DNA of 64,000 nt from Acidobacteriaceae bacterium. Its GTDB lineage: Bacteria > Acidobacteriota > Terriglobia > Terriglobales > Acidobacteriaceae. Below are positions 1-64,000 of this stretch, one piece after another. The notes beneath the pieces were generated by a model. That model was not told the DNA's origin. It did no database searches and was given only the letters and a program-made list of their open reading frames with translations. A program made the translations under genes and the position numbers. The stretch is taken from positions 45,236 to 109,235 of the forward strand of contig JASHRF010000107.1 of assembly GCA_030037545.1 (NCBI GenBank). The letters are read 5' to 3'. Each line of letters opens with the position of its first letter. Within the stretch, counting starts at the first letter, position 1.

Positions 1-1448
1 AACCGATTTTCCTCAAACTCGAGGGCCGGCGCGGTCTGGTGGTCGGCGCAGGCACAGTAGCGCTGGACAAAATTGCCGCGCTGCTGAAGACCGGCGTCCA
101 ACTGCGCGTGGTTGCGCCCCGGGCCCGCGAAGAAGTGAAGCAACTGGCGCGCGACGGCAGGATCGAATGGGTTGCGCGCGCCTTCGAGCCCGCCGATCTT
201 GACGGCAGCTTTATCGTGATCGCGGCTAGCGATGTGCCCGAGGTGAATTCCGGGGTTTACCGCGGGGCCGTGGAGCGCAACATTCTCTGCAACAGCGTTG
301 ACGATATTCCCAACTGCGATTTCTTCTTTGGCTCGGTGGTCAGCCGCGGCGATTTGCAGATTGCCATCTCGACAGCGGGTGAGAGCCCGTCGCTCGCCCA
401 GCGCCTGCGGCGCGAAATCGACGAACAGTTGCCACAGGATTTGGGGCCGTGGCTGAAGACCATTGGCGAATTGCGGCGCGAAATCCTTGCTACTCGTCCG
501 AAGGGAGAAGAGCGGAAGCTCCTCCTTCATGAACTGGCGCACCGGCAGGTGTGCGATTCGCCAACCTGCGCAATCCGGCAGCTTGCCCGGCCGCATGCCT
601 CCGGCGCAAACAACGGCACTGTCATCCTGAGCAACCAGAGCGCAGCGGAGGGGGTTGAAGGATCCACGGTTCGTCCGCATCCGCACGCCTTGCCGAGCCA
701 TGTCTATCTCGTCGGCGCCGGCCCGGGAAATCCCGATCTGCTGACTATCAAGGCGTTGCGGCTGATTGAATCCGCGGACGTGATTTTGCACGACGATTTG
801 GTTCCACAGGCCATCCTCGATCTGGCCTCGCCAGACGCCGAAATTCTGAATGTCGGCAAGCGCTGCGGCGCGAAGACCATTACCCAGGAGGAGATTCATG
901 CGCTGATGATCGACTATGCGCGCGCAGGCCGCAGCGTGGTGCGCCTCAAGAGCGGCGACCCCATGCTCTTTGGCCGTGGTGCCGAGGAGATTGCGGCGCT
1001 GAAGGATGCCAGTGTTGCGCATGAGCTAGTTCCCGGAGTTTCGGCGGCGTTTGCGGCGGCATCGTCGCTGGGCTGCTCGCTCACCGATCGCAACTGGGCC
1101 TCGAAGGTAATCTTCTCCACCGGGCACCACGCGCAGTCGCACAACCGCGCGGCGCTGCCGGCTCTCGAAGACGCTACGCGCGTGGTTTACATGCCGGGCC
1201 GCGACCTTACATTGCTCGCCGAAGAGTGGATGGCCGAGGGTCTGCCACCGGAACTGCCTTGCGCGCTGGTTTCGCGTGCCGCGCAACCAGACGAGGAAGT
1301 GCTTTCGACCACGCTGGGCGGGTTGCACGAAGCGCCGGCAGCCGCGGCGCCCAGCCTGCTATTGGCCGGTTGGGCGGTGCGGGAAGCCAGCGCGGCGGAT
1401 GAGATCGTGCAGAGCTCCCCTCGGGATTCGAACCTCACCGTTGCGTAG
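1..1448 (+). CDS. cysG: Siroheme synthase CysG (bifunctional), 5'-truncated by window edge
   Basis: Converts uroporphyrinogen III to siroheme, the cofactor of sulfite and nitrite reductases, in the cytoplasm. The frame is open to base 3 and the codons before the track's GTG read PIFLKLEGRRGL, the normal lead-in to this Rossmann domain, so the true start lies outside the window. The N-terminal part (VVGAGTVA) is the precorrin-2 dehydrogenase/ferrochelatase domain. From about track residue 222 comes the SAM-dependent uroporphyrinogen III C-methyltransferase, with VGAGPGNPDLLT and GDPMLFGRGAEE. A variable linker of about 50 residues joins them. It converges on yajO. Family and fusion order are clear; only the first residues are missing. 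Confidence 0.93.
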   Translation, partial: PIFLKLEGRRGLVVGAGTVALDKIAALLKTGVQLRVVAPRAREEVKQLARDGRIEWVARAFEPADLDGSFIVIAASDVPEVNSGVYRGAVERNILCNSVDDIPNCDFFFGSVVSRGDLQIAISTAGESPSLAQRLRREIDEQLPQDLGPWLKTIGELRREILATRPKGEERKLLLHELAHRQVCDSPTCAIRQLARPHASGANNGTVILSNQSAAEGVEGSTVRPHPHALPSHVYLVGAGPGNPDLLTIKALRLIESADVILHDDLVPQAILDLASPDAEILNVGKRCGAKTITQEEIHALMIDYARAGRSVVRLKSGDPMLFGRGAEEIAALKDASVAHELVPGVSAAFAAASSLGCSLTDRNWASKVIFSTGHHAQSHNRAALPALEDATRVVYMPGRDLTLLAEEWMAEGLPPELPCALVSRAAQPDEEVLSTTLGGLHEAPAAAAPSLLLAGWAVREASAADEIVQSSPRDSNLTVA

Positions 1449-1466
1449 GTTTGCGGCCTCGCAACC
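1448..1466. terminator. Weak hairpin between convergent cysG and yajO
   Basis: GGTTTGCG pairs with CGCAACC, with one bulge and a 4-nt loop, just after the cysG stop in the gap between convergent genes. There is no T-run, so terminator function is only a guess. Confidence 0.22.
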
Positions 1467-1546
1467 ATTGGCCAGAAAGAAGACGACAGGATGGGGCACG
1501 GAACATCGAAAGCCGATGATCGTTCCGCTGCTAAAGCCCGTCGTCC

Positions 1547-2542
1547 TCAGCTAAAGCCAAGCACCGGATGCGGGATGTAAAGCTCTTCGAGCGCGGTCAT
1601 TTCGTCCGCGGTCAGTTTCACGCTAAGCGCGGCCACGGAATCTTCGAGGTGATACGGCTTGGTGGCGCCGACGATGGGCGCGGTGACAGCGGGCTTGGCC
1701 AGCAGCCAGGCGAGGGCCACGGTGGCGCGGGCGAGGCCGCGCTTCTCTGCGATTTCTCCCACGCGATCGATCACCTTGCGGTCTGCTTCCCCGGTGCGCG
1801 CGTAGAGATTTCTGCCGAACACGTCCGTCTCCAGCCGCGTGGTTTTCTCGCTGTTCCATGGCCGCGCGAGGCGGCCGCGCGCCAGCGGGCTCCACGGAAT
1901 CACGCCGATGCCTTCCGCGAGACAGAGGCCGATCATTTCGCGCTCTTCCTCGCGATAGAGCAGGTTGTAGTGATCCTGCATGGAGACGAAGCGGCTCCAT
2001 CCGTGGCTGTCGGCGAGGTAGAGTGCCCTGGCAAACTGCCACGCGTACATTGAGGACGCGCCGATGTAGCGCACCTTGCCCGCCTTGATCATGTCGTGCA
2101 GCGCTTCCAGCGTCTCTTCGATAGGCGTCTCGGTATCCCAGCGGTGAATCTGGTAGAGATCGACGTAATCGGTCTGGAGGCGCCGCAGGCTCTGATCGAG
2201 CTCAAAGATAATTTCCTTGCGCGAAAGGCCGCGGCCGTTGGGCTCGTCACGCATGAGTCCCCAGGCTTTTGTAGCGAGAACGATAGCCTCGCGGCGCGTG
2301 TTTTTCTTGAGGAAGCGGCCGAGGATGGATTCGCTGTCTCCGCTTGAATAGACATTGGCGGTATCGAAGAAGTTCATGCCGAGGTTGAGGGCCTGGCGCA
2401 GAAACGGCTGGCTGTCGGCGTCATTGAGGGTCCATGCGTGACGGCCGGGCTTGCGCTCATTGGTTGGCTCTCCGTAACTCATGCAGCCCAGGCAAAGGCG
2501 GGAGACTTTGAGGCCGGTTTTGCCGAGATTCACGTATTCCAT
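1547..2542 (-). CDS. yajO: Aldo/keto reductase, YajO-like
   Basis: NADPH-dependent TIM-barrel oxidoreductase of 331 residues. It follows E. coli YajO closely: LGKTGLKVSRLCLGCMSYGE start, FFDTANVY with the conserved Asp, DYVDLYQIHRWD, and IPWSPLARGRL in the cofactor region. The track ORF begins 44 residues earlier with a non-homologous stretch. The ATG at 2542 is preceded by AGGAGAAACC and begins MEYVNLGK, so it is the chosen start. The natural substrate is unknown; YajO itself has been linked to pentose or deoxyxylulose phosphates. It lies 28 bp downstream of the macrodomain gene and is probably cotranscribed with it. Confidence 0.88.
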   Translation of the reverse strand: MEYVNLGKTGLKVSRLCLGCMSYGEPTNERKPGRHAWTLNDADSQPFLRQALNLGMNFFDTANVYSSGDSESILGRFLKKNTRREAIVLATKAWGLMRDEPNGRGLSRKEIIFELDQSLRRLQTDYVDLYQIHRWDTETPIEETLEALHDMIKAGKVRYIGASSMYAWQFARALYLADSHGWSRFVSMQDHYNLLYREEEREMIGLCLAEGIGVIPWSPLARGRLARPWNSEKTTRLETDVFGRNLYARTGEADRKVIDRVGEIAEKRGLARATVALAWLLAKPAVTAPIVGATKPYHLEDSVAALSVKLTADEMTALEELYIPHPVLGFS

Positions 2543-2570
2543 GGTTTCTCCTTGCAGGATTCTCCTGACC

Positions 2571-3089
2571 TCAGCTTGTCTGAGGCTCATTGCCCAGCAG
2601 GTGCGTGTAGACCGCCAGCGTCTGCCGGTCGAAGCAGACGAACTCGACGCGCTCCACGCCGCTGGCGTCCACATGCTCTCTTACGGTGCGAATCGCGATA
2701 TCGGCAGCGCGGTCCAGGGGAAAACCATAGATGCCGGTGCTGATGGCGGGAAACGCGATGGAGCGCAGCCCATGTTCGCGGGCCAGATCGAGGCAGTGCC
2801 GGTAACAGGAGGCGAGCAGCTCGTCTTCATGATGTGTGCCGTCGCGCCACACCGGGCCAACGGCGTGGAAGACCCACTTCGCGGGCAGGCGAAACCCGGG
2901 TGTGCATTTGGCGTCGCCGGTGGCGCAACCCTTGTGTATCCGACAGGCGGCCAGCAGTTCCGGTCCGGCGGCGCGGTGAATGGCCCCATCCACGCCGCCC
3001 CCTCCAAGCAGGGTAGTATTGGCCGCGTTCACGATCGCGTCCACCGCGATCCGCGTAATATCCCCCGGAGTTGCTTTGAGTTCCGCCAT
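2571..3089 (-). CDS. Macrodomain O-acetyl-ADP-ribose deacetylase (YmdB type)
   Basis: Single macrodomain of 172 residues. It carries the ADP-ribose-binding signatures [33 protein letters not shown] and the second loop [10 protein letters not shown], in the order seen in E. coli YmdB. Such enzymes hydrolyse O-acetyl-ADP-ribose and can remove ADP-ribose from proteins; YmdB also modulates RNase III, which cannot be inferred here. It is the first gene of a two-gene minus-strand unit with yajO. Confidence 0.9.
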
Positions 3090-3485
3090 TCGGAGCCGGC
3101 ACGTGGTTGCAGGATTATTCTCGCACGCTTAAGATCATGAAGCCGACCCAGCAACGAAGACGGTGGCTCGAAACAGGCCCAGGCAAGGCCGCATTTAGCC
3201 TCATTCCGGCTTGCCAAGCCCAGTTCCGCTTTGGGGTTGGTTCTTTGGTTGTAGACGCATGGGATTCAAAGCCATCGTATACTTAAGATTTGAGTTATAG
3301 CTACAACCGGCTGCGTAATCGAGGCGTAGAGCGCGGGGAGCGGCCGGGGAAGCAACTTTTATGGAAGCGCGACGGTCTCACCTTACATCCCCGCGGGGAG
3401 GCGTGTGCAGCCTGGGCAGCGGCGCGCGCAGGAAGCCGAATCTTTTGACCGCGGGATCCGGGACTGGTCAGGAAGGCGCGAAAAC
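3090..3485. other. Intergenic region upstream of the serine protease
   Basis: Divergent control region between the macrodomain gene and the protease. It holds an 8-bp inverted repeat GGTTGTAG (3247-3254) / CTACAACC (3301-3308) around an AT-rich segment with TATACTTAAGAT, a plausible -10 area. CTTAAGAT also occurs near 3129. Another palindrome, CCCCGCGGGG, lies near 3390. No further gene is seen. Confidence 0.35.
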
Positions 3486-5831
3486 TTGCTAGAACGCTCA
3501 GAGTCCGAAAGCGGTCTGGTGCGCCTGCCGCGCAGACGCTCTTCGACGTCTGGCGGGGCTCTCCGCGCCATAGTCGCAATGGCGCTTCCGGCGGTGCTGG
3601 CGATGGCCGGCTGCGGCGGCAGCGTTGCGTCCTTGTCTACAGCCGGCGCTCGCTCCTCGAACGGCAGCTTTTCCATTTCGCCCGGCGCCCTCGCAGTCGA
3701 CACCAACTGTACCGGCTGCAATAACGCCAGATCCGGATATGAGCAGTTCAGCGCCACCACCTCCAGCGGCGCGCAGGCCAGCGTGACCTGGAGCGTGAGC
3801 GGCGGCGATTCCTACGCCGGCGGCGGCAAGTTTATGAGCGCGTCGGATGGGGAATATGTGCCTCCCAGCTTTCTCACAGCGGACAGCGTGCAAGTGACGG
3901 TTACGGCGACTTCGACATCAAACCCGAGCCTTACGGCCACGGCCAAGGTGACCGTGACGCCGGGATTCCTGCAGCCGCTTTCGCCTGAAAATGCCGCCCT
4001 GGCCGCTAACGGGACCGCGACCATCACGGGGTATATCGCGGAGGTGGGCGGGACGGACGAAATCAATTTTGCCACTTCGAGCTCAGCCAATGGCTCCAAT
4101 GGCGGGCAGGGCACCGTGGTGTCCACACCGTGCGCGCGCGGCAACCTGACCAATGGCGACTTCACCAAATGCACGGCCACCTACACAGCGCCTGGGGTGG
4201 TTTCTCAGACCGAGACCACCTATGTTGTGGCCACCATCGGCAGTTCGGCTTCGACGGAATCGACCGATGTGCTTTTGAATACGGCGGGCGTGAATTCCAA
4301 TCCGGCCGATCACCAGGCACAGTTGAGTACGCCCATCTCGCTGGGCAGCTCGGGCGGAAACAACGACGATTACGATGAGAACTCCTCGAATCAGATCGTT
4401 GACTGCTGCGGCGGCACGCTGGGATCGCTGATCAAGGACTCCAGCGGCAATCAATACATTTTGAGCAACAACCATGTGCTGGCGCGCAGCGACCAGGCGA
4501 GCGTGGGCGAGACCATCATCCAGCCGGGCCTGATTGACAACACAGGCGGAGCCTGTGACCCCGAAGGCGATGGCGGCACGGAAACGCCGGTGGGGACGTT
4601 GACCGGATTTGTCCCCGTGAAATCGACTTCGACCAATGTGGATGCGGCGATTGCCGGGGTGAACTCGGGGGCAGTGAGCGCCGGCGGCGCGATCCTGGAA
4701 CTGGGCGCGCCGGAGGCCGGTGGCACGCTGGCCGCCGCGCCGCCCGGCGTCTCCTCGACCGGCGGCACAGGTGAGACGCCGACGGTGGGCATGACGGTGG
4801 CCAAAAGCGGACGGACCACAGGCCTTACCTGCGCGCAAATCTCAGTGGTTGCGCTCGCGGTGCAGGTCTCGTACTACACCAATTGCGCGGAGACCGAACC
4901 CTACTATACGAAGACCTACACCAACCAGATTGGCATCGAGGCCGAGCACTTCAGCGATGCCGGCGATTCGGGTTCCCTGGTGGTGGATACCAGCGATGCC
5001 GAACCGGTGGGACTCTTCTTTGCGGGAGGGGTAACGACTTCAGGGACCAGCGAGGGCGTAGCCAACCCCGTGGGCGAGGTGCTGAGCGAGCTCAAGACGT
5101 ATGTGGGCGATAACGGTACGTCCTATTCGTTTGTGGGGACGAACGATCACCCGGTGAGCTGTTTGAACTATGGCAGCGGAACGGCGGCCGCGGCGCAGGG
5201 CCGCACGTTGAGCGGAGCGGAAATGGATCGCGCCCAGCAGGCCATGCTGGATGCTCGTTCGCTGGTAAATCCTTCCGCGGGAATCCTAGGCGTGGCCACG
5301 GGCAAGAGCAGCGATGGCGCCGGCGAGGCCGCGGTGATTGTCTACGTGGATCCGAACAAGAGCGCCAGCGTTCCGGCTACGGTTGACGGTGTACGCACGG
5401 AAGTGATTCCGGCTTCGGAGCAAGCGGTTGCGATGGGGACCGCGCCGCAGTCGTGGTTGCAGGCGGGCGCCATGCCCGCGCTGCGGGCCGGCGTGCTGCG
5501 CCAGGCCATCGGCACCCAGCAGCAGATCGCCACAAGCCTGATGAAGCAGTATCCGGCCTTTTTCGGCGTGGGCGTGGGCCAAAGCTTCGACGATCCGGCG
5601 GAAGCGGCGCTGGTTATCTACGTGGACGAGAACGAAGTTCCCGCGCAGCTTCCTCAGACCATCGACGGACTGCGCACACGCTACATCGTCATGGAGCGCC
5701 TGCACGTGACTCGCTCGTATCTATCGGCCACGCCCACGCGCAGCCATTGCATGGCGCACCCCGCGCCGGCACCGGCCAAGGGATTCGATTTGCTGCAATC
5801 GAAGAAGCTCCGCAACTTGACTCTCTATTGA
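3486..5831 (+). CDS. Exported lipoprotein, chymotrypsin-fold serine protease with Ig-like repeats
   Basis: Probable cell-surface protease. The signal peptide ends in LAMAGC, a lipobox. Two Ig-like beta domains follow (TSSGAQASVTWSVSGG and a second one). The protease domain shows the full triad in track numbering: His357 in SNNHVLA, Asp413 in TNVDAAIAG and Ser522 in GDSGSLVV. The tail holds two copies of a module ending in DGVRT or DGLRT (about residues 626-668 and 718-761). The start is uncertain. GTG 3405 has GGGGAGG but only 3 nt spacing and leaves an over-long N-region. TTG 3486, preceded by AGGAAGG at 9 nt, suits a lipoprotein better. GTG 3519 is also possible. The gene is monocistronic; the substrate is unknown. 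Confidence 0.75.
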   Translation: MLERSESESGLVRLPRRRSSTSGGALRAIVAMALPAVLAMAGCGGSVASLSTAGARSSNGSFSISPGALAVDTNCTGCNNARSGYEQFSATTSSGAQASVTWSVSGGDSYAGGGKFMSASDGEYVPPSFLTADSVQVTVTATSTSNPSLTATAKVTVTPGFLQPLSPENAALAANGTATITGYIAEVGGTDEINFATSSSANGSNGGQGTVVSTPCARGNLTNGDFTKCTATYTAPGVVSQTETTYVVATIGSSASTESTDVLLNTAGVNSNPADHQAQLSTPISLGSSGGNNDDYDENSSNQIVDCCGGTLGSLIKDSSGNQYILSNNHVLARSDQASVGETIIQPGLIDNTGGACDPEGDGGTETPVGTLTGFVPVKSTSTNVDAAIAGVNSGAVSAGGAILELGAPEAGGTLAAAPPGVSSTGGTGETPTVGMTVAKSGRTTGLTCAQISVVALAVQVSYYTNCAETEPYYTKTYTNQIGIEAEHFSDAGDSGSLVVDTSDAEPVGLFFAGGVTTSGTSEGVANPVGEVLSELKTYVGDNGTSYSFVGTNDHPVSCLNYGSGTAAAAQGRTLSGAEMDRAQQAMLDARSLVNPSAGILGVATGKSSDGAGEAAVIVYVDPNKSASVPATVDGVRTEVIPASEQAVAMGTAPQSWLQAGAMPALRAGVLRQAIGTQQQIATSLMKQYPAFFGVGVGQSFDDPAEAALVIYVDENEVPAQLPQTIDGLRTRYIVMERLHVTRSYLSATPTRSHCMAHPAPAPAKGFDLLQSKKLRNLTLY

Positions 5832-5920
5832 GGGAGAAGCGGGCTGTTTCTGCAACGAGGAGCGGGAATCATTCGACTCCACGCGCCGGCGAGCAGGTCA
5901 ATTAGCCGCTTCGGCCGGCA

Positions 5921-6949
5921 TCAATCGGGAACAGGCGCCCTCGGCGTCAGTTTCGCAGCCAGGGCAGCCGCGATCTGCCGCCCGTGAAACCGCCCGTTTT
6001 CGATGAAGATTTCGTTGGTCCGCGAGCCGGCAACAATCACACCCGCCAGATAGACGCCTGGCACATTGCTTTCGAGAGTTTCCTTGTGGCAGACAGGGAG
6101 GCGATCGACCCCGCCGCAGACCACGCCCAAGCGCTCCAGGAAGTCGAAATCGGGGTGGTAGCCGGTGAGCGCGAAGACAAAATCGTTAGGCAGCGTGAGC
6201 CGGCCCTCGGGCGTTTCGATGAGCAGGGTGTCGGGCGCGATCTCGAGCACGCTGGAGTTGAAATAGGCCTTGATCTGGCCGTGCTTGATGCGGTTTTCAA
6301 TGTCCGGCTTGATCCAATATTTGACGTGCCGGTGCATCTCCGGGCCGTGGTGAATGAGCGTGACCCGGGCGCCGTGCCGCCACAACTCCAGCGCCGCAAT
6401 GGCCGCCGAGTTCTTGCCGCCGATCACGGCCACATCCAGGCCGTAGCAGGGGTGGGGGTCGTTGTAGTAGTGGTGCACCTTGCTCAGCTCTTCGCCAGGA
6501 ATGCCCATCATGTTGGGCAGGTCGTAGTAGCCGATGGCCACGGCCAGCTTGCGCGCATGCAGGGCGCCGGCGCGGCCAAAACGGTCTTCGGTATGCGCGG
6601 TAAAATCGCCGTCCGCGCCGCTGATGCGCTCCACGCGATGATACTGGCGCACATCGAGCCGATAGAACGCGGCTACCTGCCGGTAATATTCGAGAGCTTC
6701 ATTGCGCGTGGGCTTGGCGTTGGGGCTGGGGAAGGGAATGCCGCCGATCTCCAGCAGTTCGGAGGTGGTGAAAAAGGTCATGTGGGCGGGATAGTGGAAG
6801 AGCGAATTGCAGACGCAGCCCTTGTCGACCAGGACCACGCGCAGGCCAACCTTTTGTGCTTCGATGGCGCAGGCCAAGCCGGTGGGCCCGGCGCCGATGA
6901 CCAGAAGATCGAAGAGCGCGTTCGGTGCGCCGGAAACAGGTTCGTTCAT
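5921..6949 (-). CDS. ypdA: YpdA-family FAD/NAD(P) oxidoreductase (putative bacillithiol disulfide reductase)
   Basis: Flavoprotein of 342 residues with two nucleotide-binding Rossmann motifs: GAGPTGLACAIEAQK at the N-terminus (FAD) and VAVIGGKNSAAIAALEL in the middle (NADPH). The HMTFFTTSELLEIGGIPF segment is typical of YpdA. The CxxC of thioredoxin reductase is absent, as expected for this family. YpdA in Firmicutes reduces bacillithiol disulfide. No bsh biosynthesis gene is in the window, so the thiol substrate is inference. It is the third gene of an operon after a TlpA-like thioredoxin and a small HMA-like protein. Confidence 0.82.
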   Translation of the reverse strand: MNEPVSGAPNALFDLLVIGAGPTGLACAIEAQKVGLRVVLVDKGCVCNSLFHYPAHMTFFTTSELLEIGGIPFPSPNAKPTRNEALEYYRQVAAFYRLDVRQYHRVERISGADGDFTAHTEDRFGRAGALHARKLAVAIGYYDLPNMMGIPGEELSKVHHYYNDPHPCYGLDVAVIGGKNSAAIAALELWRHGARVTLIHHGPEMHRHVKYWIKPDIENRIKHGQIKAYFNSSVLEIAPDTLLIETPEGRLTLPNDFVFALTGYHPDFDFLERLGVVCGGVDRLPVCHKETLESNVPGVYLAGVIVAGSRTNEIFIENGRFHGRQIAAALAAKLTPRAPVPD

Positions 6950-6991
6950 ATCTCTAGCTTAGGGCAATGGGTCGATCGCCGCGTCGGACGG

Positions 6992-7258
6992 CTAAGGCGC
7001 GGGTGCGGGCTCGGAATCGGGCGCCGGCGGAGGAATCAGCGGCAGTTCTTCAATCACATCCAGGCCGGCATTGAGCAGCAGCTTGGCCACGGCGGCGGGG
7101 TTCAATCGCGTGGCGTCGAATTCAACGCGCAGCGTGTGAGCCGAGGTATCGAGAGCCAGTCGCCGGATGCCGTACACATCTCTCGCGCGCGCCAGCGCCC
7201 GCGCCACCTGCTCGGTGGGCGGTGTTCCATAGCGATAGAGAGCTTCTACCGTGGTCAT
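6992..7258 (-). CDS. Small HMA-like (ferredoxin-fold) protein lacking the metal CxxC
   Basis: 88-residue soluble protein. Its pattern (MTTVEALYRY strand, helix, GIRRLALDTSAHTLRVEFDATRLNPAAVAKLLLNAGLDV) fits the beta-alpha-beta-beta-alpha-beta fold of heavy-metal-associated domains. The GMxCxxC metal loop is replaced by YGTPPTEQ, so copper or mercury binding is unlikely. It ends in a Pro/Ala/Glu tail. It sits 31 bp after the TlpA-like gene and 42 bp before ypdA, in one operon. Its role is unknown; a partner-binding role in the redox operon is a guess. Confidence 0.55.
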   Translation of the reverse strand: MTTVEALYRYGTPPTEQVARALARARDVYGIRRLALDTSAHTLRVEFDATRLNPAAVAKLLLNAGLDVIEELPLIPPPAPDSEPAPAP

Positions 7259-7289
7259 GCTTCGATGATAACAACCTAGGACCGGAACG

Positions 7290-7790
7290 CTACATCAAGC
7301 TGTTGAGGTACTCGCGGATTTCCGGGCTCGACCAGTCCTGTGCGCCCACGAATTTGCGGCGGATCACGCCTTTGCGGTCGATCACGTAGGTTTCCGGCCA
7401 CATGTCGGTGCGGAAGAGCTTGGGCGCCGATTCGCTGGGGTCGCGAACGGTAATGAAATCGATGTGGCGGCGGGTGAGAAAGCGCTTGTAAGAATCGGCA
7501 TCGTCGTCAATGCTGACGCCGATGATGACCAGGTTCGGCATCTCGTGATGCAGTTTCAGCAGCGAAGGGGTTTCAATGATGCACGGCCCGCACTGACTCC
7601 ACCAGAAATTGAGCAAGACCACCTTGCCGCGATAGCTGGCCAGATGGACCGAAGTCGTGCCGTCGGAGACGGTGAAATCGGGCGCCGGTGTGCCCGTGTA
7701 CTCTGGATGCGCGCCGCGATTGCACGCGCAAAGAAGGGCGAGAGGCAGGGCTAAAGCCAGGGCCGGGAAGCGACGAGACAGCACATTCAT
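7290..7790 (-). CDS. TlpA/ResA-like thioredoxin lipoprotein
   Basis: Membrane-anchored thiol-disulfide oxidoreductase of 166 residues. The signal peptide carries a lipobox-like ALLCAC, followed by the AhpC-TSA/Redoxin fold (GTPAPDFTVSDG, LLNFWWSQCGPC) with the CGPC active site near residue 73. The cis-proline region reads MWPETYVIDRKG. Relatives reduce cytochrome c or other envelope disulfides. It heads the three-gene minus-strand redox operon and is divergent from the glycosyltransferase gene. Confidence 0.87.
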   Translation of the reverse strand: MNVLSRRFPALALALPLALLCACNRGAHPEYTGTPAPDFTVSDGTTSVHLASYRGKVVLLNFWWSQCGPCIIETPSLLKLHHEMPNLVIIGVSIDDDADSYKRFLTRRHIDFITVRDPSESAPKLFRTDMWPETYVIDRKGVIRRKFVGAQDWSSPEIREYLNSLM

Positions 7791-7861
7791 ATAATAGCGG
7801 GGAAAGGCGAATCCTTCTCACTCAGGGCAAGCGGAGGGACACGGAGATAGCACAGATCACG

Positions 7862-9049
7862 ATGCCGGACGACGAACTGAAAACCGCAGGGGACAGGAAA
7901 TCGGTGCTCGGCCTGGTGGATGAGTCCGGGGCGCCCATCGCCCATGCGGATTGGCGGGAGTGGGCGCGGGCTGCGCCGGGCACCGTCTTTGCTCAGCCTG
8001 AGCCGGGGCAACTGGTTGATCTCACGGTAATTATTCCGGCGCGCAACGAGGAACAGCCGATCGGCGAGTGCCTCGAGTCCCTGGTCGCGCAGTCCGAAGA
8101 CATTTTCGAGCTGGGCCGCGACTGGGAGTTGATTGTGGTCGACGATCACTCCACCGACCGCACAGCGGAGATCGCACGGGGGTTTGCCGGCGTGACAGTG
8201 ATGAAGGCCGGGAGTCTGGAGCCCGGCTGGACCGGAAAAGCCAACGCCATTTGGACGGCGGCGCAACAGGCCCGCGGCCGCTGGCTGCTGTTTACCGACG
8301 CCGATACCGTCCACGAGCCGGGCGACCTGCGCCGTGCCATGCATGAGGCGGAGCGAAACAAGGTGGGGATGCTCAGCTACTCGCCACGCCAGATCGTCAG
8401 CGGCCTGGCGCAGCGGGTGCTCATGCCCCTCATCTTTTCCGAGCTGGCGCTGGCCTATCCGCCGGCCAAAGTCTCCGACCCGGCGCAACGCATTGCCGCC
8501 GCCAACGGGCAGTTCCTGCTCGTCGAACGCGAGGCGTACCGGCGACTGGGCGGCCATGCCAGCGTTGCCGATAAAGTGCTTGAAGACGTAGAGCTGGCCT
8601 TTATCGCCAAGCGCCGCCGTGTTGGCCTGCGCTTCCGCTACGCGGCCGATGCGCTCTCCGCACGCATGTACCGCAGCACCGGCGCCATGATCGAAGGCTG
8701 GACCAAGAACCTGGCGCTACTCTTCAACAACGCGCTGGCCACGGCGGTTTGGCGCGCACTCGATTTTTTCCTGCTCTTCGGCTTGCCGGTGCTGGCCGTT
8801 GCGCTGTGGGACGCAAAGCTGGCGGTGCGCTCTCTGGCCTGGCTGGGCGCGGGCTGGGTGCTGGCTCTCCTGTGGGTGCGGACACTGGTCCGCTTCTATT
8901 CACGCGTAGCCAAATCGAATTTTCCCTTCGCCGATTGCCTGATTGCGCCGCTGGGGCTCCCACTCTTTATCGCGCTGCTTTACTGGAGCTGGTTTCAGCA
9001 CCGGGTGCTGAAGCGGGTAAGCTGGAAAGGGCGGAGTTACGCGGCGTGA
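7862..9049 (+). CDS. Membrane glycosyltransferase family 2 (HpnB/CrtQ-like)
   Basis: GT-A glycosyltransferase, 395 residues from ATG 7862. The track start at 7688 would overlap the divergent TlpA gene and adds unrelated sequence. Family 2 features are LTVIIPARNEE, VVDDHSTDRT, the metal-binding FTDADT (DxD-like) and an ED acceptor motif in VLEDVELAF. About three hydrophobic segments lie in the last 120 residues, with a basic C-terminus. The GWTGKANA segment and the overall layout resemble hopanoid-associated HpnB and carotenoid CrtQ transferases. The acceptor is unknown. It is followed by two PTPS-like genes and folE on the same strand. Confidence 0.8.
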   Translation: MPDDELKTAGDRKSVLGLVDESGAPIAHADWREWARAAPGTVFAQPEPGQLVDLTVIIPARNEEQPIGECLESLVAQSEDIFELGRDWELIVVDDHSTDRTAEIARGFAGVTVMKAGSLEPGWTGKANAIWTAAQQARGRWLLFTDADTVHEPGDLRRAMHEAERNKVGMLSYSPRQIVSGLAQRVLMPLIFSELALAYPPAKVSDPAQRIAAANGQFLLVEREAYRRLGGHASVADKVLEDVELAFIAKRRRVGLRFRYAADALSARMYRSTGAMIEGWTKNLALLFNNALATAVWRALDFFLLFGLPVLAVALWDAKLAVRSLAWLGAGWVLALLWVRTLVRFYSRVAKSNFPFADCLIAPLGLPLFIALLYWSWFQHRVLKRVSWKGRSYAA

Positions 9050-9126
9050 CCGTTGCAGCGGCGAAATCCTGGTTGATTTTGTGAAGCAGAAGGGCCATTT
9101 GCAGCATCTTTCCATTGAGGTTCCTG

Positions 9127-9552
9127 ATGATTTTCCTCACGCGGCGCGCGACCTTTTCCTCGTCGCACTACTACTGGAATGCAGCCTGGTCCGCGGAGAA
9201 GAACGAACAGGTATTCGGGCGCTGCGCCAACCGCCACGGGCACGGCCACAACTATACGCTGGAGGTGACGGTGGGCGGCGAGCCGGACCCGGTGACAGGA
9301 TTTGTGGTCGATCTGAAGTGGCTCAAGGATGTTATGGAACGGGAAGTGGTGGCCCGCTACGATCATCGCCATTTGAACCTGGAAGTGGAAGAGTTTGCGG
9401 CGGGCAAGATGATTCCGACCACGGAGAATATCGCGATTGCAGCGTGGCGCCGGCTGGAGCCGGCAGTGAATGCGGCCGGCGGGGCGCAGTTGAGCCGCAT
9501 TCGCGTGTACGAGACGGCGGAGATTTTTGCGGAGTATAGAGGCGGGCAATGA
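9127..9552 (+). CDS. PTPS/QueD family enzyme, copy 1
   Basis: 6-pyruvoyl-tetrahydropterin synthase / 6-carboxytetrahydropterin synthase family, 141 residues from ATG 9127 (GAGG six bases before; the track begins at an upstream TTG). Zinc ligands are visible as the His of SSHYYW and the pair in HGHGHNY. The catalytic Cys precedes them in GRCANRHGHGHN, and YDHRHLN and PTTENIA complete the site. Substrate is 7,8-dihydroneopterin triphosphate, the product of FolE encoded next door. The product could be a queuosine precursor or a tetrahydropterin cofactor; the sequence alone does not decide. Confidence 0.85.
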   Translation: MIFLTRRATFSSSHYYWNAAWSAEKNEQVFGRCANRHGHGHNYTLEVTVGGEPDPVTGFVVDLKWLKDVMEREVVARYDHRHLNLEVEEFAAGKMIPTTENIAIAAWRRLEPAVNAAGGAQLSRIRVYETAEIFAEYRGGQ

Positions 9553-9989
9553 GCAGCGCGGCCAGGGCATATTTGGGCCGGCGCTACGCACTGAGCGCCA
9601 GTCATCGTCTGCACAGCGAGGCGTTGACGGCTGAGGAGAACGAGGCGGCGTACGGAAAGTGCAACAATCCCCACGGACATGGGCACAATTACGTGGTGGA
9701 GGTGCTGGTGGGCGGCGGGGTGGACGCGGAGACAGGCATGGTGATCGGTCTGGCGTGGCTGGATGCAGTGGTGAAGGAAAGGATCGTGGCACGGTTCGAT
9801 CACCACAACCTGAATTGCGATGCGGCGTTCGCCGCGCAAGTTCCAACGACCGAGAACCTTTGCCGGGCGGTGTTTGCGCTATTGAGAGACGAGCTTCCGG
9901 CAGGCCAACTTGAAGGTGTTCGCGTGGAAGAGACAGAAAACAACTTCTTCGAATTTTTTGGCGCTTCATTGCCCGCAGGCGGGAGGTAA
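9549..9989 (+). CDS. PTPS/QueD family enzyme, copy 2
   Basis: Second PTPS-family protein, 146 residues, overlapping copy 1 by 4 bp (ATGA), so the two are translationally coupled. It keeps the catalytic Cys and zinc histidines ([12 protein letters not shown]), the FDHHNLN segment and VPTTENLC. The N-terminus ([21 protein letters not shown]) is longer and diverged from copy 1. The two are paralogs rather than a recent duplication. They may form a heteromer, or one may act in queuosine and the other in pterin synthesis; this is inference. Confidence 0.85.
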
Positions 9990-9994
9990 GCTGG

Positions 9995-10627
9995 ATGGCG
10001 CAGCCATTGGTGGTAAGCAAATCCGCAGTCGTGACGACAGGCCGGCGGCCGGAGCTGAGCGAATTCAGCACCCGGGAAATGTACCGCGAAATTTTGGCGC
10101 GGCTCGGCGAAGACCCGGCGCGGAACGGTCTGGCGGCCACGCCGGAGCGCGTCGAAAAATCGCTGGCCTTTCTCACCAGGGGCTACGAGCAAGACGCGAA
10201 GAAGATCCTGCACGGCGCGCTCTTCGACGTCGATTACGATGAGATGGTAATCGTCAAGGACATCGAGATGTTCTCGCTGTGCGAGCACCACATGCTGCCA
10301 TTTTTCGGCAAGGTGCACGTGGCGTACATTCCCAAGGGCAAGGTCATTGGGTTGAGCAAGATTCCGCGCCTTGTGGACATGTTTGCGCGCCGGCTGCAGG
10401 TGCAGGAGCGCCTCACGCGCCAGATTGCCGACGCCATTCGGGAAGCGATCGACCCGCAAGGGGTGGGGGTGGTTGTTGAGGCGCGCCATCTGTGCATGAT
10501 GATGCGCGGCATCGAGAAGCAGCACTCCTCCACCGTGACCAGCGCCATGCTGGGCTGCTTCCGCCAGAAAGAGACGCGCGCGGAGTTTCTGTCGCTGGTG
10601 CGGCCGTCGGTGGGCGATGGAATGTAG
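9995..10627 (+). CDS. folE: GTP cyclohydrolase I
   Basis: Opens GTP to 7,8-dihydroneopterin triphosphate, the entry step to folate, queuosine and biopterin-type cofactors. The 210-residue protein has the zinc site CEHHMLP, the second zinc Cys in [10 protein letters not shown], and the [14 protein letters not shown] and [12 protein letters not shown] signatures. The N-terminal 20 residues are poorly conserved. It lies 5 bp after PTPS copy 2, so substrate producer and users are cotranscribed. Confidence 0.95.
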
Positions 10628-10657
10628 CGGCGAGGCCGCCACCCGGAATGAGGCGCA

Positions 10658-10933
10658 ATGGACGAGCAAACCGCACGGGCCCGAATTTTGGCCGCAGAAG
10701 ACCGGCTGAGAACAGCGATGCTCCGATCGGACGTGAAAGTATTAGACGAGCTCCTGGACCCTGGATTGATTTTCACCAATCACGTTGGTCAGCTCCTGAG
10801 CAAGGAAGATGACCTGGCGGCACACACTTCCGGCATGCTCAATAGGAAGCTTGGCGGCGCGCGGGAGCGGCGTGCAGATATCTGCGGCGCAGTCCATTGG
10901 CGCCGGCCACGGCGTGCGCCAGCTTTTTCCTGA
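10658..10933 (+). pseudogene. Truncated SnoaL/NTF2-like (DUF4440-type) gene
   Basis: Begins normally after a GGAATGAGG ribosome-binding region. About 60 residues look like the start of an NTF2-like DUF4440 protein (AAEDRLRTAMLRSDVKVLDELL, FTNHVG, LLSKEDDLAAHTSG). After about residue 62, near base 10841, the sequence turns into Arg-rich text that is the antisense of the CHAD gene's 3' end. A complete member would be about 120-150 residues. The 3' half seems to have been lost by a deletion that joined it to the CHAD gene. Confidence 0.55.
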
Positions 10934-11672
10934 CCGCCCGGTCGATCTGCGCCAGCAGCGCCCTGTCTTGCTGCGCATCCAGAACCTGGCGGGCGATCTC
11001 GCGCAATTGCTGCCAGTCGTGCCAGTCGCCGATCTCGTCTTTTACTTTTGCGAGCGCGTCAACAAAGCTCTGGTCTGCATCGGGAAAAAGCTGCAGCACG
11101 TAGCGCAGCTCCTTCACCTTGAGGCGGAAAGGATGGATGTTGCGCGCGTTGAAACTCGGCCAGCGGCGAAGCTCGGCCATCAGGCGAGAAGCCAGTGAGC
11201 TGTGGCCATTGTCGGATTCCAGGGTTCGCGCAACTTCGATGGGCGTCGATCTCTTTCCCTTGGCCAACGATTCCACCAGCTTTGCATATTTCTTCAGGTA
11301 GCGCCGTGCCGGCTTGCGCTGGCGATCCACTGCGTCCAGTAATTCGCCGGCGCTCTTGCGCCTCACCATTTCCAGATGCTCCACGAGCCGGACCAGCGAC
11401 TCTTGATTCCCGTCCTTGGGAATGTGCAGCAGATCGCCGGTGAGCACATCCATATCGCGCACGCCGCCTGCGGCTTTGCGCACCGGCTTAATGGATTTCA
11501 GCAGCCGTTTTGTTCGTTTGCCATCGGCCTGTGCAAACGCCGCCGCTATCGCTTCAATCCTGCGTGCCCGGGTGCGCAGCTTGTGTACCTCGTCAGGCGC
11601 GGGATCATCAGGCAGCTTCTTGAGCAGCTTGCGCATTTGCCGCAACGGCTTTTCCGCGCGATCGAGCTCCAT
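10839..11672 (-). CDS. CHAD domain protein
   Basis: All-helical CHAD domain of 277 residues with conserved His and basic residues: VHKLRTRARRIEA, KPVRKAAGGVRDMDVL, HPFRLKVKELRYVLQLF and IGDWHDWQQL. CHAD proteins bind inorganic polyphosphate and localise to its granules. A polyphosphate glucokinase gene lies 5 kb away. ATG 11672 is favoured over 11678 because AAGGG is then 6 nt upstream. The stop codon lies in sequence shared with the truncated DUF4440-like gene, so the extreme C-terminus may have been altered by the same deletion. Confidence 0.85.
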   Translation of the reverse strand: MELDRAEKPLRQMRKLLKKLPDDPAPDEVHKLRTRARRIEAIAAAFAQADGKRTKRLLKSIKPVRKAAGGVRDMDVLTGDLLHIPKDGNQESLVRLVEHLEMVRRKSAGELLDAVDRQRKPARRYLKKYAKLVESLAKGKRSTPIEVARTLESDNGHSSLASRLMAELRRWPSFNARNIHPFRLKVKELRYVLQLFPDADQSFVDALAKVKDEIGDWHDWQQLREIARQVLDAQQDRALLAQIDRAVRKKLAHAVAGANGLRRRYLHAAPARRQASY

Positions 11673-11762
11673 AACCATCCCTTAGATTGGCTCTTTCGCC
11701 GGTGGGTTGGCAAGAGCCCCATGCAGACCCATGCCCAGGGCCTGTAACCTGAAGGCTGAGCG

Positions 11763-12653
11763 ATGAACGGACTTCTGGTCGTCGACAAACCAGGCGGCAT
11801 GACCAGCCACGACGTGGTTGATCGCCTGCGGCGCATTACCGGCGAGCGCAGCATCGGGCACCTGGGCACGCTCGATCCCATGGCTACGGGCGTGCTCCCG
11901 CTGCTGATGGGGAGATTCACGCGCCTAGCTCAATTTTATTCGGGGGGCGAGAAATGCTACACGGGGACCATTCGATTCGGCTTTGCCACCGACACTTACG
12001 ACGCCGACGGCGAGGCTGCCGGTCCCGATCGATGGCCTGAGGCCGCAGGCGCGATTACGCTGGAGCGCGTGCGCGCGGCTGCCGGCCGCTATCACGGCGA
12101 AATGGAGCAGATGCCGCCGCCGTTTTCCGCCAAGAAGATCGAAGGCAAGCCGGCTTACAAGCTGGCGCGCGCCGGCAAGCCCGTGGAACTGAAGCCGGCA
12201 AAGATTCACATCGCGTCTTTCGAAATCAGCGCGTGCGAAGGCCCTGAGGCGCTGTTTTCCATCAACATCAGCGCCGGAGGGTATGTGCGTTCCGTGGCCC
12301 ACGAGCTGGGCCGCGAGCTGGGTTGCGGCGCGCATTTAAGGCGCTTGCGCCGGACACGGGCGGGGGCGTTTACGCTCGACGACGCACACACGCTGGACGA
12401 TTTGGAAGCGCTTAAGGGAAATCTGGAGGCGCTGGAGGGTTTGTGCGTGCATCCGCGCAACCTGCTTCCGGAGATGCCGTCGGTCTCCGGCGATGCCGAA
12501 GCGCTTGGCCGCCTGCGCAACGGCGCACAGGCCAACCTGGCCGAGTTTTCTCAGGCGCCGCTGGTCAAAGTTTTCGCCGGCCAGCGCGAGCTGGTGGGAA
12601 TTGCCAGGCGCGTGGCCGGAACGCTGTTTCAGCCGGTGGTGGTAATGGGATAA
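11763..12653 (+). CDS. truB: tRNA pseudouridine(55) synthase
   Basis: Isomerises U55 in the tRNA T-loop. The 296-residue protein has the catalytic Asp38 in HLGTLDPMATG, the LVVDKPGGMTSHDVV start and the thumb-side QMPPPFSAKKIEGKPAYKLAR. The C-terminal domain is of the usual bacterial size. In many bacteria truB lies in the nusA-infB-rbfA cluster; here it stands alone, divergent from CHAD and convergent with tesA. Confidence 0.95.
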   Translation: MNGLLVVDKPGGMTSHDVVDRLRRITGERSIGHLGTLDPMATGVLPLLMGRFTRLAQFYSGGEKCYTGTIRFGFATDTYDADGEAAGPDRWPEAAGAITLERVRAAAGRYHGEMEQMPPPFSAKKIEGKPAYKLARAGKPVELKPAKIHIASFEISACEGPEALFSINISAGGYVRSVAHELGRELGCGAHLRRLRRTRAGAFTLDDAHTLDDLEALKGNLEALEGLCVHPRNLLPEMPSVSGDAEALGRLRNGAQANLAEFSQAPLVKVFAGQRELVGIARRVAGTLFQPVVVMG

Positions 12654-12656
12654 AGG

Positions 12657-12774
12657 CAGTTCATCGTTCGCATTTCACAGTTGCTCGTCTTCGCGCGGGG
12701 GCATTCAACGAAAGAGCAATCTAAGCCGGGTCGAAAGCGCAACGCTGGCATTGAAAGCTGCGAACTGTGAACTG
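12657..12774. repeat. 118-bp fold-back element between truB and tesA
   Basis: Imperfect terminal inverted repeats fill the gap between two convergent genes. The left end CAGTTCATCGTTCGCATTTCA (12657-12677) matches the reverse complement of 12752-12774, except for two mismatches and a 2-nt insertion. The inner 74 nt are not obviously coding. It could be a MITE relic or act as a two-way terminator. Confidence 0.5.
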
Positions 12775-12775
12775 T

Positions 12776-13399
12776 TTACTGTTTTCGCAGCAGCGGCTTC
12801 AGCACCGGCATGAGCGTGCCGGCGATGATTTCCGAACCTTTGGTGGTGGGATGAATGCCGTCGGCCTGGATGGTGCCGGGAACATGGATGAGGTTTTTGT
12901 AGAGCATGGGCACCAGCGCGACGTGGTCCTGATCGGCCAAAGAGGCGAACATCTGCTGAAATGCGCGGATGTAATCGGGGCCGTAGTCAGGGGGTAGCGT
13001 GATGCCGGCCAGCAGCACTTTGACGTGGGCGTTCTGGAGGGTGGCGATTACCTGGTTTAAATTGCTGCGCGTCTGCGCGAGGGGCTGGCCGCGCAGTCCG
13101 TCGTTGCCGCCGAACTCGACGATGACGATGGCCGGATGCAGGCGCAGGACCTCAGGCAGCGCGGTAACAGCATCTTTGGTAGTAGCGCCGCTGGTGCCCT
13201 CATTGACTACGTTGTATCTGTATCCGTGGGCATCGAGATCCCGCTGAAGAAAGTCGGAGTAAGCATTGCCATAGGGAAGCCCGTAACCGGCCGTGATGCT
13301 GTCGCCGAAGCACACGATCACCGGCCGCGAGGCGGCGTGGCAGGGCAAGACGATCAGCAGGAAGCAGATTGAAACGAAACCCTCGCGCCAAGCGTCCAC
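12776..13399 (-). CDS. tesA: TesA-like SGNH/GDSL hydrolase (arylesterase/lysophospholipase L1)
   Basis: Exported esterase of 207 residues. A signal peptide ends near CHAAS. The four SGNH blocks are visible: GDSITAG (nucleophile Ser), the Gly of NEGTSG, GGNDG and DGIHPT (Asp/His). The family includes E. coli TesA, a periplasmic thioesterase/protease I/lysophospholipase. It is divergent from an ABC ATPase/permease pair, the same arrangement as tesA/ybbA-ybbP in E. coli. Confidence 0.9.
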   Translation of the reverse strand: MDAWREGFVSICFLLIVLPCHAASRPVIVCFGDSITAGYGLPYGNAYSDFLQRDLDAHGYRYNVVNEGTSGATTKDAVTALPEVLRLHPAIVIVEFGGNDGLRGQPLAQTRSNLNQVIATLQNAHVKVLLAGITLPPDYGPDYIRAFQQMFASLADQDHVALVPMLYKNLIHVPGTIQADGIHPTTKGSEIIAGTLMPVLKPLLRKQ

Positions 13400-13575
13400 G
13401 AGAATAGTGTAAAGGCGGGGAACGAGGGAACAGGGACTAAGTGATTAGGGACTGAGGCAGCGCTGCCGTTTCCGCCAGGAACTGAAAGCCGGCATCTAGA
13501 AGCTCAAAGCGCCCATCGCGCAAGGACTTCGAATCACGAGCCACGAAACCACGGTCCATGCTCCCAGGAGGAATT

Positions 13576-14322
13576 TTGATCGAAGTTCGCAATGTCAGCC
13601 GGTGGATTCAGAATGGGGCGCGGCGGGTGGAGATTCTGAAAGGAATTTCGCTGGCCATTCCGGCAGGGCAGTTTATCGCCATCGTGGGCGCCAGCGGCAG
13701 CGGCAAAAGCACGCTGCTGGGCCTGCTGGCCGGGCTCGATGCGCCCAGCGCCGGCGAAATCTGGCTGGATGGCGTGCCTATTCACAATCTTGCCGAGAGC
13801 GGGCTCGCCCGCGTGCGCGGGCGCAAGATCGGCTTTGTCTTCCAGTCTTACCAGTTGATCCAGACGCTCACCGCTCTGGAAAACGTGTTGCTGCCCTACG
13901 AGCTGAACGTGGAGGGCAACGGCCTGGAACGGGCGCGGCGGATGCTCGAGGAAGTGGGGCTGCGCGATCGCATGGATCATTATCCTGTGCAGCTCTCTGG
14001 AGGCGAGCAACAGCGCGTGGCGCTGGCGCGGGCATTTGTGGTGGAGCCTGCCATCGTGATGGCCGACGAGCCGACCGGCAATCTCGATTCGGTGAACGGC
14101 AGTCTGGTGCTAGATCTCCTGCTGGAGCGCAATCGCAAATCCGGAACCACGCTGGTGCTGGTGACGCACGATTCTGAAATTGCGGGGCAGGCGGATCGCA
14201 AGATTGTGCTGAAGGATGGGCTGGTGGTCGAAGACACGCTGCCGCTCGCGACGGTCGCGGCGGGATCCTCCGATAGGCGCGTCGCGGAACGTGGCGAGCC
14301 GGAGGAAGAGAATCATGGCTGA
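13576..14322 (+). CDS. ybbA: ABC transporter ATP-binding protein, YbbA/LolD-like
   Basis: ATPase of the MacB/LolD class: Walker A GASGSGKST, Q-loop FVFQSYQLI, signature LSGGEQQR, Walker B IVMADEPTGNLDS and switch His in VTHD. The track ORF starts at ATG 13558, but AGGAGG lies inside its first codons, just before TTG 13576, and homology begins there (IEVRNVSRW); TTG is therefore preferred although the spacing is only 4 nt. The gene overlaps the permease gene by 8 bp. YbbA-YbbP pairs are thought to act on envelope lipids or lipoproteins; the substrate is unproven. Confidence 0.88.
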   Translation: MIEVRNVSRWIQNGARRVEILKGISLAIPAGQFIAIVGASGSGKSTLLGLLAGLDAPSAGEIWLDGVPIHNLAESGLARVRGRKIGFVFQSYQLIQTLTALENVLLPYELNVEGNGLERARRMLEEVGLRDRMDHYPVQLSGGEQQRVALARAFVVEPAIVMADEPTGNLDSVNGSLVLDLLLERNRKSGTTLVLVTHDSEIAGQADRKIVLKDGLVVEDTLPLATVAAGSSDRRVAERGEPEEENHG

Positions 14323-16903
14323 ACGCGCGTTAAGCTGGGCGCGCGCCGCGGCTATCGCCTGGCGCGATTTGAAATCCGCACCGGGAAAATTCGGCTTTGT
14401 GGTGCTTTCCGTTGCGGTGGGCGTGGCCGCGCTGGTGGGCGTGCGCGGATTAAGCTCGAGCTTTCGCGCCACGCTTTCGGGTCAAGCGCGTTCACTGATG
14501 GCCGCGGACCTGAGCGCGCACATTGTGCATGTGCCCACGACGGACGAGCTCAAGAATATTGCGACGGTCGTTCACGAGAATCCAGGTATGCGCATGACCT
14601 GGGCGACGGAAACGGTGTCAATGGCTTCGGCGCCGCCCGATCCGGTGCCGCTGCTGGTTTCGCTCAAGGCTGTCGATCCGAGCCAATATCCTTACTACGG
14701 AACAGCGGCGCTCGACCCGCCGATGAGCCTGCAGCAGGCGCTTGGGTATGACTCGGCCGTGGTCGCGGAGGAGTTTCTCATCCGCATGAATGCGAAGGTT
14801 GGCGGAACGCTGCGATTGGGCGGGCGGACATTTCGTATTGCGGCGGTGCTCAAGCAGGAGCCGGATCGGATCATGGCCGGCGCGGGGCTGGGGCCGCGCG
14901 TGATGATCTCGCAGGCAGCGCTGGAGCAAACCGGCCTGATCGCCTACGGAAGCCGCGTGAACGAGCGCCTGCTGGTGAAACTGCCCGATCCGCTTCCGAA
15001 AGGCGTTTCCGCGGATGCGGAACTGACGGCGGCGCGCAAGGAACTTGAAACTGCGCTGCCCGACGCTCAGGTGATGGATTACCGCGAAGGTAATCCGGCG
15101 CTGACGCGCGGCCTCGACAATGCAACTTCGATCCTTAGCCTGATTTGCCTGGTGGCGATGGTGCTGGGTGCGATAGGCGTGGCCATGGCCATGCACGCGC
15201 ATCTCGAACAGCGCATGGACATGCTGGCGATCTTGAAAGCACTGGGCGCAGGCTCGACCGATCTTTTGCGAATCTTTTTATTGCAGACGCTGGGCCTGGG
15301 GCTGGCCGGCGCCTTGATAGGCGTAGCTGCAGGCGTGGGGGTTATGACGGCGCTGCCGGCGGCGTTTGGCAAACTGCTGTTCATCAAACCCGTGTTGGCG
15401 TTTCCGTGGCGGTCGGCGCTGGCCGGGCTGGGCACGGGTTTGCTGACCACGCTGCTGTTTTGTTTGCCGCCGCTGCTCGATGTGCGTGCGGTGCGGCCGG
15501 TGCTGGTGCTGCGCCGGTTGGTGGAGCAGAGAGCGCAGGGATTTCGTGACCGGATTGACCGCTGGTGGGAGCGCCGTTTGCAGCTTGGCATTGCGGCCGC
15601 GGTGGTGGTCGCGCTGGGTGCTATAGCGTGGGCGCTCTCCGATTCGCCCAAAGTCGGCGGATGGTTCACGTTTCTGTTCACCTGCGCCCTCGCCGTTCTG
15701 TTGCTCATGGCGTGGGCAGCGCTGCGCCTCATTCGTTTTATTCTCGGGCGCGTGCGCCTGCGCCTGCCATCTTCACTCCGTCATGGCCTGGCGAATCTTT
15801 ATCGTCCCGGCAACCAGTCGGCGGCGGTGCTGGCGGCGCTGGGTACCGGCGTCATGCTCATCCTCACCGTCTATCTCATGCAATCGGGGCTGCTGCGCGA
15901 TCTGCATGAGACGGCTTCGCCCAAGGTGCCGAATGTGTACCTGGTGGATGTAAGCACTGACGAAGTCGCCGGCGTGAAGACATTCTTCTGGCACCAGGCC
16001 GGCGTGACGCAGCCGCTCGGATTGATTCCCATCGTTACCGGACGCTTTATAACCATCAACGGACGGCAAGTGGCGCAGATGCGGGGCCAGCATTATCCAG
16101 TACGCATGTTGGAGTCGGCTGAGCTGACCTGGGCAGATACGCCTCTTGAGGGCGACAAGATTACCGCCGGCGCATGGTGGAAGCAGAACAACGAATCCGC
16201 GATTGCCATGGGCGAGGGCCTGGCCAAGCGGCTGCGCATCGGCGTGGGCTCGCAGGTGGAGCTGGAGACCGGCGGAATAGACCATACGCTGCGCGTGGCT
16301 GCCCTTTATAAGGCCGATGGCGAGCACCTGGGATCGTACCTGGAGTTTGTGCTGCCTTCCGCACTCGTCCGGGATGTGCCTGCAACCTGGTACGGCGGCG
16401 CGCACATGGATTCCGGCCAGATACCAGATATGGAGCGAGCGCTGTTTGCCGCCTATCCCACGGTCACGGTCATCAACATAGCCGATGTGCTCGACCGCAT
16501 CGAGAGCGTGGTCGATCAGGTGACGCTGGTGGTGCGTGTGCTGGCGGGTTTCTCGATACTCGCCGGGCTCATGATTTTGGCTTCGAGCATCGCCAGCACG
16601 CGATTCCGGCGCATGCAGGAGGCGGTGGTGCTGAAGACGCTAGGCGCCACGCGCATGAGGATCGTGCGCACATTCAGCATCGAGTTCAGCGTGCTGGGCT
16701 TGCTGGGCGGCGCGGTGGGCGTGGTCTTTGCCAACCTGCTGACGCGCGTGCTGGAGCATCGGATGGAGATTGCTTTCCATATCCAGTGGACGGCAACCGG
16801 CATTGCCCTGGCTGGAACCGCGGTGGTGGCCACGGCAACGGGCTGGATCGCCAGCTATCGCATCCTGGGGCTGCGCCCGCTGCAGGTATTGCGCGAGGAG
16901 TAG
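14315..16903 (+). CDS. ybbP: ABC transporter permease, YbbP-like with two FtsX domains
   Basis: 862-residue inner-membrane permease. It has an N-terminal TM helix (FGFVVLSVAVGVAALVGV), a long periplasmic domain, a first FtsX block of three helices (ILSLICLVAMVLGAIGVAMA onward), a central TM pair (near 15585-15740), a second periplasmic domain and a final FtsX block ending GWIASYRILGLRPLQVLREE. This is the doubled layout of YbbP, not the single MacB layout. ATG 14315 follows GGAGGAAGAG and overlaps the ATPase stop; the track start at 14216 is upstream read-through. ATPase and permease form one transporter. Confidence 0.88.
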   Translation: MAERALSWARAAAIAWRDLKSAPGKFGFVVLSVAVGVAALVGVRGLSSSFRATLSGQARSLMAADLSAHIVHVPTTDELKNIATVVHENPGMRMTWATETVSMASAPPDPVPLLVSLKAVDPSQYPYYGTAALDPPMSLQQALGYDSAVVAEEFLIRMNAKVGGTLRLGGRTFRIAAVLKQEPDRIMAGAGLGPRVMISQAALEQTGLIAYGSRVNERLLVKLPDPLPKGVSADAELTAARKELETALPDAQVMDYREGNPALTRGLDNATSILSLICLVAMVLGAIGVAMAMHAHLEQRMDMLAILKALGAGSTDLLRIFLLQTLGLGLAGALIGVAAGVGVMTALPAAFGKLLFIKPVLAFPWRSALAGLGTGLLTTLLFCLPPLLDVRAVRPVLVLRRLVEQRAQGFRDRIDRWWERRLQLGIAAAVVVALGAIAWALSDSPKVGGWFTFLFTCALAVLLLMAWAALRLIRFILGRVRLRLPSSLRHGLANLYRPGNQSAAVLAALGTGVMLILTVYLMQSGLLRDLHETASPKVPNVYLVDVSTDEVAGVKTFFWHQAGVTQPLGLIPIVTGRFITINGRQVAQMRGQHYPVRMLESAELTWADTPLEGDKITAGAWWKQNNESAIAMGEGLAKRLRIGVGSQVELETGGIDHTLRVAALYKADGEHLGSYLEFVLPSALVRDVPATWYGGAHMDSGQIPDMERALFAAYPTVTVINIADVLDRIESVVDQVTLVVRVLAGFSILAGLMILASSIASTRFRRMQEAVVLKTLGATRMRIVRTFSIEFSVLGLLGGAVGVVFANLLTRVLEHRMEIAFHIQWTATGIALAGTAVVATATGWIASYRILGLRPLQVLREE

Positions 16904-16973
16904 AGCGCTCGTCCTAGGCGGCCGCGCAAGGCTGGTCACGGCAACCGCGCGGTGCGGTTACAATTCATTCGAG

Positions 16974-17729
16974 ATGATTCGCAAACCCGCTCCCAAACTT
17001 TCGAAGAAATCCGCCGTTGCGAAGAAGTCCAAACGCGGCCCCGTCACGCTGGCCATCGACATTGGCGGCTCAGGGCTGAAGGCCATGCTGCTTGACCCGG
17101 CGGGAAAACCGGTGAGCGAGCGCGAGCGCGTGGTGACGCCGGCAATTGCCACGCCGCGCGCCGTAATAAAGGCGCTGGATGCCATGGTTGCCAGGCTGGT
17201 GCGCTTCGATCGCGTTTCGGTGGGGTTTCCCGGCGTGGTCAAGAAGGGAATCACGTACACGGGCTTCAATCTTCACCCGTATTGGGTGAATTTCCACCTT
17301 GAAGAAGAGCTGGCCAAGCTCTGGAAACGGCCGGTGCGCGTGGCCAATGACGCCGCCGTGCAGGGATACGGCGCGATTCGGGGCCGCGGAGTGGAGATGA
17401 TCGTCACGCTGGGAACCGGAATGGGCTCGTCGATCTACACCGATGGGCGCCTGTGCCCCGGCCTGGAGCTGGCGCATCATCCGTGGCGCAAAAAGACCTA
17501 CGAGGATTATCTGGGCCGGCGCGGACTCGACCAGTACGGCAAGCACCACTGGAACCATCTGCTGCAACTCGCCATTGCGCAGACCGCCCATACCTTCAAC
17601 TGGGATCATCTCTATCTGGGCGGGGGCAACACCAAGAAAATCATCCTCGCTTTGCCGCCCAACGTGACCATCGTGTCGAATGAAACCGGCCTGCTGGGCG
17701 GCGTGGCGCTGTGGCGGGACGTGGGGTAA
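16974..17729 (+). CDS. ppgK: Polyphosphate glucokinase (ROK family)
   Basis: Phosphorylates glucose with polyphosphate (or ATP). 251 residues from ATG 16974. The ROK/actin-like signatures are LAIDIGGSGLKAMLLD (phosphate 1), VGFPGVV, VANDAAVQGYG with the catalytic Asp, and LGTGMGSSIYTDG (phosphate 2). A Lys-rich N-terminus (KLSKKSAVAKKSKRG) precedes the domain. The track ORF extends 68 codons into the ybbP tail. Glucose-6-phosphate made here would enter the same pool as glycogen phosphorylase products. Confidence 0.88.
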   Translation: MIRKPAPKLSKKSAVAKKSKRGPVTLAIDIGGSGLKAMLLDPAGKPVSERERVVTPAIATPRAVIKALDAMVARLVRFDRVSVGFPGVVKKGITYTGFNLHPYWVNFHLEEELAKLWKRPVRVANDAAVQGYGAIRGRGVEMIVTLGTGMGSSIYTDGRLCPGLELAHHPWRKKTYEDYLGRRGLDQYGKHHWNHLLQLAIAQTAHTFNWDHLYLGGGNTKKIILALPPNVTIVSNETGLLGGVALWRDVG

Positions 17730-17864
17730 GCGAACAGGCGCAGACGATCAACCCGTTCAAACCGCAATGGCTGCATCCCAGGGCGTGCCGGCGCGCATTC
17801 GCCGCGAACCGTTTGGGCTGGGGCGTGGACTTCGATATTCTGAATAGAAGGCCGCCGAGACGCG

Positions 17865-18992
17865 ATGAGTAACGCTCACCCCCATCCCCTGGAGAAGCTG
17901 CTTGCCAGCCGCATCGCCGTGCTTGACGGAGCGATGGGCACGACCATCCGCAACTACGGCATGACGGAGGCGGATATTCGCGGCGAGCGGAGCGACGCTC
18001 GATTCCGGGACGCGAAAAAGGATTTGCTGAACGACGGAGATCTCTTCACTCTCACCCAGCCCCAGATGATCGGCGACATCCATCGCCGCTTTCTTGAGGC
18101 GGGCGCGGACATGATCGAGACCAACACCTTTGGCGCGACGACAATTGCGCAGAGCGAGTTTTTTTTGGGCGATCCGCGCGAGCAGGGCGCGCGCAAGGAT
18201 CCGGCGTTCTACCAGAAGGTGATTGAAGATCCGTTTCTGAAAAATCTGGCGTGGGAGATCAATGAGCAGTCGGCGCGGCAGTGCCGCGTGTGGGCGGATC
18301 GAGTAGGCGAAGCGACGGGGCGACAGCGGTTCGTGGCCGGAGCCATCGGGCCGCTGACGGTATCGCTTTCGAATTCGCCGGATGCCGAGGATGCGGGCTT
18401 TCGCGTGGTGACATTCAACCAGGTGAAGACCGCCTACGCGGAACAGGTGCACGCGCTGATGGCCGGCGGTGTGGATACGCTTCTGGTGGAGACGATCTTC
18501 GATTCGCTGAATGCCAAAGCGGCTCTGGTGGCGATTCAGGAGGTCTTCGCGGAGGTGGGCAAAAAGCTGCCGGTGATGATTTCTGCGGCAGTGGGACGCG
18601 GCGGAGAAACCATGATCTCGGCGCAGACTGTGGAGGCGTTCTGGACCGCGGTGGAGCATGTGAAGCCGTTGTCGGTAGGGCTGAACTGCTCGCTGGGCCC
18701 GGATTTGATGGCGCCATTCCTGCGCGAACTATCAGAGAAGGCCAACGTAGCCATCTCCTGCTATCCGAACGCGGGATTGCCGAATCCGCTTTCGCCGACG
18801 GGCTTCGATCTGCAGCCGGAGGACATGGCGCGCTACCTGGGCGCGTTTGCCCGCGAAGGGCTGATCAATATCGCCGGAGGCTGCTGCGGGAATACGCCGG
18901 AGCACATCGCGGCGATTGCCAAAGCGGTTGAGGGCGTGCCGCCGCGCAAGGTGGAAGCAAGGGCTTCCAGCGCCCTCGCGAGCGCGGCATGA
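17865..18992 (+). CDS. metH: Methionine synthase, homocysteine-binding module (split MetH, part 1)
   Basis: The N-terminal homocysteine S-methyltransferase barrel of cobalamin-dependent MetH as a separate 375-residue gene. It shows [22 protein letters not shown] and [14 protein letters not shown]. The zinc/homocysteine Cys ligands lie in VGLNCSLGP and [10 protein letters not shown]. It ends just where the pterin domain would begin and overlaps the next gene by 4 bp (ATGA), so the two halves are coupled and presumably form one enzyme. No frameshift is needed to explain the split. Confidence 0.92.
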
Positions 18993-21712
18993 GCACGAGC
19001 TTCGTTCGGCCTGTGGAAACCAAGCCGCTTCGCCTCTCCGGATCGCAGCCCTTCACGCAGCAACCCGGCGTCTTCATCATGATCGGCGAACGGACCAATG
19101 TGGCCGGCTCGCCCAAGTTCGCCAAGCTCATCAAAGAAGGCAAATTCGAGGAGGCGGTCTCGATTGCCCGCCAGCAGGTGGAGAACGGGGCAAATGTTCT
19201 TGACATCTGCATGGATGAGGGCATGATCGACGGCGTGGCCGCGATGACGCGCTACCTGCATTTGCTGGCCAGCGAGCCGGAAGTAGCCAAAGTGCCGTTC
19301 ATGGTGGACTCCTCGAAGTGGGAAGTCATCGAGGCCGGGCTGCAGTGCCTGCAGGGCAAAGGCATTGTGAATTCGATCTCGCTTAAAGAGGGCGAGGAGA
19401 CATTCCGGCATCATGCGGCCACGGTGATGAAGTACGGAGCGGCAGCGGTGGTGATGGCCTTCGACGAGCAGGGCCAGGCCGCGACCCTCGAAGACAAGAT
19501 CCGCATCTGCGAACGCGCCTACCGGATTCTGGCCGAGGATGGATTTCCGCCCGAAGACATCATCTTCGATCCCAACATCCTTACCGTGGCCACGGGGATG
19601 GAGGAGCACAACAACTATGCGCTGGACTTTATCAACGCGGCGCGCTGGATCAAGCAAAACCTTCCTCATGCCAAGGTGAGCGGCGGAGTGTCGAACATCT
19701 CGTTCAGTTTTCGCGGCAACAACAAGGTGCGCGAAGCCATGCACTCCGCGTTCCTGTATCACGCCATCGCGGCGGGCATGGATATGGGGATTGTGAACGC
19801 CGGGCTGCTTGTGGTTTACGACGAGATTGAACCGGAACTGAAAGAGTTCGTAGAGGACGTGCTGCTGAACCGGCGGCCCGATGCTACGGAACGGCTGGTG
19901 GTTTACGGCGAGAAGCTGAAGGCCGCGGGCGCTGGCGAGGGTGGGAGCGAAAGAAAGACCGAGGAGTGGCGGAGCGCGCCGGTGGAGGAGCGGCTCTCGC
20001 ACGCGCTGGTAAAGGGGATTGACGAGCACATCGAGCAAGACACGGAAGAAGCGCGCCAGAAGCTGGGCCGGCCGCTGGCGGTGATCGAAGGACCGCTGAT
20101 GGATGGCATGGGCGTGGTGGGCGATCTCTTCGGGGCGGGCAAAATGTTTTTGCCCCAGGTGGTCAAATCGGCGCGGGTGATGAAAAAGGCCGTCGCGTAT
20201 CTTACTCCGTTCATGGAGGCGGAGAAGGCGGCCATGGCGGCCGCGGGCGAGGCAGTGCGGACGCAGGGAAAGATTGTGCTGGCCACGGTGAAGGGTGATG
20301 TTCACGATATCGGCAAGAATATTGTGGGCGTGGTGCTGGCCTGCAACAACTACGAAGTAATCGATATGGGCGTGATGGTGCCCGCGGAAAAGATCCTGGA
20401 GCGGGCGAAATCGGAAAACGCAAATGTGATCGGGTTGAGCGGCCTGATTACGCCTTCGCTGGACGAGATGGTGCACGTGGCGCGGGAGATGGAGCGGCAG
20501 GGATTCAAGCTGCCGCTGCTCATCGGCGGCGCGACCACGAGCCGCGCGCATACGGCCATCAAGATTGCGCCGCATTACAGCCAGCCGGTGGTGCACGTGC
20601 TGGACGCGAGCCGCGCCGTGCCCGTAGCGACCAGCCTGCTGAGCGAAGAAAACCGGCCGGCGTTTGTCGAGCAGCATCGCGCCGAATACGAAGCGTTGCG
20701 CAAGAGCCACGCTGCGCCGCGGCAGAAGACGGTTCCCATCGAGGCTGCGCGGGAGCGGCGGGCGCCGATTGCATGGCGCGCTGAGGACCTGGCCACGCCT
20801 TCATTTACCGGCGTACGGGTGCTCGATCAATTTCCGCTCGCCCAGTTGCGCGAGTTCATTGACTGGACGCCGTTCTTTCACACCTGGGAGCTGAAGGGCG
20901 TTTATCCGCGCATCTTCGAGCACCCGGAGCAAGGAGTGCAGGCGCGGCAGCTTTTTGCGGAAGCCAATGTGCTGCTGGAGACGATTGTGGAGAAGAAGCT
21001 GCTGACGGCGCGGGGCGTGTACGGATTCTTCGCGGCCAGCGCGATAGACGACGACGTGGAGCTGTACACAGACAGCGCGCGGGAAGCGGCACTGATGCGG
21101 CTGCATTTTCTTCGCCAGCAGTCGGACTGGGGCGGGAATGAGCCCTGTCGCTCGCTGGCCGATTTCATTGCGCCGAAGGAAACGGGTTTAGGTGATTTTA
21201 TGGGCGCATTCGCGGTCACCACCGGCATTGGCCTGAAGGAGTTGTGCGACAGCTTTAGGGCGCGGCACGACGATTACAACGCGATTATGGCGGAGGCGAT
21301 TGCCGACCGGCTGGCCGAGGCGTTTGCCGAATGCCTGCACAAGCGCGCGCGCGAGGAGTGGGGCTACGGTTGCCGTGAGCGGCTGAGCAATGAGGAGCTG
21401 ATCCACGAGAAGTACCGCGGCATTCGGCCGGCGCCGGGCTATCCGGCATGCCCCGATCACACCGAGAAGGGAACCATCTGGCGGCTGCTCGACGTGGAGG
21501 CGAACACCGGGATGCGGATCACGGAATCGTTTGCCATGTGGCCGGGATCGAGCGTGAGCGGGCTTTATTTCGCGCATCCCCAGTCGCGGTATTTCCAAGT
21601 GGGCAAGATCGAGCGCGACCAGGTGGAGGACTATGCGGCGCGCAAAGGGATGAGTGTGGCCGAAGCCGAGCGCTGGCTGGGGCCGAATCTGAATTACGAA
21701 CCGGCGGGATAG
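18989..21712 (+). CDS. metH: Methionine synthase, pterin/B12/reactivation modules (split MetH, part 2)
   Basis: 907 residues covering the rest of MetH. The methyltetrahydrofolate barrel comes first ([36 protein letters not shown]). The cobalamin cap and Rossmann domain follow, with [11 protein letters not shown] (the axial His), [13 protein letters not shown] and [13 protein letters not shown]. The SAM-binding reactivation domain is last ([30 protein letters not shown]). All functional motifs are intact. Needs cobalamin; no riboswitch was recognised upstream of the pair. Confidence 0.94.
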
Positions 21713-22111
21713 CGAATTAGCAAGCCGGCAAGTCAGCGCAGCGCTGGAAGGATCTGATTGACTTCGAAGTCGTTCCGGTTCTCAGGTCCGCGCGGAATTC
21801 TGTTCGCGAAACCCGCTCCCGCCTGCTGATAAGCAACACCTGGCGACGCAGCGCCGCCGGATTGGTTTACGCCCACGGAAAATATTTTCTAAATCTTCAG
21901 AAACTTTCCAAATCGCCCTGGGTTCACCCCCTTATCTCGGGGCTCCACTCTAATTCCTGTTCGTCGATTGTCGAACTCGCGAGACGTATTCGGTCATTTC
22001 ATGCGGATTTCCGTCTTGGCGCCCGCGGAAGCCATGTTCGCGGGCGCGCAGGAATTGTGTTTTTGAAAAAAGGAGCGCGCATATATCCGGAATTATGCCT
22101 TGGAGGCACAT
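21713..22111. other. 399-bp intergenic leader region
   Basis: Non-coding between metH and the exported protein gene. It includes GAAAATATTTTC, a 12-bp palindrome near 21879, AT-rich sequence just after it that may hold the promoter, and the strong hairpin listed separately. No gene is seen. Confidence 0.4.
22019..22047 (+). promoter_or_regulatory. Strong stem-loop in the 5' leader
   Basis: GCGCCCGCG and CGCGGGCGC form a perfect 9-bp stem with an 11-nt loop, about 65 nt before the ATG at 22112. A weak T-stretch (GTGTTTTTG) follows 11 nt later. It could be an attenuator or an mRNA-stabilising hairpin. Confidence 0.4.
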
Positions 22112-23164
22112 ATGAAACCTATCTCGATGGTCGTCCTCTCCCTGCTTCTGACGCCGCCGCTGTTTGCCGACGCCGGTCAGCGGCTCATCCCCGCCGGTGC
22201 GTTGGTTTCCTGCACCACCGGTGATGGAAGAATCTCCTCGAAGACCACCGCCGTGGGCGATCCGATGCTGTGCAAGGTAGAGCACCGCCGTGGCGATTTC
22301 ATGCTCCCCTATGGCAGCTATCTGGGCGGAGAATTTGCCGAATACAAAGATCCCGGCCATTTTGTGGGCAAAGGCTGGATGATGCTCTCGTTTGACCGGC
22401 TCTACGTGGGCGATACGGTGGTGCCTATCGACGCGAAAGTGGTGGATGTGCCGGGCTACAAGATCGATGCGCAGGGGCGCATTCTTGGCAAAGGCCACGC
22501 GGTGCGCGACACCATTACCTGGATGATTCCGGTGCTGTGGCCAATTGACCTGATCAACCTGCCGCGGCGCGGACCACGGCCCACGCTCAAGTCCGAGACC
22601 GCGCTGACGCTGCGCGTGATGGAGGATATCGAGGTTCCGGTCACGCCGGAGCCGGAGCGCGACCCGTATGGACTGATTCCTCGCGGGGACAGCGGGTATG
22701 CGCCGGAGCCTCCGCCACCAGAAGACAATCAGCCGGCGCCGGAGATGTCGTATGCGCCGGACGAACCGCAGCAGCCGATGCCGGCGCCGGAGCCGCCTCC
22801 GCCGGTGGCGTACGCCGCGCCTGTGCCCTACCCGCCAATGTACGCACCCATGTATGTTGCGCCGCCAATGGTCGCGTATGGCAGGTTCTCTGCCGGGCCA
22901 CGCGGACCGGCGATGGCTTACGGTCCGCGGGTGTACGCGCCTCGACCGTATGCGGGCTATGGCGTGCGGGGCTATGCCTCCCCTGGGCCGTATGCGGCAG
23001 TCCGGCCATATGCTGCAACGCGGCCGTACACCGCAGCTCGTCCGTACGGATATGGATACGGATATGCCGGACGCGGGTACGCGGCAAGCGGCGTGGCGGG
23101 ACGCAGCTTTGCCATGAACGCGCGTGGTGGCGCGGGGATCGGCGGTGGGTATAGAGGCCGATAA
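22112..23164 (+). CDS. Exported protein with Pro/Tyr-rich low-complexity C-terminus
   Basis: Not recognised as a named family. 350 residues from ATG 22112, which follows GGAGG; the track's TTG start lies within this ribosome-binding site. A signal peptide (SMVVLSLLLTPPLFADAG) is followed by a compact beta-rich domain to about residue 170. That part contains phrases such as LIPAGALVSC, LPYGSYLGGEF and GDTVVPIDAKVV, reminiscent of TrbI/VirB10-like envelope beta-barrel fragments. The C-terminal half is Pro-rich (PPPPE) and then Tyr/Ala/Gly/Arg-rich (repeated RPYA, YGYGYG). It may sit at the envelope or in a matrix; no function is assigned. Confidence 0.6.
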   Translation: MKPISMVVLSLLLTPPLFADAGQRLIPAGALVSCTTGDGRISSKTTAVGDPMLCKVEHRRGDFMLPYGSYLGGEFAEYKDPGHFVGKGWMMLSFDRLYVGDTVVPIDAKVVDVPGYKIDAQGRILGKGHAVRDTITWMIPVLWPIDLINLPRRGPRPTLKSETALTLRVMEDIEVPVTPEPERDPYGLIPRGDSGYAPEPPPPEDNQPAPEMSYAPDEPQQPMPAPEPPPPVAYAAPVPYPPMYAPMYVAPPMVAYGRFSAGPRGPAMAYGPRVYAPRPYAGYGVRGYASPGPYAAVRPYAATRPYTAARPYGYGYGYAGRGYAASGVAGRSFAMNARGGAGIGGGYRGR

Positions 23165-23434
23165 GAGCGGGACCCAGAGGGGCTCTCTCTGAAGCTGATT
23201 GAGATGTGATGAGGCATATTTGGAAGGCGCTGGGCCTCCCGCATTTCACGGCGTATCTTCATTTTGGCGAGCCGCAGGTCTGCGCGGATGCTCGCGAGAC
23301 CGCGGATGGGACACGGAAGGAGAGTGTGGCCACGTGGGCAGAGAGTGCGCCGGTGCTGGTTGGGAGCGGGGCTTGAATGTTTTGGAGTTTGGCCGATTGA
23401 ACCATGCGCGCATGGCGGGAAAGGCAAGAGCGCG

Positions 23435-24481
23435 TCAGGCGGGCGGAGCGGCAGTGGAACCACGCACTACGAGGCTGGTGGAGACCAGGAACTCGCGCTG
23501 CAATTTTGGATTTGCGGGATCTTCGCTCTGCTGGCGCAGGGCCTCGAAAGCGGCGCGGGCCAGATCAGCGCGCGAGAGCCGGATGGTGGTGAGGGGAGGT
23601 AGCGTGAATTCGGCGAAATCGATATCGTCGAGGCCCACCAGAGAGAGATCCTGCGGCACGCGCAGACCCTCCTTAAACGCGGCGCGCAGAACGCCGATGG
23701 CTGTCATGTCGTTGGAGCAGACGATGGCGGTGGGTGGACTGGCGAGGGCGCGCAGGTGTTCAAATCCCGACACCCCGCCCTTGAGGGTGTGATCGCACTC
23801 CACGATCCACTTCTTCTGGGCGGGAAGTCCGATGGCCTGCATGGCGGCGCGAAAGTCGTTCTCGCGGGTGATGGCGGAATGCAGGCTGTGCGGGCCGGCC
23901 AGGAAGGCGATGCGCTTGTGGCCCAGCTCAGCGAGATGGCGCACCGCGGCCTGAATGCCGGTGGCGTAATCGAGCAGGATGGTGCTGGCCTTGGGATCGT
24001 CGAGCTTGAACTCGGCCAGCACGATGGGTACGCCGTGGTGCACTAATTCGTCGAGCACCGATTCTTCTTCGCCGAAAGTCATCACAGCCACGCCGTCCAC
24101 CTTGCGCTCCAACATGCGGTGGATGCACTTGGTGAGCGTGGCGGGATCGCTGTTCGAGGAACTGACCAGGATTTCGTAGCCGAAAGACACGGCGATTTCC
24201 TCAAAACTCTGAATCAGCTCCGGGAAAAAGGGGTTGGTGATGTTTTCGACGATGATGCCGAACAGCCGGCTGCGCCCCGAGACCAGGGTGCGGGCGTGGG
24301 TATTCGGAAAATAATTTAACTGCTTGACGGCCTGCCAGACGCGTTTCTTCAGGCCGTCGCTGACCACCGGGGAGCCGTTGATGGTCCGCGAAACGGTGGC
24401 GATGGAAACTTTGGCGAGCGCGGCGACGGTGCGGATGTCGGGATTGCGGCCGGGTTTACTGCGGGTAGCTTGGCGAGGCAC
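23435..24481 (-). CDS. LacI-family transcriptional regulator
   Basis: 348 residues: an N-terminal helix-turn-helix DIRTVAALAKVSIATVSRTING with the hinge helix (NYFPNTHARTLVSGRS), then a periplasmic-binding-protein-like effector domain (IIVENITNPFFPELIQ, CSNDMTAIGVLRA, SLVGLDDIDFAEF). It lies 159 bp downstream of murQ on the same strand, so it could regulate amino-sugar or peptidoglycan recycling. The effector sugar is unknown. Confidence 0.9.
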   Translation of the reverse strand: MPRQATRSKPGRNPDIRTVAALAKVSIATVSRTINGSPVVSDGLKKRVWQAVKQLNYFPNTHARTLVSGRSRLFGIIVENITNPFFPELIQSFEEIAVSFGYEILVSSSNSDPATLTKCIHRMLERKVDGVAVMTFGEEESVLDELVHHGVPIVLAEFKLDDPKASTILLDYATGIQAAVRHLAELGHKRIAFLAGPHSLHSAITRENDFRAAMQAIGLPAQKKWIVECDHTLKGGVSGFEHLRALASPPTAIVCSNDMTAIGVLRAAFKEGLRVPQDLSLVGLDDIDFAEFTLPPLTTIRLSRADLARAAFEALRQQSEDPANPKLQREFLVSTSLVVRGSTAAPPA

Positions 24482-24640
24482 GAGTCAATCCTGCGCGGCG
24501 TGAACTGAATGCACTGTCATGGTATTCGATCCGGTTGTGGAGTGCCGGGAAGTTTTCCTCAGGGGGAGCGAAGATGCTCTTGCCGCCTACCCAATGGCCA
24601 GAAAAAAGCGAAAGGATGGAGCGCCCAACTTTGTCTATTC

Positions 24641-25618
24641 CTAGAGCTCCAGGACGTTGTCGTCGATGGCGAGGCGGACGTTGCCGTCGGATTGGGCGAG
24701 GCGGCGGACGGCTTCGGGCTTATCGACCTTGGCCTTGAGCATGACCAGGGCAACGGGAACGCTGCGGCCCGCGCTCTTGATGGTCTCCACGGCGGTTGCG
24801 CGGTCGATCCTGCAAGCGTCCATGAGGATGCGGATGCCGCGCTCCACGAGCTTCGAGTTCTGCATGTGCAGGTTGACCATCTGGTTGTCGTACACCAGGC
24901 CCAGCCGGGTCATGGCGCCGGTGGTGATCATGTTGAGGACCATCTTCTGGGCAGTACCGGCCTTCATGCGCGTGGAGCCGGAAATCACTTCGGGCCCGAC
25001 CTCGGCAACGATGACGATATCGGCAGCGGATGCGATGGGCGTGTCAGGATTGCAGGTGACGGCGGCGGTGTGTGCGCCCCGGGCGCGCCCGTAGGCCACG
25101 GCGGCTACCACGTAGGGCGTGCGGCCGGAAGCAGAGACGCCGATGACCACATCTTTGCGCGTAGGGCGGCGGCGCGCCATATCGCGCTGGCCGAGTTCTT
25201 CGGAATCTTCGTTCACCTCGACGGCCGAGGCCAGAGCCTTAGGACCGCCGGCCATGATGTACTGCACCTGGCCCGGCGCGCTGGAGTAAGTGGGCGGGCA
25301 CTCGGAAGCATCGAGGGCGGCAATGCGTCCGCTGGAGCCGGCTCCGACGTAAATCAGGCGGCCGCCGTCGCGCAGGCTGCGGGCCACCTGGTCAATGACC
25401 TGCGCGATTTCGGGAATCGCTTTTTTGACCGCCGCGGCGATCTTCGCATCCTCGTGATTAATGATGCGCGCGATCTCCAGTGCGGACTTGGTGTCGAGTC
25501 CCTGCGAGGCTTCGTTTGGGCTTTCTGTAATGAGGTGCTGTAACAGCGAAGCCGGGTCTTTCCCGTTGCCGTTATTGTGCGCGCCCGCCGTTCCCGGCAA
25601 GGTGGTGGTAGTTACCAT
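24641..25618 (-). CDS. murQ: N-acetylmuramic acid 6-phosphate etherase
   Basis: Splits MurNAc-6-phosphate into GlcNAc-6-phosphate and D-lactate during cell-wall recycling. The 325-residue SIS-fold protein has VGAGSSGRIAALDASECPPTYS with the catalytic Glu, EVNEDSEELG, SASGRTPYV and GSTRMKAGTAQK. The track start at 25618 fits; TACAAT in the upstream AT-rich sequence is a possible -10. The downstream LacI gene is a candidate regulator. No anhMurNAc kinase or PTS gene is in the window. Confidence 0.94.
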   Translation of the reverse strand: MVTTTTLPGTAGAHNNGNGKDPASLLQHLITESPNEASQGLDTKSALEIARIINHEDAKIAAAVKKAIPEIAQVIDQVARSLRDGGRLIYVGAGSSGRIAALDASECPPTYSSAPGQVQYIMAGGPKALASAVEVNEDSEELGQRDMARRRPTRKDVVIGVSASGRTPYVVAAVAYGRARGAHTAAVTCNPDTPIASAADIVIVAEVGPEVISGSTRMKAGTAQKMVLNMITTGAMTRLGLVYDNQMVNLHMQNSKLVERGIRILMDACRIDRATAVETIKSAGRSVPVALVMLKAKVDKPEAVRRLAQSDGNVRLAIDDNVLEL

Positions 25619-26016
25619 CCGTTTTGCCCCAGAATTTCATTGTAACTGGAAAGTGCGCAAGAGAAAAACAATTCCAAAGTTGTAGCCTTGCTGGATCCGG
25701 GACCTCAGTGGAGCTTTAGGCGGGATCCTGCGACGCCGTTTCTCCGGCCCGATCTTTTCCGTGACCGCCGTCACAGGTTACAGATTTCATTCACATTAAT
25801 TGAACTCCTCTGCGCTTCGGTCCGTTTCCGGAAAAGCTTGCGCATCTCTCTGTGTTCCTGTCTTGTATTTCTCTCTCCCAAAATTAGAAAGTGGAGAGAC
25901 ACCTCCAAACGAGACGGTGGATGCGCCCGGTTAGCACCGGCTAATCCGCGGGTTGGCGGTCGAGACCGCTGAATGCTCGATGTCACCTGAAGGCGTTGCC
26001 AGAGGGAAGGCTGGGG
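25619..26016. promoter_or_regulatory. Divergent control region murQ / flagellar-cluster regulator
   Basis: 398 bp, relatively AT-rich in the middle, without a credible gene. It contains GTGAC-N4-GTCAC (listed separately), the sequence TTCATTCACATTAATTGAAC after it, and TTTCCGGAAA, a 10-bp palindrome near 25828. Promoters for both murQ and the response-regulator gene must lie here. Confidence 0.5.
25761..25774. promoter_or_regulatory. CRP/FNR-like operator palindrome GTGAC-N4-GTCAC
   Basis: GTGACCGCCGTCAC is a perfect 5+5 palindrome and fits the GTGA-N6-TCAC core of CRP-type sites. It lies 143 bp upstream of murQ and 243 bp upstream of the response regulator. A second copy precedes hoxE. Confidence 0.45.
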
Positions 26017-26784
26017 ATGAGGCTACTGATTGCGGAGGACGACAAGGCGCTGGGATCGTTTTTGAGCCGCGGCCTGGAGGCTGAAGGCCATCGCGTGCGT
26101 CTGGCGCACGACGGTGGGGCAGCCGTGGAGGCGTTCCGCGAGGACTTGCCCGACCTGACCATCCTCGACTTGAACATGCCGGTCAAGGATGGCGAGCATG
26201 TGCTCGAAGAAGTGCGAGCCATGGATGCCGACCCGCCGGTGCTGGTGCTGACCGCGCGGCAGGAGGTTGACACGCGGGTGCGCTGCCTGGATCGCGGCGC
26301 CGACGACCTGATGGTAAAACCCTTCAGCCTGCACGAGCTGCGCGCCCGCTGCCGGGCGCTGCTCAGGCGTAAGCGCGAAGCGCGGCTGGCGCTTCGGGCC
26401 GGAGACCTGGAGCTGGACCGTTTGGAACATACGGCGCGGCGCGCGGGCCGGCCCATCGAGTTGACCAACAAGGAATTCGCGCTGTTGGAGCACCTGATGC
26501 TCAATCGCGGCCAGTGCGTCTCGCGCGTCGAACTGCTGGATTCGGTCTGGGATATGGAGCCCGCGCAAACCACGAACATCGTGGATGTCTACATCAACTA
26601 CCTGCGCCGCAAGCTGAAAGACCCGCCGCCGGGACGCCTGATTCGCACCGTGCGGGGCCGCGGGTACGTGGTTCCGGCCGAGACGGATCTGGCCCTGAAT
26701 GAGCCTGCGCGCACCCAATCTGCGGAGCTGACGGCGCCGCCGGCCGAGCCCCAGGTTGCGGGCAGCCCCACCGCTTCCGTTTGA
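26017..26784 (+). CDS. OmpR/PhoB-family response regulator
   Basis: 255 residues. The receiver domain has the acidic pair in AEDDK, phosphoacceptor Asp in LTILDLNMP, Thr in VLTAR and Lys in VKPFS. The winged-helix DNA-binding domain reads LTNKEFALLEHLML and TNIVDVYINYLRRKL ... TVRGRGYVV. A Pro/Ala-rich tail of about 25 residues follows. ATG 26017 (AGGGAAGG upstream) is chosen over the track start. No histidine kinase is adjacent, so it is an orphan. It lies 24 bp before the sigma-54 activator and probably belongs to flagellar control. Confidence 0.9.
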   Translation: MRLLIAEDDKALGSFLSRGLEAEGHRVRLAHDGGAAVEAFREDLPDLTILDLNMPVKDGEHVLEEVRAMDADPPVLVLTARQEVDTRVRCLDRGADDLMVKPFSLHELRARCRALLRRKREARLALRAGDLELDRLEHTARRAGRPIELTNKEFALLEHLMLNRGQCVSRVELLDSVWDMEPAQTTNIVDVYINYLRRKLKDPPPGRLIRTVRGRGYVVPAETDLALNEPARTQSAELTAPPAEPQVAGSPTASV

Positions 26785-26808
26785 TCTTTGCTTCAAAGAG
26801 GAGATGCC

Positions 26809-28158
26809 ATGCAGACTTCAACTCTTCCAGTATCGACGCTTTCCACGCACACACGCTTACGGCCGCGCACCGTGCTGGTGGCCAGCACCGATGCGAGCTT
26901 CCGGCAGCGGCTGGCGCACATCCTCACCGGGTTGCGCTGGAGGGTGCGTGAGGCTGAGAGCGGCGCCGAAGTCTGGGCCGAGGCCGAAACCGCCCTCCCC
27001 GATGCTGTGATCGCCGATTCCTGGCTTCCCGATCTCGAAATGAATGAATTTCTGAAGGATTTTCGGGGCGCGTTTCCGCAATTGGACCTGGTCTTGGCGG
27101 GGGGAGGGTCAAGTCTGGAGAGCCCGCGCGGACCCTACCGGCAGGAACTGCTTTATGCTTTGCGGCGCAGCCAGGATGGGGACACGGCGGCGTGGAATGC
27201 GGCGCCGGCCCTGTACAGGGCCGGCAAAGCCGAGATGGCCGATCCGGCGTCAGGTGGAACGCCGGCCGCGGCCGTCATCTCCGCTCAGCCGGTCGACGGA
27301 GATGTTCCGCAGGTCCGAACGCATACGGCATTCACCTCCGCAAAAACGATCCCCATCCGTTCTGAACGCAGGGCCGCAACGGCCGCAGCGTCAAGTGGCC
27401 GGCTGCCGGAGCTGGTGGGCAACGCCGCCTGCATGCTGGAGGTGAGCCGGCGGGTGCGGCTGGTCGCCCCGCGCATGACGCCGGTCCTGATCGAGGGTCC
27501 CACCGGATCGGGGAAGGAACTGGTGGCCGAGGCCCTGCACAGGCTCTCCGCGCGCAGCCGCAAACCTTTTGTTGCCATCAATTGCGCGGCTATTCCTGAG
27601 GCGTTACTTGAGGCCGAGATGTTTGGCCACACGCGCGGGGCATTCACCGGCGCGGTGCAGGGACGGGTGGGGCGCATCGAGGCGGCCGACGGGGGCACGC
27701 TGTTTCTGGATGAGATCGGCGAGATGCCGCTGGCCCTGCAATCCAAGCTGCTGCGCTTTGTGGAGTACGGGGAGTTGCAGCGGGTGGGCGATAACGAGTC
27801 GGTAAAGGTGGATGTGCGCATCGTGGCCGCGACCCACCGGAAACTTGCGCAGCAGGCTGCCAGCGGAGCGTTTCGCTCCGATCTCTACTACCGGCTGGCG
27901 GTCTTCCTGATCCGCACCCCGTCCTTGGCCGATCATGCTGAGGATGTGCCCCTGCTGGTGGAGCATTTTCTCTCGAAGCTGGGCCGCGAGTTGCCGGTGA
28001 AAGGAGTGGATCCAAGCGCCATGGCCAGGCTGACCGCACACGACTGGCCGGGGAACGTGCGCGAGCTGGAGCATGTGCTGGAGCGGGGAGTGATCCTGGC
28101 CGGCGACGAGCCGGTGCTGACGGCCGCCGAGATCGATTTCGAGCTGGCGGTGAATTGA
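26809..28158 (+). CDS. Sigma-54-dependent activator with degenerate receiver and no HTH
   Basis: 449 residues from ATG 26809 (AGAGGAG upstream). The N-terminal domain is receiver-like (TVLVASTDASFRQRL, AVIADSWLPDLE) but lacks the full acidic pair and the conserved Lys. After a linker comes the AAA+ domain with Walker A GPTGSGKE, the sigma-54-contacting GAFTGA in GHTRGAFTGAVQ, Walker B GGTLFLDEIGE and arginine-finger sequence FRSDLYYRL. The protein ends shortly after VRELEHVLERGVILAG; no Fis-type HTH remains. It resembles flagellar activators FlrC/FlgR, of which Helicobacter FlgR also lacks a DNA-binding domain. It lies directly upstream of flgB. Confidence 0.88.
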   Translation: MQTSTLPVSTLSTHTRLRPRTVLVASTDASFRQRLAHILTGLRWRVREAESGAEVWAEAETALPDAVIADSWLPDLEMNEFLKDFRGAFPQLDLVLAGGGSSLESPRGPYRQELLYALRRSQDGDTAAWNAAPALYRAGKAEMADPASGGTPAAAVISAQPVDGDVPQVRTHTAFTSAKTIPIRSERRAATAAASSGRLPELVGNAACMLEVSRRVRLVAPRMTPVLIEGPTGSGKELVAEALHRLSARSRKPFVAINCAAIPEALLEAEMFGHTRGAFTGAVQGRVGRIEAADGGTLFLDEIGEMPLALQSKLLRFVEYGELQRVGDNESVKVDVRIVAATHRKLAQQAASGAFRSDLYYRLAVFLIRTPSLADHAEDVPLLVEHFLSKLGRELPVKGVDPSAMARLTAHDWPGNVRELEHVLERGVILAGDEPVLTAAEIDFELAVN

Positions 28159-28163
28159 GCCGC

Positions 28164-28237
28164 GCAAGAAGTCTGGAACCCGGGGCGCCTGGAACCGAGG
28201 TCTTGGAGCCAAGCAGTCTGGAACCGAGGAGGCTGGA
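28164..28237 (+). repeat. Imperfect CTGGAACC repeats in the flgB leader
   Basis: The gap before flgB consists of irregular copies of (GT)CTGGAACC(GAGG), three clear and two degenerate. The last GAGGAGG serves as the flgB ribosome-binding site. No sigma-54 TGGCAC-N5-TTGC box was seen. Confidence 0.4.
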
Positions 28238-28597
28238 ATGGAGATCGCAACCCGATTGAGCGAAGAGGTGGCCCGCTATCTCGATCTTTCCGCAGCCCAG
28301 GCCAAGTTGACGGCCGCCAACATGGCCAACGTGGATACGCCCGGATATAAGGCTATGGGCATGGACTTCGAGGCCGAAATGCAGGAGGCGATGGCGGACG
28401 TGGATGCAGGGAGCCCGGCGCATCCGGTGCGGGTACGGCGCGTGGATGGATTGATTTCGAGGCCGGACGGCAATAACGTTTCCATGGACCGCGAGAGCCT
28501 GAACCTGGCCGAGGCGCAACTGGAGTTCAAGACCGGCGTGGCGCTGTTGAAACAGGAGTACCAGCGTGTGATGGATGCCATCCACGCGGATAAATGA
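28238..28597 (+). CDS. flgB: Flagellar basal-body rod protein FlgB
   Basis: Proximal rod subunit, 119 residues. It shows the rod/hook N-terminal motif AKLTAANMANVDTPGYKAM and a C-terminal helix (LEFKTGVALLKQEYQRVMDAI). It is the first structural gene of the flagellar block. GAGGAGG precedes the ATG. Confidence 0.92.
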   Translation: MEIATRLSEEVARYLDLSAAQAKLTAANMANVDTPGYKAMGMDFEAEMQEAMADVDAGSPAHPVRVRRVDGLISRPDGNNVSMDRESLNLAEAQLEFKTGVALLKQEYQRVMDAIHADK

Positions 28598-28684
28598 AGG
28601 GAGCAAGCCACCCTAGCGAGCCGCCCGCAAGCGGGTTCCCGCCGCTCGCCGGGGGCCCCGGCAGGGAGCGAGGGAGCGGGAACA

Positions 28685-29188
28685 ATGAACCTCTTCGGAT
28701 TGATGGAGACCTCGGGCAGCGCCATGCAGGCCGAGCGGATGCGAGCCGAAGTCGTGGCGGCCAATATGGCCAACGCTGAGACCACCCGCACCGCCTCGGG
28801 AGGTCCCTACCGGCGGCAGGAGGTAGTGTTTGCCGCCGATAGCCCCGATCCGGAATTCCTGGATTCGATGACTGCGGCAGCGGGAAACGCGCAGACTGGC
28901 GCTGGCTCGATGCCGGCGTTTCCCGCGCTCTCGCCGTCCGGCTCCGCGACGGTTGCCGCAGGCGTGCACATCGCGCGGGTGGTCGAGGACCCGTCGCCGC
29001 CGCTCAAACGCTACGATCCGGGGCATCCCGACGCCGGGCCGGACGGCTACGTGGCCTATCCCGATATCAATCCCATCAGCGAGATGGTGGACCTGATGGG
29101 GGCAACGCGCGCGTACGGGCTGAATGGATCGGCGGTACAGGCCGAAAAGGGGATGATCAGCTCGGCGCTGGAGATTGCGAAGAGCTAG
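28685..29188 (+). CDS. flgC: Flagellar basal-body rod protein FlgC
   Basis: Rod subunit, 167 residues. N-terminal helix with MRAEVVAANMANAETTRT, the YRRQEVVFA strand, and the conserved C-terminal GYVAYPDINPISEMVDLMGATRAY. The middle has an Ala/Gly/Ser-rich insertion of about 40 residues compared with enteric FlgC. The 87-bp gap after flgB is GC-rich with small hairpins (CCCGCAAGCGGG). Confidence 0.93.
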   Translation: MNLFGLMETSGSAMQAERMRAEVVAANMANAETTRTASGGPYRRQEVVFAADSPDPEFLDSMTAAAGNAQTGAGSMPAFPALSPSGSATVAAGVHIARVVEDPSPPLKRYDPGHPDAGPDGYVAYPDINPISEMVDLMGATRAYGLNGSAVQAEKGMISSALEIAKS

Positions 29189-29238
29189 TTCGAAGCATCT
29201 GGCTCCTAGCTGCGAGCCACAGCCGGAGAGGAAATGCG

Positions 29239-29565
29239 ATGACGATTGCGATGAATGCGGCGAGTGCTTTGACCGCTCTGCCCAACGCCGGCCCACCGTT
29301 GCGCACGCCTGCGATTTCGCCGGCGGAAGCAGGCAGCGCTGCGCCGGAGCCGTTTTCCGATCTGCTCACCAATGCAGTAGGCCAGGTGAATCAGCTTGAA
29401 ACGCAGGCCCAGGCGGCGGCGGAAGGACTGATGACCGGCTCGGGCGTGGACGTGCACCAAGCCATGATCGCGACCCAGAAGGCCGACATGGCCTTCGAGC
29501 TGGCGCTGGCGGTGCGCAACAAGGCGGTGCAGGCCTATCAGCAGGTGCTCGGGATGCAGTTCTGA
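29239..29565 (+). CDS. fliE: Flagellar hook-basal body protein FliE
   Basis: MS-ring/rod junction protein, 108 residues. The C-terminal two thirds is typical: PFSDLLTNAVGQVNQLETQA, GVDVHQAMIATQKADMAFELALAVRNKAVQAY. GAGAGGAA precedes the ATG. Confidence 0.92.
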   Translation: MTIAMNAASALTALPNAGPPLRTPAISPAEAGSAAPEPFSDLLTNAVGQVNQLETQAQAAAEGLMTGSGVDVHQAMIATQKADMAFELALAVRNKAVQAYQQVLGMQF

Positions 29566-29569
29566 AAGA

Positions 29570-29695
29570 CAGCTTCTAGCGCTAGCTCGGATGCGCGAAT
29601 GGATTGCGGGTGGAGGAACTAGCGACAGGAGATTGGTGCTCTCGGCCCCGGACTTATAAATGATGGATGCGCGAAAGGCTAGAAGCTAGAAGCTG
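29570..29695. repeat. Inverted CAGCTTCTAGC / GCTAGAAGCTG in the fliE-fliF gap
   Basis: CAGCTTCTAGC at 29570-29580 is the exact reverse complement of GCTAGAAGCTG at 29685-29695; the second arm is part of a CTAGAAG heptamer duplication. Together they can fold the 135-bp gap into one long stem-loop whose 3' arm ends 5 nt before the fliF ATG, where it could cover the ribosome-binding site. Confidence 0.4.
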
Positions 29696-29700
29696 ACTTT

Positions 29701-31323
29701 ATGCCGACCGGAACGCAGTTGGAGAAGAGCGCACAGGCTCGGCCCGGGCCACCGCAGTTCGGCGACCGCCTGGCGGGATTGTGGGGATTGGGGCGGGTAC
29801 GCTGGGCCCAGATGCCGGCGCCGCAGCGCGGCTGGACGGTGTTTGCAGCGCTGCTGCTGGCAACTCTGCTGGGCGGCCTCTTCTGGTACGGCCTGCGCAC
29901 CGACTGGCGCACGCTGTATACGAATCTCGACCCCGACGATGCGCGCCAGACGGGCGTGATTCTGACCCAGGCGCAGATTCCCCACGATGTGACCGACGGC
30001 GGCACAGGCATTCGCGTTCCGGCAGCGCAACTGGATAAGGCGCGGCTCGCCACTGCGGCCAAGGGAGGCGTGAAGAGCGGGCGTCTGGGATTCGAAATCT
30101 TCGACAAGCCCAATTGGGTGGGCTCGGAGTTCGACGAGCAGGTGAACTACCAGCGCGCCCTGGAAGGCGAGCTGGAGCACACGGTGGCGACGCTTTCCGA
30201 CGTCGATTCGGCGCGCGTGCACCTGGTGTTGCCCCACGACTCGTTCTTCCGCGACCAGGAGCGCCCGGCCAAGGCTTCAGTGGTCCTGAAACTGCGGCAC
30301 CGGTCGCTGGCAGACGGCGAGCCCGACGCCATCCGCAACCTAGTGGCTTCGGCGGTGGACGGGCTCTCGCCGGATCACGTGGTGCTGGTGGACGCCTCGG
30401 GCCATCTGCCGCTGGGACCGAAAACTGCCGAAGCCCTGCAGTTAAGCGCCGAGCAGGCGCTCGAAGAGAAGCTGGTCTCTACGCTGGAGCCGGTGACCGG
30501 GGCGGGCAATGTGCGCGCCTCGGTGACGCTGGATTACGACGATGCGGCCACTGAGGTGACGCAGGAAACCTACGACCCCAGCCAGACAGTGACACTTACC
30601 GTGCAGCGTACCGAGCAGACCACGGGCGCGCAGCCGGTGGCCGCCGGGGTGCCGGGAACGGCGTCGAACGCGCCCAATACGCAGGCCCTGCCGGTGTATC
30701 CGCACGAGACCGCCCCGCCCCAGAGCGCAAAATCGGAGTCCAGCACCTATGGCGTAGCCAGGACCGTGAAGCACGAGGTCGAAAATCCCGGGCGCGTGCG
30801 GCGTCTGACGGCGGCCATTGTGGTCAACGACCGGCTGGTGCGGCCGGCCACGAAGAACGCGGCTCCGGTCTGGCAGCCGCGCTCCGTCGACGAGCTGCGC
30901 AATCTGACGGCGCTGGCGCAGGCCGCGGTGGGCTTCGATGCGACACGCGGAGACGTGCTCACGGTTCAGGACCTGGCCTTTGAGGATAATCGCGGCCCGG
31001 AGCCGGTTCCGGTTCCGGAGAAGTTGCTCGATGAGGCTGAGAACTCGCCGCTGCTGCTGAAGTACGCGGCGGTTCTGGCCGGGATTCTGGTGGTGCTGGC
31101 CTTCGGCGTTCGCCCGGCGCTTGCGGCTGCGGGCTCGGTGGCGTTGTCGCGGCCGAGGGAATTGGCGGCTCCGGCAGCTTCGCCGGGCCTCCCCGCGCAG
31201 CCGGCCGCGCCCGACCCGGAGCGGGCGCGCAATCAGGAGATTTTCGATCAGGTCACCAAGCAGTTGAAGCGGGAGCCGACGCAAAGTTCGCGACTGCTGC
31301 AAAGCTGGATTCACTCCGACTGA
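29701..31323 (+). CDS. fliF: Flagellar MS-ring protein FliF
   Basis: 540-residue inner-membrane ring protein. First TM helix near residues 47-65 (VFAALLLATLLGGLFWYGL). The ring-building motifs follow: YTNLDPDDARQTGVILTQAQIPHDV, FEIFDKPNWVGSEFDEQVNYQRALEGEL and the SARVHLVLP domain. Second TM near residue 455 (LKYAAVLAGILVVLAFGV). The C-terminal tail QVTKQLKREPTQSSRLLQSWI is the FliG-binding region, and fliG follows. Confidence 0.95.
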   Translation: MPTGTQLEKSAQARPGPPQFGDRLAGLWGLGRVRWAQMPAPQRGWTVFAALLLATLLGGLFWYGLRTDWRTLYTNLDPDDARQTGVILTQAQIPHDVTDGGTGIRVPAAQLDKARLATAAKGGVKSGRLGFEIFDKPNWVGSEFDEQVNYQRALEGELEHTVATLSDVDSARVHLVLPHDSFFRDQERPAKASVVLKLRHRSLADGEPDAIRNLVASAVDGLSPDHVVLVDASGHLPLGPKTAEALQLSAEQALEEKLVSTLEPVTGAGNVRASVTLDYDDAATEVTQETYDPSQTVTLTVQRTEQTTGAQPVAAGVPGTASNAPNTQALPVYPHETAPPQSAKSESSTYGVARTVKHEVENPGRVRRLTAAIVVNDRLVRPATKNAAPVWQPRSVDELRNLTALAQAAVGFDATRGDVLTVQDLAFEDNRGPEPVPVPEKLLDEAENSPLLLKYAAVLAGILVVLAFGVRPALAAAGSVALSRPRELAAPAASPGLPAQPAAPDPERARNQEIFDQVTKQLKREPTQSSRLLQSWIHSD

Positions 31324-31381
31324 GGGAAAGCCGAGGGTCCGGGTCAGGCAAGGCAGCGGACCGGCGCGGGAGGCGAGAACA

Positions 31382-32434
31382 TTGCCGGAGCAGGAAAGCG
31401 AATCCGGAGCAGCGCGGCGGCATCAGTCAGCCGGCATATCGGGGCTGCGCAAGGCGGCGGTTCTGCTGGTCGCAGTGGGCGAGGAGCTGGCCAAGGAAGT
31501 GCTGCGCGTCCTGCCCGAAGCCGACGTCGAGCGGCTCACCGAAGAACTGGCCGACCTGCGCGGCATCACCCCAGAGCTGGCCGCCGAGATCCTGGAAGAG
31601 TTCTGGCAGCTACTGGAAACCCAGAACTTCATGGTTCATGGCGGGATCGACTACGCCAGCCGCCTGCTGGTCGACACTTTCGGCAAAGCGCGGGCTGACG
31701 ACCTGCTGATGATGGTGCGCCGCTCCCAGGAGGCGGCGCAGGGCAACCTGGCCAAGCTGCAGCGCACCGATCCCCAGCAGTTGGGCAAGTTGCTCGACTC
31801 CGAGCATCCCCAGACCATCGCCCTGGTGCTCGCCCATCTCGACCCGTTGCGGGCCTCGATGGTGCTCGACAACCTGAATGAAGAGCACAAGGTGGTGGCC
31901 ATCCAGCGGCTGGCGGAGATGCGCCAGTTTTCGCCGGAGATGGCGCAGAAGGTGGCGCACATCCTGCACCGGCGGCTGGAGAGCATGGGCGATTCGGCGC
32001 GCAGAAGCTACTCGGGATTCAAGGCCGTAGCCGACCTGCTCAACCGTCTCAACGCGGAAGAGGCGAAGCGCATCCTGGAAGCGGTCGAGGAGGCGCAGCC
32101 GGAGCTGGCGCTCGCCATTCGCAACCTCATGTTCACCTTTGAGGATCTGATGACAGTGCCCGCGGCCTCCATTCGGGAGATCGTTTCGGGCGTGGACAAG
32201 CGGCAACTAGCCATGGCGCTGCGCGGCGCCAACGAGGAGCTGCGCGCCCAGATCTTCAAGTCCATGAGCTCACGCGCCGTGGAGATGCTGAAGGAGGATA
32301 TGGAGGTGCTGGGCCCGGTGCGCTCGCGCGAGGTAGCGGCGGCGCAGCAGGAGATTCTGAACCTGGCGCGCCGGCTGGAGGCCGAAGGCAAGGTGATTCT
32401 GAAGCTCGAATCCGGCGACGAAATGCTGGCGTGA
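31382..32434 (+). CDS. fliG: Flagellar motor switch protein FliG
   Basis: C-ring rotor protein, 350 residues. N-domain (LRKAAVLLVAVGEELAKEVL), middle domain with the EHPQ motif (SEHPQTIALVLAHLDP), and a C-terminal torque domain containing FEDLMTVPAASIREIV and LAMALRGANEELRAQIFKSMSSRAVEMLKEDM (the charged torque helix). The start is a TTG at 31382. No other switch gene (fliM, fliN) is in the window. Confidence 0.95.
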   Translation: MPEQESESGAARRHQSAGISGLRKAAVLLVAVGEELAKEVLRVLPEADVERLTEELADLRGITPELAAEILEEFWQLLETQNFMVHGGIDYASRLLVDTFGKARADDLLMMVRRSQEAAQGNLAKLQRTDPQQLGKLLDSEHPQTIALVLAHLDPLRASMVLDNLNEEHKVVAIQRLAEMRQFSPEMAQKVAHILHRRLESMGDSARRSYSGFKAVADLLNRLNAEEAKRILEAVEEAQPELALAIRNLMFTFEDLMTVPAASIREIVSGVDKRQLAMALRGANEELRAQIFKSMSSRAVEMLKEDMEVLGPVRSREVAAAQQEILNLARRLEAEGKVILKLESGDEMLA

Positions 32435-32479
32435 GGCAGAGATCAGAGAACAGGGGTCTGATGGCGGAGAGGCGAGACG

Positions 32480-33265
32480 GTGCAGGAAAAGGAGTCAGGG
32501 CCAGAAAGCGGCATGGCGAGCGGCGTAGAAGCCTTCGAATACCTCGACAGCCCCGACGCGCCGTTTGTTCCCTCGTGGGCCGGATGGGACCGAGCCCCGG
32601 ACGCGGCGCTCGGTGGAAAGCCGCACGGCATCCGGCCCACGCCGGCACGCCCGGAAAAAAACGCGGAGTTCGAGCGGCGGCTGGCGGAAGAGACACGGCG
32701 GTCTTTCGAGGCCGGGCGGGCGCGCGGTATGGAAGAAGGGCGAAAAGCGGAGCGGGGGGCGCACGCGGAGGCCGGAGCGGCCGAGGAGGCAAAACGGATC
32801 CGCCATGCGGCCGCGTTGCTGGAAGAATTCAACGGGGAGCGGGCCAGGTATTTCCATGCCGTCGAGGCGGAGGTGGTCAGGCTGGCGCTGGCCATGGCCG
32901 CGCGCATTCTTCGGCGTGAGGCGGGCAGCGACCCTCTGCTGCTCATGGGGGCGGCGCGCGTGGCGCTGGGGCAGATCTCCGGTGCCGCCGAGGTGCGGCT
33001 GCTCGTGCCCGCCGCCGAACTCAACCTTTGGTCCGAGGCCATGGCGCTGCTGCCAAATCTCTCTGTCAGGCCCCTGGTCGTGGCCGGTGACGGCATGGAA
33101 GTGGGCGAGTGCCGGATCGAAACCTCGCTGGGCGAAGCCGATTTGGGCGTGGGCGCCCAGTTGGCGGAGATAGAGGCGGCGTTTCTGGGGCATACGCCGG
33201 CCGCCCGGAGCCCTGAGGAGATGCAGCGCCAGCCCGCCGGAGCGAATGCGGAGAGCGTCACATGA
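32480..33265 (+). CDS. fliH: Flagellar assembly protein FliH
   Basis: Negative regulator of the export ATPase, 261 residues. It has an N-terminal variable part, an Ala/Arg/Glu-rich helical stretch with GxxxG-like repeats (FEAGRARGMEEGRKAE) typical of FliH, and a C-terminal FliI-binding domain (VVRLALAMAARILRREA, DGMEVGECRIETSLGEADLG). GTG 32480 is the track start; ATG 32513 is possible. It overlaps fliI by 4 bp. Confidence 0.9.
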   Translation: MQEKESGPESGMASGVEAFEYLDSPDAPFVPSWAGWDRAPDAALGGKPHGIRPTPARPEKNAEFERRLAEETRRSFEAGRARGMEEGRKAERGAHAEAGAAEEAKRIRHAAALLEEFNGERARYFHAVEAEVVRLALAMAARILRREAGSDPLLLMGAARVALGQISGAAEVRLLVPAAELNLWSEAMALLPNLSVRPLVVAGDGMEVGECRIETSLGEADLGVGAQLAEIEAAFLGHTPAARSPEEMQRQPAGANAESVT

Positions 33266-34575
33266 CGGCGCAGCTCGATCGTTACTTCGCACGACTGGAG
33301 CGGTTGCAGCCCTGGCGCTGGCGCGGACGTGTGCTGGAGGCCGTGGGGCAGACCATCGAGTCGGCGGGGCCGCTGGCTAGCGTGGGCGAATGTTGCGAGA
33401 TCGCGGACCGCGCCGGCTGCGCGCACTTGGCCGAGGTGATCGGTTTTCGCGGCGCGCATGTGGTGTCCATGCCCATTGAGACCACGGAGGGAATTCGTTT
33501 TGGCGATACGGTGGCGGCTCTGGGCGTGCGCGCCGAGATGGGCGTCGGGCCGGCGCTGATGGGCCGGGTGCTGAACGCGCTGGGCGCGCCCATCGACGGC
33601 GCGCCGGCGGCGGTTCCGGAACAAATGCTGCTCCTTGATGGCGCCGTGCGGCCGGCGCTCGACCGAGCTCCCATCCGGGTTCCGCTGGGCACCGGGATTC
33701 GCGCCATCGATGCGCTGCTGACCGTGGGCCGGGGACAGCGGGTGGGTATCTTTGGAGGATCGGGGGTGGGTAAGAGCACGCTCGTGGGCATGATGACGCG
33801 CAATACCGAGGCGGATGTAACGGTAGTGGGCCTGGTGGGCGAGCGCGGACGCGAGGTCGGCGAGTTTCTTTCGGACTCGCTGGGCAAGGAGGGTCTGGCG
33901 CGCGCGGTGGTGGTGGTTTCCACGTCGGACGAGTCCCCGCTCAAGCGCATGCGCGGAGCAATGGCGGCAACCACGATTGCGGAGTATTTCGCGGGTCAGG
34001 GCAAGCACGTGCTGCTGGTGCTTGATTCACTCACCCGTTTTGCCATGGCGGCGCGCGAGATCGGATTGGCCGCCGGAGAGCCGCCCACCGCCAAAGGCTA
34101 CACGCCCTCGGTGTTTACCCGGCTGGCGCGGCTGATCGAGCGCAGTGGACAGTTTCGCTCGGGATCGATCACGGCCTTTTACGCCGTTTTGATGGAGGGC
34201 GACGACCAGCAGGACCCGCTCGTAGACACGGTCCGGTCGCTTCTGGACGGTCACGTTGTTCTTTCGCGTTCGCTGGCCGCGGAGGGCTGGTACCCGCCGG
34301 TTGAAGTGCTGGACTCGATCAGCCGCCTGATGCCGGCCGTAGCGGCGCCCGAGCACCGCGAGCAGGCGGCGACGGCGCGCAGGCTGATGGCCGTCTACGC
34401 GCGTTCTGAGGACCTGGTGCGCATCGGCGCCTATAAGGCTGGATCCGATCCGGAACTGGATCGGGCGATGCGTGCCCGCGGAGCGCTACGCGAGTTCCTG
34501 ACCCAGGGCTCGCACCAACGGTCGCCGTTTCAGGACTCTTTGCGGCGCCTGAGCGCGCTTGCTGCGGAGGTTTGA
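33262..34575 (+). CDS. fliI: Flagellum-specific export ATPase FliI
   Basis: 437-residue F1-beta-like ATPase powering flagellar type III export. Walker A GGSGVGKST, the catalytic Glu in GERGREVGEF, Walker B VLLVLDSLTRFAMAAREI, and the family-specific GEPPTAKGYTPSVF. The C-terminal QRSPFQDSLRRL is intact. It forms a coupled cassette with fliH and fliJ. Confidence 0.96.
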   Translation: MTAQLDRYFARLERLQPWRWRGRVLEAVGQTIESAGPLASVGECCEIADRAGCAHLAEVIGFRGAHVVSMPIETTEGIRFGDTVAALGVRAEMGVGPALMGRVLNALGAPIDGAPAAVPEQMLLLDGAVRPALDRAPIRVPLGTGIRAIDALLTVGRGQRVGIFGGSGVGKSTLVGMMTRNTEADVTVVGLVGERGREVGEFLSDSLGKEGLARAVVVVSTSDESPLKRMRGAMAATTIAEYFAGQGKHVLLVLDSLTRFAMAAREIGLAAGEPPTAKGYTPSVFTRLARLIERSGQFRSGSITAFYAVLMEGDDQQDPLVDTVRSLLDGHVVLSRSLAAEGWYPPVEVLDSISRLMPAVAAPEHREQAATARRLMAVYARSEDLVRIGAYKAGSDPELDRAMRARGALREFLTQGSHQRSPFQDSLRRLSALAAEV

Positions 34576-34578
34576 GCG

Positions 34579-35013
34579 GTGGCCGGGTCGCGCGCTTTAG
34601 GCCGGCTGCTGCGGGTGCTGGAACTCGTAGAAGAGCAGGCGCGCGCAGCCCTGGAAATGGCAATGGCAGAGCTAAGCAGACTGGAGAGAGCGTGGGCGCT
34701 GGCAGGGGAGCGCGAGCGCAGGGGATGGCGGCTGGTAACGGCCAGCGCCCGCAATGGAGAGGCTTGGGATCGTCTGGCCGGCTTGGAAGAAGCGCGCGCG
34801 GCGCGGCGCCTGGCCGGGGTGCTCAGGATTCGCATCGCTGAGGTGGAGCGGGAAGCTGCCCGGCGGCGCGAGGCGTTTCTGGCCCGGCGGGTGGAGCGGC
34901 GGCAGGCAGAGGCTCTGGTCCGCGAAGCCCAGGCGCAGGAGGCGATCGAAGCTAACCGGGCCACTCAGCAATCCGTGGATGAGTGGTTCCTCAATCGCAG
35001 GGAGCATACCTGA
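34579..35013 (+). CDS. fliJ: Flagellar export protein FliJ
   Basis: 144-residue coiled-coil stalk protein inserted in the FliI hexamer. It is almost entirely helical and Arg/Glu/Ala-rich, with the FliJ-like C-terminus ANRATQQSVDEWFLNRR. GTG start at 34579, 3 bp after the fliI stop. Assignment relies on position, length and coiled-coil character more than on sharp motifs. Confidence 0.82.
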   Translation: MAGSRALGRLLRVLELVEEQARAALEMAMAELSRLERAWALAGERERRGWRLVTASARNGEAWDRLAGLEEARAARRLAGVLRIRIAEVEREAARRREAFLARRVERRQAEALVREAQAQEAIEANRATQQSVDEWFLNRREHT

Positions 35014-35191
35014 CCTGGCTGCCAAGGACCAAGTGCAGCGGAGATGAGAAGCCTGCGGTTGAGACGGCATGGGGTTGAGAATTTCATGGTGACTGAAACC
35101 GTTCCGGAATCGGAACCATCGCTTCCCATCTCTGACACTCCTCTAACCTGCTCGCCGTCTCTTTGGCACGGGTTCTGCATTGCTCCATCGC

Positions 35192-37051
35192 ATGACAGCT
35201 TCCGTCGGGTTTGAAATCGAGGCATCCGGGCGAGCCGGGCTGACCGGGCGGGAGGTGCCGAAAGGCGGCGCAATGGCGGGGGGCGGGGGTACGAAAACCT
35301 TGCCGGGCACGGCCCTGGCCAGCCTGGGGACGGCCAAGCCCGCCGCAAACGGACCTGGAATCGCAGCCAGCGCGGGAACTTTCCGGTCGCAGTGGCAATC
35401 CGTGCTGGCGGCTATGGGAGCAGGGAACGGGGAGCCGGGGTCGGGGGATGCACAGCCGGCGGCGAGCACGCAGCCAGCGGAAGCCGAAGCGGAAACGCTC
35501 GCGACGGCAAATCGGCCCCGCACTGCGGCCGGGTGGGGACCCATCCCCGATCGATCGCAGGCCGGAGCAAGCCGCCGTCCGGCCGAACCGGATGGGGTCG
35601 CTCAGGTTCAGGGTTTTGGCGAAGCACAGAGTTCGGAGCAGGCTGCGCGTGAGGATGTTCTCCCGGCTTCGGACATAAGTTCCGGCGAGGCAGGGCCGGC
35701 GCGAGCTGCTCAGACCCATGCCGGGCCGACGCGCAGGCACGCAGCCGCACCGGATGTGCAGAATGCCGCCGCAACCCCTGCGCCGCTGGTTGCGGCCGAA
35801 GCCAATGCCGCCGTAGTTGCGACGAGCCCGGGCTCGGCAACGATTCGGAATCAAGCGCCGCGGCCTCTCGAGGATTTGCAGCCTGCGCCTGCGGGCTCGT
35901 CCTGGAGCGCTCTTCCGGAAAGCTTGTCCGATCCCGCATTGTCTGCGGCAATCGGAGCGCGGCAGCCTGACTTGGCGGTTCGCGCAGTGCAATCCGCCGC
36001 AGTGCCGGAACCGGTGACGCCCGGCGCCCATGAGAAGGAAGAGGCTGCGTCATACTCCGCGCACGGTGGTGCGGCCGGTGCAACCACAAGGTCGGGAGAG
36101 GCTGGGGAAGCAGGCCAATCAGGAACCGCCTCCGCAAGCCAGAGTTTTTCGTTGGGCGAGCGCGCTTCGACCGCCGGGGCGACGCTTTTGCCGGGCGGGA
36201 CGGGTATCGAGCCGCCGCGAACGGATCGGGCCGCGGTCAACGCGGAAACAGCCCATCGCGCAGCGCAACCGGATGGGTCGCAGAGCGGCGCAGATCCCGT
36301 CCCTCCGGCGGCCGCCGCGTACCCGCTCGGGTCTGTGGCTGCCAGCCATTCGGTGCCAGTTTCGCTCCCGGCGCGCGGCGCCGGAGGCAGGTCCGGCATA
36401 TCGATTGCTCACGGAGTTCGAGCGCAGCCCTCTGCAGACGCGGATGCCTCCGTGCCGGCCTCGAATCCGATTGCGATGCACGGTGGAGCGCCGCGCCAAA
36501 GCTCGAGCTCAGGCCGGGAGGGACCGGTTGCGGCCGGAGCGGGAGCGGCTTTTGCCGCGCTCGATGCGGAGCCGGCCACGGGAGCGCCGAGCTGGGTTCA
36601 TGCGGGAGCGCGACAGGCCGAAGCGGGGTTCGAGGACCCGGCGCTGGGCTGGGTGGGCGTGCGTGCGGACCTGGCCGCGGACGGCGTTCACGCCGCCATT
36701 GTGCCCGGCTCCGCCGAAGCGGCACAGGCGCTGGATGGGCAAATGGCGGGGCTGGGCGCGCACCTGGCGGCCGAACATATTCATGTGGAGTCGCTAAACA
36801 TGGCCACGGCCAATGGCGGAAAAAATCTGGGAGCGGATCACGCCCCGATGCAGCAGGGCGCAGGACAACAGAGCGCGGGACAGGGCACAGAGCACGGCGG
36901 TTCGTTCCCGGCCAGCGCGGCTCCGCGAGCGGAAGGGCAGAGCGTATCTCGCGATGCTTCTGCCGCGAATGAGACGCCGGAAGACGCCACGGGAGGGCGC
37001 ATGTGGAGCGGTGGGGCCGCGAGCGGCACGCATATTTCAGTCATGGCCTGA
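35192..37051 (+). CDS. fliK: Flagellar hook-length control protein FliK
   Basis: 619 residues. About 470 residues are low-complexity Ala/Gly/Pro/Glu/Ser-rich sequence, as expected for the secreted molecular ruler. The compact C-terminal domain WVGVRADLAADGVHAAIVPGSAEAAQALDGQMAGLGAHLAAEHIHVESLNM matches the Flg_hook switch domain. An unusual 80-residue Gly/Gln-rich tail follows. ATG 35192 is preferred to the track's TTG 35180. Position between fliJ and flgD fits. Confidence 0.85.
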   Translation: MTASVGFEIEASGRAGLTGREVPKGGAMAGGGGTKTLPGTALASLGTAKPAANGPGIAASAGTFRSQWQSVLAAMGAGNGEPGSGDAQPAASTQPAEAEAETLATANRPRTAAGWGPIPDRSQAGASRRPAEPDGVAQVQGFGEAQSSEQAAREDVLPASDISSGEAGPARAAQTHAGPTRRHAAAPDVQNAAATPAPLVAAEANAAVVATSPGSATIRNQAPRPLEDLQPAPAGSSWSALPESLSDPALSAAIGARQPDLAVRAVQSAAVPEPVTPGAHEKEEAASYSAHGGAAGATTRSGEAGEAGQSGTASASQSFSLGERASTAGATLLPGGTGIEPPRTDRAAVNAETAHRAAQPDGSQSGADPVPPAAAAYPLGSVAASHSVPVSLPARGAGGRSGISIAHGVRAQPSADADASVPASNPIAMHGGAPRQSSSSGREGPVAAGAGAAFAALDAEPATGAPSWVHAGARQAEAGFEDPALGWVGVRADLAADGVHAAIVPGSAEAAQALDGQMAGLGAHLAAEHIHVESLNMATANGGKNLGADHAPMQQGAGQQSAGQGTEHGGSFPASAAPRAEGQSVSRDASAANETPEDATGGRMWSGGAASGTHISVMA

Positions 37052-37129
37052 GCGAGAGAGCGGCGAACGAAGACTGAGTAACGGCGGGAGGGCGTTCATG
37101 ATCGGACGCGACGCGCAGACGGAGGAGCG

Positions 37130-37684
37130 ATGGCGGCGGCAGCAACAGTTTTGAATCAGCACTCGGCGGCGCAGGCGCTGGCAGGCGCTCCAGCGTCCAT
37201 GGCCAGCTCTACTTCGGAAACCGCCGGATCGAGCAGTTCGAGCGACGACTCGGCAACCATTACGGCCAATGACTTTCTCACCCTGCTGGTGACGGAGATG
37301 CAGAACCAGGACCCGACGGCCGACGTCGATCCCAACGAGTACATTGACCAATTGGTTCAGGTCAATAGCCTGGAGCAACTGATCGATATCAACCAGACGT
37401 TGTCGTCGGCATTGGGCTCGACGAGCTCGACGGCGTCGACGGATGCGACGGGCGACTCGGCTTCGCCGCAATCGGGCAGCGCCGCGGCCAAGCCACAAAG
37501 CAGCGTCGCGCAGGCACACAACCTGGTTGTGGCGCATACCAGCGCCACTTCGACCGCCGGGTCCGCGCCGGCTCCTGGAAACCTGGGGGCTCCGGCCGCG
37601 AGCACGGCGGCGCAGCGGGTTGTGCATGCGCTGAACGGGCGCGCGCGGGCGCACCCGGCGACTGGGATTCCGGCAATTCCCTGA
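37130..37684 (+). CDS. flgD: Flagellar hook cap protein FlgD (minimal form)
   Basis: 184 residues. The N-terminal cap motif is clear: ITANDFLTLLVTEMQNQDPT and EYIDQLVQVNSLEQLIDIN. The C-terminal 100 residues are Ala/Ser/Gly-rich low complexity. The Ig-like and Tudor-like domains of the usual 220-230-residue FlgD cannot be recognised, so this is a stripped-down version. It precedes flgE, as expected. Confidence 0.9.
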   Translation: MAAAATVLNQHSAAQALAGAPASMASSTSETAGSSSSSDDSATITANDFLTLLVTEMQNQDPTADVDPNEYIDQLVQVNSLEQLIDINQTLSSALGSTSSTASTDATGDSASPQSGSAAAKPQSSVAQAHNLVVAHTSATSTAGSAPAPGNLGAPAASTAAQRVVHALNGRARAHPATGIPAIP

Positions 37685-37763
37685 GGAGATTGCGACACCG
37701 GCCCGACGGGCCGGGGTTGCGCAAGGAATGTGGCCTCATTTGAAGATGGAGAGGAGAAACACC

Positions 37764-39068
37764 ATGGCTAGCTTTTCGATTCCGCTCACCGGCCTGGAAG
37801 CCGATTCGACGGCGCTGAACACGATCGCAAACGATTTATCGAACATGAACACGACTGCCTTCAAGGCTGCGACAACGAATTTCGCCGATCTGTTCTACCA
37901 GCAGATCGGCACCACCGGCTCGGGAGACCCGATCCAGGTGGGCGCGGGCGCGCAGGTAGCCTCGAATGAGACCGACTTTGCGCAGGGCTCGATTGAATCC
38001 ACTGACAGCGCCACTGACGTGGCGTTAAATGGGAGTGGATTTTTTGTGGTCAGTAACGGGAGTGGAGGCTACGAGTATACCCGCGCCGGCGATTTCACGC
38101 TGGACTCGGACGGAAACCTGGTGACTTCGGATGGCCTGAGCGTAATGGGTTACCCGGCGACCGACGGTGTGGTCAACACCAACGCCCCGCTGACCGCGAT
38201 CAACATTCCGGTCGACGCAGTACAGCAGCCGCAGGCCACCACCACGATGAGCATGACCACCACTCTCGATTCCGATTCCACCACGGGAACGCAATTTCCC
38301 GCCGAGATAACGGTCTACGACTCTCTGGGCGAGGCCCAGACGGCCACGGTGACCTACGAGCAGACGGGAACCAATACGTGGAGCTACTCGGTGTCCCTGC
38401 CGGCTTCAGCCTACTCAACTGCGGGCACGAACACGGTTCCGGCCGCCATCACGGGAACCATGACCTTCGACTCGGATGGCAATCTCACCGCCATTACGCC
38501 GGCCGGCGGAGCCGCCGAAACCGTGGGCACGGCGTCGGGCGATGTGTCCTCGATCAGCCTCGACTTCACTCCCAGCGGTAGTACGCTGGCCGATGGAGCC
38601 GCCGGATTGACCATCCAGTGGAACCTGCTGGGCTCATCGGGAACGCCCACCATCAGCCAGGTCGACACGACCTCAGCCGTTTCGGCAACCACGCAGAACG
38701 GCTACGCCCCCGGCCAGTACCAGAGCTTCTCCGTCGGCTCCGATGGCACGATAAGTGTGACTTACTCGAATGGGCAAACGCAGGATGTGGGGCAACTCGC
38801 GCTGGCCAACGTAACCAATGAGCAGGGGCTCTCGCTGCTCGGCGACGGAAATTATGCGACCACGTCGGCAAGTGGCACGGCGGTGGTGGGAACTTCAGGT
38901 ACGGACGGCCTCGCCACCTTGCAGGACGACTCTCTTGAAGAATCAAACGTCGATATCTCCACCGAGTTCTCCGATCTCATCGTCGCGCAGCGCGCCTTTG
39001 AGGCGAATGCCAAGTCGGTGACCACCTTCGACCAGGTTGAACAGGACACCATCAACATGGTGCACTGA
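37764..39068 (+). CDS. flgE: Flagellar hook protein FlgE
   Basis: 434-residue hook subunit. N-terminal rod-type helix (MASFSIPLTGLEADSTALN, IANDLSNMNTTAFK), the FlgE beta domains (NGSGFFVVSNG, YTRAGDFTLDSDGNLVTSDG), and the C-terminal helix ESNVDISTEFSDLIVAQRAFEANAKSVTTFDQ. ATG 37764 after GGAGAGGAG is chosen; the track start 12 codons earlier is leader. It is the last gene of the flagellar block here. Confidence 0.95.
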   Translation: MASFSIPLTGLEADSTALNTIANDLSNMNTTAFKAATTNFADLFYQQIGTTGSGDPIQVGAGAQVASNETDFAQGSIESTDSATDVALNGSGFFVVSNGSGGYEYTRAGDFTLDSDGNLVTSDGLSVMGYPATDGVVNTNAPLTAINIPVDAVQQPQATTTMSMTTTLDSDSTTGTQFPAEITVYDSLGEAQTATVTYEQTGTNTWSYSVSLPASAYSTAGTNTVPAAITGTMTFDSDGNLTAITPAGGAAETVGTASGDVSSISLDFTPSGSTLADGAAGLTIQWNLLGSSGTPTISQVDTTSAVSATTQNGYAPGQYQSFSVGSDGTISVTYSNGQTQDVGQLALANVTNEQGLSLLGDGNYATTSASGTAVVGTSGTDGLATLQDDSLEESNVDISTEFSDLIVAQRAFEANAKSVTTFDQVEQDTINMVH

Positions 39069-39095
39069 GGCGGGGCGGACGGACGCGTTTTTTGG

Positions 39096-39132
39096 GCAGG
39101 CGTCTGCAGCTTGCTTCCAAGCGGACGCCTGC
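39096..39132. terminator. Long hairpin between convergent flgE and thioesterase genes
   Basis: GCAGGCGTC (39096-39104) pairs perfectly with GACGCCTGC (39124-39132), with an inner GCTTG/CAAGC stem and a CTTC loop. It is placed midway between two convergent stops. A T6 run lies on its left side. It probably ends both transcripts. Confidence 0.5.
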
Positions 39133-39192
39133 AATTCTTCCCATGCGATTGCGCCTGCGACGCATCGCGACGGAGCCGGAGCGGCGAGCGGC

Positions 39193-39663
39193 TTACGGGG
39201 CCGGATGCGGCGGCGCTTTGGTGTCAACTTCGACGAACAGCCCTTTGCTCTGCGCCAAAACCATCCCACAGGCATCCAGGATGCGGGCTTCGCTCCAGTG
39301 CTTGCGGCCTTCGCTGCGCGTGACGCGGCCCTCGATGCGCAAGCGAGTAATGGAGGGAACAGGGCGCAGGTAATCGACTTCCATGTGGCGGGTCATGGCA
39401 GTAAAACCGCGAGCGCGCACCGATTTGCTCATGGTCTCGTCGAGCAGCGTAGCGATGATGCCGCCGTGGAGCAATCCCACATGGCCTTCAAAGGTGTGCG
39501 GCACGCTGGGCAGGCAGACCACGGAACGGTCGGGAGCGAGGAAGAAATCCAGGTGCAGTCCGCCGGGATTGGCGGGGCCGCAGCCAAAGCAGCGGTTCCG
39601 CGCCTTGTGCGCCAGCGGCGTGAGTGCTTCTTGGGTTTGGGTCACAACGTCCTCGCCCATCAT
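39193..39663 (-). CDS. PaaI-type hot-dog thioesterase
   Basis: 156-residue acyl-CoA thioesterase-like protein. The hot-dog core has HGGIIATLLDETMSKS (catalytic region), MEVDYLRPVPSITRLRIEGRV and WSEARILDACGMVLAQSKGLFV. The N-terminal ARNRCFGCGPANPGGLHL is a common feature of this subfamily. AAGG precedes the tandem ATGs. It lies 36 bp after the GH27 gene on the same strand. Substrate unknown. Confidence 0.85.
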   Translation of the reverse strand: MMGEDVVTQTQEALTPLAHKARNRCFGCGPANPGGLHLDFFLAPDRSVVCLPSVPHTFEGHVGLLHGGIIATLLDETMSKSVRARGFTAMTRHMEVDYLRPVPSITRLRIEGRVTRSEGRKHWSEARILDACGMVLAQSKGLFVEVDTKAPPHPAP

Positions 39664-39699
39664 CGTACCTTGACTCGACGCGCGGCGAAATAGCGCGGC

Positions 39700-41088
39700 C
39701 TATCGGACCTGAAACACCGCGCTGCCGTGGGCCGGAAGGGCTACCGAGATGTCCTTCGACTCTTTACTGATGGAATCGTCCCAGCAGTTTTGTGCGGTAT
39801 GCTTCGCGCCGTCGAGGCCGAGCTGCTTCCAGGTGGTGCGCAGTGTTACCGGCTGGCGGTCGAGGTTGAAGAAGCCAAAGTACTCCGCGTAGCCACGCGC
39901 GCCGGGCTGATCGATGGTGGCGCGCCAGACGCGGGTGTTGGAAAAGCCGGGGCCCAGTGTGGATGTGTCGACAGGCCGGCTGTAGGTGACGTTCTGGTTC
40001 ATGAACAGCAGGTCCTGGTTGGTGATAAGGGAGCGGGTCAGGTCGTCGAGTTTGGTCAGATTCGCGCCCAGGATCAGCGGTGAGCGAGTGATAGCCCAGA
40101 GCGCGAATTCGGTGCGCTGCTCGTCGGGAGTTTCACGCGTCTGGCGCGCCTCGCCCCAGCCGGGATGAGGACCAAGCCAGCCCTCGGGGAGCATATCCGC
40201 ATCGGGCCAACTGTCGGGGCCGGTGTAGGGAAACCATTTGGCGAGCAGGTCGAAGGCTTCGCGAATACCGGAGGGAAAACCTCCCTGATCCGGCTTGTGT
40301 TGGAAGGTCCAGCCGTCCCAGTGATCGTCGCTGATGCGCCACATTTGCCCGTACTGCTGGATCTCCGCGGCGTGGTCAAGGGCGCTGGGTCCGGGCGAAA
40401 GGCTGAGCACAATGGGCCGGCCGGTTTTGCGGATGGCAGCGGCGATCTGGCGGATCTCGGTGGGCCGGTAGGGATTGGTGGCGATACAGTCGGTTTTGAG
40501 AAAGTCCAGGCCCCAGGATGCGTAGAGGCGCAGCATGGAGTCGTAGTAGGCCTGGCCGGCGGCATTGTCGGCCACGCCGTAATTGCCGTCGTCCCATGGG
40601 CAGGTGGCGGTGGTATCGGCCGCGTCGGCGGCATGAAAGCTGGTTCCGGCGATGGGCAGATTGGCCGCGACGGCGTCACGCGGAATGCCGCGAATGATGT
40701 GAATGCCGAATTTGAGCCCCTGGGCGTGAACCCAGTCCGCGAGCGGCCTGAAGCCGGCGCCATCGGCGGCATCGGGATAACGGGCGACGTCGGGGATGAG
40801 AAGGCCGTGGGCATCCATCTGGTATTTGCGCTCGGCCAGGTTGCGGCCTTCGGGGTTGGCCATGTACCAGCCCTCATCGATGACTGCGTATTTCCATCCA
40901 AACTGCTGGATTCCGGCCAGCACTGCGGCATTGGCCTTGAACTGGGTCTCATCGATGGTGAAGCCGTAGGCGTCCCAACTGTTCCAGCCCATGGGCGGCG
41001 TGGGCGCGGGCGATTGCGCTGGTGCAGGAAGCGTGGCGAGCGCAAGAAGGCAGAAAATAACGGATGCGACGAACTGGTTCCGGGGCAT
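39700..41088 (-). CDS. Secreted alpha-galactosidase-like glycoside hydrolase (GH27)
   Basis: 462 residues: signal peptide (FCLLALATLPAPAQS), then a GH27 barrel beginning TPPMGWNSWDAYG, YAVIDEGWY, HIIRGIPRDAV. The nucleophile Asp is in GLDFLKTDC and the acid/base Asp in RISDDHW. A C-terminal beta-sandwich ends the protein. It removes terminal alpha-galactosides (or related sugars) outside the cytoplasm. Divergent from carA. Confidence 0.9.
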   Translation of the reverse strand: MPRNQFVASVIFCLLALATLPAPAQSPAPTPPMGWNSWDAYGFTIDETQFKANAAVLAGIQQFGWKYAVIDEGWYMANPEGRNLAERKYQMDAHGLLIPDVARYPDAADGAGFRPLADWVHAQGLKFGIHIIRGIPRDAVAANLPIAGTSFHAADAADTTATCPWDDGNYGVADNAAGQAYYDSMLRLYASWGLDFLKTDCIATNPYRPTEIRQIAAAIRKTGRPIVLSLSPGPSALDHAAEIQQYGQMWRISDDHWDGWTFQHKPDQGGFPSGIREAFDLLAKWFPYTGPDSWPDADMLPEGWLGPHPGWGEARQTRETPDEQRTEFALWAITRSPLILGANLTKLDDLTRSLITNQDLLFMNQNVTYSRPVDTSTLGPGFSNTRVWRATIDQPGARGYAEYFGFFNLDRQPVTLRTTWKQLGLDGAKHTAQNCWDDSISKESKDISVALPAHGSAVFQVR

Positions 41089-41322
41089 GGCTACACGTAT
41101 AGCACAGTCGCGCGCAGTTGGCGGCGCATTCGGAAGTGCAACAGCGCCAAAGCGCTCTGCGATCGATAACGGACGCGAAGACGGAGGGAGGGTCCAAGCC
41201 CCTTTGCCTTTGAGAGGAAATCCACGTTCTTCTTCCGGCTTCTAACCCGCCTTCAAATTCCGGCCCTGAAATCCACTGGGGCAACCTGCTAAAATCGATT
41301 GAATCCACTCCTCGGAGCGGCG

Positions 41323-42474
41323 ATGCAGGCGATCCTGGCGCTCGAAGACGGGCGCATCTTCCGCGGCCTCGGCTACGGCCATCCTGGCGAATGCCAGGGC
41401 GAAGTCGTTTTTAATACTTCCCTTACCGGTTACCAGGAAATTGCGACCGACCCGTCGTACGCGGGTCAGATTGTCGTCCTCACCAATCCCCAAATTGGGA
41501 ACTACGGCACCAACCGCGCTGATAACGAAGCGGCCAAGCCCTACATCGAGGGCCTGATCGTGCGCGAGTTCTCGGCCATCAGCTCCAACTGGCGCTCCGA
41601 GCAGGTGACCGACGAGTACATGGAGCGGTACAGGGTTCCGGTCCTGGCGGAGATCGATACGCGCGCGCTGGTGCGCCACCTGCGCACTTATGGCGTGATG
41701 CGGGGGGTGATTTCGACGATCTGCCTGGACGCCGATGAGCTGGTGGCCAAGGCGCGCAGCATTCGGAAGATGGACGGGACCGATCTGGCCAAGGTGGTTT
41801 CGACGGCGTCGATCTACCAGATGGACCCGAGCGATCCGCGCAGCCAGTTGAACGATCCGCTGCTGGCCTCGTGTCTTGACCAGACGGCCGAGGCGCGCGA
41901 GCGGCGGCTCAATGTGGTTGCTTTCGATTTCGGAATCAAGCAGAACATCCTGCGCATCCTGTGCCGCGAGAATTGCAAGGTGACGGTGGTTCCGGCGGAG
42001 ACCACTGCGGAAGACGTGCTGGCCATGAAGCCCGACGGCGTTTTCCTGTCCAACGGGCCGGGCGATCCGGAGCCGGTGGACTACGCGGTGCGCGCCATCC
42101 GCAACATGATTGGCCGCGTGCCGGTGTTTGGAATTTGTTTGGGCCATCAGCTCACCGGCCTGGCGCTGGGCGGGCGGACGTACAAGCTCAAATTCGGGCA
42201 TCATGGCGGCAATCATCCGGTGCGCAACAATACCACCGGCAAGGTGGAGATCACGGCGCACAATCACAATTTTGCCGTCGATCCGGATTCGATCAACACG
42301 AATGAGGTAGAGCTGACGCATGTGGACCTGAACGATCAGACGCTCGAGGGCCTGCGCCACAAGACGCTGCCGCTGTTCAGCGTACAGTATCATCCCGAAG
42401 CCGCGCCGGGCCCGCATGACTCGCATTACCTGTTCCGCGACTTCCGCCAGATGATGGAGGAGTGGAAGGGATGA
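41323..42474 (+). CDS. carA: Carbamoyl-phosphate synthase small subunit
   Basis: Glutamine amidotransferase subunit, 383 residues from ATG 41323 (the track starts at a TTG 8 codons earlier). It has [14 protein letters not shown] and [11 protein letters not shown] at the start, and the class I triad: Cys in GICLGHQ, His and Glu in QYHPEA. It supplies ammonia to CarB for pyrimidine and arginine synthesis. carB follows but is separated by 695 bp holding a RAYT and its REP elements. Confidence 0.96.
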
Positions 42475-42552
42475 AACAGGTGCTGCCAGTCCTGATTTTG
42501 GTAAGTGGATTGGGGACTTTCATTTCCTGTAAACACTCTCCCTCAACTTCGA

Positions 42553-42626
42553 GTTTTGAATGGGCACGGCTTCAGCCGCGCCGCCACTGGAGCACAGGAA
42601 TCCGCGGCTTTAGCCGCTGAGGGATA
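42553..42626 (-). repeat. REP/BIME copy 1, reverse orientation, upstream of RAYT
   Basis: Two palindromic units, GGCACGGCTTCAGCCGCGCC and GCGGCTTTAGCCGC, preceded by GTTTTGAA. It is the reverse complement of the pattern (CCCTCAGGGGCTAAAGCCC - spacer - GGCACGGCTGAAGCC - CCCTTTCAAAAC) found in the other copies, so the RAYT is flanked by inverted elements. Confidence 0.85.
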
Positions 42627-42629
42627 GTT

Positions 42630-43151
42630 TTGAAACCCGCGCGCGAGCACGCAACCAACAACTCGCAAACCTACTTCATCACGTCGGACACGTGGGAACG
42701 GCGTGCTCTGTTCCGAGTAGAGCCCTGGGCAAGACTGTTCTTCAAAAACCTTCTCGCACATCGCGGCAAGGCCTATCTCCTGCACGAATTCGTCTTGATG
42801 CCGGATCATTTCCATTTACTGCTGTCCCCGAGAGTTGCTCTCGAACGCGCCATCCAACTCATCAAGGGCGGTTTTTCATTCCGAGTCAAAAAAGAGCTGG
42901 GATTTAATGGCGAGGTTTGGCATCGAGGTTTTTCCGATCATCGCATTCGCGATGCGGAAGATTACGACCTTCATCTCCATTACATTCATTTGAATCCGGT
43001 GAAGAAGCATTTGTGCAGCGCTCCAGCCGAATATCCCTATTCGTCCGCATATCCCGGTTGGAAGCTGGACCCCCTCCCTCAGGGGCTAAAGCCCCTCGGT
43101 AACGGGCCGGCTTATGGCACGACTAAAGTCGTGCCCTTTCAAAACAGGTAA
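42630..43151 (+). CDS. REP-associated tyrosine transposase (RAYT, Y1/HUH)
   Basis: 173-residue TnpA_REP-type single-strand transposase of the IS200-like Y1 superfamily. The HUH motif is MPDHFHLLL. The catalytic Tyr lies in DLHLHYIHLNPVKKHL, with GEVWHRGFSDHRIRD between. These enzymes cut and move REP palindromes. It lies between carA and carB and is flanked by REP elements in opposite orientation. Its start is a TTG; an alternative start further in is possible. The last 25 or so residues (PQGLKP ... VVPFQNR) are translated from the downstream REP element itself, so the natural C-terminus may have been shorter. Confidence 0.9.
   Translation: MKPAREHATNNSQTYFITSDTWERRALFRVEPWARLFFKNLLAHRGKAYLLHEFVLMPDHFHLLLSPRVALERAIQLIKGGFSFRVKKELGFNGEVWHRGFSDHRIRDAEDYDLHLHYIHLNPVKKHLCSAPAEYPYSSAYPGWKLDPLPQGLKPLGNGPAYGTTKVVPFQNR
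43076..43145 (+). repeat. REP/BIME copy 2, downstream of RAYT (overlaps its 3' end)
   Basis: Left unit CCCTCAGGGGCTAAAGCCCC, a spacer, then GGCACGACTAAAGTCGTGCC with compensating changes (ACT/AGT) that keep the stem, ending CCCTTTCAAAAC. The compensating bases show that the palindrome is under structural selection. Confidence 0.88.
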
Positions 43152-43169
43152 AGGTCAAAGAAGAAAAGA

Positions 43170-46100
43170 ATGCCACGCAGAAATGACATTCAGAAGATCC
43201 TGGTGATCGGCTCGGGGCCGATCGTGATTGGGCAGTCGGCGGAGTTCGACTATTCCGGCACGCAGGCCTGCAAGGCCCTCAAGCAGGAGGGCTACGAGGT
43301 GGTGCTGGTCAATTCCAATCCGGCCACCATCATGACCGATCCGGAGCTCGCCGACCGCACTTATATCGAGCCGCTCACACGCGAGTATGTGGAAGAGATC
43401 ATCCGCATTGAGGCGGAGATGCTTTCCAATGCGGCTGGCGACGCCCCTCAGGGGCTAAAGCCCGCACACTCTGGTTGGGCGTCGAGCGGCACGGCTGAAG
43501 CCGCGCCCTTTCAAAACAAAAAAACAGGCAAGTTCGCGCTGCTGCCCACAGTCGGGGGACAGACGGCGCTCAATCTGGCCGTCGATCTTGCCGATGCGGG
43601 AATTCTCGATCGCTATAACGTGGAGCTAATCGGCGCCAAGCTCGAAGCTATCAAGAAGGCGGAAGACCGGCTGCTGTTCAAAGACGCGATGATCCGGATT
43701 GGCCTCGATGTGCCCAAGTCCGCGCTGGTGAACAATGTTCGCGACGGCCTGGATTTTGCGGGCAAGATTGGATTTCCGGTGCTCGTCCGGCCCAGCTTTA
43801 CGCTGGGCGGCACGGGCGGCGGCATTGGCTACAACCGCGAAGAACTGCTGGAGATTCTGGCGCGCGGCCTCGATCTTTCGCCGGTGCATGAATGCCTTAT
43901 CGAAGAGAGCATCCTGGGCTGGAAAGAATTCGAGCTGGAGGTGATGAGGGACCTCGCCGACAATGTCATCATTATTTGTTCCATCGAAAATTTCGATCCC
44001 ATGGGCGTCCACACGGGCGACTCGATTACCGTGGCGCCGGCGCAGACGCTTACCGACCGCGAATACCAGAAGATGCGCGACGCGGCCATTGCCGTGATGC
44101 GCGAGATCGGCGTGGAGACGGGCGGATCGAATGTGCAGTTTGCGATCAACCCGCAGGACGGCCGCATGGTGGTGATTGAGATGAACCCGCGCGTCTCGCG
44201 CTCGTCGGCGCTGGCTTCGAAGGCCACCGGGTTTCCGATCGCGAAGATTGCGGCCAAGCTGGCCGTGGGCTACACACTCGACGAAATTCCCAACGATATT
44301 ACGCGCAAGACGCCAGCCTGCTTTGAGCCCACCATCGATTACGTAGTGGTGAAGATTCCCAAGTGGCAGTTTGAGAAATTTCCGGGCGCCGACGACACGC
44401 TGGGGCCGCAGATGAAGTCGGTGGGCGAGGTGATGGCCATTGGGCGCACCTTCAAGGAAGCGCTGATGAAGGCGTGGCGCTCGCTGGAGACCGGCAAGAA
44501 GACGGGCGCGGAGGTGGTGCTGGAGGAGCGGCGGCTGACGCAGATGCTGGTGACGCCGCGGCCGGAGCGGCTGGCCTATATGCGGTTCGCCTTCGAGCGT
44601 GGCATGAGCGTGCGCGAAGTGGCGCGGCTGACGCGCATGGACCCGTGGTTTCTGCACCAACTGCGCGAGATAACTGAGGCGCAGGGCACGATTGCGCAGA
44701 CCGCGCCGAAGGACATGGACGCGGAGCATTTGCGCCGCTTGAAGCGCATGGGCCTGAGCGACGAACGCATTGCGACGGAGTGGAAGCTCGAAGGCCACGA
44801 AGGCACCAGGCAGGTGAGGGAACTGCGCGAAGGGCAGGGAATCAGGCCGGTTTTCAAGCTGGTGGACACCTGCGCGGCGGAATTCGAATCGATGACGCCG
44901 TATCTCTATTCGACTTACGACGAAGAGGACGAAGCGGCGCCAACCGCAAAGCCGAAGATCATCATTCTCGGCTCGGGACCGAACCGCATCGGGCAGGGAA
45001 TTGAGTTCGATTACTGCTGCTGCCATGCAGCTTTTGCGCTCAAGAACGACGGTTACGAGACCATCATGGTCAACTGCAATCCGGAGACGGTGTCGACGGA
45101 TTACGACACCAGCGACCGGCTCTACTTTGAGCCGCTGACGCTCGAAGACGTGCTCGCGGTGTACAGCCACGAAGCGCAATCGGGTGCGAAAATCGGCATG
45201 ATTGTCCAGTTCGGCGGACAGACGCCGCTTAACCTGGCGCAGCGGCTGCGTGCAGCCGGTGTGCCCATCATCGGAACGTCGCCGGAGTCGATCGATCTGG
45301 CCGAAGACCGCAAGCAGTTCGGCAGATTGCTTGAAGAACTGAAGATTCCACAGCCGCGCGGCGGCACTGCGACAAGCGTGAGTGCGGCGCTGGCCGTGGG
45401 CGAACAGATTGGCTACCCGGTGCTGGTGCGGCCCAGCTATGTGCTGGGCGGACGGGCGATGGTGATCGCTTACGATGCCGATGCGGTTACGCGCTACATG
45501 CGCGAGGCGGTGGAGTACTCACAAGAGCGGCCGGTGCTGATCGATCACTTCCTTGAGAACGCGGTCGAAGTGGATGTCGATGCGCTGTGCGATTCGGAAG
45601 ATGTGCTGATTGCCGGCATCATGCAACACATTGAGGAGGCCGGGATTCACTCCGGCGATTCGTCGTGCGTGCTGCCCGCAGTCGGCATAAAGGACGAGAC
45701 GCTGGAGATGCTGCGCGCCTACACGCGCAAGCTGGCCCTGGCGCTCAAGGTGGTGGGGCTGGTCAATATACAGTTCGCCATCCAACGCGACGCGGAGGGC
45801 AACGACAATGTGTATGTGATCGAGGTGAATCCGCGCGCCTCGCGCACCGTGCCCTACGTTTCAAAGGCCACGGGCGTGCCGCTGGCAAAAATTGCCGCGC
45901 GGCTGATGACGGGCCGCAAGCTGCGCGAGCTGTTACCGAGGCAGGTCGCCAGCGGCAAGGATCTTGACGTGGGCTCGCACTATTACGTCAAGTCGCCGGT
46001 GTTTCCATGGTCGAAGTTTGCGGGAGTAGATACGGTGCTGGGGCCGGAGATGAAGTCCACCGGCGAAGTGATGGGCGTGGCGGCCAGCTTCGGCGAAGCG

Positions 46101-46550
46101 TTCGCAAAAGCGCAGCTCTCGGCCGGACAGATTCTGCCCACCGGCGGAACGGTTTTCTTTACGGTCAACGACCACGATAAGCCGGCCGCCATTCAACTGG
46201 CGCGCCGCTATATGAACCTGGGCTTCAAGATCGTGGCTACGCAGGGCACGGCCAACGTGCTGGAGGGCGCGGGGATGAGCGTGGAGCGCGTGTTCAAAGT
46301 GATGGAAGGGCGGCCGAACGCCGTGGACCTGATCAAGGGCGAGCGCATCCAGCTCATCATCAATACGCCACATGGGCAGGACGCAATCTTCGACGAGAAG
46401 CCGATCCGGCGCGCGGCGGTGCTGGCGCGGGTTCCGACGATCACCACGCTGGCTGCGGCGCAGGCGGCGGCGGAAGGAATTGCGGCCATGCAGCGGCATC
46501 GCACAACAGTGTTCGCGCTGCAGGAACTGCATAAGGCAAATGGGCGATGA
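43170..46550 (+). CDS. carB: Carbamoyl-phosphate synthase large subunit with an in-frame REP insertion
   Basis: Makes carbamoyl phosphate from bicarbonate, ATP and CarA-derived ammonia. 1126 residues against 1073 in E. coli. Both halves are intact: [19 protein letters not shown] and [19 protein letters not shown], two ATP-grasp domains ([34 protein letters not shown]), the oligomerisation domain and the MGS-like allosteric domain. Residues 92-116 (43443-43517) are encoded by a REP/BIME element. Flanking extra residues lengthen the insertion to about 35 between EIIRIEAEM and [13 protein letters not shown]. The frame is kept, so the enzyme is probably active. A second source of extra length is near 44930 ([12 protein letters not shown] linker). 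Confidence 0.95.
43443..43517 (+). repeat. REP/BIME copy 3, inside the carB coding sequence
   Basis: 75 bp (exactly 25 codons): GCCCCTCAGGGGCTAAAGCCC, a 25-nt spacer, then GGCACGGCTGAAGCCGCGCC and CTTTCAAAAC. It has the same two-unit architecture as copies 2 and 4. It is read as APQGLKP ... [10 protein letters not shown] with no stop codon. Confidence 0.92.
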
Positions 46551-46596
46551 TGCGCGTATTCGGAGGAGGACCGCGATAGCGGCCACGGGAAAAATA

Positions 46597-46667
46597 TCCC
46601 TCGGGGGCTGAAGCCCACAATTGCACCTGGTCTATATGGCACGGCTGAAGCCGTGCCCCTTCAAAAC
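46597..46667 (+). repeat. REP/BIME copy 4, after carB
   Basis: TCCCTCGGGGGCTGAAGCCC, a spacer, then GGCACGGCTGAAGCCGTGCCCC and TTCAAAAC. Same orientation as copies 2 and 3. It lies in the gap between carB and a convergent membrane-protein gene and may serve as terminator. Confidence 0.88.
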
Positions 46668-46693
46668 CCGATTTATGCAGCCAGTTTTGGCAA

Positions 46694-47194
46694 TCAGTCT
46701 TGGGAGCGGCGGCGGAGAGCCAGGCTGGCGCCGATGGAATAACCTACGAGCGCAGCCGCGGGCCAGGTGCCGAGAAATGGCCCGTCATCGTCGATGAGGC
46801 CGCTGGGGCGCGGCAGGCTGAAGAAGGTGCGGGTCAGCTTGTCGGTGGCGCCGCACTGGTAACACGCATTGGGCCCGGTGGGCATGTCGAGAATCCACAA
46901 CGCGACGATCATGATCCAGATCAGGCCCAGGAGCCAGACCAGGGTGGCCATCTCGTCGTGGCGGATTTTGGTCACGATGGCGCCGGCGGCCAGAGGAACC
47001 AGGATGGAAAGGCCGAGGATGGCCCACTGCGGAACTCCTTGCGGATTCAGCGCGTAACCGGCAGCCATCAGGAGCGCCCAGCTCGCGAGCGCCAGCAGTG
47101 TATGGAAAAAAAACCAGAGTGCCTGGCGGGAGAGCCTTGCCGCACCCGATTGCTCCTCGTCGAGACGTTCTTGGGATTGCAATAAAGAGTCCAT
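46694..47194 (-). CDS. Hypothetical four-TM membrane protein
   Basis: 166 residues, not recognised. Three hydrophobic helices are clear (WFFFHTLLALASWALLMAAG, WAILGLSILVPLAAGAIV, ATLVWLLGLIWIMIVALWIL), with a fourth near the C-terminus (AAALVGYSIGASLAL). A CYQCG pair lies between helices 3 and 4 and could bind metal or form a disulfide. Convergent with carB, divergent from the DapA-like gene. Confidence 0.6.
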   Translation of the reverse strand: MDSLLQSQERLDEEQSGAARLSRQALWFFFHTLLALASWALLMAAGYALNPQGVPQWAILGLSILVPLAAGAIVTKIRHDEMATLVWLLGLIWIMIVALWILDMPTGPNACYQCGATDKLTRTFFSLPRPSGLIDDDGPFLGTWPAAALVGYSIGASLALRRRSQD

Positions 47195-47313
47195 TGCATC
47201 GGCTCCGCGTCGGGCTGAAGGCTATCTCAATACCATACACCCGGGACTCCGGAGGAACAATCACGCTGAAGGGCAGGGATGGTGTATCCGGCTCTACAAT
47301 GAGGATCATGTTG

Positions 47314-48363
47314 ATGGAAGGTATTTTTGCGGCGGTCACCACGCCGTTCTATCCCGACGAACGAATCTATTTCCGCAAGCTTGAGGCCAATATGGCGCAC
47401 TACTCGCGCAGCCTGCTGGCGGGGATGGTGGTGCTGGGATCGACCGGCGAGGCAGTGATGCTGGACGATGCGGAATCGGCCGACGTGCTGAAGGTGAGCG
47501 CGGAGGCCACGGCGGCCGAAAAGGTGCTGATCGCCGGAGTGGGGCGCGAGAGCGTGAAGGGAACGGTGGCGCTAGCCGAAGTTGCCGCTCGCTGCCGGTA
47601 CGACGCGGTGCTGGTGCGGCCGCCCAGCTATTACGCCGGCCAGTTGTCCACGGCAGCGGTGCTGAATTACTTCCGCACCGTGGCAGATCGGTCGCCACTG
47701 CCGGTTCTGCTCTACAACATTCCCAAATTCGTGCCGTACCAGATTCCAGTGGAGCTGGTGGCGGAATTGGCGCAGCACGCGAACATTATCGGGATCAAGG
47801 ATTCGAGCGGCATCGTGGAACGGATTCGGGAGCAGGTGAATGGGACGCGTGATACGCCGCGGCGGACGGTGACGGTGACGCCGGTGTTTGAGGCGGTGAC
47901 CGGGCGCATGATGGCTGCCAGGCCGGAGCCTGCGGGCAGCTTTGTTCCGGCCCAGGAGCTGGCCGGAGGCGTAGCCGTGGCTGCTGCGCCTCCCGCCGCG
48001 CCGCCCAAAACGCGCACCAGGGAGATTGGCTTCCAGGTGCTCACGGGCTCCTCCGCGGCAGTGCTGGAATCGCTCAAGCAGGGCGCGTCGGGCGCCATCC
48101 TGGCTTTTGCCGCCTGCGCTCCGCAGGCGTGCCAGGAGGTGTACCTGGCTTGGAAGGATCACGACTTGAAGCTGGCCGAGGAGAAGCAGGCGCGGATTGC
48201 GGGGCCGAACCAGAGGATTGTGGGTGCGCTGGGCATTGCGGGGCTGAAGTACGCGTGCGACTTCAACGGATACTACGGCGGACGCGCGCGCGCGCCACTG
48301 TTGCCGCCGAGCGCGGAAGAGAAGGCCGAGATTGAGCAGCTTATGGCGGAGATCCGGAATTAG
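47314..48363 (+). CDS. DapA/NAL-superfamily aldolase with internal insertion
   Basis: Class I aldolase barrel like dihydrodipicolinate synthase, 349 residues. It has GIFAAVTTPFYPDERI, LGSTGEAVMLDD (usual GTTGE), the Tyr in LLYNIPKFVPYQIP and the Schiff-base Lys in IGIKDSSG. Between IREQ and FQVLTGSS there is an extra segment of about 60 residues rich in Pro/Ala/Thr that ordinary DapA (about 290 residues) lacks. Start ATG 47314 is favoured (GAGG 9 nt upstream); 47299 and 47308 are in frame. Whether it makes lysine precursor or cleaves another 2-oxo acid cannot be told. Confidence 0.85.
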   Translation: MEGIFAAVTTPFYPDERIYFRKLEANMAHYSRSLLAGMVVLGSTGEAVMLDDAESADVLKVSAEATAAEKVLIAGVGRESVKGTVALAEVAARCRYDAVLVRPPSYYAGQLSTAAVLNYFRTVADRSPLPVLLYNIPKFVPYQIPVELVAELAQHANIIGIKDSSGIVERIREQVNGTRDTPRRTVTVTPVFEAVTGRMMAARPEPAGSFVPAQELAGGVAVAAAPPAAPPKTRTREIGFQVLTGSSAAVLESLKQGASGAILAFAACAPQACQEVYLAWKDHDLKLAEEKQARIAGPNQRIVGALGIAGLKYACDFNGYYGGRARAPLLPPSAEEKAEIEQLMAEIRN

Positions 48364-48517
48364 AAGGTTTTTCGTTGCGAATAACGGCAGAATGCAACAT
48401 TGCGATGATTTCCATAACGTCTGATAACGTATATTCTGTTAATTAAGACAACTTAAGTCGAATCTGCCAATTCGGGACGGTTCTGCAACCGAAACTTACG
48501 CTTCCCTGTATCCAGCC

Positions 48518-49006
48518 CTACATCTTATAGCGGCCCAGGTCTTCGTCGTTGAGGCCTTCGAGCCAGGTGCGGAGCTGTTCCGCAGTTGGGCCCTCGGGCG
48601 GGCCTGATGTGTTCAGCTTGGCTGTCTGCAGCACGTGCTCGGAGACAAAGATGGGACAATCGGCGCGCAGCGCCAGCGCGATCGCGTCCGACGGGCGCGC
48701 ATCGATGGTCAGCTCCTCACCATCCTGCTTGAGCCACAAAACGGCGTGGAATGTGTCGTCCTTAATCTCTGTGATTACAATGCGTTCCAGCTCGGCATTC
48801 AAGTAACGGATGATATTTCGGAGCAGATCATGGGTCATGGGGCGCGGAGCGGCCAGTTTCTCAATCTCGATGGCGATGGCGTTGGCCTCAAAGATTCCAA
48901 CCCAGATGGGCATCACAGTGTCTGAGCCGATTTCCTTCAGGACAACGATGGGCATATTGGTGGAGGGATCCATCATCAGTCCCCGGATGCGAACTTCGAT
49001 TTCCAT
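48518..49006 (-). CDS. Bifunctional nuclease family protein (BFN/DUF151)
   Basis: 162 residues. DUF151 hallmarks: VVLKEIGSDTVMPIWVGIFEANAIAIEIE, RPMTHDLLRNII and IDARPSDAIALALRADCPIFVSEHVL. Related proteins are described as having DNase/RNase activity; many bacterial members are uncharacterised. The C-terminus is a short acidic tail (LEGLNDEDLGRYKM). It lies downstream of miaB on the same strand with a 69-bp gap. Confidence 0.88.
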   Translation of the reverse strand: MEIEVRIRGLMMDPSTNMPIVVLKEIGSDTVMPIWVGIFEANAIAIEIEKLAAPRPMTHDLLRNIIRYLNAELERIVITEIKDDTFHAVLWLKQDGEELTIDARPSDAIALALRADCPIFVSEHVLQTAKLNTSGPPEGPTAEQLRTWLEGLNDEDLGRYKM

Positions 49007-49075
49007 GAGCTCCTCTCCCCGTCGTTCAAGCCGTTAGACGGGCCGGCTGGTCTGCGGATGGTCGATGCGGCAAGA

Positions 49076-50401
49076 TTAGACCACCTCACCGATGAGGCTG
49101 TTGGGGTGCGAGGCCGTAATCCGAACGCGCATGTAGCTTCCCGGGGCCGGAGCGATAGGCTGCGCCCACGTTACGTTTACCGTTTTGTTCTGGCTGCTTC
49201 GTGTGGAAATCTGGCCACGAGCTGGGTTCTGAACCTCGACCATCACCTCCATCACCTCGCCGATGTGCTTGGAATAATTGGGCCTTTGTATCTCGCGCTG
49301 GCGGTCAAGCAGTGCTTGAAGCCGTTTGGACTTTTCCACATCTGGGATGGAATCGATCATCACCAGCGCCGGCGTGTTGGGCCGGGCCGAGTATTTGAAG
49401 GCGAAGACGCAATCGTACTGCACTTGGGCCAGAAGGTCCATGGTCTGGATGAAATCGTCGTCCGTTTCACCCGGAAAACCGACAATAATGTCCGTCGAGA
49501 GCGAGATGGAGCGCTTGGCGGACTTTACCCACGCAATACGCTCCAGGTACCACTCCGGGGTGTACTCGCGGGCCATGGCCTTGAGGACGCGGGCAGAGCC
49601 GGATTGCACCGGCAAATGCACGTGGTCGCAGAGGGTCGGATGGGCGTCGATGGCTTCGACGATGTCGCGGGTGAAGTCGCGGGGATGGCTGGTGGTGAAG
49701 CGCACGCGCCGGATGCCGGGAACCTGGCCTACGCGGACGAGCAATTCGGCGAAGCTGCACTTCCCTTCCGGATCGCGGTAGCTGTTGACGTTCTGGCCGA
49801 GAAGCTGGATTTCGGTGTAGCCGAGGTCGGCGATGCGTTTTGCCTCCTCGAGGACCGAAGTCGAAGTTCGGCTGCGCTCCTTGCCCCTGGTGAACGGCAC
49901 CACGCAGTAGGAGCAGAACTTGTCGCAGCCTTCGATGATGGTGATGTATCCGCGGTAGGGGTTCTGGCGGGCGGTGAACTCGGTTTCAAACGTTTCATCC
50001 GTTTGGCGGTCGTCGAGCCCCGTAATACGCGTCTCGCCGGCTTCAAGGCGGCTCAACATCTCGGGGAGCTTACGGTACGACGCGGAGCCGGAGACCAGAG
50101 AGACATAGGGCGCGCGCTCGAAGATCTTTTCGCCCTCCTGCTGGGCCACGCAGCCCAGCACGCCGAAGCGCTTGCCGGCTTTGTGGAGAGCCTTGTAGTC
50201 GTTGAGGCGGTGAAAGACCTTCTGCTCCGCCTTGTCGCGGATGGAGCAGGTGTTGTAGAGGATAAGGCCAGCTTCGTCTTCGGTTTCCACTTGCCGATAG
50301 CCCTCCTGCCGGAGGGTTCCAATCACCTTCTCGGAGTCATGGGCGTTCATCTGGCAGCCGAAGGTCTCCAGATAGAATGTCTTTTCGGTCGCCGTGGCCA
50401 T
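49076..50401 (-). CDS. miaB: tRNA-2-methylthio-N6-dimethylallyladenosine synthase
   Basis: Radical-SAM methylthiotransferase acting on A37 of tRNAs that read UNN codons, 441 residues. UPF0004 domain Cys residues are in ETFGCQMN, YNTCSIRDKA and LGCVAQQEG (auxiliary cluster). The radical-SAM motif is EGCDKFCSYCVVPFTRG. A TRAM domain ends the protein. GTGA-N6-TCAC lies 15-28 bp upstream of the ATG, and the whole 5' region is duplicated 2.4 kb away. Confidence 0.96.
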   Translation of the reverse strand: MATATEKTFYLETFGCQMNAHDSEKVIGTLRQEGYRQVETEDEAGLILYNTCSIRDKAEQKVFHRLNDYKALHKAGKRFGVLGCVAQQEGEKIFERAPYVSLVSGSASYRKLPEMLSRLEAGETRITGLDDRQTDETFETEFTARQNPYRGYITIIEGCDKFCSYCVVPFTRGKERSRTSTSVLEEAKRIADLGYTEIQLLGQNVNSYRDPEGKCSFAELLVRVGQVPGIRRVRFTTSHPRDFTRDIVEAIDAHPTLCDHVHLPVQSGSARVLKAMAREYTPEWYLERIAWVKSAKRSISLSTDIIVGFPGETDDDFIQTMDLLAQVQYDCVFAFKYSARPNTPALVMIDSIPDVEKSKRLQALLDRQREIQRPNYSKHIGEVMEVMVEVQNPARGQISTRSSQNKTVNVTWAQPIAPAPGSYMRVRITASHPNSLIGEVV

Positions 50402-50440
50402 GGTTCAAGTATATCGTGAGGTAAATCACGGATCATCGGC
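50344..50440. repeat. Source copy of a 97-bp duplicated segment (miaB 5' end and leader)
   Basis: This segment, covering the first 19 miaB codons and the leader, aligns without gaps to 52784-52880. Shared blocks include CGTTCATCTGGC, TTTTCGGTCGCC, TTCAAGTAT and GGATCATCGG. Confidence 0.7.
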
Positions 50441-50539
50441 ATTTATGGCCACACAAACAGGGTGAGCGAAAATGCGCCGGAGGCAGGCCGCGTGAAGGGC
50501 TGGCCTGGCTCTCGGCGCATCGCTTCGCTTCTTCCCTCT

Positions 50540-51883
50540 TTACCAGGGTTGTTTGAGGGCTCTAGCCATCGTCTTCACCATGGTTCCGTTGGCGTCGTCA
50601 TCCTTGACAGCCCAAACGTAGGCGCCGCCCAGACCGCCTGGGACTTTCGTATCGATATAAAGCATCTTCAGAGATGCCGTGGCCGGATCGTCATACGTGT
50701 AGAAGGTGCCGGACTCGGAATCATACAACGAAACAGCAATCCTCGCGGGATCGAAATACCGCGTATAGCCGTTATCCATCAAATTCACAAGCGTGGAATA
50801 GGTTGCGTTTCCAGGGGTCAGCAACACATCGCATCCTGGCGTGTCGCCGCTCAAATCGTCGCAAATTCCCTCACCGTTTGCGAGGGGCACCAGCGAGGGG
50901 CCGGTCGATTCCTGATAGAGGCCGTGGTTGACGTCGGGAACGCCGGTCCATCCTGCGCCGTACAAGGGCACGCCCATGGTGTATTTGGCAGGAGGCACGC
51001 CGGCTCTGAGATACGCGTTTACCGTGGCATCGATGTCCAGATCCTGTCCGAATGAAGGGTCTTGCCGATCATCGAACAGCGGCGATGCATCATTGGTCTG
51101 TGTGTCCCATGAGCCCGCATAGTTGTACCCATCCACCGTGATGAAGTCCACCTGCTCGGCGGCCTTTTTGAGGTCGATGTTCACGTAGTTCTGTTCGCCG
51201 GCGGGGCCGTCGAATGACATCACATATTGCTTGCCTGTGGTCCTGCTCAAAGCATCGAGCTGGTTACGGAATTCGGTGAGCAGGGCGGTAAAGTTCTGCG
51301 TGTCCGACGCTGTCGGGAACTCCCAGTCGACATTGAAGCCGTCGAACAGGCCCGGCGCAGTGATACCGGGCGCGATATTGCCTTTCACGAAGAGGTTGAT
51401 GCACGAAGAAACCAGGGCCTGGCGTCCGGCTTCAGTGCTGGCGGCAGCGGAAAAGGCGGCTGTGTTTGTCGCCGAGGATCCGCCGATCGACATAAGGACC
51501 TTGAGCCGCGGATGAAGCTGCTTGAGTTGTTGGATGGCCGCGAAGTTTCCGTAGAGAGGACCGGCATAAGGGACACCGCTCACGGAGGGCAGATATTGAG
51601 ACTGGTAGTCTGCATAGGTATCGGCATACGCGCACGCTGGGGCCGGCGTGGTGGTGACGTCTGCGAAGGCGTACATGAGGTCGGTGAGCTGGTCCGCGAC
51701 GCCATTCTGTTGCATGTTGGCGATGTTGTATCCGGCGTAATAGATACTCCATTCCTCGTAATATGCTCCGAGGATCTTGCCTGAGTTCTGCGTCTGAGCG
51801 AGCACCGAAGCGCTGGCGATGAGCAGGAACAAGCCGATGGACGAGATGGTCTTGCTTGCCTTCAGCAAGGGCTGATTGGACAT
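50540..51883 (-). CDS. Secreted GH18 chitinase-like protein
   Basis: 447 residues from ATG 51883, which has AGGAGG at 7 nt; the track adds 20 leader codons. A signal peptide (SIGLFLLIASASVLAQ) is followed by a GH18 barrel: ILGAYYEEWSIY, DLMYAFADV, VLMSIGGSSAT, the catalytic loop FDGFNVDWEFP and VDFITVDGYNYAG. In the DGxDxDxE motif the catalytic Glu and the preceding Asp are present, but the middle Asp is Asn. It probably hydrolyses chitin or related GlcNAc polymers outside the cell. Stand-alone gene. Confidence 0.9.
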   Translation of the reverse strand: MSNQPLLKASKTISSIGLFLLIASASVLAQTQNSGKILGAYYEEWSIYYAGYNIANMQQNGVADQLTDLMYAFADVTTTPAPACAYADTYADYQSQYLPSVSGVPYAGPLYGNFAAIQQLKQLHPRLKVLMSIGGSSATNTAAFSAAASTEAGRQALVSSCINLFVKGNIAPGITAPGLFDGFNVDWEFPTASDTQNFTALLTEFRNQLDALSRTTGKQYVMSFDGPAGEQNYVNIDLKKAAEQVDFITVDGYNYAGSWDTQTNDASPLFDDRQDPSFGQDLDIDATVNAYLRAGVPPAKYTMGVPLYGAGWTGVPDVNHGLYQESTGPSLVPLANGEGICDDLSGDTPGCDVLLTPGNATYSTLVNLMDNGYTRYFDPARIAVSLYDSESGTFYTYDDPATASLKMLYIDTKVPGGLGGAYVWAVKDDDANGTMVKTMARALKQPW

Positions 51884-52872
51884 AAATCTGCCTCCTGTTT
51901 TGAAACAGCACGGAGTATAGGGTAGGAAACAGGAGATAAGCAATGACTATTTTTGGTGCAATTAATCACGACAGTGGATTTTTTCCTTTATTCTCCCTCG
52001 ATTTCCACCCTTGATGATCAATATGCGATTAAAAGCTCGAACGACGATCTGTTTTTTGGGGTCGCCGTGAAGATTGTTCCATACTGCGAGGCAAATCACG
52101 GCATGATTGTGCGCGGGGAGGCGCGCGGCGATTCGGCTGGAAACACGCCGCCGCTTTCGAGGGAGCTAAGCGCGGCGGAAACCAGGTCGGCTACACACTG
52201 TGTCCGATATTTTCGGCTGCGGCTCAAGGCAATCGCACTCCAAAAAAACCAGCAATCCTCTTGAAGAATTCCTCTCCTCCGCCTTGCCGCTGTCAAGGCC
52301 TTGTGAAGGCCACATCTTCCGCATCGCACTCATTCGGCGGGAAATATATTTTCGCCCTTCGTTGCGGGTTAATTACGCCGTTTCGCTATGCTGTGAAGAA
52401 ACGGTTCCCAGGCACTCGTGGCCGCTCGAGAATCCGGGGCCGGAAGGCGGCAAAAAAGCGCAGGAAAGTTAAGTTTTCTTGCATGAAACTGCATGTTAAT
52501 CGCACCCGAAAACGCATCCAACCATCAGAAAACAAGGAGCTTCATGGCAGAATCCCGCGTACCCCCCCGGGGGGTACATATGAACCTGAAATCAACACTA
52601 CCGGCGCACCTTTCCAAGTGTGATTGCCCTGGGCCGCGGCTGCGAAGATTCGCTCATCTAGCATGCCAGTGTGCAGGTAAGCCTTGCAGCATCGCCATCG
52701 CCGGCCGGTGAAGCGAGCTTCGAACGGGGCACGATTCCCTTCCCCGAGAACACTTCGCGCTCCCCCCATCTGGACAGATCCGGCGTTCATCTGGCGGGCG
52801 AAGATCTCAGGAGGAATGTTATTTTCGGTCGCCATGGCCATTTTTCAAGTATCCGGCGAGGCAAATCAGGGA
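51884..52872. other. Gene-free region of about 1 kb with relic repeats
   Basis: Noticeably more AT-rich than its surroundings between about 51950 and 52550. Track ORFs here have no family features. A short GAGGCAAATCACGGCATGAT near 52089 resembles the miaB leader repeat. At 52784-52880 lies the decayed copy of the miaB 5' end. The chitinase promoter must be at the left edge. Confidence 0.5.
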
Positions 52873-52880
52873 TCATCGGG
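52784..52880. pseudogene. Decayed copy of the miaB 5' end and leader
   Basis: Gapless 97-bp match, roughly 80% by eye, to 50344-50440. The minus-strand reading begins MATENNIPPEIFARQMNA against MATATEKTFYLETFGCQMNA in miaB; the cluster Cys is lost. It ends inside the neighbouring membrane-protein gene's 3' end. Confidence 0.6.
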
Positions 52881-53862
52881 CGGAAGGGGCCGAAGAGGCT
52901 GCAACCGGTTGGGCGACGGCGGATGGTCGCCGATGCTCTGGCGGGATGGAACCGGCGAGAAGCAGCAGTGCGCCACCGAAGAACAGGGTGTCGGCAAAGT
53001 AGTTCATGCCAACGTTAATGTCGGCTGGATGGGCGGCGAGCAGGGGCCCGTAGAAAAGGACCACGACGGCGCATACTACGATGCCCAGAATCGCGGCCGC
53101 CATCCGGGCGCGCCAATTGGCAAGCATCGCCAGTCCCGCAGCCACCAGCGCCGCGCCCACTCCATACGCCCAAAAAGGATGGAAGGGAATCCATGCCGGC
53201 ATCTTCATCGAGAGCGGGATTACCGGGACGAACTGGGGATGGAGGAAGTGCTCGACGCTGTAAAAGATGACCACGAGGCCGACCACATAGCGCGCGACGG
53301 TGGCGATACGCTGCGCGGCCAACCGCCAGCGGTCGTTGGCGAGCGTGGATGCGAGGGCGAAGGAACATGCGCTGAAGGACAACTCGCGCAGAGTGAGCGC
53401 CTGTGCGAAGCGGTCGCGAGGAGCGGACGCGAGCCCGGGCGCATCCATCAACACCACAAAGCAGAAGAACATGAACCCCAGCAGCGTGGAGGCGAGCCCC
53501 GCCAGACGCCGCACCGCGATGCTGATGGCCGCGGCGATCAGCGCCACGCCCACGAACAGGGTCCAGAAGATGTGGCCCGGGATCCACTTGGGGATAATGG
53601 CTGCGATGTTGCGCGTCGCCGTCAGGTGTTCAGCCCCGAACACAGCCAATGGCACAGCGAAGAAGACTGGACCGAGGGCGACGATCTTGTCAAGACCGCG
53701 GGCTCGCGGAATGTCGCAGCGGAAGGCGCGGACGCACCCGGCGATAAGGATTGCCACCCCGGCGCAATACGTCCCCAAAACAATGGGCGGGAGGGCCAGG
53801 AAGGCCAAGAGCGCAGCGAATCCGGGTGCGAAGGCGGCAACGAGAGTGGGCATGGCGCCCAT
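52873..53862 (-). CDS. DoxX-like membrane protein with two homologous halves
   Basis: 329 residues, about eight hydrophobic helices, not firmly assigned. Two similar units are visible: AVFGAEHLTATRNIAAIIPKWIPGHIFW with following helices, and IFYSVEHFLHPQFVPVIPLSMKMPAWIPFHPFW with following helices. Each has the EH and PxWIP features often seen in small DoxX-like proteins, so this looks like an internal duplication. The Pro/Ser/Ala-rich C-terminus runs into the miaB-derived repeat. Function unknown. Confidence 0.65.
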   Translation of the reverse strand: MGAMPTLVAAFAPGFAALLAFLALPPIVLGTYCAGVAILIAGCVRAFRCDIPRARGLDKIVALGPVFFAVPLAVFGAEHLTATRNIAAIIPKWIPGHIFWTLFVGVALIAAAISIAVRRLAGLASTLLGFMFFCFVVLMDAPGLASAPRDRFAQALTLRELSFSACSFALASTLANDRWRLAAQRIATVARYVVGLVVIFYSVEHFLHPQFVPVIPLSMKMPAWIPFHPFWAYGVGAALVAAGLAMLANWRARMAAAILGIVVCAVVVLFYGPLLAAHPADINVGMNYFADTLFFGGALLLLAGSIPPEHRRPSAVAQPVAASSAPSAR

Positions 53863-54157
53863 TATCTATCAACGGTGGGGAGGGCCCCAAGCGCTTTCTC
53901 GACGCATTCCGCTATTGGTGGAACGGCTGTAGCTGTGTGTCCATCCGTAAAGCAAAGGCGCCGGATACGGAACCAGATTCGCCGCGATAAAGCCCGTATT
54001 GGTCCCGGTGTTCCCCGGCGGCGAAGTCAGCACATCTTCAAACCAGGACTGCGGCGGTACATTCAAGGATCAAGGCGCAGGTTTCAGGCGCGAGGATTGG
54101 CCAGGTTACCGGGGTCGCGGGCGGGCATCATAATCAGGAGTAGGAAGAAGGCGTTCG

Positions 54158-54916
54158 ATGCATCGGATGCGATTGCGAGAAGACCCCCTTGCAGGGGCTA
54201 AAAGGCACATTCTGCTGCGCGCAATGGCTGCTTCCCTTATTGCGCCGGCATTCGCAGCCGTTCCCGCAGTCGCGCAGCAGCTGGATCAGGCGGCCGTGAT
54301 CCGGATGGTCGATGCCAACGTGCAGAAGCGGGTCGACCAGGTTGCGAGTTTCACCGATATCGAGCACTACCAGGTTTACCGGGGCGACGACCAGACGCAT
54401 GCCGTGGCCACCATGACGGCACGCGACAGCTATACCAACGGCGTGGGCAAGACATACACGATCCTGGCGCAGACCGGTTCGGGAATTGTGCAGAGATTCG
54501 GATTGCATCCTCTGATTGAAAACGAGGAGGAGATCAATAAGCCGGAAAACGTGCCGCACTCGTGGTTTGCCTCGGCCAACTACGAGATGAAGCTGAAACC
54601 CGGCGGGGCGCAGCAGGTAAACGGACGCATGTGCTATGGGCTGGACATCAAGGCCAAAGTAAAGGCGCCGAATATGATCGACGGAACGCTGTGGGTGAGC
54701 GCGAAGGACGGTTCGATCGTCGAGGTGGAGGGGGTGGCCTCGAAAAGCCCTTCGTTCTATGCGGGAACAACGCACATGATGCGCGAATACACAGAGGTCG
54801 ATGGCTTCCCCATGGCGACCCGCGCGCGTGCGGAGTCGAAGAGCTGGCTATTCGGGCGCACGGTGGTGCTGATCGATTACAGCGATTATCATTTGCAGGT
54901 GCGAAAGGGTCACTAG
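54158..54916 (+). CDS. Exported protein of unknown function (LolA-like size and pattern)
   Basis: 252 residues, not recognised. A basic N-terminus and hydrophobic stretch (LLRAMAASLIAPAFAAVPAVAQQ) form a signal peptide. The mature part is beta-rich with alternating strands (FTDIEHYQVYRG, MCYGLDIKAKVKA, DGTLWVSAKDGSIVEVEGV, YTEVDGFPMATRARAES), reminiscent of outer-membrane lipoprotein-sorting proteins. A REP-like half element (CAGGGGCTAAA) lies in codons 9-17, just before the signal helix, so the first 20 residues may be recent or the start may lie further in (ATG 54224). Confidence 0.6.
   Translation: MHRMRLREDPLAGAKRHILLRAMAASLIAPAFAAVPAVAQQLDQAAVIRMVDANVQKRVDQVASFTDIEHYQVYRGDDQTHAVATMTARDSYTNGVGKTYTILAQTGSGIVQRFGLHPLIENEEEINKPENVPHSWFASANYEMKLKPGGAQQVNGRMCYGLDIKAKVKAPNMIDGTLWVSAKDGSIVEVEGVASKSPSFYAGTTHMMREYTEVDGFPMATRARAESKSWLFGRTVVLIDYSDYHLQVRKGH
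54183..54208 (+). repeat. Possible shortened REP element at the 5' end of a gene
   Basis: CCCCCTTGCAGGGGCTAAAAGGCAC looks like the left REP unit joined to the first bases of the right unit (GGCAC), with the middle deleted. Only about 16 bases are diagnostic. Confidence 0.35.
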
Positions 54917-55290
54917 CAGGACGGCCATGAAGATTTTGTGGTCTCGCAGGACTCAAAAACGAGATCCCCATCCCACGAACACCGGCTCTTCGAGCAACCT
55001 GTCTCCGGGGGACCCGGACGCGAGGCACCCAAACTTTTTGCCTCGATTACAGCATCACGAAATCACCGCGCTTCCCCGCCGTTCATAGTGCGATTCATCA
55101 CATTAAACCAATTTCATAAGAGCCCCGATTCAAAAGGCTTAACCACGCACACCGGTGACCACTGTCACGGAGCCGGAAGCCTGCCAGGCGTAGAAGAAAA
55201 ATAGAGGTCGAGAGGAGTTGCCGCGGCGTCGAATGGACGGGCGCGCTGCTCCGGTCTCAATGCTGGCCTCGATGCTCCAAGGAGGAAGCC
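54917..55290 (+). promoter_or_regulatory. Control region upstream of hoxE
   Basis: 374 bp, no gene. It contains CGAGGC (55020) / GCCTCG (near 55040), a 6-bp stem-loop; TTCATCACATTAA (55094-55106), similar to TTCATTCACATTAA before the flagellar regulator; and the GTGAC-N4-GTCAC palindrome. GGAGG lies 5 nt before the TTG start of hoxE. Confidence 0.5.
55155..55168. promoter_or_regulatory. CRP/FNR-like operator palindrome upstream of hoxE
   Basis: GTGACCACTGTCAC has the same outer 5+5 bases as 25761-25774. It lies 122 bp upstream of hoxE, a position suitable for an activator of the CRP/FNR family. The binding protein is not in the window. Confidence 0.45.
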
Positions 55291-55788
55291 TTGGCCGCCT
55301 TTATCCCTCCGCCGCTGCCGAGCGAGGACAAGCGCTGGAAGATTGTCAACGGCACGATGCGCAAGAATGGATTTGCGCGCCACGCCTTGATTGAAACGCT
55401 GCACACTGTGCAGTCTTCGTTCGGGTATTTGGACGATGATGCTATCCGTTTTGTGGCGCAGTCGCTGCGCGTGCCGCTGAGCCAAGCCTATGGAGTGGTG
55501 ACCTTTTATCACCATTTCAGCCTCAAGCCGCCGGGCCGGCATACGCTCACGGTGTGCGCGGGCACGGCTTGTTACATCAAGGGCGCCGACAAGCTGATTG
55601 CTGCGGCCGAAGAACGTTTGGGTATCGCGCCGGGGAAAACCACCGCGGATGGGGAAGTGAGCCTGATGATGGCCCGCTGCGTGGGGGCGTGCAGCCGCGC
55701 GCCGGTGGCGCTGTGCGATGGCGAGGTACACGGTGAGATGACCTGCCGGCACCTCTGCGAGCAACTGGAAAGGTGGAAGGCGCAATGA
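55291..55788 (+). CDS. hoxE: Bidirectional hydrogenase subunit HoxE (NuoE-like)
   Basis: 165-residue thioredoxin-fold [2Fe-2S] electron-transfer subunit. Cluster ligands lie in TVCAGTACYIKG and ARCVGACSRAP. The N-terminal helical part (FGYLDDDAIRFVAQSLRVPLSQAYGVVTFYHHF) is typical of NuoE/HoxE. TTG start with GGAGG at 5 nt. First gene of hoxEFUYH; overlaps hoxF by 4 bp. Confidence 0.92.
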   Translation: MAAFIPPPLPSEDKRWKIVNGTMRKNGFARHALIETLHTVQSSFGYLDDDAIRFVAQSLRVPLSQAYGVVTFYHHFSLKPPGRHTLTVCAGTACYIKGADKLIAAAEERLGIAPGKTTADGEVSLMMARCVGACSRAPVALCDGEVHGEMTCRHLCEQLERWKAQ

Positions 55789-57425
55789 CCATCGAAGAAC
55801 TGGAACAGATTGCGCTGAGCGTGCGCCAGGAGAACGCGAAGTACGACTACGAACTGAACGTGTGCATGGACCTGGCCTGCGCCAGCCAGGGTGCGGAGAA
55901 GCTGAAGGACGCGCTGGTAAAAGCTGCCGAGGCCGGCGCCAAGCGGGTGCTGGTGCGGCGTACCGGGTGCATGGGGCCATGTTCGCATGGGCCGCTGGTA
56001 CGCATCGATCCCGACGAAACGCTATACAGCCGCGTGCAGGCGGAAGATGCGTACAGGATTGTCGCCAGTCTGGGCGGCGCACTGGCGGCCGGTCTCGAGT
56101 GCGACCTGCACGAGCACTTCGACAGCCAGGTGCGAGTAGTGCTGGAGAATGCGGGCTACATCGATCCGGAGAAGATTGACGACTACATTGCGCGCGACGG
56201 CTACAAGGCGCTGCTGACAGTGCTCACGGAGATGACGCCCAACGGCGTGACGCACCGCATCACCGAGAGCGGATTGCGCGGGCGCGGCGGCGGCGGATAT
56301 CCGACGGGCCTGAAGTGGGGCACGGTGGCCAAGGCCGCAGGCAATCAAAAGTACGTGGTGTGCAATGGCGACGAAGGCGATCCGGGCGCGTTTATGGACC
56401 GCAGCGTGATGGAAGGCGATCCGCACCGCGTGATCGAAGGCATGGCCATTGCGGCCTACGCGGTGGGCGCCAACAAGGGCTTCATTTACGTGCGCGCTGA
56501 ATACCCGGTCGCAGTTTCGCGGCTCACTACGGCCATTCGCGAAGCGCGGCGGCGCGGGCTGCTGGGCAACAATATCTGCAACACGGTCTTCAACTTCGAC
56601 GTGGAGATCCGCCTGGGCGCGGGCGCGTTTGTGTGCGGTGAAGAGACGGCACTGATTGCGTCCATCGAGGGCAAGCGCGGCACGCCGCGCACCCGGCCTC
56701 CGTACCCGGCAGCCAGCGGGCTGTGGGGCAAGCCCACGCTCATCAACAACGTGGAAACCTTCGCCAACATTGCGCCCATCGTCCGCAATGGGGGCAAATG
56801 GTTTCACGACATGGGCTCGGAGCGCAGCAAAGGCACCAAGGTCTTCGCGCTCACCGGCAAAATCGCCAATACCGGCCTGGTTGAAGTGCCCATGGGCATC
56901 AAGCTGCGCGAGATCATCGAGAAGATCGGCGGCGGGGTGCCCGAGGGGCACACGTTCAAAGCGGTACAGACCGGCGGGCCGTCGGGCGGCTGCATTCCGG
57001 CCGAGATGCTCGACGTAGGGGTGAGCTACGACGCGCTGCTCAAGATGGGCTCCATCATGGGCTCGGGCGGCATGATCGTAATGGATGATACTTCGTGCAT
57101 GGTTAACGTGGCGCGCTTCTTCGTCGAGTTTTGCATGACGGAGTCGTGCGGCAAGTGCATACCCTGCCGCGCGGGCACGGCGCAGATGCACACGCTGCTG
57201 ACAAAAATCTCCAATGGAACCGGGACTCTCGAGGATCTGGAGCTGCTTGAGGATCTCTGCTCCACGGTGAAAGAGGCCAGCCTGTGCGGGCTTGGACAAA
57301 CCGCACCCAACCCGGTGCTCAGCACGCTCAAGTATTTCCGTCATGAGTACATCGAGCACATTATCGAAAAACGCTGCCGGGCCGGAGTGTGCGCCATGGA
57401 GATTTCCGCGGAGGTGACGGCATGA
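55785..57425 (+). CDS. hoxF: Bidirectional hydrogenase diaphorase subunit HoxF
   Basis: NAD(H)/FMN-binding subunit, 546 residues from ATG 55785 (track starts four codons earlier). An N-terminal thioredoxin-like [2Fe-2S] region (NVCMDLACASQG, RRTGCMGPCSHGP) is fused to a NuoF domain: NADH site RGRGGGGYPTGLKW, FMN site CNGDEGDPGAFMDRS and [4Fe-4S] ligands ESCGKCIPCRAGT plus a later Cys in ASLCGLGQ. It transfers electrons between the hydrogenase module and NAD+. Overlaps hoxU by 4 bp. Confidence 0.95.
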   Translation: MTIEELEQIALSVRQENAKYDYELNVCMDLACASQGAEKLKDALVKAAEAGAKRVLVRRTGCMGPCSHGPLVRIDPDETLYSRVQAEDAYRIVASLGGALAAGLECDLHEHFDSQVRVVLENAGYIDPEKIDDYIARDGYKALLTVLTEMTPNGVTHRITESGLRGRGGGGYPTGLKWGTVAKAAGNQKYVVCNGDEGDPGAFMDRSVMEGDPHRVIEGMAIAAYAVGANKGFIYVRAEYPVAVSRLTTAIREARRRGLLGNNICNTVFNFDVEIRLGAGAFVCGEETALIASIEGKRGTPRTRPPYPAASGLWGKPTLINNVETFANIAPIVRNGGKWFHDMGSERSKGTKVFALTGKIANTGLVEVPMGIKLREIIEKIGGGVPEGHTFKAVQTGGPSGGCIPAEMLDVGVSYDALLKMGSIMGSGGMIVMDDTSCMVNVARFFVEFCMTESCGKCIPCRAGTAQMHTLLTKISNGTGTLEDLELLEDLCSTVKEASLCGLGQTAPNPVLSTLKYFRHEYIEHIIEKRCRAGVCAMEISAEVTA

Positions 57426-58135
57426 GCGTCGATACCGATGTCAAAACACTTGTTATCGACGAGCAGGAAGTGAGCGCGCGATCCGGGCAGACCATTCTTG
57501 AAGTGGCGCGGGAGAACGACATCAACATTCCCACGCTATGCCACCTTGAAGGACTAAGCGATATCGGCGCGTGCCGCTTGTGCCTGGTGGAGATCAAAGG
57601 CTCGAACAAGCTGTTGCCGGCCTGCGTGGCCACGGTGCAGGAAGGCATGGAAGTGAGCACCGATACAGAGCGGCTGCGCAAGCACCGGCGCACCGTTCTG
57701 GAATTGCTGTTTGCGGAACGCAATCACGTCTGCTCGGTGTGCGTATCGAATGGCCGTTGCGAATTGCAATCGATGGCCCAGGAACAGGGCATCACGCACA
57801 TTCGTTTTCCCTATCGCCATGCCGCGTACTCTGTGGATGCCTCGCACGAGCGTTTTACCGCCGACCACAACCGTTGCATCCTGTGCCTGCGCTGCGTGCG
57901 GGCCTGCGCTGAAGTGGAGGGCGCGCACGTATGGGATGTGATGGGGCGCGGCATCGACTGCCTGCTCATCACCGATCTTCACGAGGAGTGGGGCAGGAGC
58001 ACGTGCACGCGCTGCGGCAAATGCGTGCAGGTCTGTCCGACAGGAGCGCTCTTCGACAAAAGCAAAATCGGCTCCGATCATCCCAAGTACCCCGATTTTC
58101 TTCCCTTTTTGAACCTGATGCGGGAGGCGCAATGA
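57422..58135 (+). CDS. hoxU: Bidirectional hydrogenase subunit HoxU (NuoG-N-like)
   Basis: 237-residue iron-sulfur protein wiring HoxF to HoxY. N-terminal ferredoxin fold [2Fe-2S] (TLCHLEGLSDIGACRLCLVE). A Cys-rich segment (HVCSVCVSNGRCEL) follows. Two [4Fe-4S] motifs come next: CILCLRCVRAC and CTRCGKCVQVCP. ATG overlaps the hoxF stop; its own end overlaps hoxY. Confidence 0.94.
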   Translation: MSVDTDVKTLVIDEQEVSARSGQTILEVARENDINIPTLCHLEGLSDIGACRLCLVEIKGSNKLLPACVATVQEGMEVSTDTERLRKHRRTVLELLFAERNHVCSVCVSNGRCELQSMAQEQGITHIRFPYRHAAYSVDASHERFTADHNRCILCLRCVRACAEVEGAHVWDVMGRGIDCLLITDLHEEWGRSTCTRCGKCVQVCPTGALFDKSKIGSDHPKYPDFLPFLNLMREAQ

Positions 58136-58665
58136 GCAAAACAAAACTGGCAACGGTATGGCTGGACGGATGCTCGGGTTGCCACATGTCGTTTCTCGAT
58201 ATGGACGAGCGGCTTCTGGAGCTGGCGGAACTGGTGGACGTGGTCTACAGCCCATTGGTGGATACGAAAGAGTTTCCAGAGAGCGTGGATATTGCGCTGG
58301 TGGAGGGCGCGGTGGCATCGGAGGCGGACGAAGCGAAGATCCGCAAGGTGCGCGCGCACACCCGGACGCTGGTGGCCATGGGCGACTGCTCGATCACCGG
58401 CAATGTGCCGGCCATGCGCAACCCCATCGGTGTGGAGGCGATTCTGGAGCGCGCCTACATTGAGAACGCCAGCGCGCAGCAGCAGATTCCGACGATCGGC
58501 GTGCCCAAACTTCTGCCTCAAGTCCGGCCCATTCAGGATTTTGTGAAGGTGGACGTCTACCTTCCCGGCTGTCCGCCTTCCGCCGATACGTTTCACACGG
58601 CGCTGACGTCGCTGATTACCGGTGAGCCCATGGATATTTCGGCGCTCACGCGATTCGGGGCCTAG
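58132..58665 (+). CDS. hoxY: NiFe-hydrogenase small subunit HoxY
   Basis: 177-residue small subunit with the proximal [4Fe-4S] cluster: [20 protein letters not shown] and [10 protein letters not shown] supply the four Cys. The short length, without medial and distal clusters, is characteristic of group 3d. ATG 58132 follows GGGAGG; the upstream part of the track ORF is hoxU shadow. Confidence 0.95.
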
Positions 58666-58676
58666 CGGAGATTGTT

Positions 58677-60101
58677 ATGAGCCAAACTATTACCATCGAT
58701 CCCGTCACCCGCCTTGAAGGTCACGGCAAGATCACCATCCAGCTCGACGGCCAGGGCGAAGTGGAGAGCGCGCATTTTCACGTGACCCAGGTGCGCGGAT
58801 TCGAGCGCTTCAGCGAGGGGCGGCCGTTTTACGAGATGCCCGGCCTGATGGCGCGCATCTGCGGCATCTGCCCGGTGTCGCACCTGATTGCCTCGGCCAA
58901 AGCCTGCGAGGCCATCATGTCGGTGCGCATTCCACACACCGCCGCGCAACTGCGCCGCATGTTGAACCTGGCGCAGATGGTTCAGTCGCACGCGCTGAGC
59001 TTTTTCTATCTGGCGTCGCCCGATCTGCTGCTGGGCATGGAAGCCGATCCCGCAGTGCGCAACGTGCTCGGCGTGGCCGCGGCCAAACCGGAGATGGCGC
59101 GCGCGGGGATTGCGCTGCGGCGATTCGGCCAGCATATCATCGAGCTGCTCGGGGACAAGCGCATTCATCCCGGGTGGGTAGTGCCAGGCGGCGTCACCGA
59201 ACCGCTTGCTGCCGCCAAGCGCGATGAAATCCTGGCCATGCTACCGGAGGCTTACGCAAACGTTGGTCTCGCCCTGAATGTGTACAAACAGATCACGGAC
59301 GAGTTTCGGGATGAGATCGAAGTTTTCGCCAACTTCCCTTCCCCATATTTGAGCCTGATCAACGAGGATGAATCCATCGAGTTCACCGATGGCGCGCTGC
59401 GGCTGATCGATGCCGAAGGAAACACAATTGAAGATGGCATGACGGCGGCGCGCTTTGCCGAGGTCATTGGCGAGGCGGTCGAGCCATACAGCTACACCAA
59501 GTTTCCGTACTACAAGCCGCTCGGCTATCCGGAGGGCTGTTATCGCGTGGGGCCGCTGGCGCGGCTCAACATCGCCAAGACCATGGGCACGCCGAAGGCC
59601 GACGTGGAGCTCGCGGAATTCAAGCAAGTGGCTCCTGGGCCGGTAGCCAGCTCGTTTCACTATCATCATGCGCGGCTGGTGGAAATTTTCTATGGGATTG
59701 AAAAGATCGAGGAAATCCTCGCCGATCCTAAAATTCTCGATAAGCATGTGCGCGCCACGGCGGGCGTCAATCGACTGGAGGGTGCGGGCCAGGCCGAGGC
59801 GCCGCGCGGGGTGCTGCACCATCACTACAAGGTGGACGAAAACGGCAAGATGCTGTGGGCCAATCTGGTCATCGCTACCGGCCAGAACAACAACGCCATG
59901 AATCGCGGCGTGCTGCAGGCCGCCAAACACTACGTGAAGGACGGCAAATTTACTGAGGGCATTTTGAATCGCGTAGAGGCGGTGGTGCGCACCTTCGATC
60001 CGTGTCTGAGCTGCTCCACGCACGCCTTCGGACAAATGCCGTTAGCGCTAGAACTGGTTTCGGCGGCGGGCGAGGTTCAAGACCGGATAAGGCGGGACTG
60101 A
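58677..60101 (+). CDS. hoxH: NiFe-hydrogenase large subunit HoxH
   Basis: 474-residue catalytic subunit of a group 3d NAD-linked hydrogenase. The NiFe centre is held by Cys62 and Cys65 in [11 protein letters not shown] (L1) and Cys443 and Cys446 in DPCLSCSTH (L2). After His449 a 25-residue extension remains ([18 protein letters not shown]...), the part removed by a dedicated endopeptidase after nickel insertion. A HoxW-like protease gene lies downstream of glgP. Oxidises or produces H2 with NAD(H). Confidence 0.96.
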
Positions 60102-60345
60102 CTTCCCTCTTCCAACACGACGGCTTACCTGTGCGGGGCGCTTGGATTATCCTTGGATGATCAAGGCGCTGCAGACGTGGGGCCGGTGTGCCCGCATACG
60201 AAAAGACGCGGCCTAATGCGCCAATTTTGACTTGTTTTTTACTTTTTTACCGCAACAGCGACTTATCGTTGTTCCACCGGCCCGCAGGCCGGCAGCAGAT
60301 TCACGTTTGCAGTTAACGCTGCCGATTGTCCCAAAGAGGTGAAGC
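60102..60345. other. Gap between hoxH and glgP
   Basis: 244 bp without a gene. It contains a T-rich stretch (TTTTGACTTGTTTTTTACTTTTTTACC), a TTGACT that could be a -35 element of glgP, and the palindrome CCGGCCCGCAGGCCGG about 60 bp before the glgP ATG. Confidence 0.35.
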
Positions 60346-62841
60346 ATGACCGCGCCTGTCCTTCCCGAACTTGACTCCGAAGGTTCCTCCAAAAGCCAAA
60401 GAACGGCCGCGGGCGTCGATGCCCTAGCGCACTCCTTCCTTGACAACCTTTTCTTTGTGCAAGGCAGGTCGCGCGAGCGGGCCACCATGAACGACGTTTA
60501 TCTGGCCCTGGCGCACACGGTTCGCGATCGCCTGGTGGAGCGCTGGATCCAGACGGTGCTCAACTACAGGGCGCAGGACGTGCGAGTGGTCTGCTATCTC
60601 TCGGCGGAATTCCTGACCGGGCCGCACCTGGCCAACAATCTCATCAACCTGGGCATGTACGACCAGGCCGAAGAAGCCATGCGTAAACTGGGCCTGGACC
60701 TCGAGACCCTCATCGAACAGGAAGCGGAACCAGGGCTCGGCAATGGCGGATTGGGGCGTTTGGCCGCGTGCTTCATGGACTCTCTGGCTACCCTCGACAT
60801 TCCTGCCATCGGCTATGGCATTCGCTACGAGTACGGCATCTTTGACCAGGAAATTCGCGACGGATGGCAGGTGGAAACCACCGACAAGTGGTTGCGACTT
60901 GGCAATCCGTGGGCGCTGGAGCGGCCCGAGGACGCCTTCGAAGTGAAATTCGGCGGCCATACCGAGTCCTATACCGATGCCAATGGCCAGTTCCGGGTGC
61001 GCTGGGTTCCAGGAAAGCTAGTGCGCGGCGTCCCCAACGACACTCCGATCCTCGGCTACCACACCAACACCGCCAATACCATGCGCTTGTGGTCCGCGCA
61101 GGCCGTGGAATCATTCAACTTTGAGAGCTTCAACACGGGAAACTTCTTCGGAGCGGTTGCGGATAAAGTCGAGTCGGAAAACATCTCCAAGATCCTTTAT
61201 CCCAACGACGAGGAGATCCAGGGCAAGACGCTGCGTCTTGAGCAGCAGTTTTTCTTCGTCTCCTGTTCCTTGCAACATATTCTCAAAATTCAAAAGAACG
61301 CAGACCGCGCCCTGTCTGACCTGCATCGCAACTTCACCATCCAGATGAACGACACGCATCCAGCTATCGCCGTTGCCGAGATGATGCGCCTGCTGGTGGA
61401 TGAGAATGCCATGGAGTGGGAGGCCGCCTGGAACGTCACCACCCACTCGCTTTCCTACACCAATCACACCCTGATGCCGGAGGCGTTGGAAAAATGGCCG
61501 ATCTCGCTGTTTGCGAGCCTGCTTCCGCGCCACTTCGAGATCATTAAGGAAATCAACCGCCGCCACCTGGACGAAGTCCGTGCCAAGTTCCCGGGAGACG
61601 AAGACCGCGTCCGCCGGCTCTCCATCATCGACGAGGACGGTGGCCGCTACGTGCGCATGGCTCACCTTGCCGTAGTTGGCAGCCACGCCGTCAATGGCGT
61701 CGCGGCACTGCACACCGAGCTGCTCAAATCCAATGTCTTGCGCGATTTCTACGAGCTCACCCCGGAGAAGTTCAGCAACAAGACCAACGGCGTGACCCCG
61801 CGCCGGTGGATGGTTCTCGCCAATCCGCGCCTGGCCGGCCTGCTCAGCAGCCGCCTCGGCCACAGTTGGATTCACGACCTGGACAAGCTGCGCAGACTCG
61901 AGCACATGGTCGACGATCCGGAACTGGCCCGGCAGTGGCGCTCCATCAAGCACCACAATAAGCAGCGCCTGGCGGCCTACATCTATCGAACCCAGAGCAT
62001 CACGGTCGATCCCGAGTCCATGTTCGACGTGCTGGTCAAGCGTTTGCATGAATACAAGCGGCAGCACTTGAAGGTGCTGCACATTCTCACCCTCTACAAG
62101 CGCATCCAGCACAACCCCGACCTGGTGATGCAGCCGCGCACCTTTATTTTTGGAGGCAAGGCTGCACCGGGGTATCGCATGGCCAAGCTCATCATCAAGC
62201 TCATCCATTCCGTGGCCGCGGTCATTCACGGCGACCCGCTGGTCCGCGACCGTATTCGGGTGGTGTTTTTGCCCAACTACAATGTCAAGCTGGGACATAG
62301 AGTCTACCCTGCGGCCGACCTTTCCGAACAGATCTCGCTGGCCGGCAAAGAAGCCTCCGGCACCGGCAACATGAAATTCGCAATGAACGGCGCGCTGACC
62401 ATCGGCACTCTGGATGGCGCCAATATCGAGATCCGCGAAGAAGTGGGCGCGGAGAATTTCTTTCTTTTCGGTCTCACCGCGGAGGAAGTGGAACGGAAGA
62501 AGGCGGAAGGGTACCATCCGCGCGAATATTACGAGTCAAACCCCAAATTGCGCGAGATTCTCGACGCTGTAGCCAGCGGCGAATTCTCGCACGGCGACCG
62601 GGCGCTCTTCGATCCGCTGGTGCAGTCGCTGCTTTCGCAAGACGAGTACATGCTGTTCGCCGACTACCAGTCGTACATCGATTGCCAGGACAGCGTGGGC
62701 CTGGCATACCGGGACATCGACCACTGGACTCGCATGTCGATTCTCAACGTAGCGCGCATCGGCAAGTTCTCCTCCGACCGCGCCATCCGCGATTACTGCT
62801 CCGAAATCTGGAAGACGTGGCCGGTGAAGATCGAGGTGTAG
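60346..62841 (+). CDS. glgP: Glycogen/maltodextrin phosphorylase
   Basis: Releases glucose-1-phosphate from glycogen with PLP. 831 residues, GT35 family: EAEPGLGNGGLGRLAACFMDS, TNGVTPRRWM, KRLHEYKRQHLK and the PLP-Lys motif EASGTGNMKFAMNGALTIGT. GAGG precedes the ATG. It sits between hoxH and the hydrogenase protease gene on the same strand. This may let glycogen breakdown and NADH/H2 balance respond together under energy limitation; that link is inference. Confidence 0.95.
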   Translation: MTAPVLPELDSEGSSKSQRTAAGVDALAHSFLDNLFFVQGRSRERATMNDVYLALAHTVRDRLVERWIQTVLNYRAQDVRVVCYLSAEFLTGPHLANNLINLGMYDQAEEAMRKLGLDLETLIEQEAEPGLGNGGLGRLAACFMDSLATLDIPAIGYGIRYEYGIFDQEIRDGWQVETTDKWLRLGNPWALERPEDAFEVKFGGHTESYTDANGQFRVRWVPGKLVRGVPNDTPILGYHTNTANTMRLWSAQAVESFNFESFNTGNFFGAVADKVESENISKILYPNDEEIQGKTLRLEQQFFFVSCSLQHILKIQKNADRALSDLHRNFTIQMNDTHPAIAVAEMMRLLVDENAMEWEAAWNVTTHSLSYTNHTLMPEALEKWPISLFASLLPRHFEIIKEINRRHLDEVRAKFPGDEDRVRRLSIIDEDGGRYVRMAHLAVVGSHAVNGVAALHTELLKSNVLRDFYELTPEKFSNKTNGVTPRRWMVLANPRLAGLLSSRLGHSWIHDLDKLRRLEHMVDDPELARQWRSIKHHNKQRLAAYIYRTQSITVDPESMFDVLVKRLHEYKRQHLKVLHILTLYKRIQHNPDLVMQPRTFIFGGKAAPGYRMAKLIIKLIHSVAAVIHGDPLVRDRIRVVFLPNYNVKLGHRVYPAADLSEQISLAGKEASGTGNMKFAMNGALTIGTLDGANIEIREEVGAENFFLFGLTAEEVERKKAEGYHPREYYESNPKLREILDAVASGEFSHGDRALFDPLVQSLLSQDEYMLFADYQSYIDCQDSVGLAYRDIDHWTRMSILNVARIGKFSSDRAIRDYCSEIWKTWPVKIEV

Positions 62842-62884
62842 TCGCGCAAGGGCAGAAGCGCGGACTCCGTTCTAAACTACGCTC

Positions 62885-63367
62885 ATGCCTACGCCTCGCG
62901 TCCGCTGCCTGATTCTCGCCTGCGGCAACTCGCTGCGCGGCGACGACGGCGTGGGGCCGTGGCTTGCTGCATGGGCAGAAGAGCGATTCCGCGCCAACCC
63001 CGATGTTCGCGTGATTTTGCGCCAGCAGTGGACGCCGGAGCTGGCGGAAGAAATTGCTCACGCCGAATTCGCAATCTTCATCGATTCGTCGCTCGAGTCC
63101 GATCCCGGAGAAACCCTGGTTGTTCCTGTTGCGCCGGAGCCGCGTGGAGCGGCGCTGGCCACGCATCATCTGAGTGCCGGGGAACTTCTGGGATTGACCC
63201 AGGAGCTGTTTAATTTTCTGCCGCGAAACGCGCTTCTGCTTACGGTCGGCGCAGACTCCACGGAACTCAAGGAAGAATTGAGCGACGCCGTCAAAGCGGC
63301 GCTTCCGCAGGCATGTGCGGAGATTGAAAGGTTAGCTTTGCGCCGAGAAGCGAACTCAGGGCCGTGA
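62885..63367 (+). CDS. hoxW: Hydrogenase maturation endopeptidase, HoxW/HybD-like
   Basis: 160-residue nickel-dependent endopeptidase family protein. The signature is LACGNSLRGDDGVGPWLA; a second acidic nickel-site region is FIDSSLESDPG, and His lies in ATHHLSAGELLGL. It cleaves the C-terminal tail of the HoxH precursor. It is 43 bp after glgP on the same strand. No hyp genes are in the window. Confidence 0.87.
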   Translation: MPTPRVRCLILACGNSLRGDDGVGPWLAAWAEERFRANPDVRVILRQQWTPELAEEIAHAEFAIFIDSSLESDPGETLVVPVAPEPRGAALATHHLSAGELLGLTQELFNFLPRNALLLTVGADSTELKEELSDAVKAALPQACAEIERLALRREANSGP

Positions 63368-63386
63368 ATATCCCGTATCGCTACGG

Positions 63387-63809
63387 GTGCGGACGCCCGG
63401 GCGCAAGGACGGTTCAGACGATGGTGATGGCACCGACTTTCACGGCCAGAACCGCTCCAACAAGACGCATGCATCGACCACCGGTGCCGACGCACGGCTG
63501 TACAAGAAGAGCTACGGCAAGGAGTCAAAGTTGAGTTACCTGGGCCATGCGCTGGTGGAGCACCGCAACGGGTTGATTGTGGCGGCGATGGTGACGCACG
63601 CCGACGGCTACGCCGCGCTATCGATGCTTATGGACAAGCAGCAAGACCGCTCACGGCGCATCACGGTGGGCGCAGACAGGGCGTACGACACAGAAGATTT
63701 CGTGCGCACGGTGCGCGAATTGAATGTGACACCGCATGTAACCAAGAACGATAAGGGCCGCAGCAACCTGGGCCGCAGAACCACGCGACAGCCTGGCTAT
63801 GCCAGTAAG
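63387..63809 (+). pseudogene. IS5-type DDE transposase remnant
   Basis: An open frame reads KDGSDDGDGTDFHGQ, then NKTHASTTGADARLYKKSYG, GHALVEHRNGLIVAAMVTHADGY, GADRAYDTEDFV and RELNVTPHV, the middle of an IS5/IS1182-like transposase. The N-terminal third is missing. The C-terminal part stops at RTTRQPGYAS, where the usual QRxRKxxEEAFGW should continue; from base 63810 it is unrelated hairpin sequence. It was not in the ORF track because the frame stays open to the window end. Confidence 0.8.
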
Positions 63810-63812
63810 TAT

Positions 63813-64000
63813 CCACCGGCAGAGCCGGTGGCTTTACGGTTGCTGGCCCCTCAAAGGGGCCTTTTCGCAACCGTCCGAAGCAACAGCAAGAACAAATGCA
63901 AAAGCCTCGTACTGCTGTCTTCACTGCCGCAGCACAGACAATTCGAGGGAGAACATACTCCCGGAATTCTCAAAGTTCTACTGCCACCCCGGCAGAGCCG
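63813..64000. repeat. Second palindromic element type interrupting the transposase remnant
   Basis: CCACCGGCAGAGCCGGTGG (63813-63831) is an 8-bp stem with an AGA loop. Next is a nested hairpin CGGTTGC ... GGCCCC TCAAA GGGGCC ... GCAACCG (63837-63873). At the window end CCACCCCGGCAGAGCCG (63984-64000) repeats the first unit. The element probably continues beyond the window. It differs from the car-region REP family. Confidence 0.65.

Follow-up and report, generated by a model that had tools for sequence, protein, structure and literature searches.

In the car operon of Acidobacteriota, a gene for a REP-associated tyrosine transposase (RAYT) resides between carA and carB, and its coding region runs through the REP element at its 3' end. 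Spacing and substitution patterns indicate that at this position the DNA element and its open frame have been kept, while the peptide encoded by the spacer of the repeat was free to change. Conservation concerns the reading frame at this single locus and does not extend to the repeat family. The explanation regarded as best, with a probability of about 0.5, is that REP and RAYT are passed on together as one unit, and that the car operon retains the open frame because it lets ribosomes traverse the REP hairpins and arrive at carB.

The locus was analysed in a stretch of 64,000 nucleotides, hereafter the window, from an Acidobacteriaceae bacterium (Table 1). The RAYT ORF (42630-43151) starts with TTG, measures 173 aa and ends with ...YPGWKLDPLPQGLKPLGNGPAYGTTKVVPFQNR*. 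The protein matches the Pfam Y1_Tnp domain (E 7e-6), and the top PDB match of its predicted fold (E 1.2e-8) is 4er8, a REP-associated tyrosine transposase in complex with a REP hairpin. Both the HUH motif and the catalytic tyrosine are recognised, H60-x-H62 being invariant and Y118 nearly invariant among RAYT homologues. The genome hosts one copy of the gene, plus one paralogue at 47% identity; in relatives the gene is stably found at the same position between carA and carB. Inverted REPs mark both sides of the RAYT (inverted repeats I2 and I3), as is the case for L002, the second RAYT of the genome. The unit in the window is a single-copy, vertically inherited RAYT with two flanking inverted REPs, placed between carA and carB. 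Its likely TTG start directly adjoins the outer boundary of the inverted REP on the 5' side (42625-42635), and REPs therefore touch both gene ends.

Table 1. Genes and REP copies at the car locus, in window coordinates
Feature	Position	Strand	Remarks
carA (carbamoyl-phosphate synthase small subunit)	41299..42474	+	ORF; used as query for carA, which was detected 5' of the RAYT in most car loci
REP copy 1, inverted, 5' of RAYT	42553..42625	-	Inverted repeats I2/I3; palindrome spacing 1 base longer than in copy 2, frame 0 closed
RAYT (Y1 HUH transposase, REP-associated), REP-encoded C-terminal tail included	42630..43151	+	
REP copy 2, translated as PQGLKPLGNGPAYGTTKVVPFQN, the RAYT C-terminus	43077..43145	+	
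REP copy 2, first palindrome AGGGGCTAAAGCCCCT	43081..43096	+	
REP copy 2, second palindrome GGCACGACTAAAGTCGTGCC	43116..43135	+	Followed by CTTTCAAAAC
RAYT stop codon TAA	43149..43151	+	18 nt 5' of the carB ATG, in frame with carB
carB (carbamoyl-phosphate synthase large subunit)	43170..46550	+	Pfam CPSase domains
REP copy 3, within carB	43445..43517	+	RAYT-tail frame; apart from L111, not seen in other CarB sequences
REP copy 4, 3' of carB, not in a gene	46597..46668	+	Frame 0 open

REP copy 2 consists of a first palindrome, a spacer and a second palindrome. The palindromes are flanked 5' by CCCTCAG or by the spacer, 3' by the spacer or by CCCTTTCAAAAC, and the RNA is predicted to fold at -29.7 kcal/mol (z -3.06). 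The last RAYT codons (CCT CAG GGG CTA AAG CCC ... GGC ACG ACT AAA GTC GTG CCC TTT CAA AAC AGG TAA) span the repeat, and both palindromes are therefore translated; a single TAA plus 18 nt lie between the RAYT and carB in the same frame. A preliminary description of this DNA had equated the last ~25 codons of the RAYT (43073-43151) with REP copy 2, which is accurate down to the coordinates, and had also recognised that the RAYT tail and an insert in CarB are read from one REP frame (PQGLKP...PFQN, frame 0). Its statement that copies 2 and 3 are stop-free in this frame holds, and applies to copy 4 as well. Copy 1 is closed in frame 0, because its spacing, one base longer, brings in the TGA of the second palindrome. 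In the first palindrome, CTAAAG supplies a TAA that closes frame +1. The second palindrome carries CTRAAG, and its TAA or TGA falls in frame +2 at in-phase spacing (37 or 40 nt between centres), in frame 0 when the spacing is one base longer. Openness of frame 0 versus frame +2 is governed mainly by spacer length modulo 3. The single open frame is the geometry of the element, and selection is not needed for that alone. The GT[AG]G head of GTAG-class repeats was not seen at the stem foot in any of the REP copies read directly. A comparison of the REP with Rfam gave no match, and no terminator-like site was found on its coding strand.

A scan of named genomes yielded 80 homologous RAYT loci, all from Acidobacteriota. 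carB is located 3' of the RAYT in 47 of them, mostly with carA 5' (carA-RAYT-carB). RAYTs adjacent to car genes pass both palindromes in 46 of 48 cases, the window included, non-car RAYTs in 9 of the 27 classified; these counts omit rows in which no REP could be recognised, and a handful of borderline rows were classified by visual inspection. The two exceptions at car, L124 and L131, are from Acidiferrales-type genomes and have out-of-phase spacing. Non-car RAYTs which also read through include L084, L094, L095, L121, L122 and L125; the remaining ones mostly stop inside the REP (RHG*, AAKAA*) or just before it, and L002 ends at a TAA inside its own REP. Orthologues at the car locus do not terminate at a conserved stop ahead of the REP, a pattern that would have spoken against the preliminary description. 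The overlap of RAYT and REP is not due to chance, because it is found again in dozens of homologues. In a near one-per-genus sample of 50 car loci, a RAYT precedes carB in 13, and the REP is read through in all 13. The tree is poorly resolved; on it, the car RAYTs show strong clustering. A phylogenetic test of the link between car position and read-through counted 5 independent pairs, a mean of 2.1 in the expected direction versus 0.3, with a median p of 0.5; with so few pairs the test is underpowered, and the corrected link is not significant. The centre of the first palindrome is placed 36 nt past domain residue 140 in most loci, which denotes a fixed junction.

Palindromes at car are spaced in phase in 35 of the 37 measurable loci, at 37 nt (28 loci) or 40 nt (7 loci), the rest being L124 and L131. 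Six further car loci feature a second palindrome with a 5-nt centre, 1 nt longer, combined with a spacer that measures 20 or 23 nt rather than 21; the longer centre is offset by the change of the spacer, and the frame is thus restored in all six. Among the other car rows the tree requires at least 9 changes of REP configuration, all in phase. Out-of-phase spacings (35, 38, 39, 42, 44) do occur in other RAYTs. The pN/pS ratio is 0.18 in the RAYT domain and 0.87 in the REP spacer, and the palindromes hardly vary even at synonymous sites (pS 0.12-0.14), being conserved as DNA. Residues K154, P155, G163, P169 and Q171, all encoded by the stems, are invariant among 18 car sequences. In the AlphaFold model, which was built on a shallow alignment of 18 sequences, pLDDT is >90 for most of the core and <50 for residues 158-173, and the tail is probably an unstructured appendage. 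A conserved tail peptide was ruled out by the pN/pS values and by the low confidence of the model in the tail.

Openness of the REP frame was also measured across the genome, in a 1.12 Mb sample made mostly of larger contigs. It includes 51 two-palindrome REPs sorted into 20 sequence clusters, and the repeat is thus present in many dispersed copies; contigs were picked partly for REP hits, which may inflate REP density but should leave frames unbiased. Frame 0 is open in 26 of the 51 copies, frame +2 in 19, frame +1 in 2. By cluster, RAYT and CarB copies being omitted, frame 0 is open in 7/18, versus 6.1 expected from shuffles of the loop (spacer) (p = 0.39), and frame +2 in 12/18, that is, no less often than frame 0. 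In-phase spacing is found in 6/18 clusters genome-wide. The REP family overall is not selected to be translatable, and depletion of stops throughout the repeats in the PQGLKP frame was rejected on both the 51 copies and the 18 clusters. Nearly half of the REP copies of the genome (G000), distributed over many contigs (e.g. L004-L023), belong to one near-identical subfamily, which sits within an outer inverted repeat, TTTCATAACCC...GGGTTATGAAA, and looks like a recent amplification.

The insert in CarB (24 residues) corresponds to REP copy 3, and is missing in the CarB of G124, a genome of the same genus. Among 65 distinct CarB sequences, only 3 have a long loop at this site, and in L101 the loop is something other than a REP. 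In the window and in L111 (PMYL01000059.1), which are from distantly related genomes, a REP is inserted in the same N-terminal loop of CarB and in the same frame.

RAYT stops are located from -40 to +35 nt from the carB ATG in 36 of 47 loci, and from -8 to +10 in 23 of 47. Stop and start exactly abut in 9 loci, and overlap as TAATG in 5. When sequences were scanned from the REP end, a stop no more than 6 nt from the start of carB was found in the RAYT frame in 19 of 39 loci, and in each other frame in 2 of 39. These junction counts are not independent, as related sequences share some RAYT-carB junctions. The interval from -8 to +10 nt has been used to predict termination-reinitiation, and a distance of ~20 nt nearly abolishes coupling (PMC10666635). 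About half of the car loci miss this range, among them the window (+18 nt). In RAYT-less relatives, carA and carB are often separated by hundreds of nt, and TAATG at the carB start is seen there too; coupling therefore cannot be essential, and the position of the stop may be partly inherited.

The favoured reading starts from the observation that the 3' REP begins at a fixed distance past the catalytic domain, and that translation enters it in the sole sense frame left open by both palindromes at in-phase spacing. In the car operon this frame has been maintained over evolution with the encoded peptide left free, as the in-phase spacing changes and the pN/pS values show. The likely reason would be that ribosomes on the RAYT have to cross the REP hairpins, terminating at or very near the carB start, and this crossing could shield carB from polarity and permit its translation by termination-reinitiation. 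Quite possibly, though, all this is a neutral by-product of architecture and descent: the ancestor was in phase by chance, the tail was inherited, and the stop was supplied by the pre-existing carA-carB junction. The fixed distance from domain to REP, the clustering of car RAYTs on the tree, the non-car RAYTs which read through, TAATG at carB starts without a RAYT, and the tail of L040, which took over a carA-type stop (EEWKG*), would all follow from neutral descent; the in-phase configuration changes at car, compensated 1-nt shifts included, would not, given how few clusters are in phase genome-wide and that other RAYTs do carry out-of-phase spacings. A stronger form of the favoured reading is tentative, and less likely than not: the domesticated transposase unit would be a working spacer of a core operon, with a tail free in sequence and translatable only to bring ribosomes to carB, and one lineage would perhaps have an in-frame RAYT-CarB fusion.

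Two further explanations concern the peptide and the repeat. A role of the REP-encoded tail in the function of the RAYT protein, for example as an extension binding DNA or a partner, would fit its presence in most close homologues and the five invariant residues; these are dictated, however, by the conserved DNA of the palindromes, the spacer peptide is near-neutral, the tail is predicted to be disordered and non-car RAYTs often end within the REP, all of which makes a functional tail unlikely. The preliminary description had suggested that the REP itself may be tuned to be harmless when translated. Copies 2, 3 and 4 are open in one frame, and the second CarB insertion, in L111, uses the same frame; genomic copies, however, commonly have stops in this frame (about half are closed), the number of open clusters is close to the shuffled expectation, frame +2 is no more rarely open, and copies inside genes are open through survivorship. 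Selection for harmless repeats is refuted for this genome, and very improbable as a general account.

The unit resembles the REPtrons formed by RAYT (TnpA-REP) genes (PMC2817692, PMC6006769), with which it shares a Y1 HUH protein, two inverted flanking REPs, many genomic REPs and a fixed position in relatives. It differs from them in having a two-palindrome repeat with no GT[AG]G head, in drawing the C-terminal codons of the gene from the 3' REP, and in lying within the carAB operon. Stable single-copy RAYTs have already been described (PMC2817692), as have REP insertions within tnpA-REP genes of subclass 2.4 (PMC2817692, PMC6006769). Tyrosine transposase genes that are overlapped by REPs or inverted repeats, or that contain insertions of them, are known (PMC6006769, PMC3733652). 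PMC3733652 further reports TIRYTs, a group of tyrosine transposases from several Acidobacteria with inverted repeats on either side, and notes repeats which overlap the ends of the transposase gene (3'ov); GTAG REPs which often provide the stop codon of the preceding ORF; and palindromic repeats residing in frame in protein-coding genes, Rickettsia palindromic elements (RPEs) included. The likeness of the RAYT in the window to acidobacterial TIRYTs is in taxon and architecture; the passages of PMC3733652 consulted do not treat operon position, reading frame, homologue series or stop position relative to carB. Copy 3 in CarB is of the same kind as REPs inside ORFs and RPEs, whereas copy 2 is part of the RAYT gene itself, and dozens of orthologues preserve its frame. 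Termination-reinitiation of overlapping genes (PMC6728339, PMC10666635) has in common with the car loci the TAATG/TGATG overlaps, the zero-distance RAYT-carB junctions, and the fact that the products of carA and carB are subunits of a single complex; unlike known coupled pairs, the upstream partner is derived from a transposase and has a repeat-encoded tail, and its coupling to carB is putative. Among open-licence papers on RAYTs with carAB or in Acidobacteria, no account of this locus was found.

How and why hosts keep RAYT genes is an open question (PMC6006769). Here one RAYT position is found in many genera, in a core biosynthetic operon, with REP stems evolving as DNA and the spacer as stop-free filler. 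The locus allows a concrete test of whether the RAYT frame is kept because its loss or a frameshift would disturb carB. It also advises caution: an open frame through a repeat should not be taken to show that the peptide is functional or that the repeats as a whole are tuned.

The carA-carB junction looks like an insertion hotspot. Across genera (L202-L251) it varies from overlap to ~1.4 kb, often with other sequence in between. In L063 (genome G124) the RAYT has no remaining stop, and its ORF runs into CarB as deposited. This fusion was set aside, as it hinges on a run of 7 C in a contig with a coverage of 3.29 in its name, and 6 C would give a TAG before carB; an error of sequencing or assembly may be responsible. 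The 3' end of carA is duplicated 3' of the RAYT and REP in L040, L104 and L114. The RAYT tail of L040 ends in EEWKG*, which is the duplicated CarA C-terminus, and suggests that the unit either inserted into the end of carA or duplicated it. A general origin of RAYT stops from a duplicated carA end was rejected, such ends being found only in L040 and L104 (in another frame), with a weaker trace in L114. In L251 a REP of the same type lies just 5' of carB, though no RAYT was detected, which is consistent with RAYT loss.

Follow-up and report, generated by a model that had tools for sequence, protein, structure and literature searches.

In-frame copies of mobile palindromic repeats in one loop of the carbamoyl-phosphate synthase large subunit of Acidobacteriaceae

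The stretch of DNA analysed (64,000 nt; hereafter, the window) belongs to the draft genome of an Acidobacteriaceae bacterium, denoted G000 where it has to be told apart from its relatives. Both subunits of carbamoyl-phosphate synthase are encoded on its forward strand. The small subunit gene, carA (41299-42474), was recognized by the Pfam domains CPSase_sm_chain and GATase, and the large subunit gene, carB (43170-46550), by the NCBIfam model NF003671 (1645.7 bits, cut-off 599) and by Foldseek. The carB frame is open throughout its 1126 codons, and all CarB matches in the genome draft fall on this one gene. The AlphaFold model of the 1126 amino acid product (pLDDT 84, pTM 0.87) superposes on CarB from E. 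coli (1bxr) with a TM-score of 0.91 in Foldseek. Between the two genes, also on the forward strand, lies a gene for a REP-associated tyrosine transposase (RAYT/TIRYT type; 42630-43151), which scores 106.6 bits with NCBIfam model NF047646 (cut-off 80), matches Pfam Y1_Tnp, and has a legible HFH motif and YIHLNPV region in its translation. Several congeners share the order carA-RAYT-carB, as do more distant relatives (L091, L094, L095), and most congeners lack it; this patchy occurrence suggests that the element either has long been resident between the two genes or has reached this place repeatedly.

Four copies of a short repeat, each located by alignment to the repeat consensus of the genome, are packed within 4.1 kb around the transposase gene. 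The 5' terminal copy (42553-42624, reverse strand) is inverted, stands ahead of the transposase gene and forms an inverted pair with the copy in carB. The 3' terminal copy (43075-43146, forward strand) overlaps the end of the transposase gene and has hairpins with a z of -4.3. A further copy lies in frame inside carB (43442-43518, forward strand), and the fourth is intergenic, just 3' of carB (46597-46667, forward strand; direct repeat family D4). Since the inverted 5' and 3' copies bracket a tyrosine transposase gene, the repeat is the terminal repeat of a RAYT/TIRYT-type element. The last ~25 residues of the transposase (window positions 43062-43151; DPLPQGLKPLGNGPAYGTTKVVPFQNR) are encoded by its own 3' repeat copy, in the same frame and with nearly the same peptide as the insert in CarB. 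A repeat-coded transposase C-terminus was also seen in the congeners G383, G303, G392, G246, G124 and G347.

The preliminary description of this locus had placed a 75 bp palindromic element in codons 92-116 of carB (43443-43517), free of stops and keeping the frame, and had assigned it to the family of the copies beside the transposase gene; the uninterrupted carB frame and the alignment to the genome consensus bear out both points. The insert is a copy of a mobile double-palindrome repeat of this genome, lying wholly inside a conserved gene with conserved flanks. The window contains the sequence CTTTCAAAAC exactly two times, where 0.13 occurrences would be expected by chance, and of 200 shuffles of the carB copy, 199 fold less well than the copy itself (z -3.1). 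Only one of the three forward frames is free of stops, for the consensus and the carB copy alike. The insert lengthens the product by about 28-30 residues in comparison to congeners with an empty site, and by 38 in comparison to CarB from E. coli.

The repeat consensus spans 74 bases (CGTCCCTCAGGGGCTAAAGCCCCACGTTTTTGGGGAACTTATTGGCACGGCTGAAGCCGTGCCCTTTCAAAACA) and is composed of two different palindromes in tandem, GGGGCTAAAGCCCC and GGCACGGCTGAAGCCGTGCC, which share the core GGCTNAAGCC in the same orientation. Consensus copies start with CGTCCCTCAG and end with CCCTTTCAAAACA; the tetranucleotide GTAG is absent. Copies were counted by BLAST, as the strict pattern GGCTRAAGCC N{25,50} GGCNCGGCTGAAGCC misses the main subfamily, in which the gap is ~22 bases; the survey covered the frame used in CarB together with DNA matches, from searches and from sequence stretches. 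At least 40 further places in the genome match the carB copy, with E down to 2e-13 (40 of 181 candidates scored), and 66 match the insert at the level of the encoded peptide. Three genome copies are identical to the consensus and many others are 92-99% identical, which indicates that the family is young. The carB copy is clearly distinct from these young copies and belongs to a more diverged subgroup.

A search of the genome for other reading frames with the element, and a test for a preference of frame, had been proposed. The repeat offers a single stop-free forward frame. Among 11 other copies of this genome, chosen for their long open frames (123-817 codons), none interrupts a conserved gene: each stands before the probable start codon or in a frame of non-coding appearance, and was therefore not counted as intragenic. 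Copies with an open frame directly upstream of likely start codons (L247, L249, L290) include one at a moeA-like gene here and, in G275, one at a purF-like gene; automated gene calling could extend such genes by N-termini that the repeat encodes.

In the AlphaFold model of CarB, residues 91-117 form the sole long disordered stretch (pLDDT <50), between a helix (residues 71-88) and a strand (residues 121-125) of the first pre-ATP-grasp domain. This agrees with the position between helix and strand anticipated in the preliminary description, and the insert is predicted to be a floppy loop of ~28 amino acids. Outside the loop CarB is under strong constraint, as judged by dN/dS values of 0.03-0.06 against seven congeners. 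The site is empty in ~26 congeners, most of which have a loop of 5 to ~11 residues at the insertion point; the insert is thus absent from most congeners, although not as the precise absence of about 35 residues that the preliminary description had looked for. Somewhat longer loops without a recognisable repeat are seen in G318, G365 and G377. Bacteria outside the family mostly read ERPDALLPT at this position, with zero extra residues.

A search of 398 genomes of the family, in which the loop was read wherever the CarB match was interrupted, revealed the same repeat family in frame in the carB loop of four congeners (G323, G347, G350 and G275) and of one member of another genus (G080). In G350 (L193), 4-5 tandem repeat units add ~90 residues to give a CarB of 1206 residues, and in G275 the copy is decayed. 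The carB frame of G323 (L191) ends after 619 codons in the draft, 3' of the insert, through either a sequencing error or a real disruption. An unrelated palindromic repeat, GATTCCTC...GGAATGAC, occupies the carB loop of G001, G007, G397 (the same sequence as Granulicella sp. bog_404, L093), G381, G333 and G297. This second repeat, also seen as GATTCCTC(...)CGGAATGACA, encodes the peptide ADSS..RND or similar. It is multicopy in most genomes that have it in carB and absent from the five congeners with the first repeat in carB, which suggests that lineages took up repeats abundant in themselves; G080 and G191 have it elsewhere in the genome. The loop of G333 (L200) also contains a short tandem peptide repeat, GKGNDNGQ, beside the GATTCCTC repeat, which is another way in which this site has grown. 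Overall, the length of the loop varies by 101 residues, and that of any other part of the alignment by at most 32; the second half of CarB has a homologous loop, which is 20 residues long in nearly all relatives read. The presence of the same or an unrelated repeat at exactly this loop in other members of the family identifies it as a recurrent landing site. In addition, an hpnI-like glycosyltransferase gene of G275 (L288, G275:C14:109500-114000) contains an in-frame repeat copy, AEAPSDFKDAIGGTAEAVPFQN, that splits the HpnI match, so carB is not the sole possible target.

The reading that we consider probable is one in which the transposase spreads the repeat and only those insertions survive that fall in a tolerant, disordered loop. 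A copy of the terminal repeat from a RAYT/TIRYT-type element would have entered carB, presumably through the HUH tyrosine transposase of its family, and would have landed in the short tolerant loop between helix and strand. The repeat would happen to be open in the frame of CarB, which is the frame that encodes the C-terminus of the transposase itself, and the copy would then be translated as a disordered loop. The insert may have been kept because it did little harm. Tolerance could likewise explain the occurrence of the same repeat, of tandem repeats and of the unrelated palindromic repeat in other lineages, and the already greater length of the loop in this family than in other bacteria is in keeping with a capacity to take extra residues. 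Tolerance alone would predict more insertions in other proteins, unless such loops are rare; the hopanoid glycosyltransferase gene of G275 is the one found.

The inserts of the genus may go back to one event or to several. In a CarB tree built without the loop, the well-supported branches require a minimum of four changes for the first repeat and of three for the second. A single insertion in an ancestor of the genus, retained by some species and worn down or lost in others, is possible but seems to us rather unlikely. It would suit the flanking bases that the inserts of G000, G347 and G350 have in common, and these three may indeed go back to one insertion that was lost from G281 and G293; the longer repeat-free loops of G318 and G365 could then be remnants. 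Among ten genomes, the G323 copy moreover finds its best match in the carB copy of G000, but a genomic copy of G275 comes just as close. Over 71 bases, the copies of G000 and G323 share 90% identity despite a synonymous divergence of ~0.67 between the two carB genes and flanking DNA of no unusual similarity, which argues for separate recent insertions of one subfamily. The insert junctions differ between carriers and are too diverged to fix the insertion point or a target-site duplication, and a single event in the genus gives no account of G080 or of the unrelated repeat in other genera.

The location of the transposase gene bears on whether tolerance is the whole explanation. A transposase that prefers near targets could have struck carB on account of the adjoining home of its element, as the clustering of the four copies around the transposase gene would suggest. 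Of 31 congeners, 9 have a RAYT between carA and carB, and 4 of these have the repeat in carB; of the other 22, 1 has it there (Fisher p 0.017, a test that ignores shared descent). However, the RAYT of this genome shares only 45-47% identity with those of G323 and G350, and the second repeat sits in the same loop in G001, G007, G397, G333 and G297, where the locus has no matching RAYT. These five genomes lead us to reject the view that a RAYT at the carA-carB locus is the only cause; local hopping as an account of the carB insertions is in our estimation improbable, and the neighbouring transposase may in addition favour nearby targets. A bolder version, in which the loop is a true target hotspot, with transposases repeatedly directing their repeats to an essential gene that adjoins their own location and serves as a safe haven, and with two or more repeat families having evolved to be readable in its frame, strikes us as distinctly doubtful. 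The insert could conceivably have been co-opted for regulation of CarB, for partner binding, or as an mRNA hairpin that tunes translation. Its persistence in several lineages would fit such a role, and the stable RNA fold of the element makes an effect on the mRNA possible; yet neither sequence nor length is conserved between carriers, the ~26 sampled congeners without an insert evidently do without it, and the segment is predicted to be disordered, so that co-option is very unlikely. An assembly artefact is hardly credible. The draft is fragmented (128 contigs, 88.7% complete) and repeats can mislead assemblers, but the carB copy clearly differs from the young consensus copies, is in frame within a 109 kb contig, and is matched by comparable inserts at the same codons in separately assembled genomes.

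Dozens of related species offer a natural series at one site of an essential enzyme, from an empty loop through one repeat and 4-5 tandem repeats to decayed remnants. The series makes it possible to test how mobile palindromes turn into protein sequence, and whether the places of insertion are chosen as targets or are those at which insertions survive. The CarB loop accepts up to ~90 extra residues, and repeat-derived segments of this kind would appear to gene callers and protein databases as family-specific insertions.

A REPIN consists of two inverted copies of a single REP and has GTAG ends. The repeat described here resembles REPINs as a non-autonomous short repeat that is probably spread by a RAYT-type transposase (PMC3116915; PMC8049555), but in this genome it pairs two different palindromes in the same orientation, rather than two inverted copies of one REP, and is probably read as protein in carB. 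Rickettsia palindromic elements are likewise palindromic repeats found in frame in many protein genes; their host is unrelated, and RPE-4 and RPE-6 correspond to CGTC REPs, for which there is no linkage to a transposase (PMC3733652). As characterized there, CGTC REPs have a CGTC tag, a stem of 8-9 bp and no linkage to a transposase gene; many consensus copies here begin with CGTC, yet the repeat brackets a transposase gene. Nor does the repeat show the unpaired GTAG at one palindrome end that marks GTAG REPs.

The preliminary description had regarded REP/BIME elements of RAYT systems as intergenic, which would have made carB a first case. This premise was wrong: in Di Nocera et al. (2013, PMC3733652), in-frame intragenic REPs of the GTAG and CGTC families are reported inside genes of several species, clusters of them encode up to 82 residues, and different REPs occupy about one recB site in X. 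campestris and X. oryzae. A RAYT-linked repeat in frame in carB therefore stands, and its claim to be the first of its kind falls. Those REPs and the carB repeats are alike in being short palindromic repeats, single or clustered, that are open in frame in conserved genes. In comparison to the cases given there, the carB repeat differs in its sequence, which lacks GTAG, in its presence in a metabolic enzyme, and in its host phylum, Acidobacteriota. A further difference is that two or more unrelated repeat families have entered the one loop of CarB, in several genera. We found no report in the literature of the CarB loop as a repeat hotspot, and one loop of an essential enzyme shared in this way, with tandem build-up in one genome, was not found described.

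Judged by arrangement, the element fits better with the TIRtrons, whose TIR-associated tyrosine transposases (TIRYTs) include a distinct acidobacterial group (PMC3733652, in the text available). There, as here, a tyrosine transposase gene lies between long inverted repeats that are partly self-complementary, the 3' copy overlaps the gene, and the repeats are also dispersed in the genome of a host from the Acidobacteriota. A repeat inside a protein gene and a location between carA and carB are not among the TIRtron features described in that text. With its gene at 42630-43151 set between inverted long repeats, more than 40 dispersed copies and no GTAG tag, the element appears closer to the TIRtron/TIRYT class than to classical RAYT-linked REPs.
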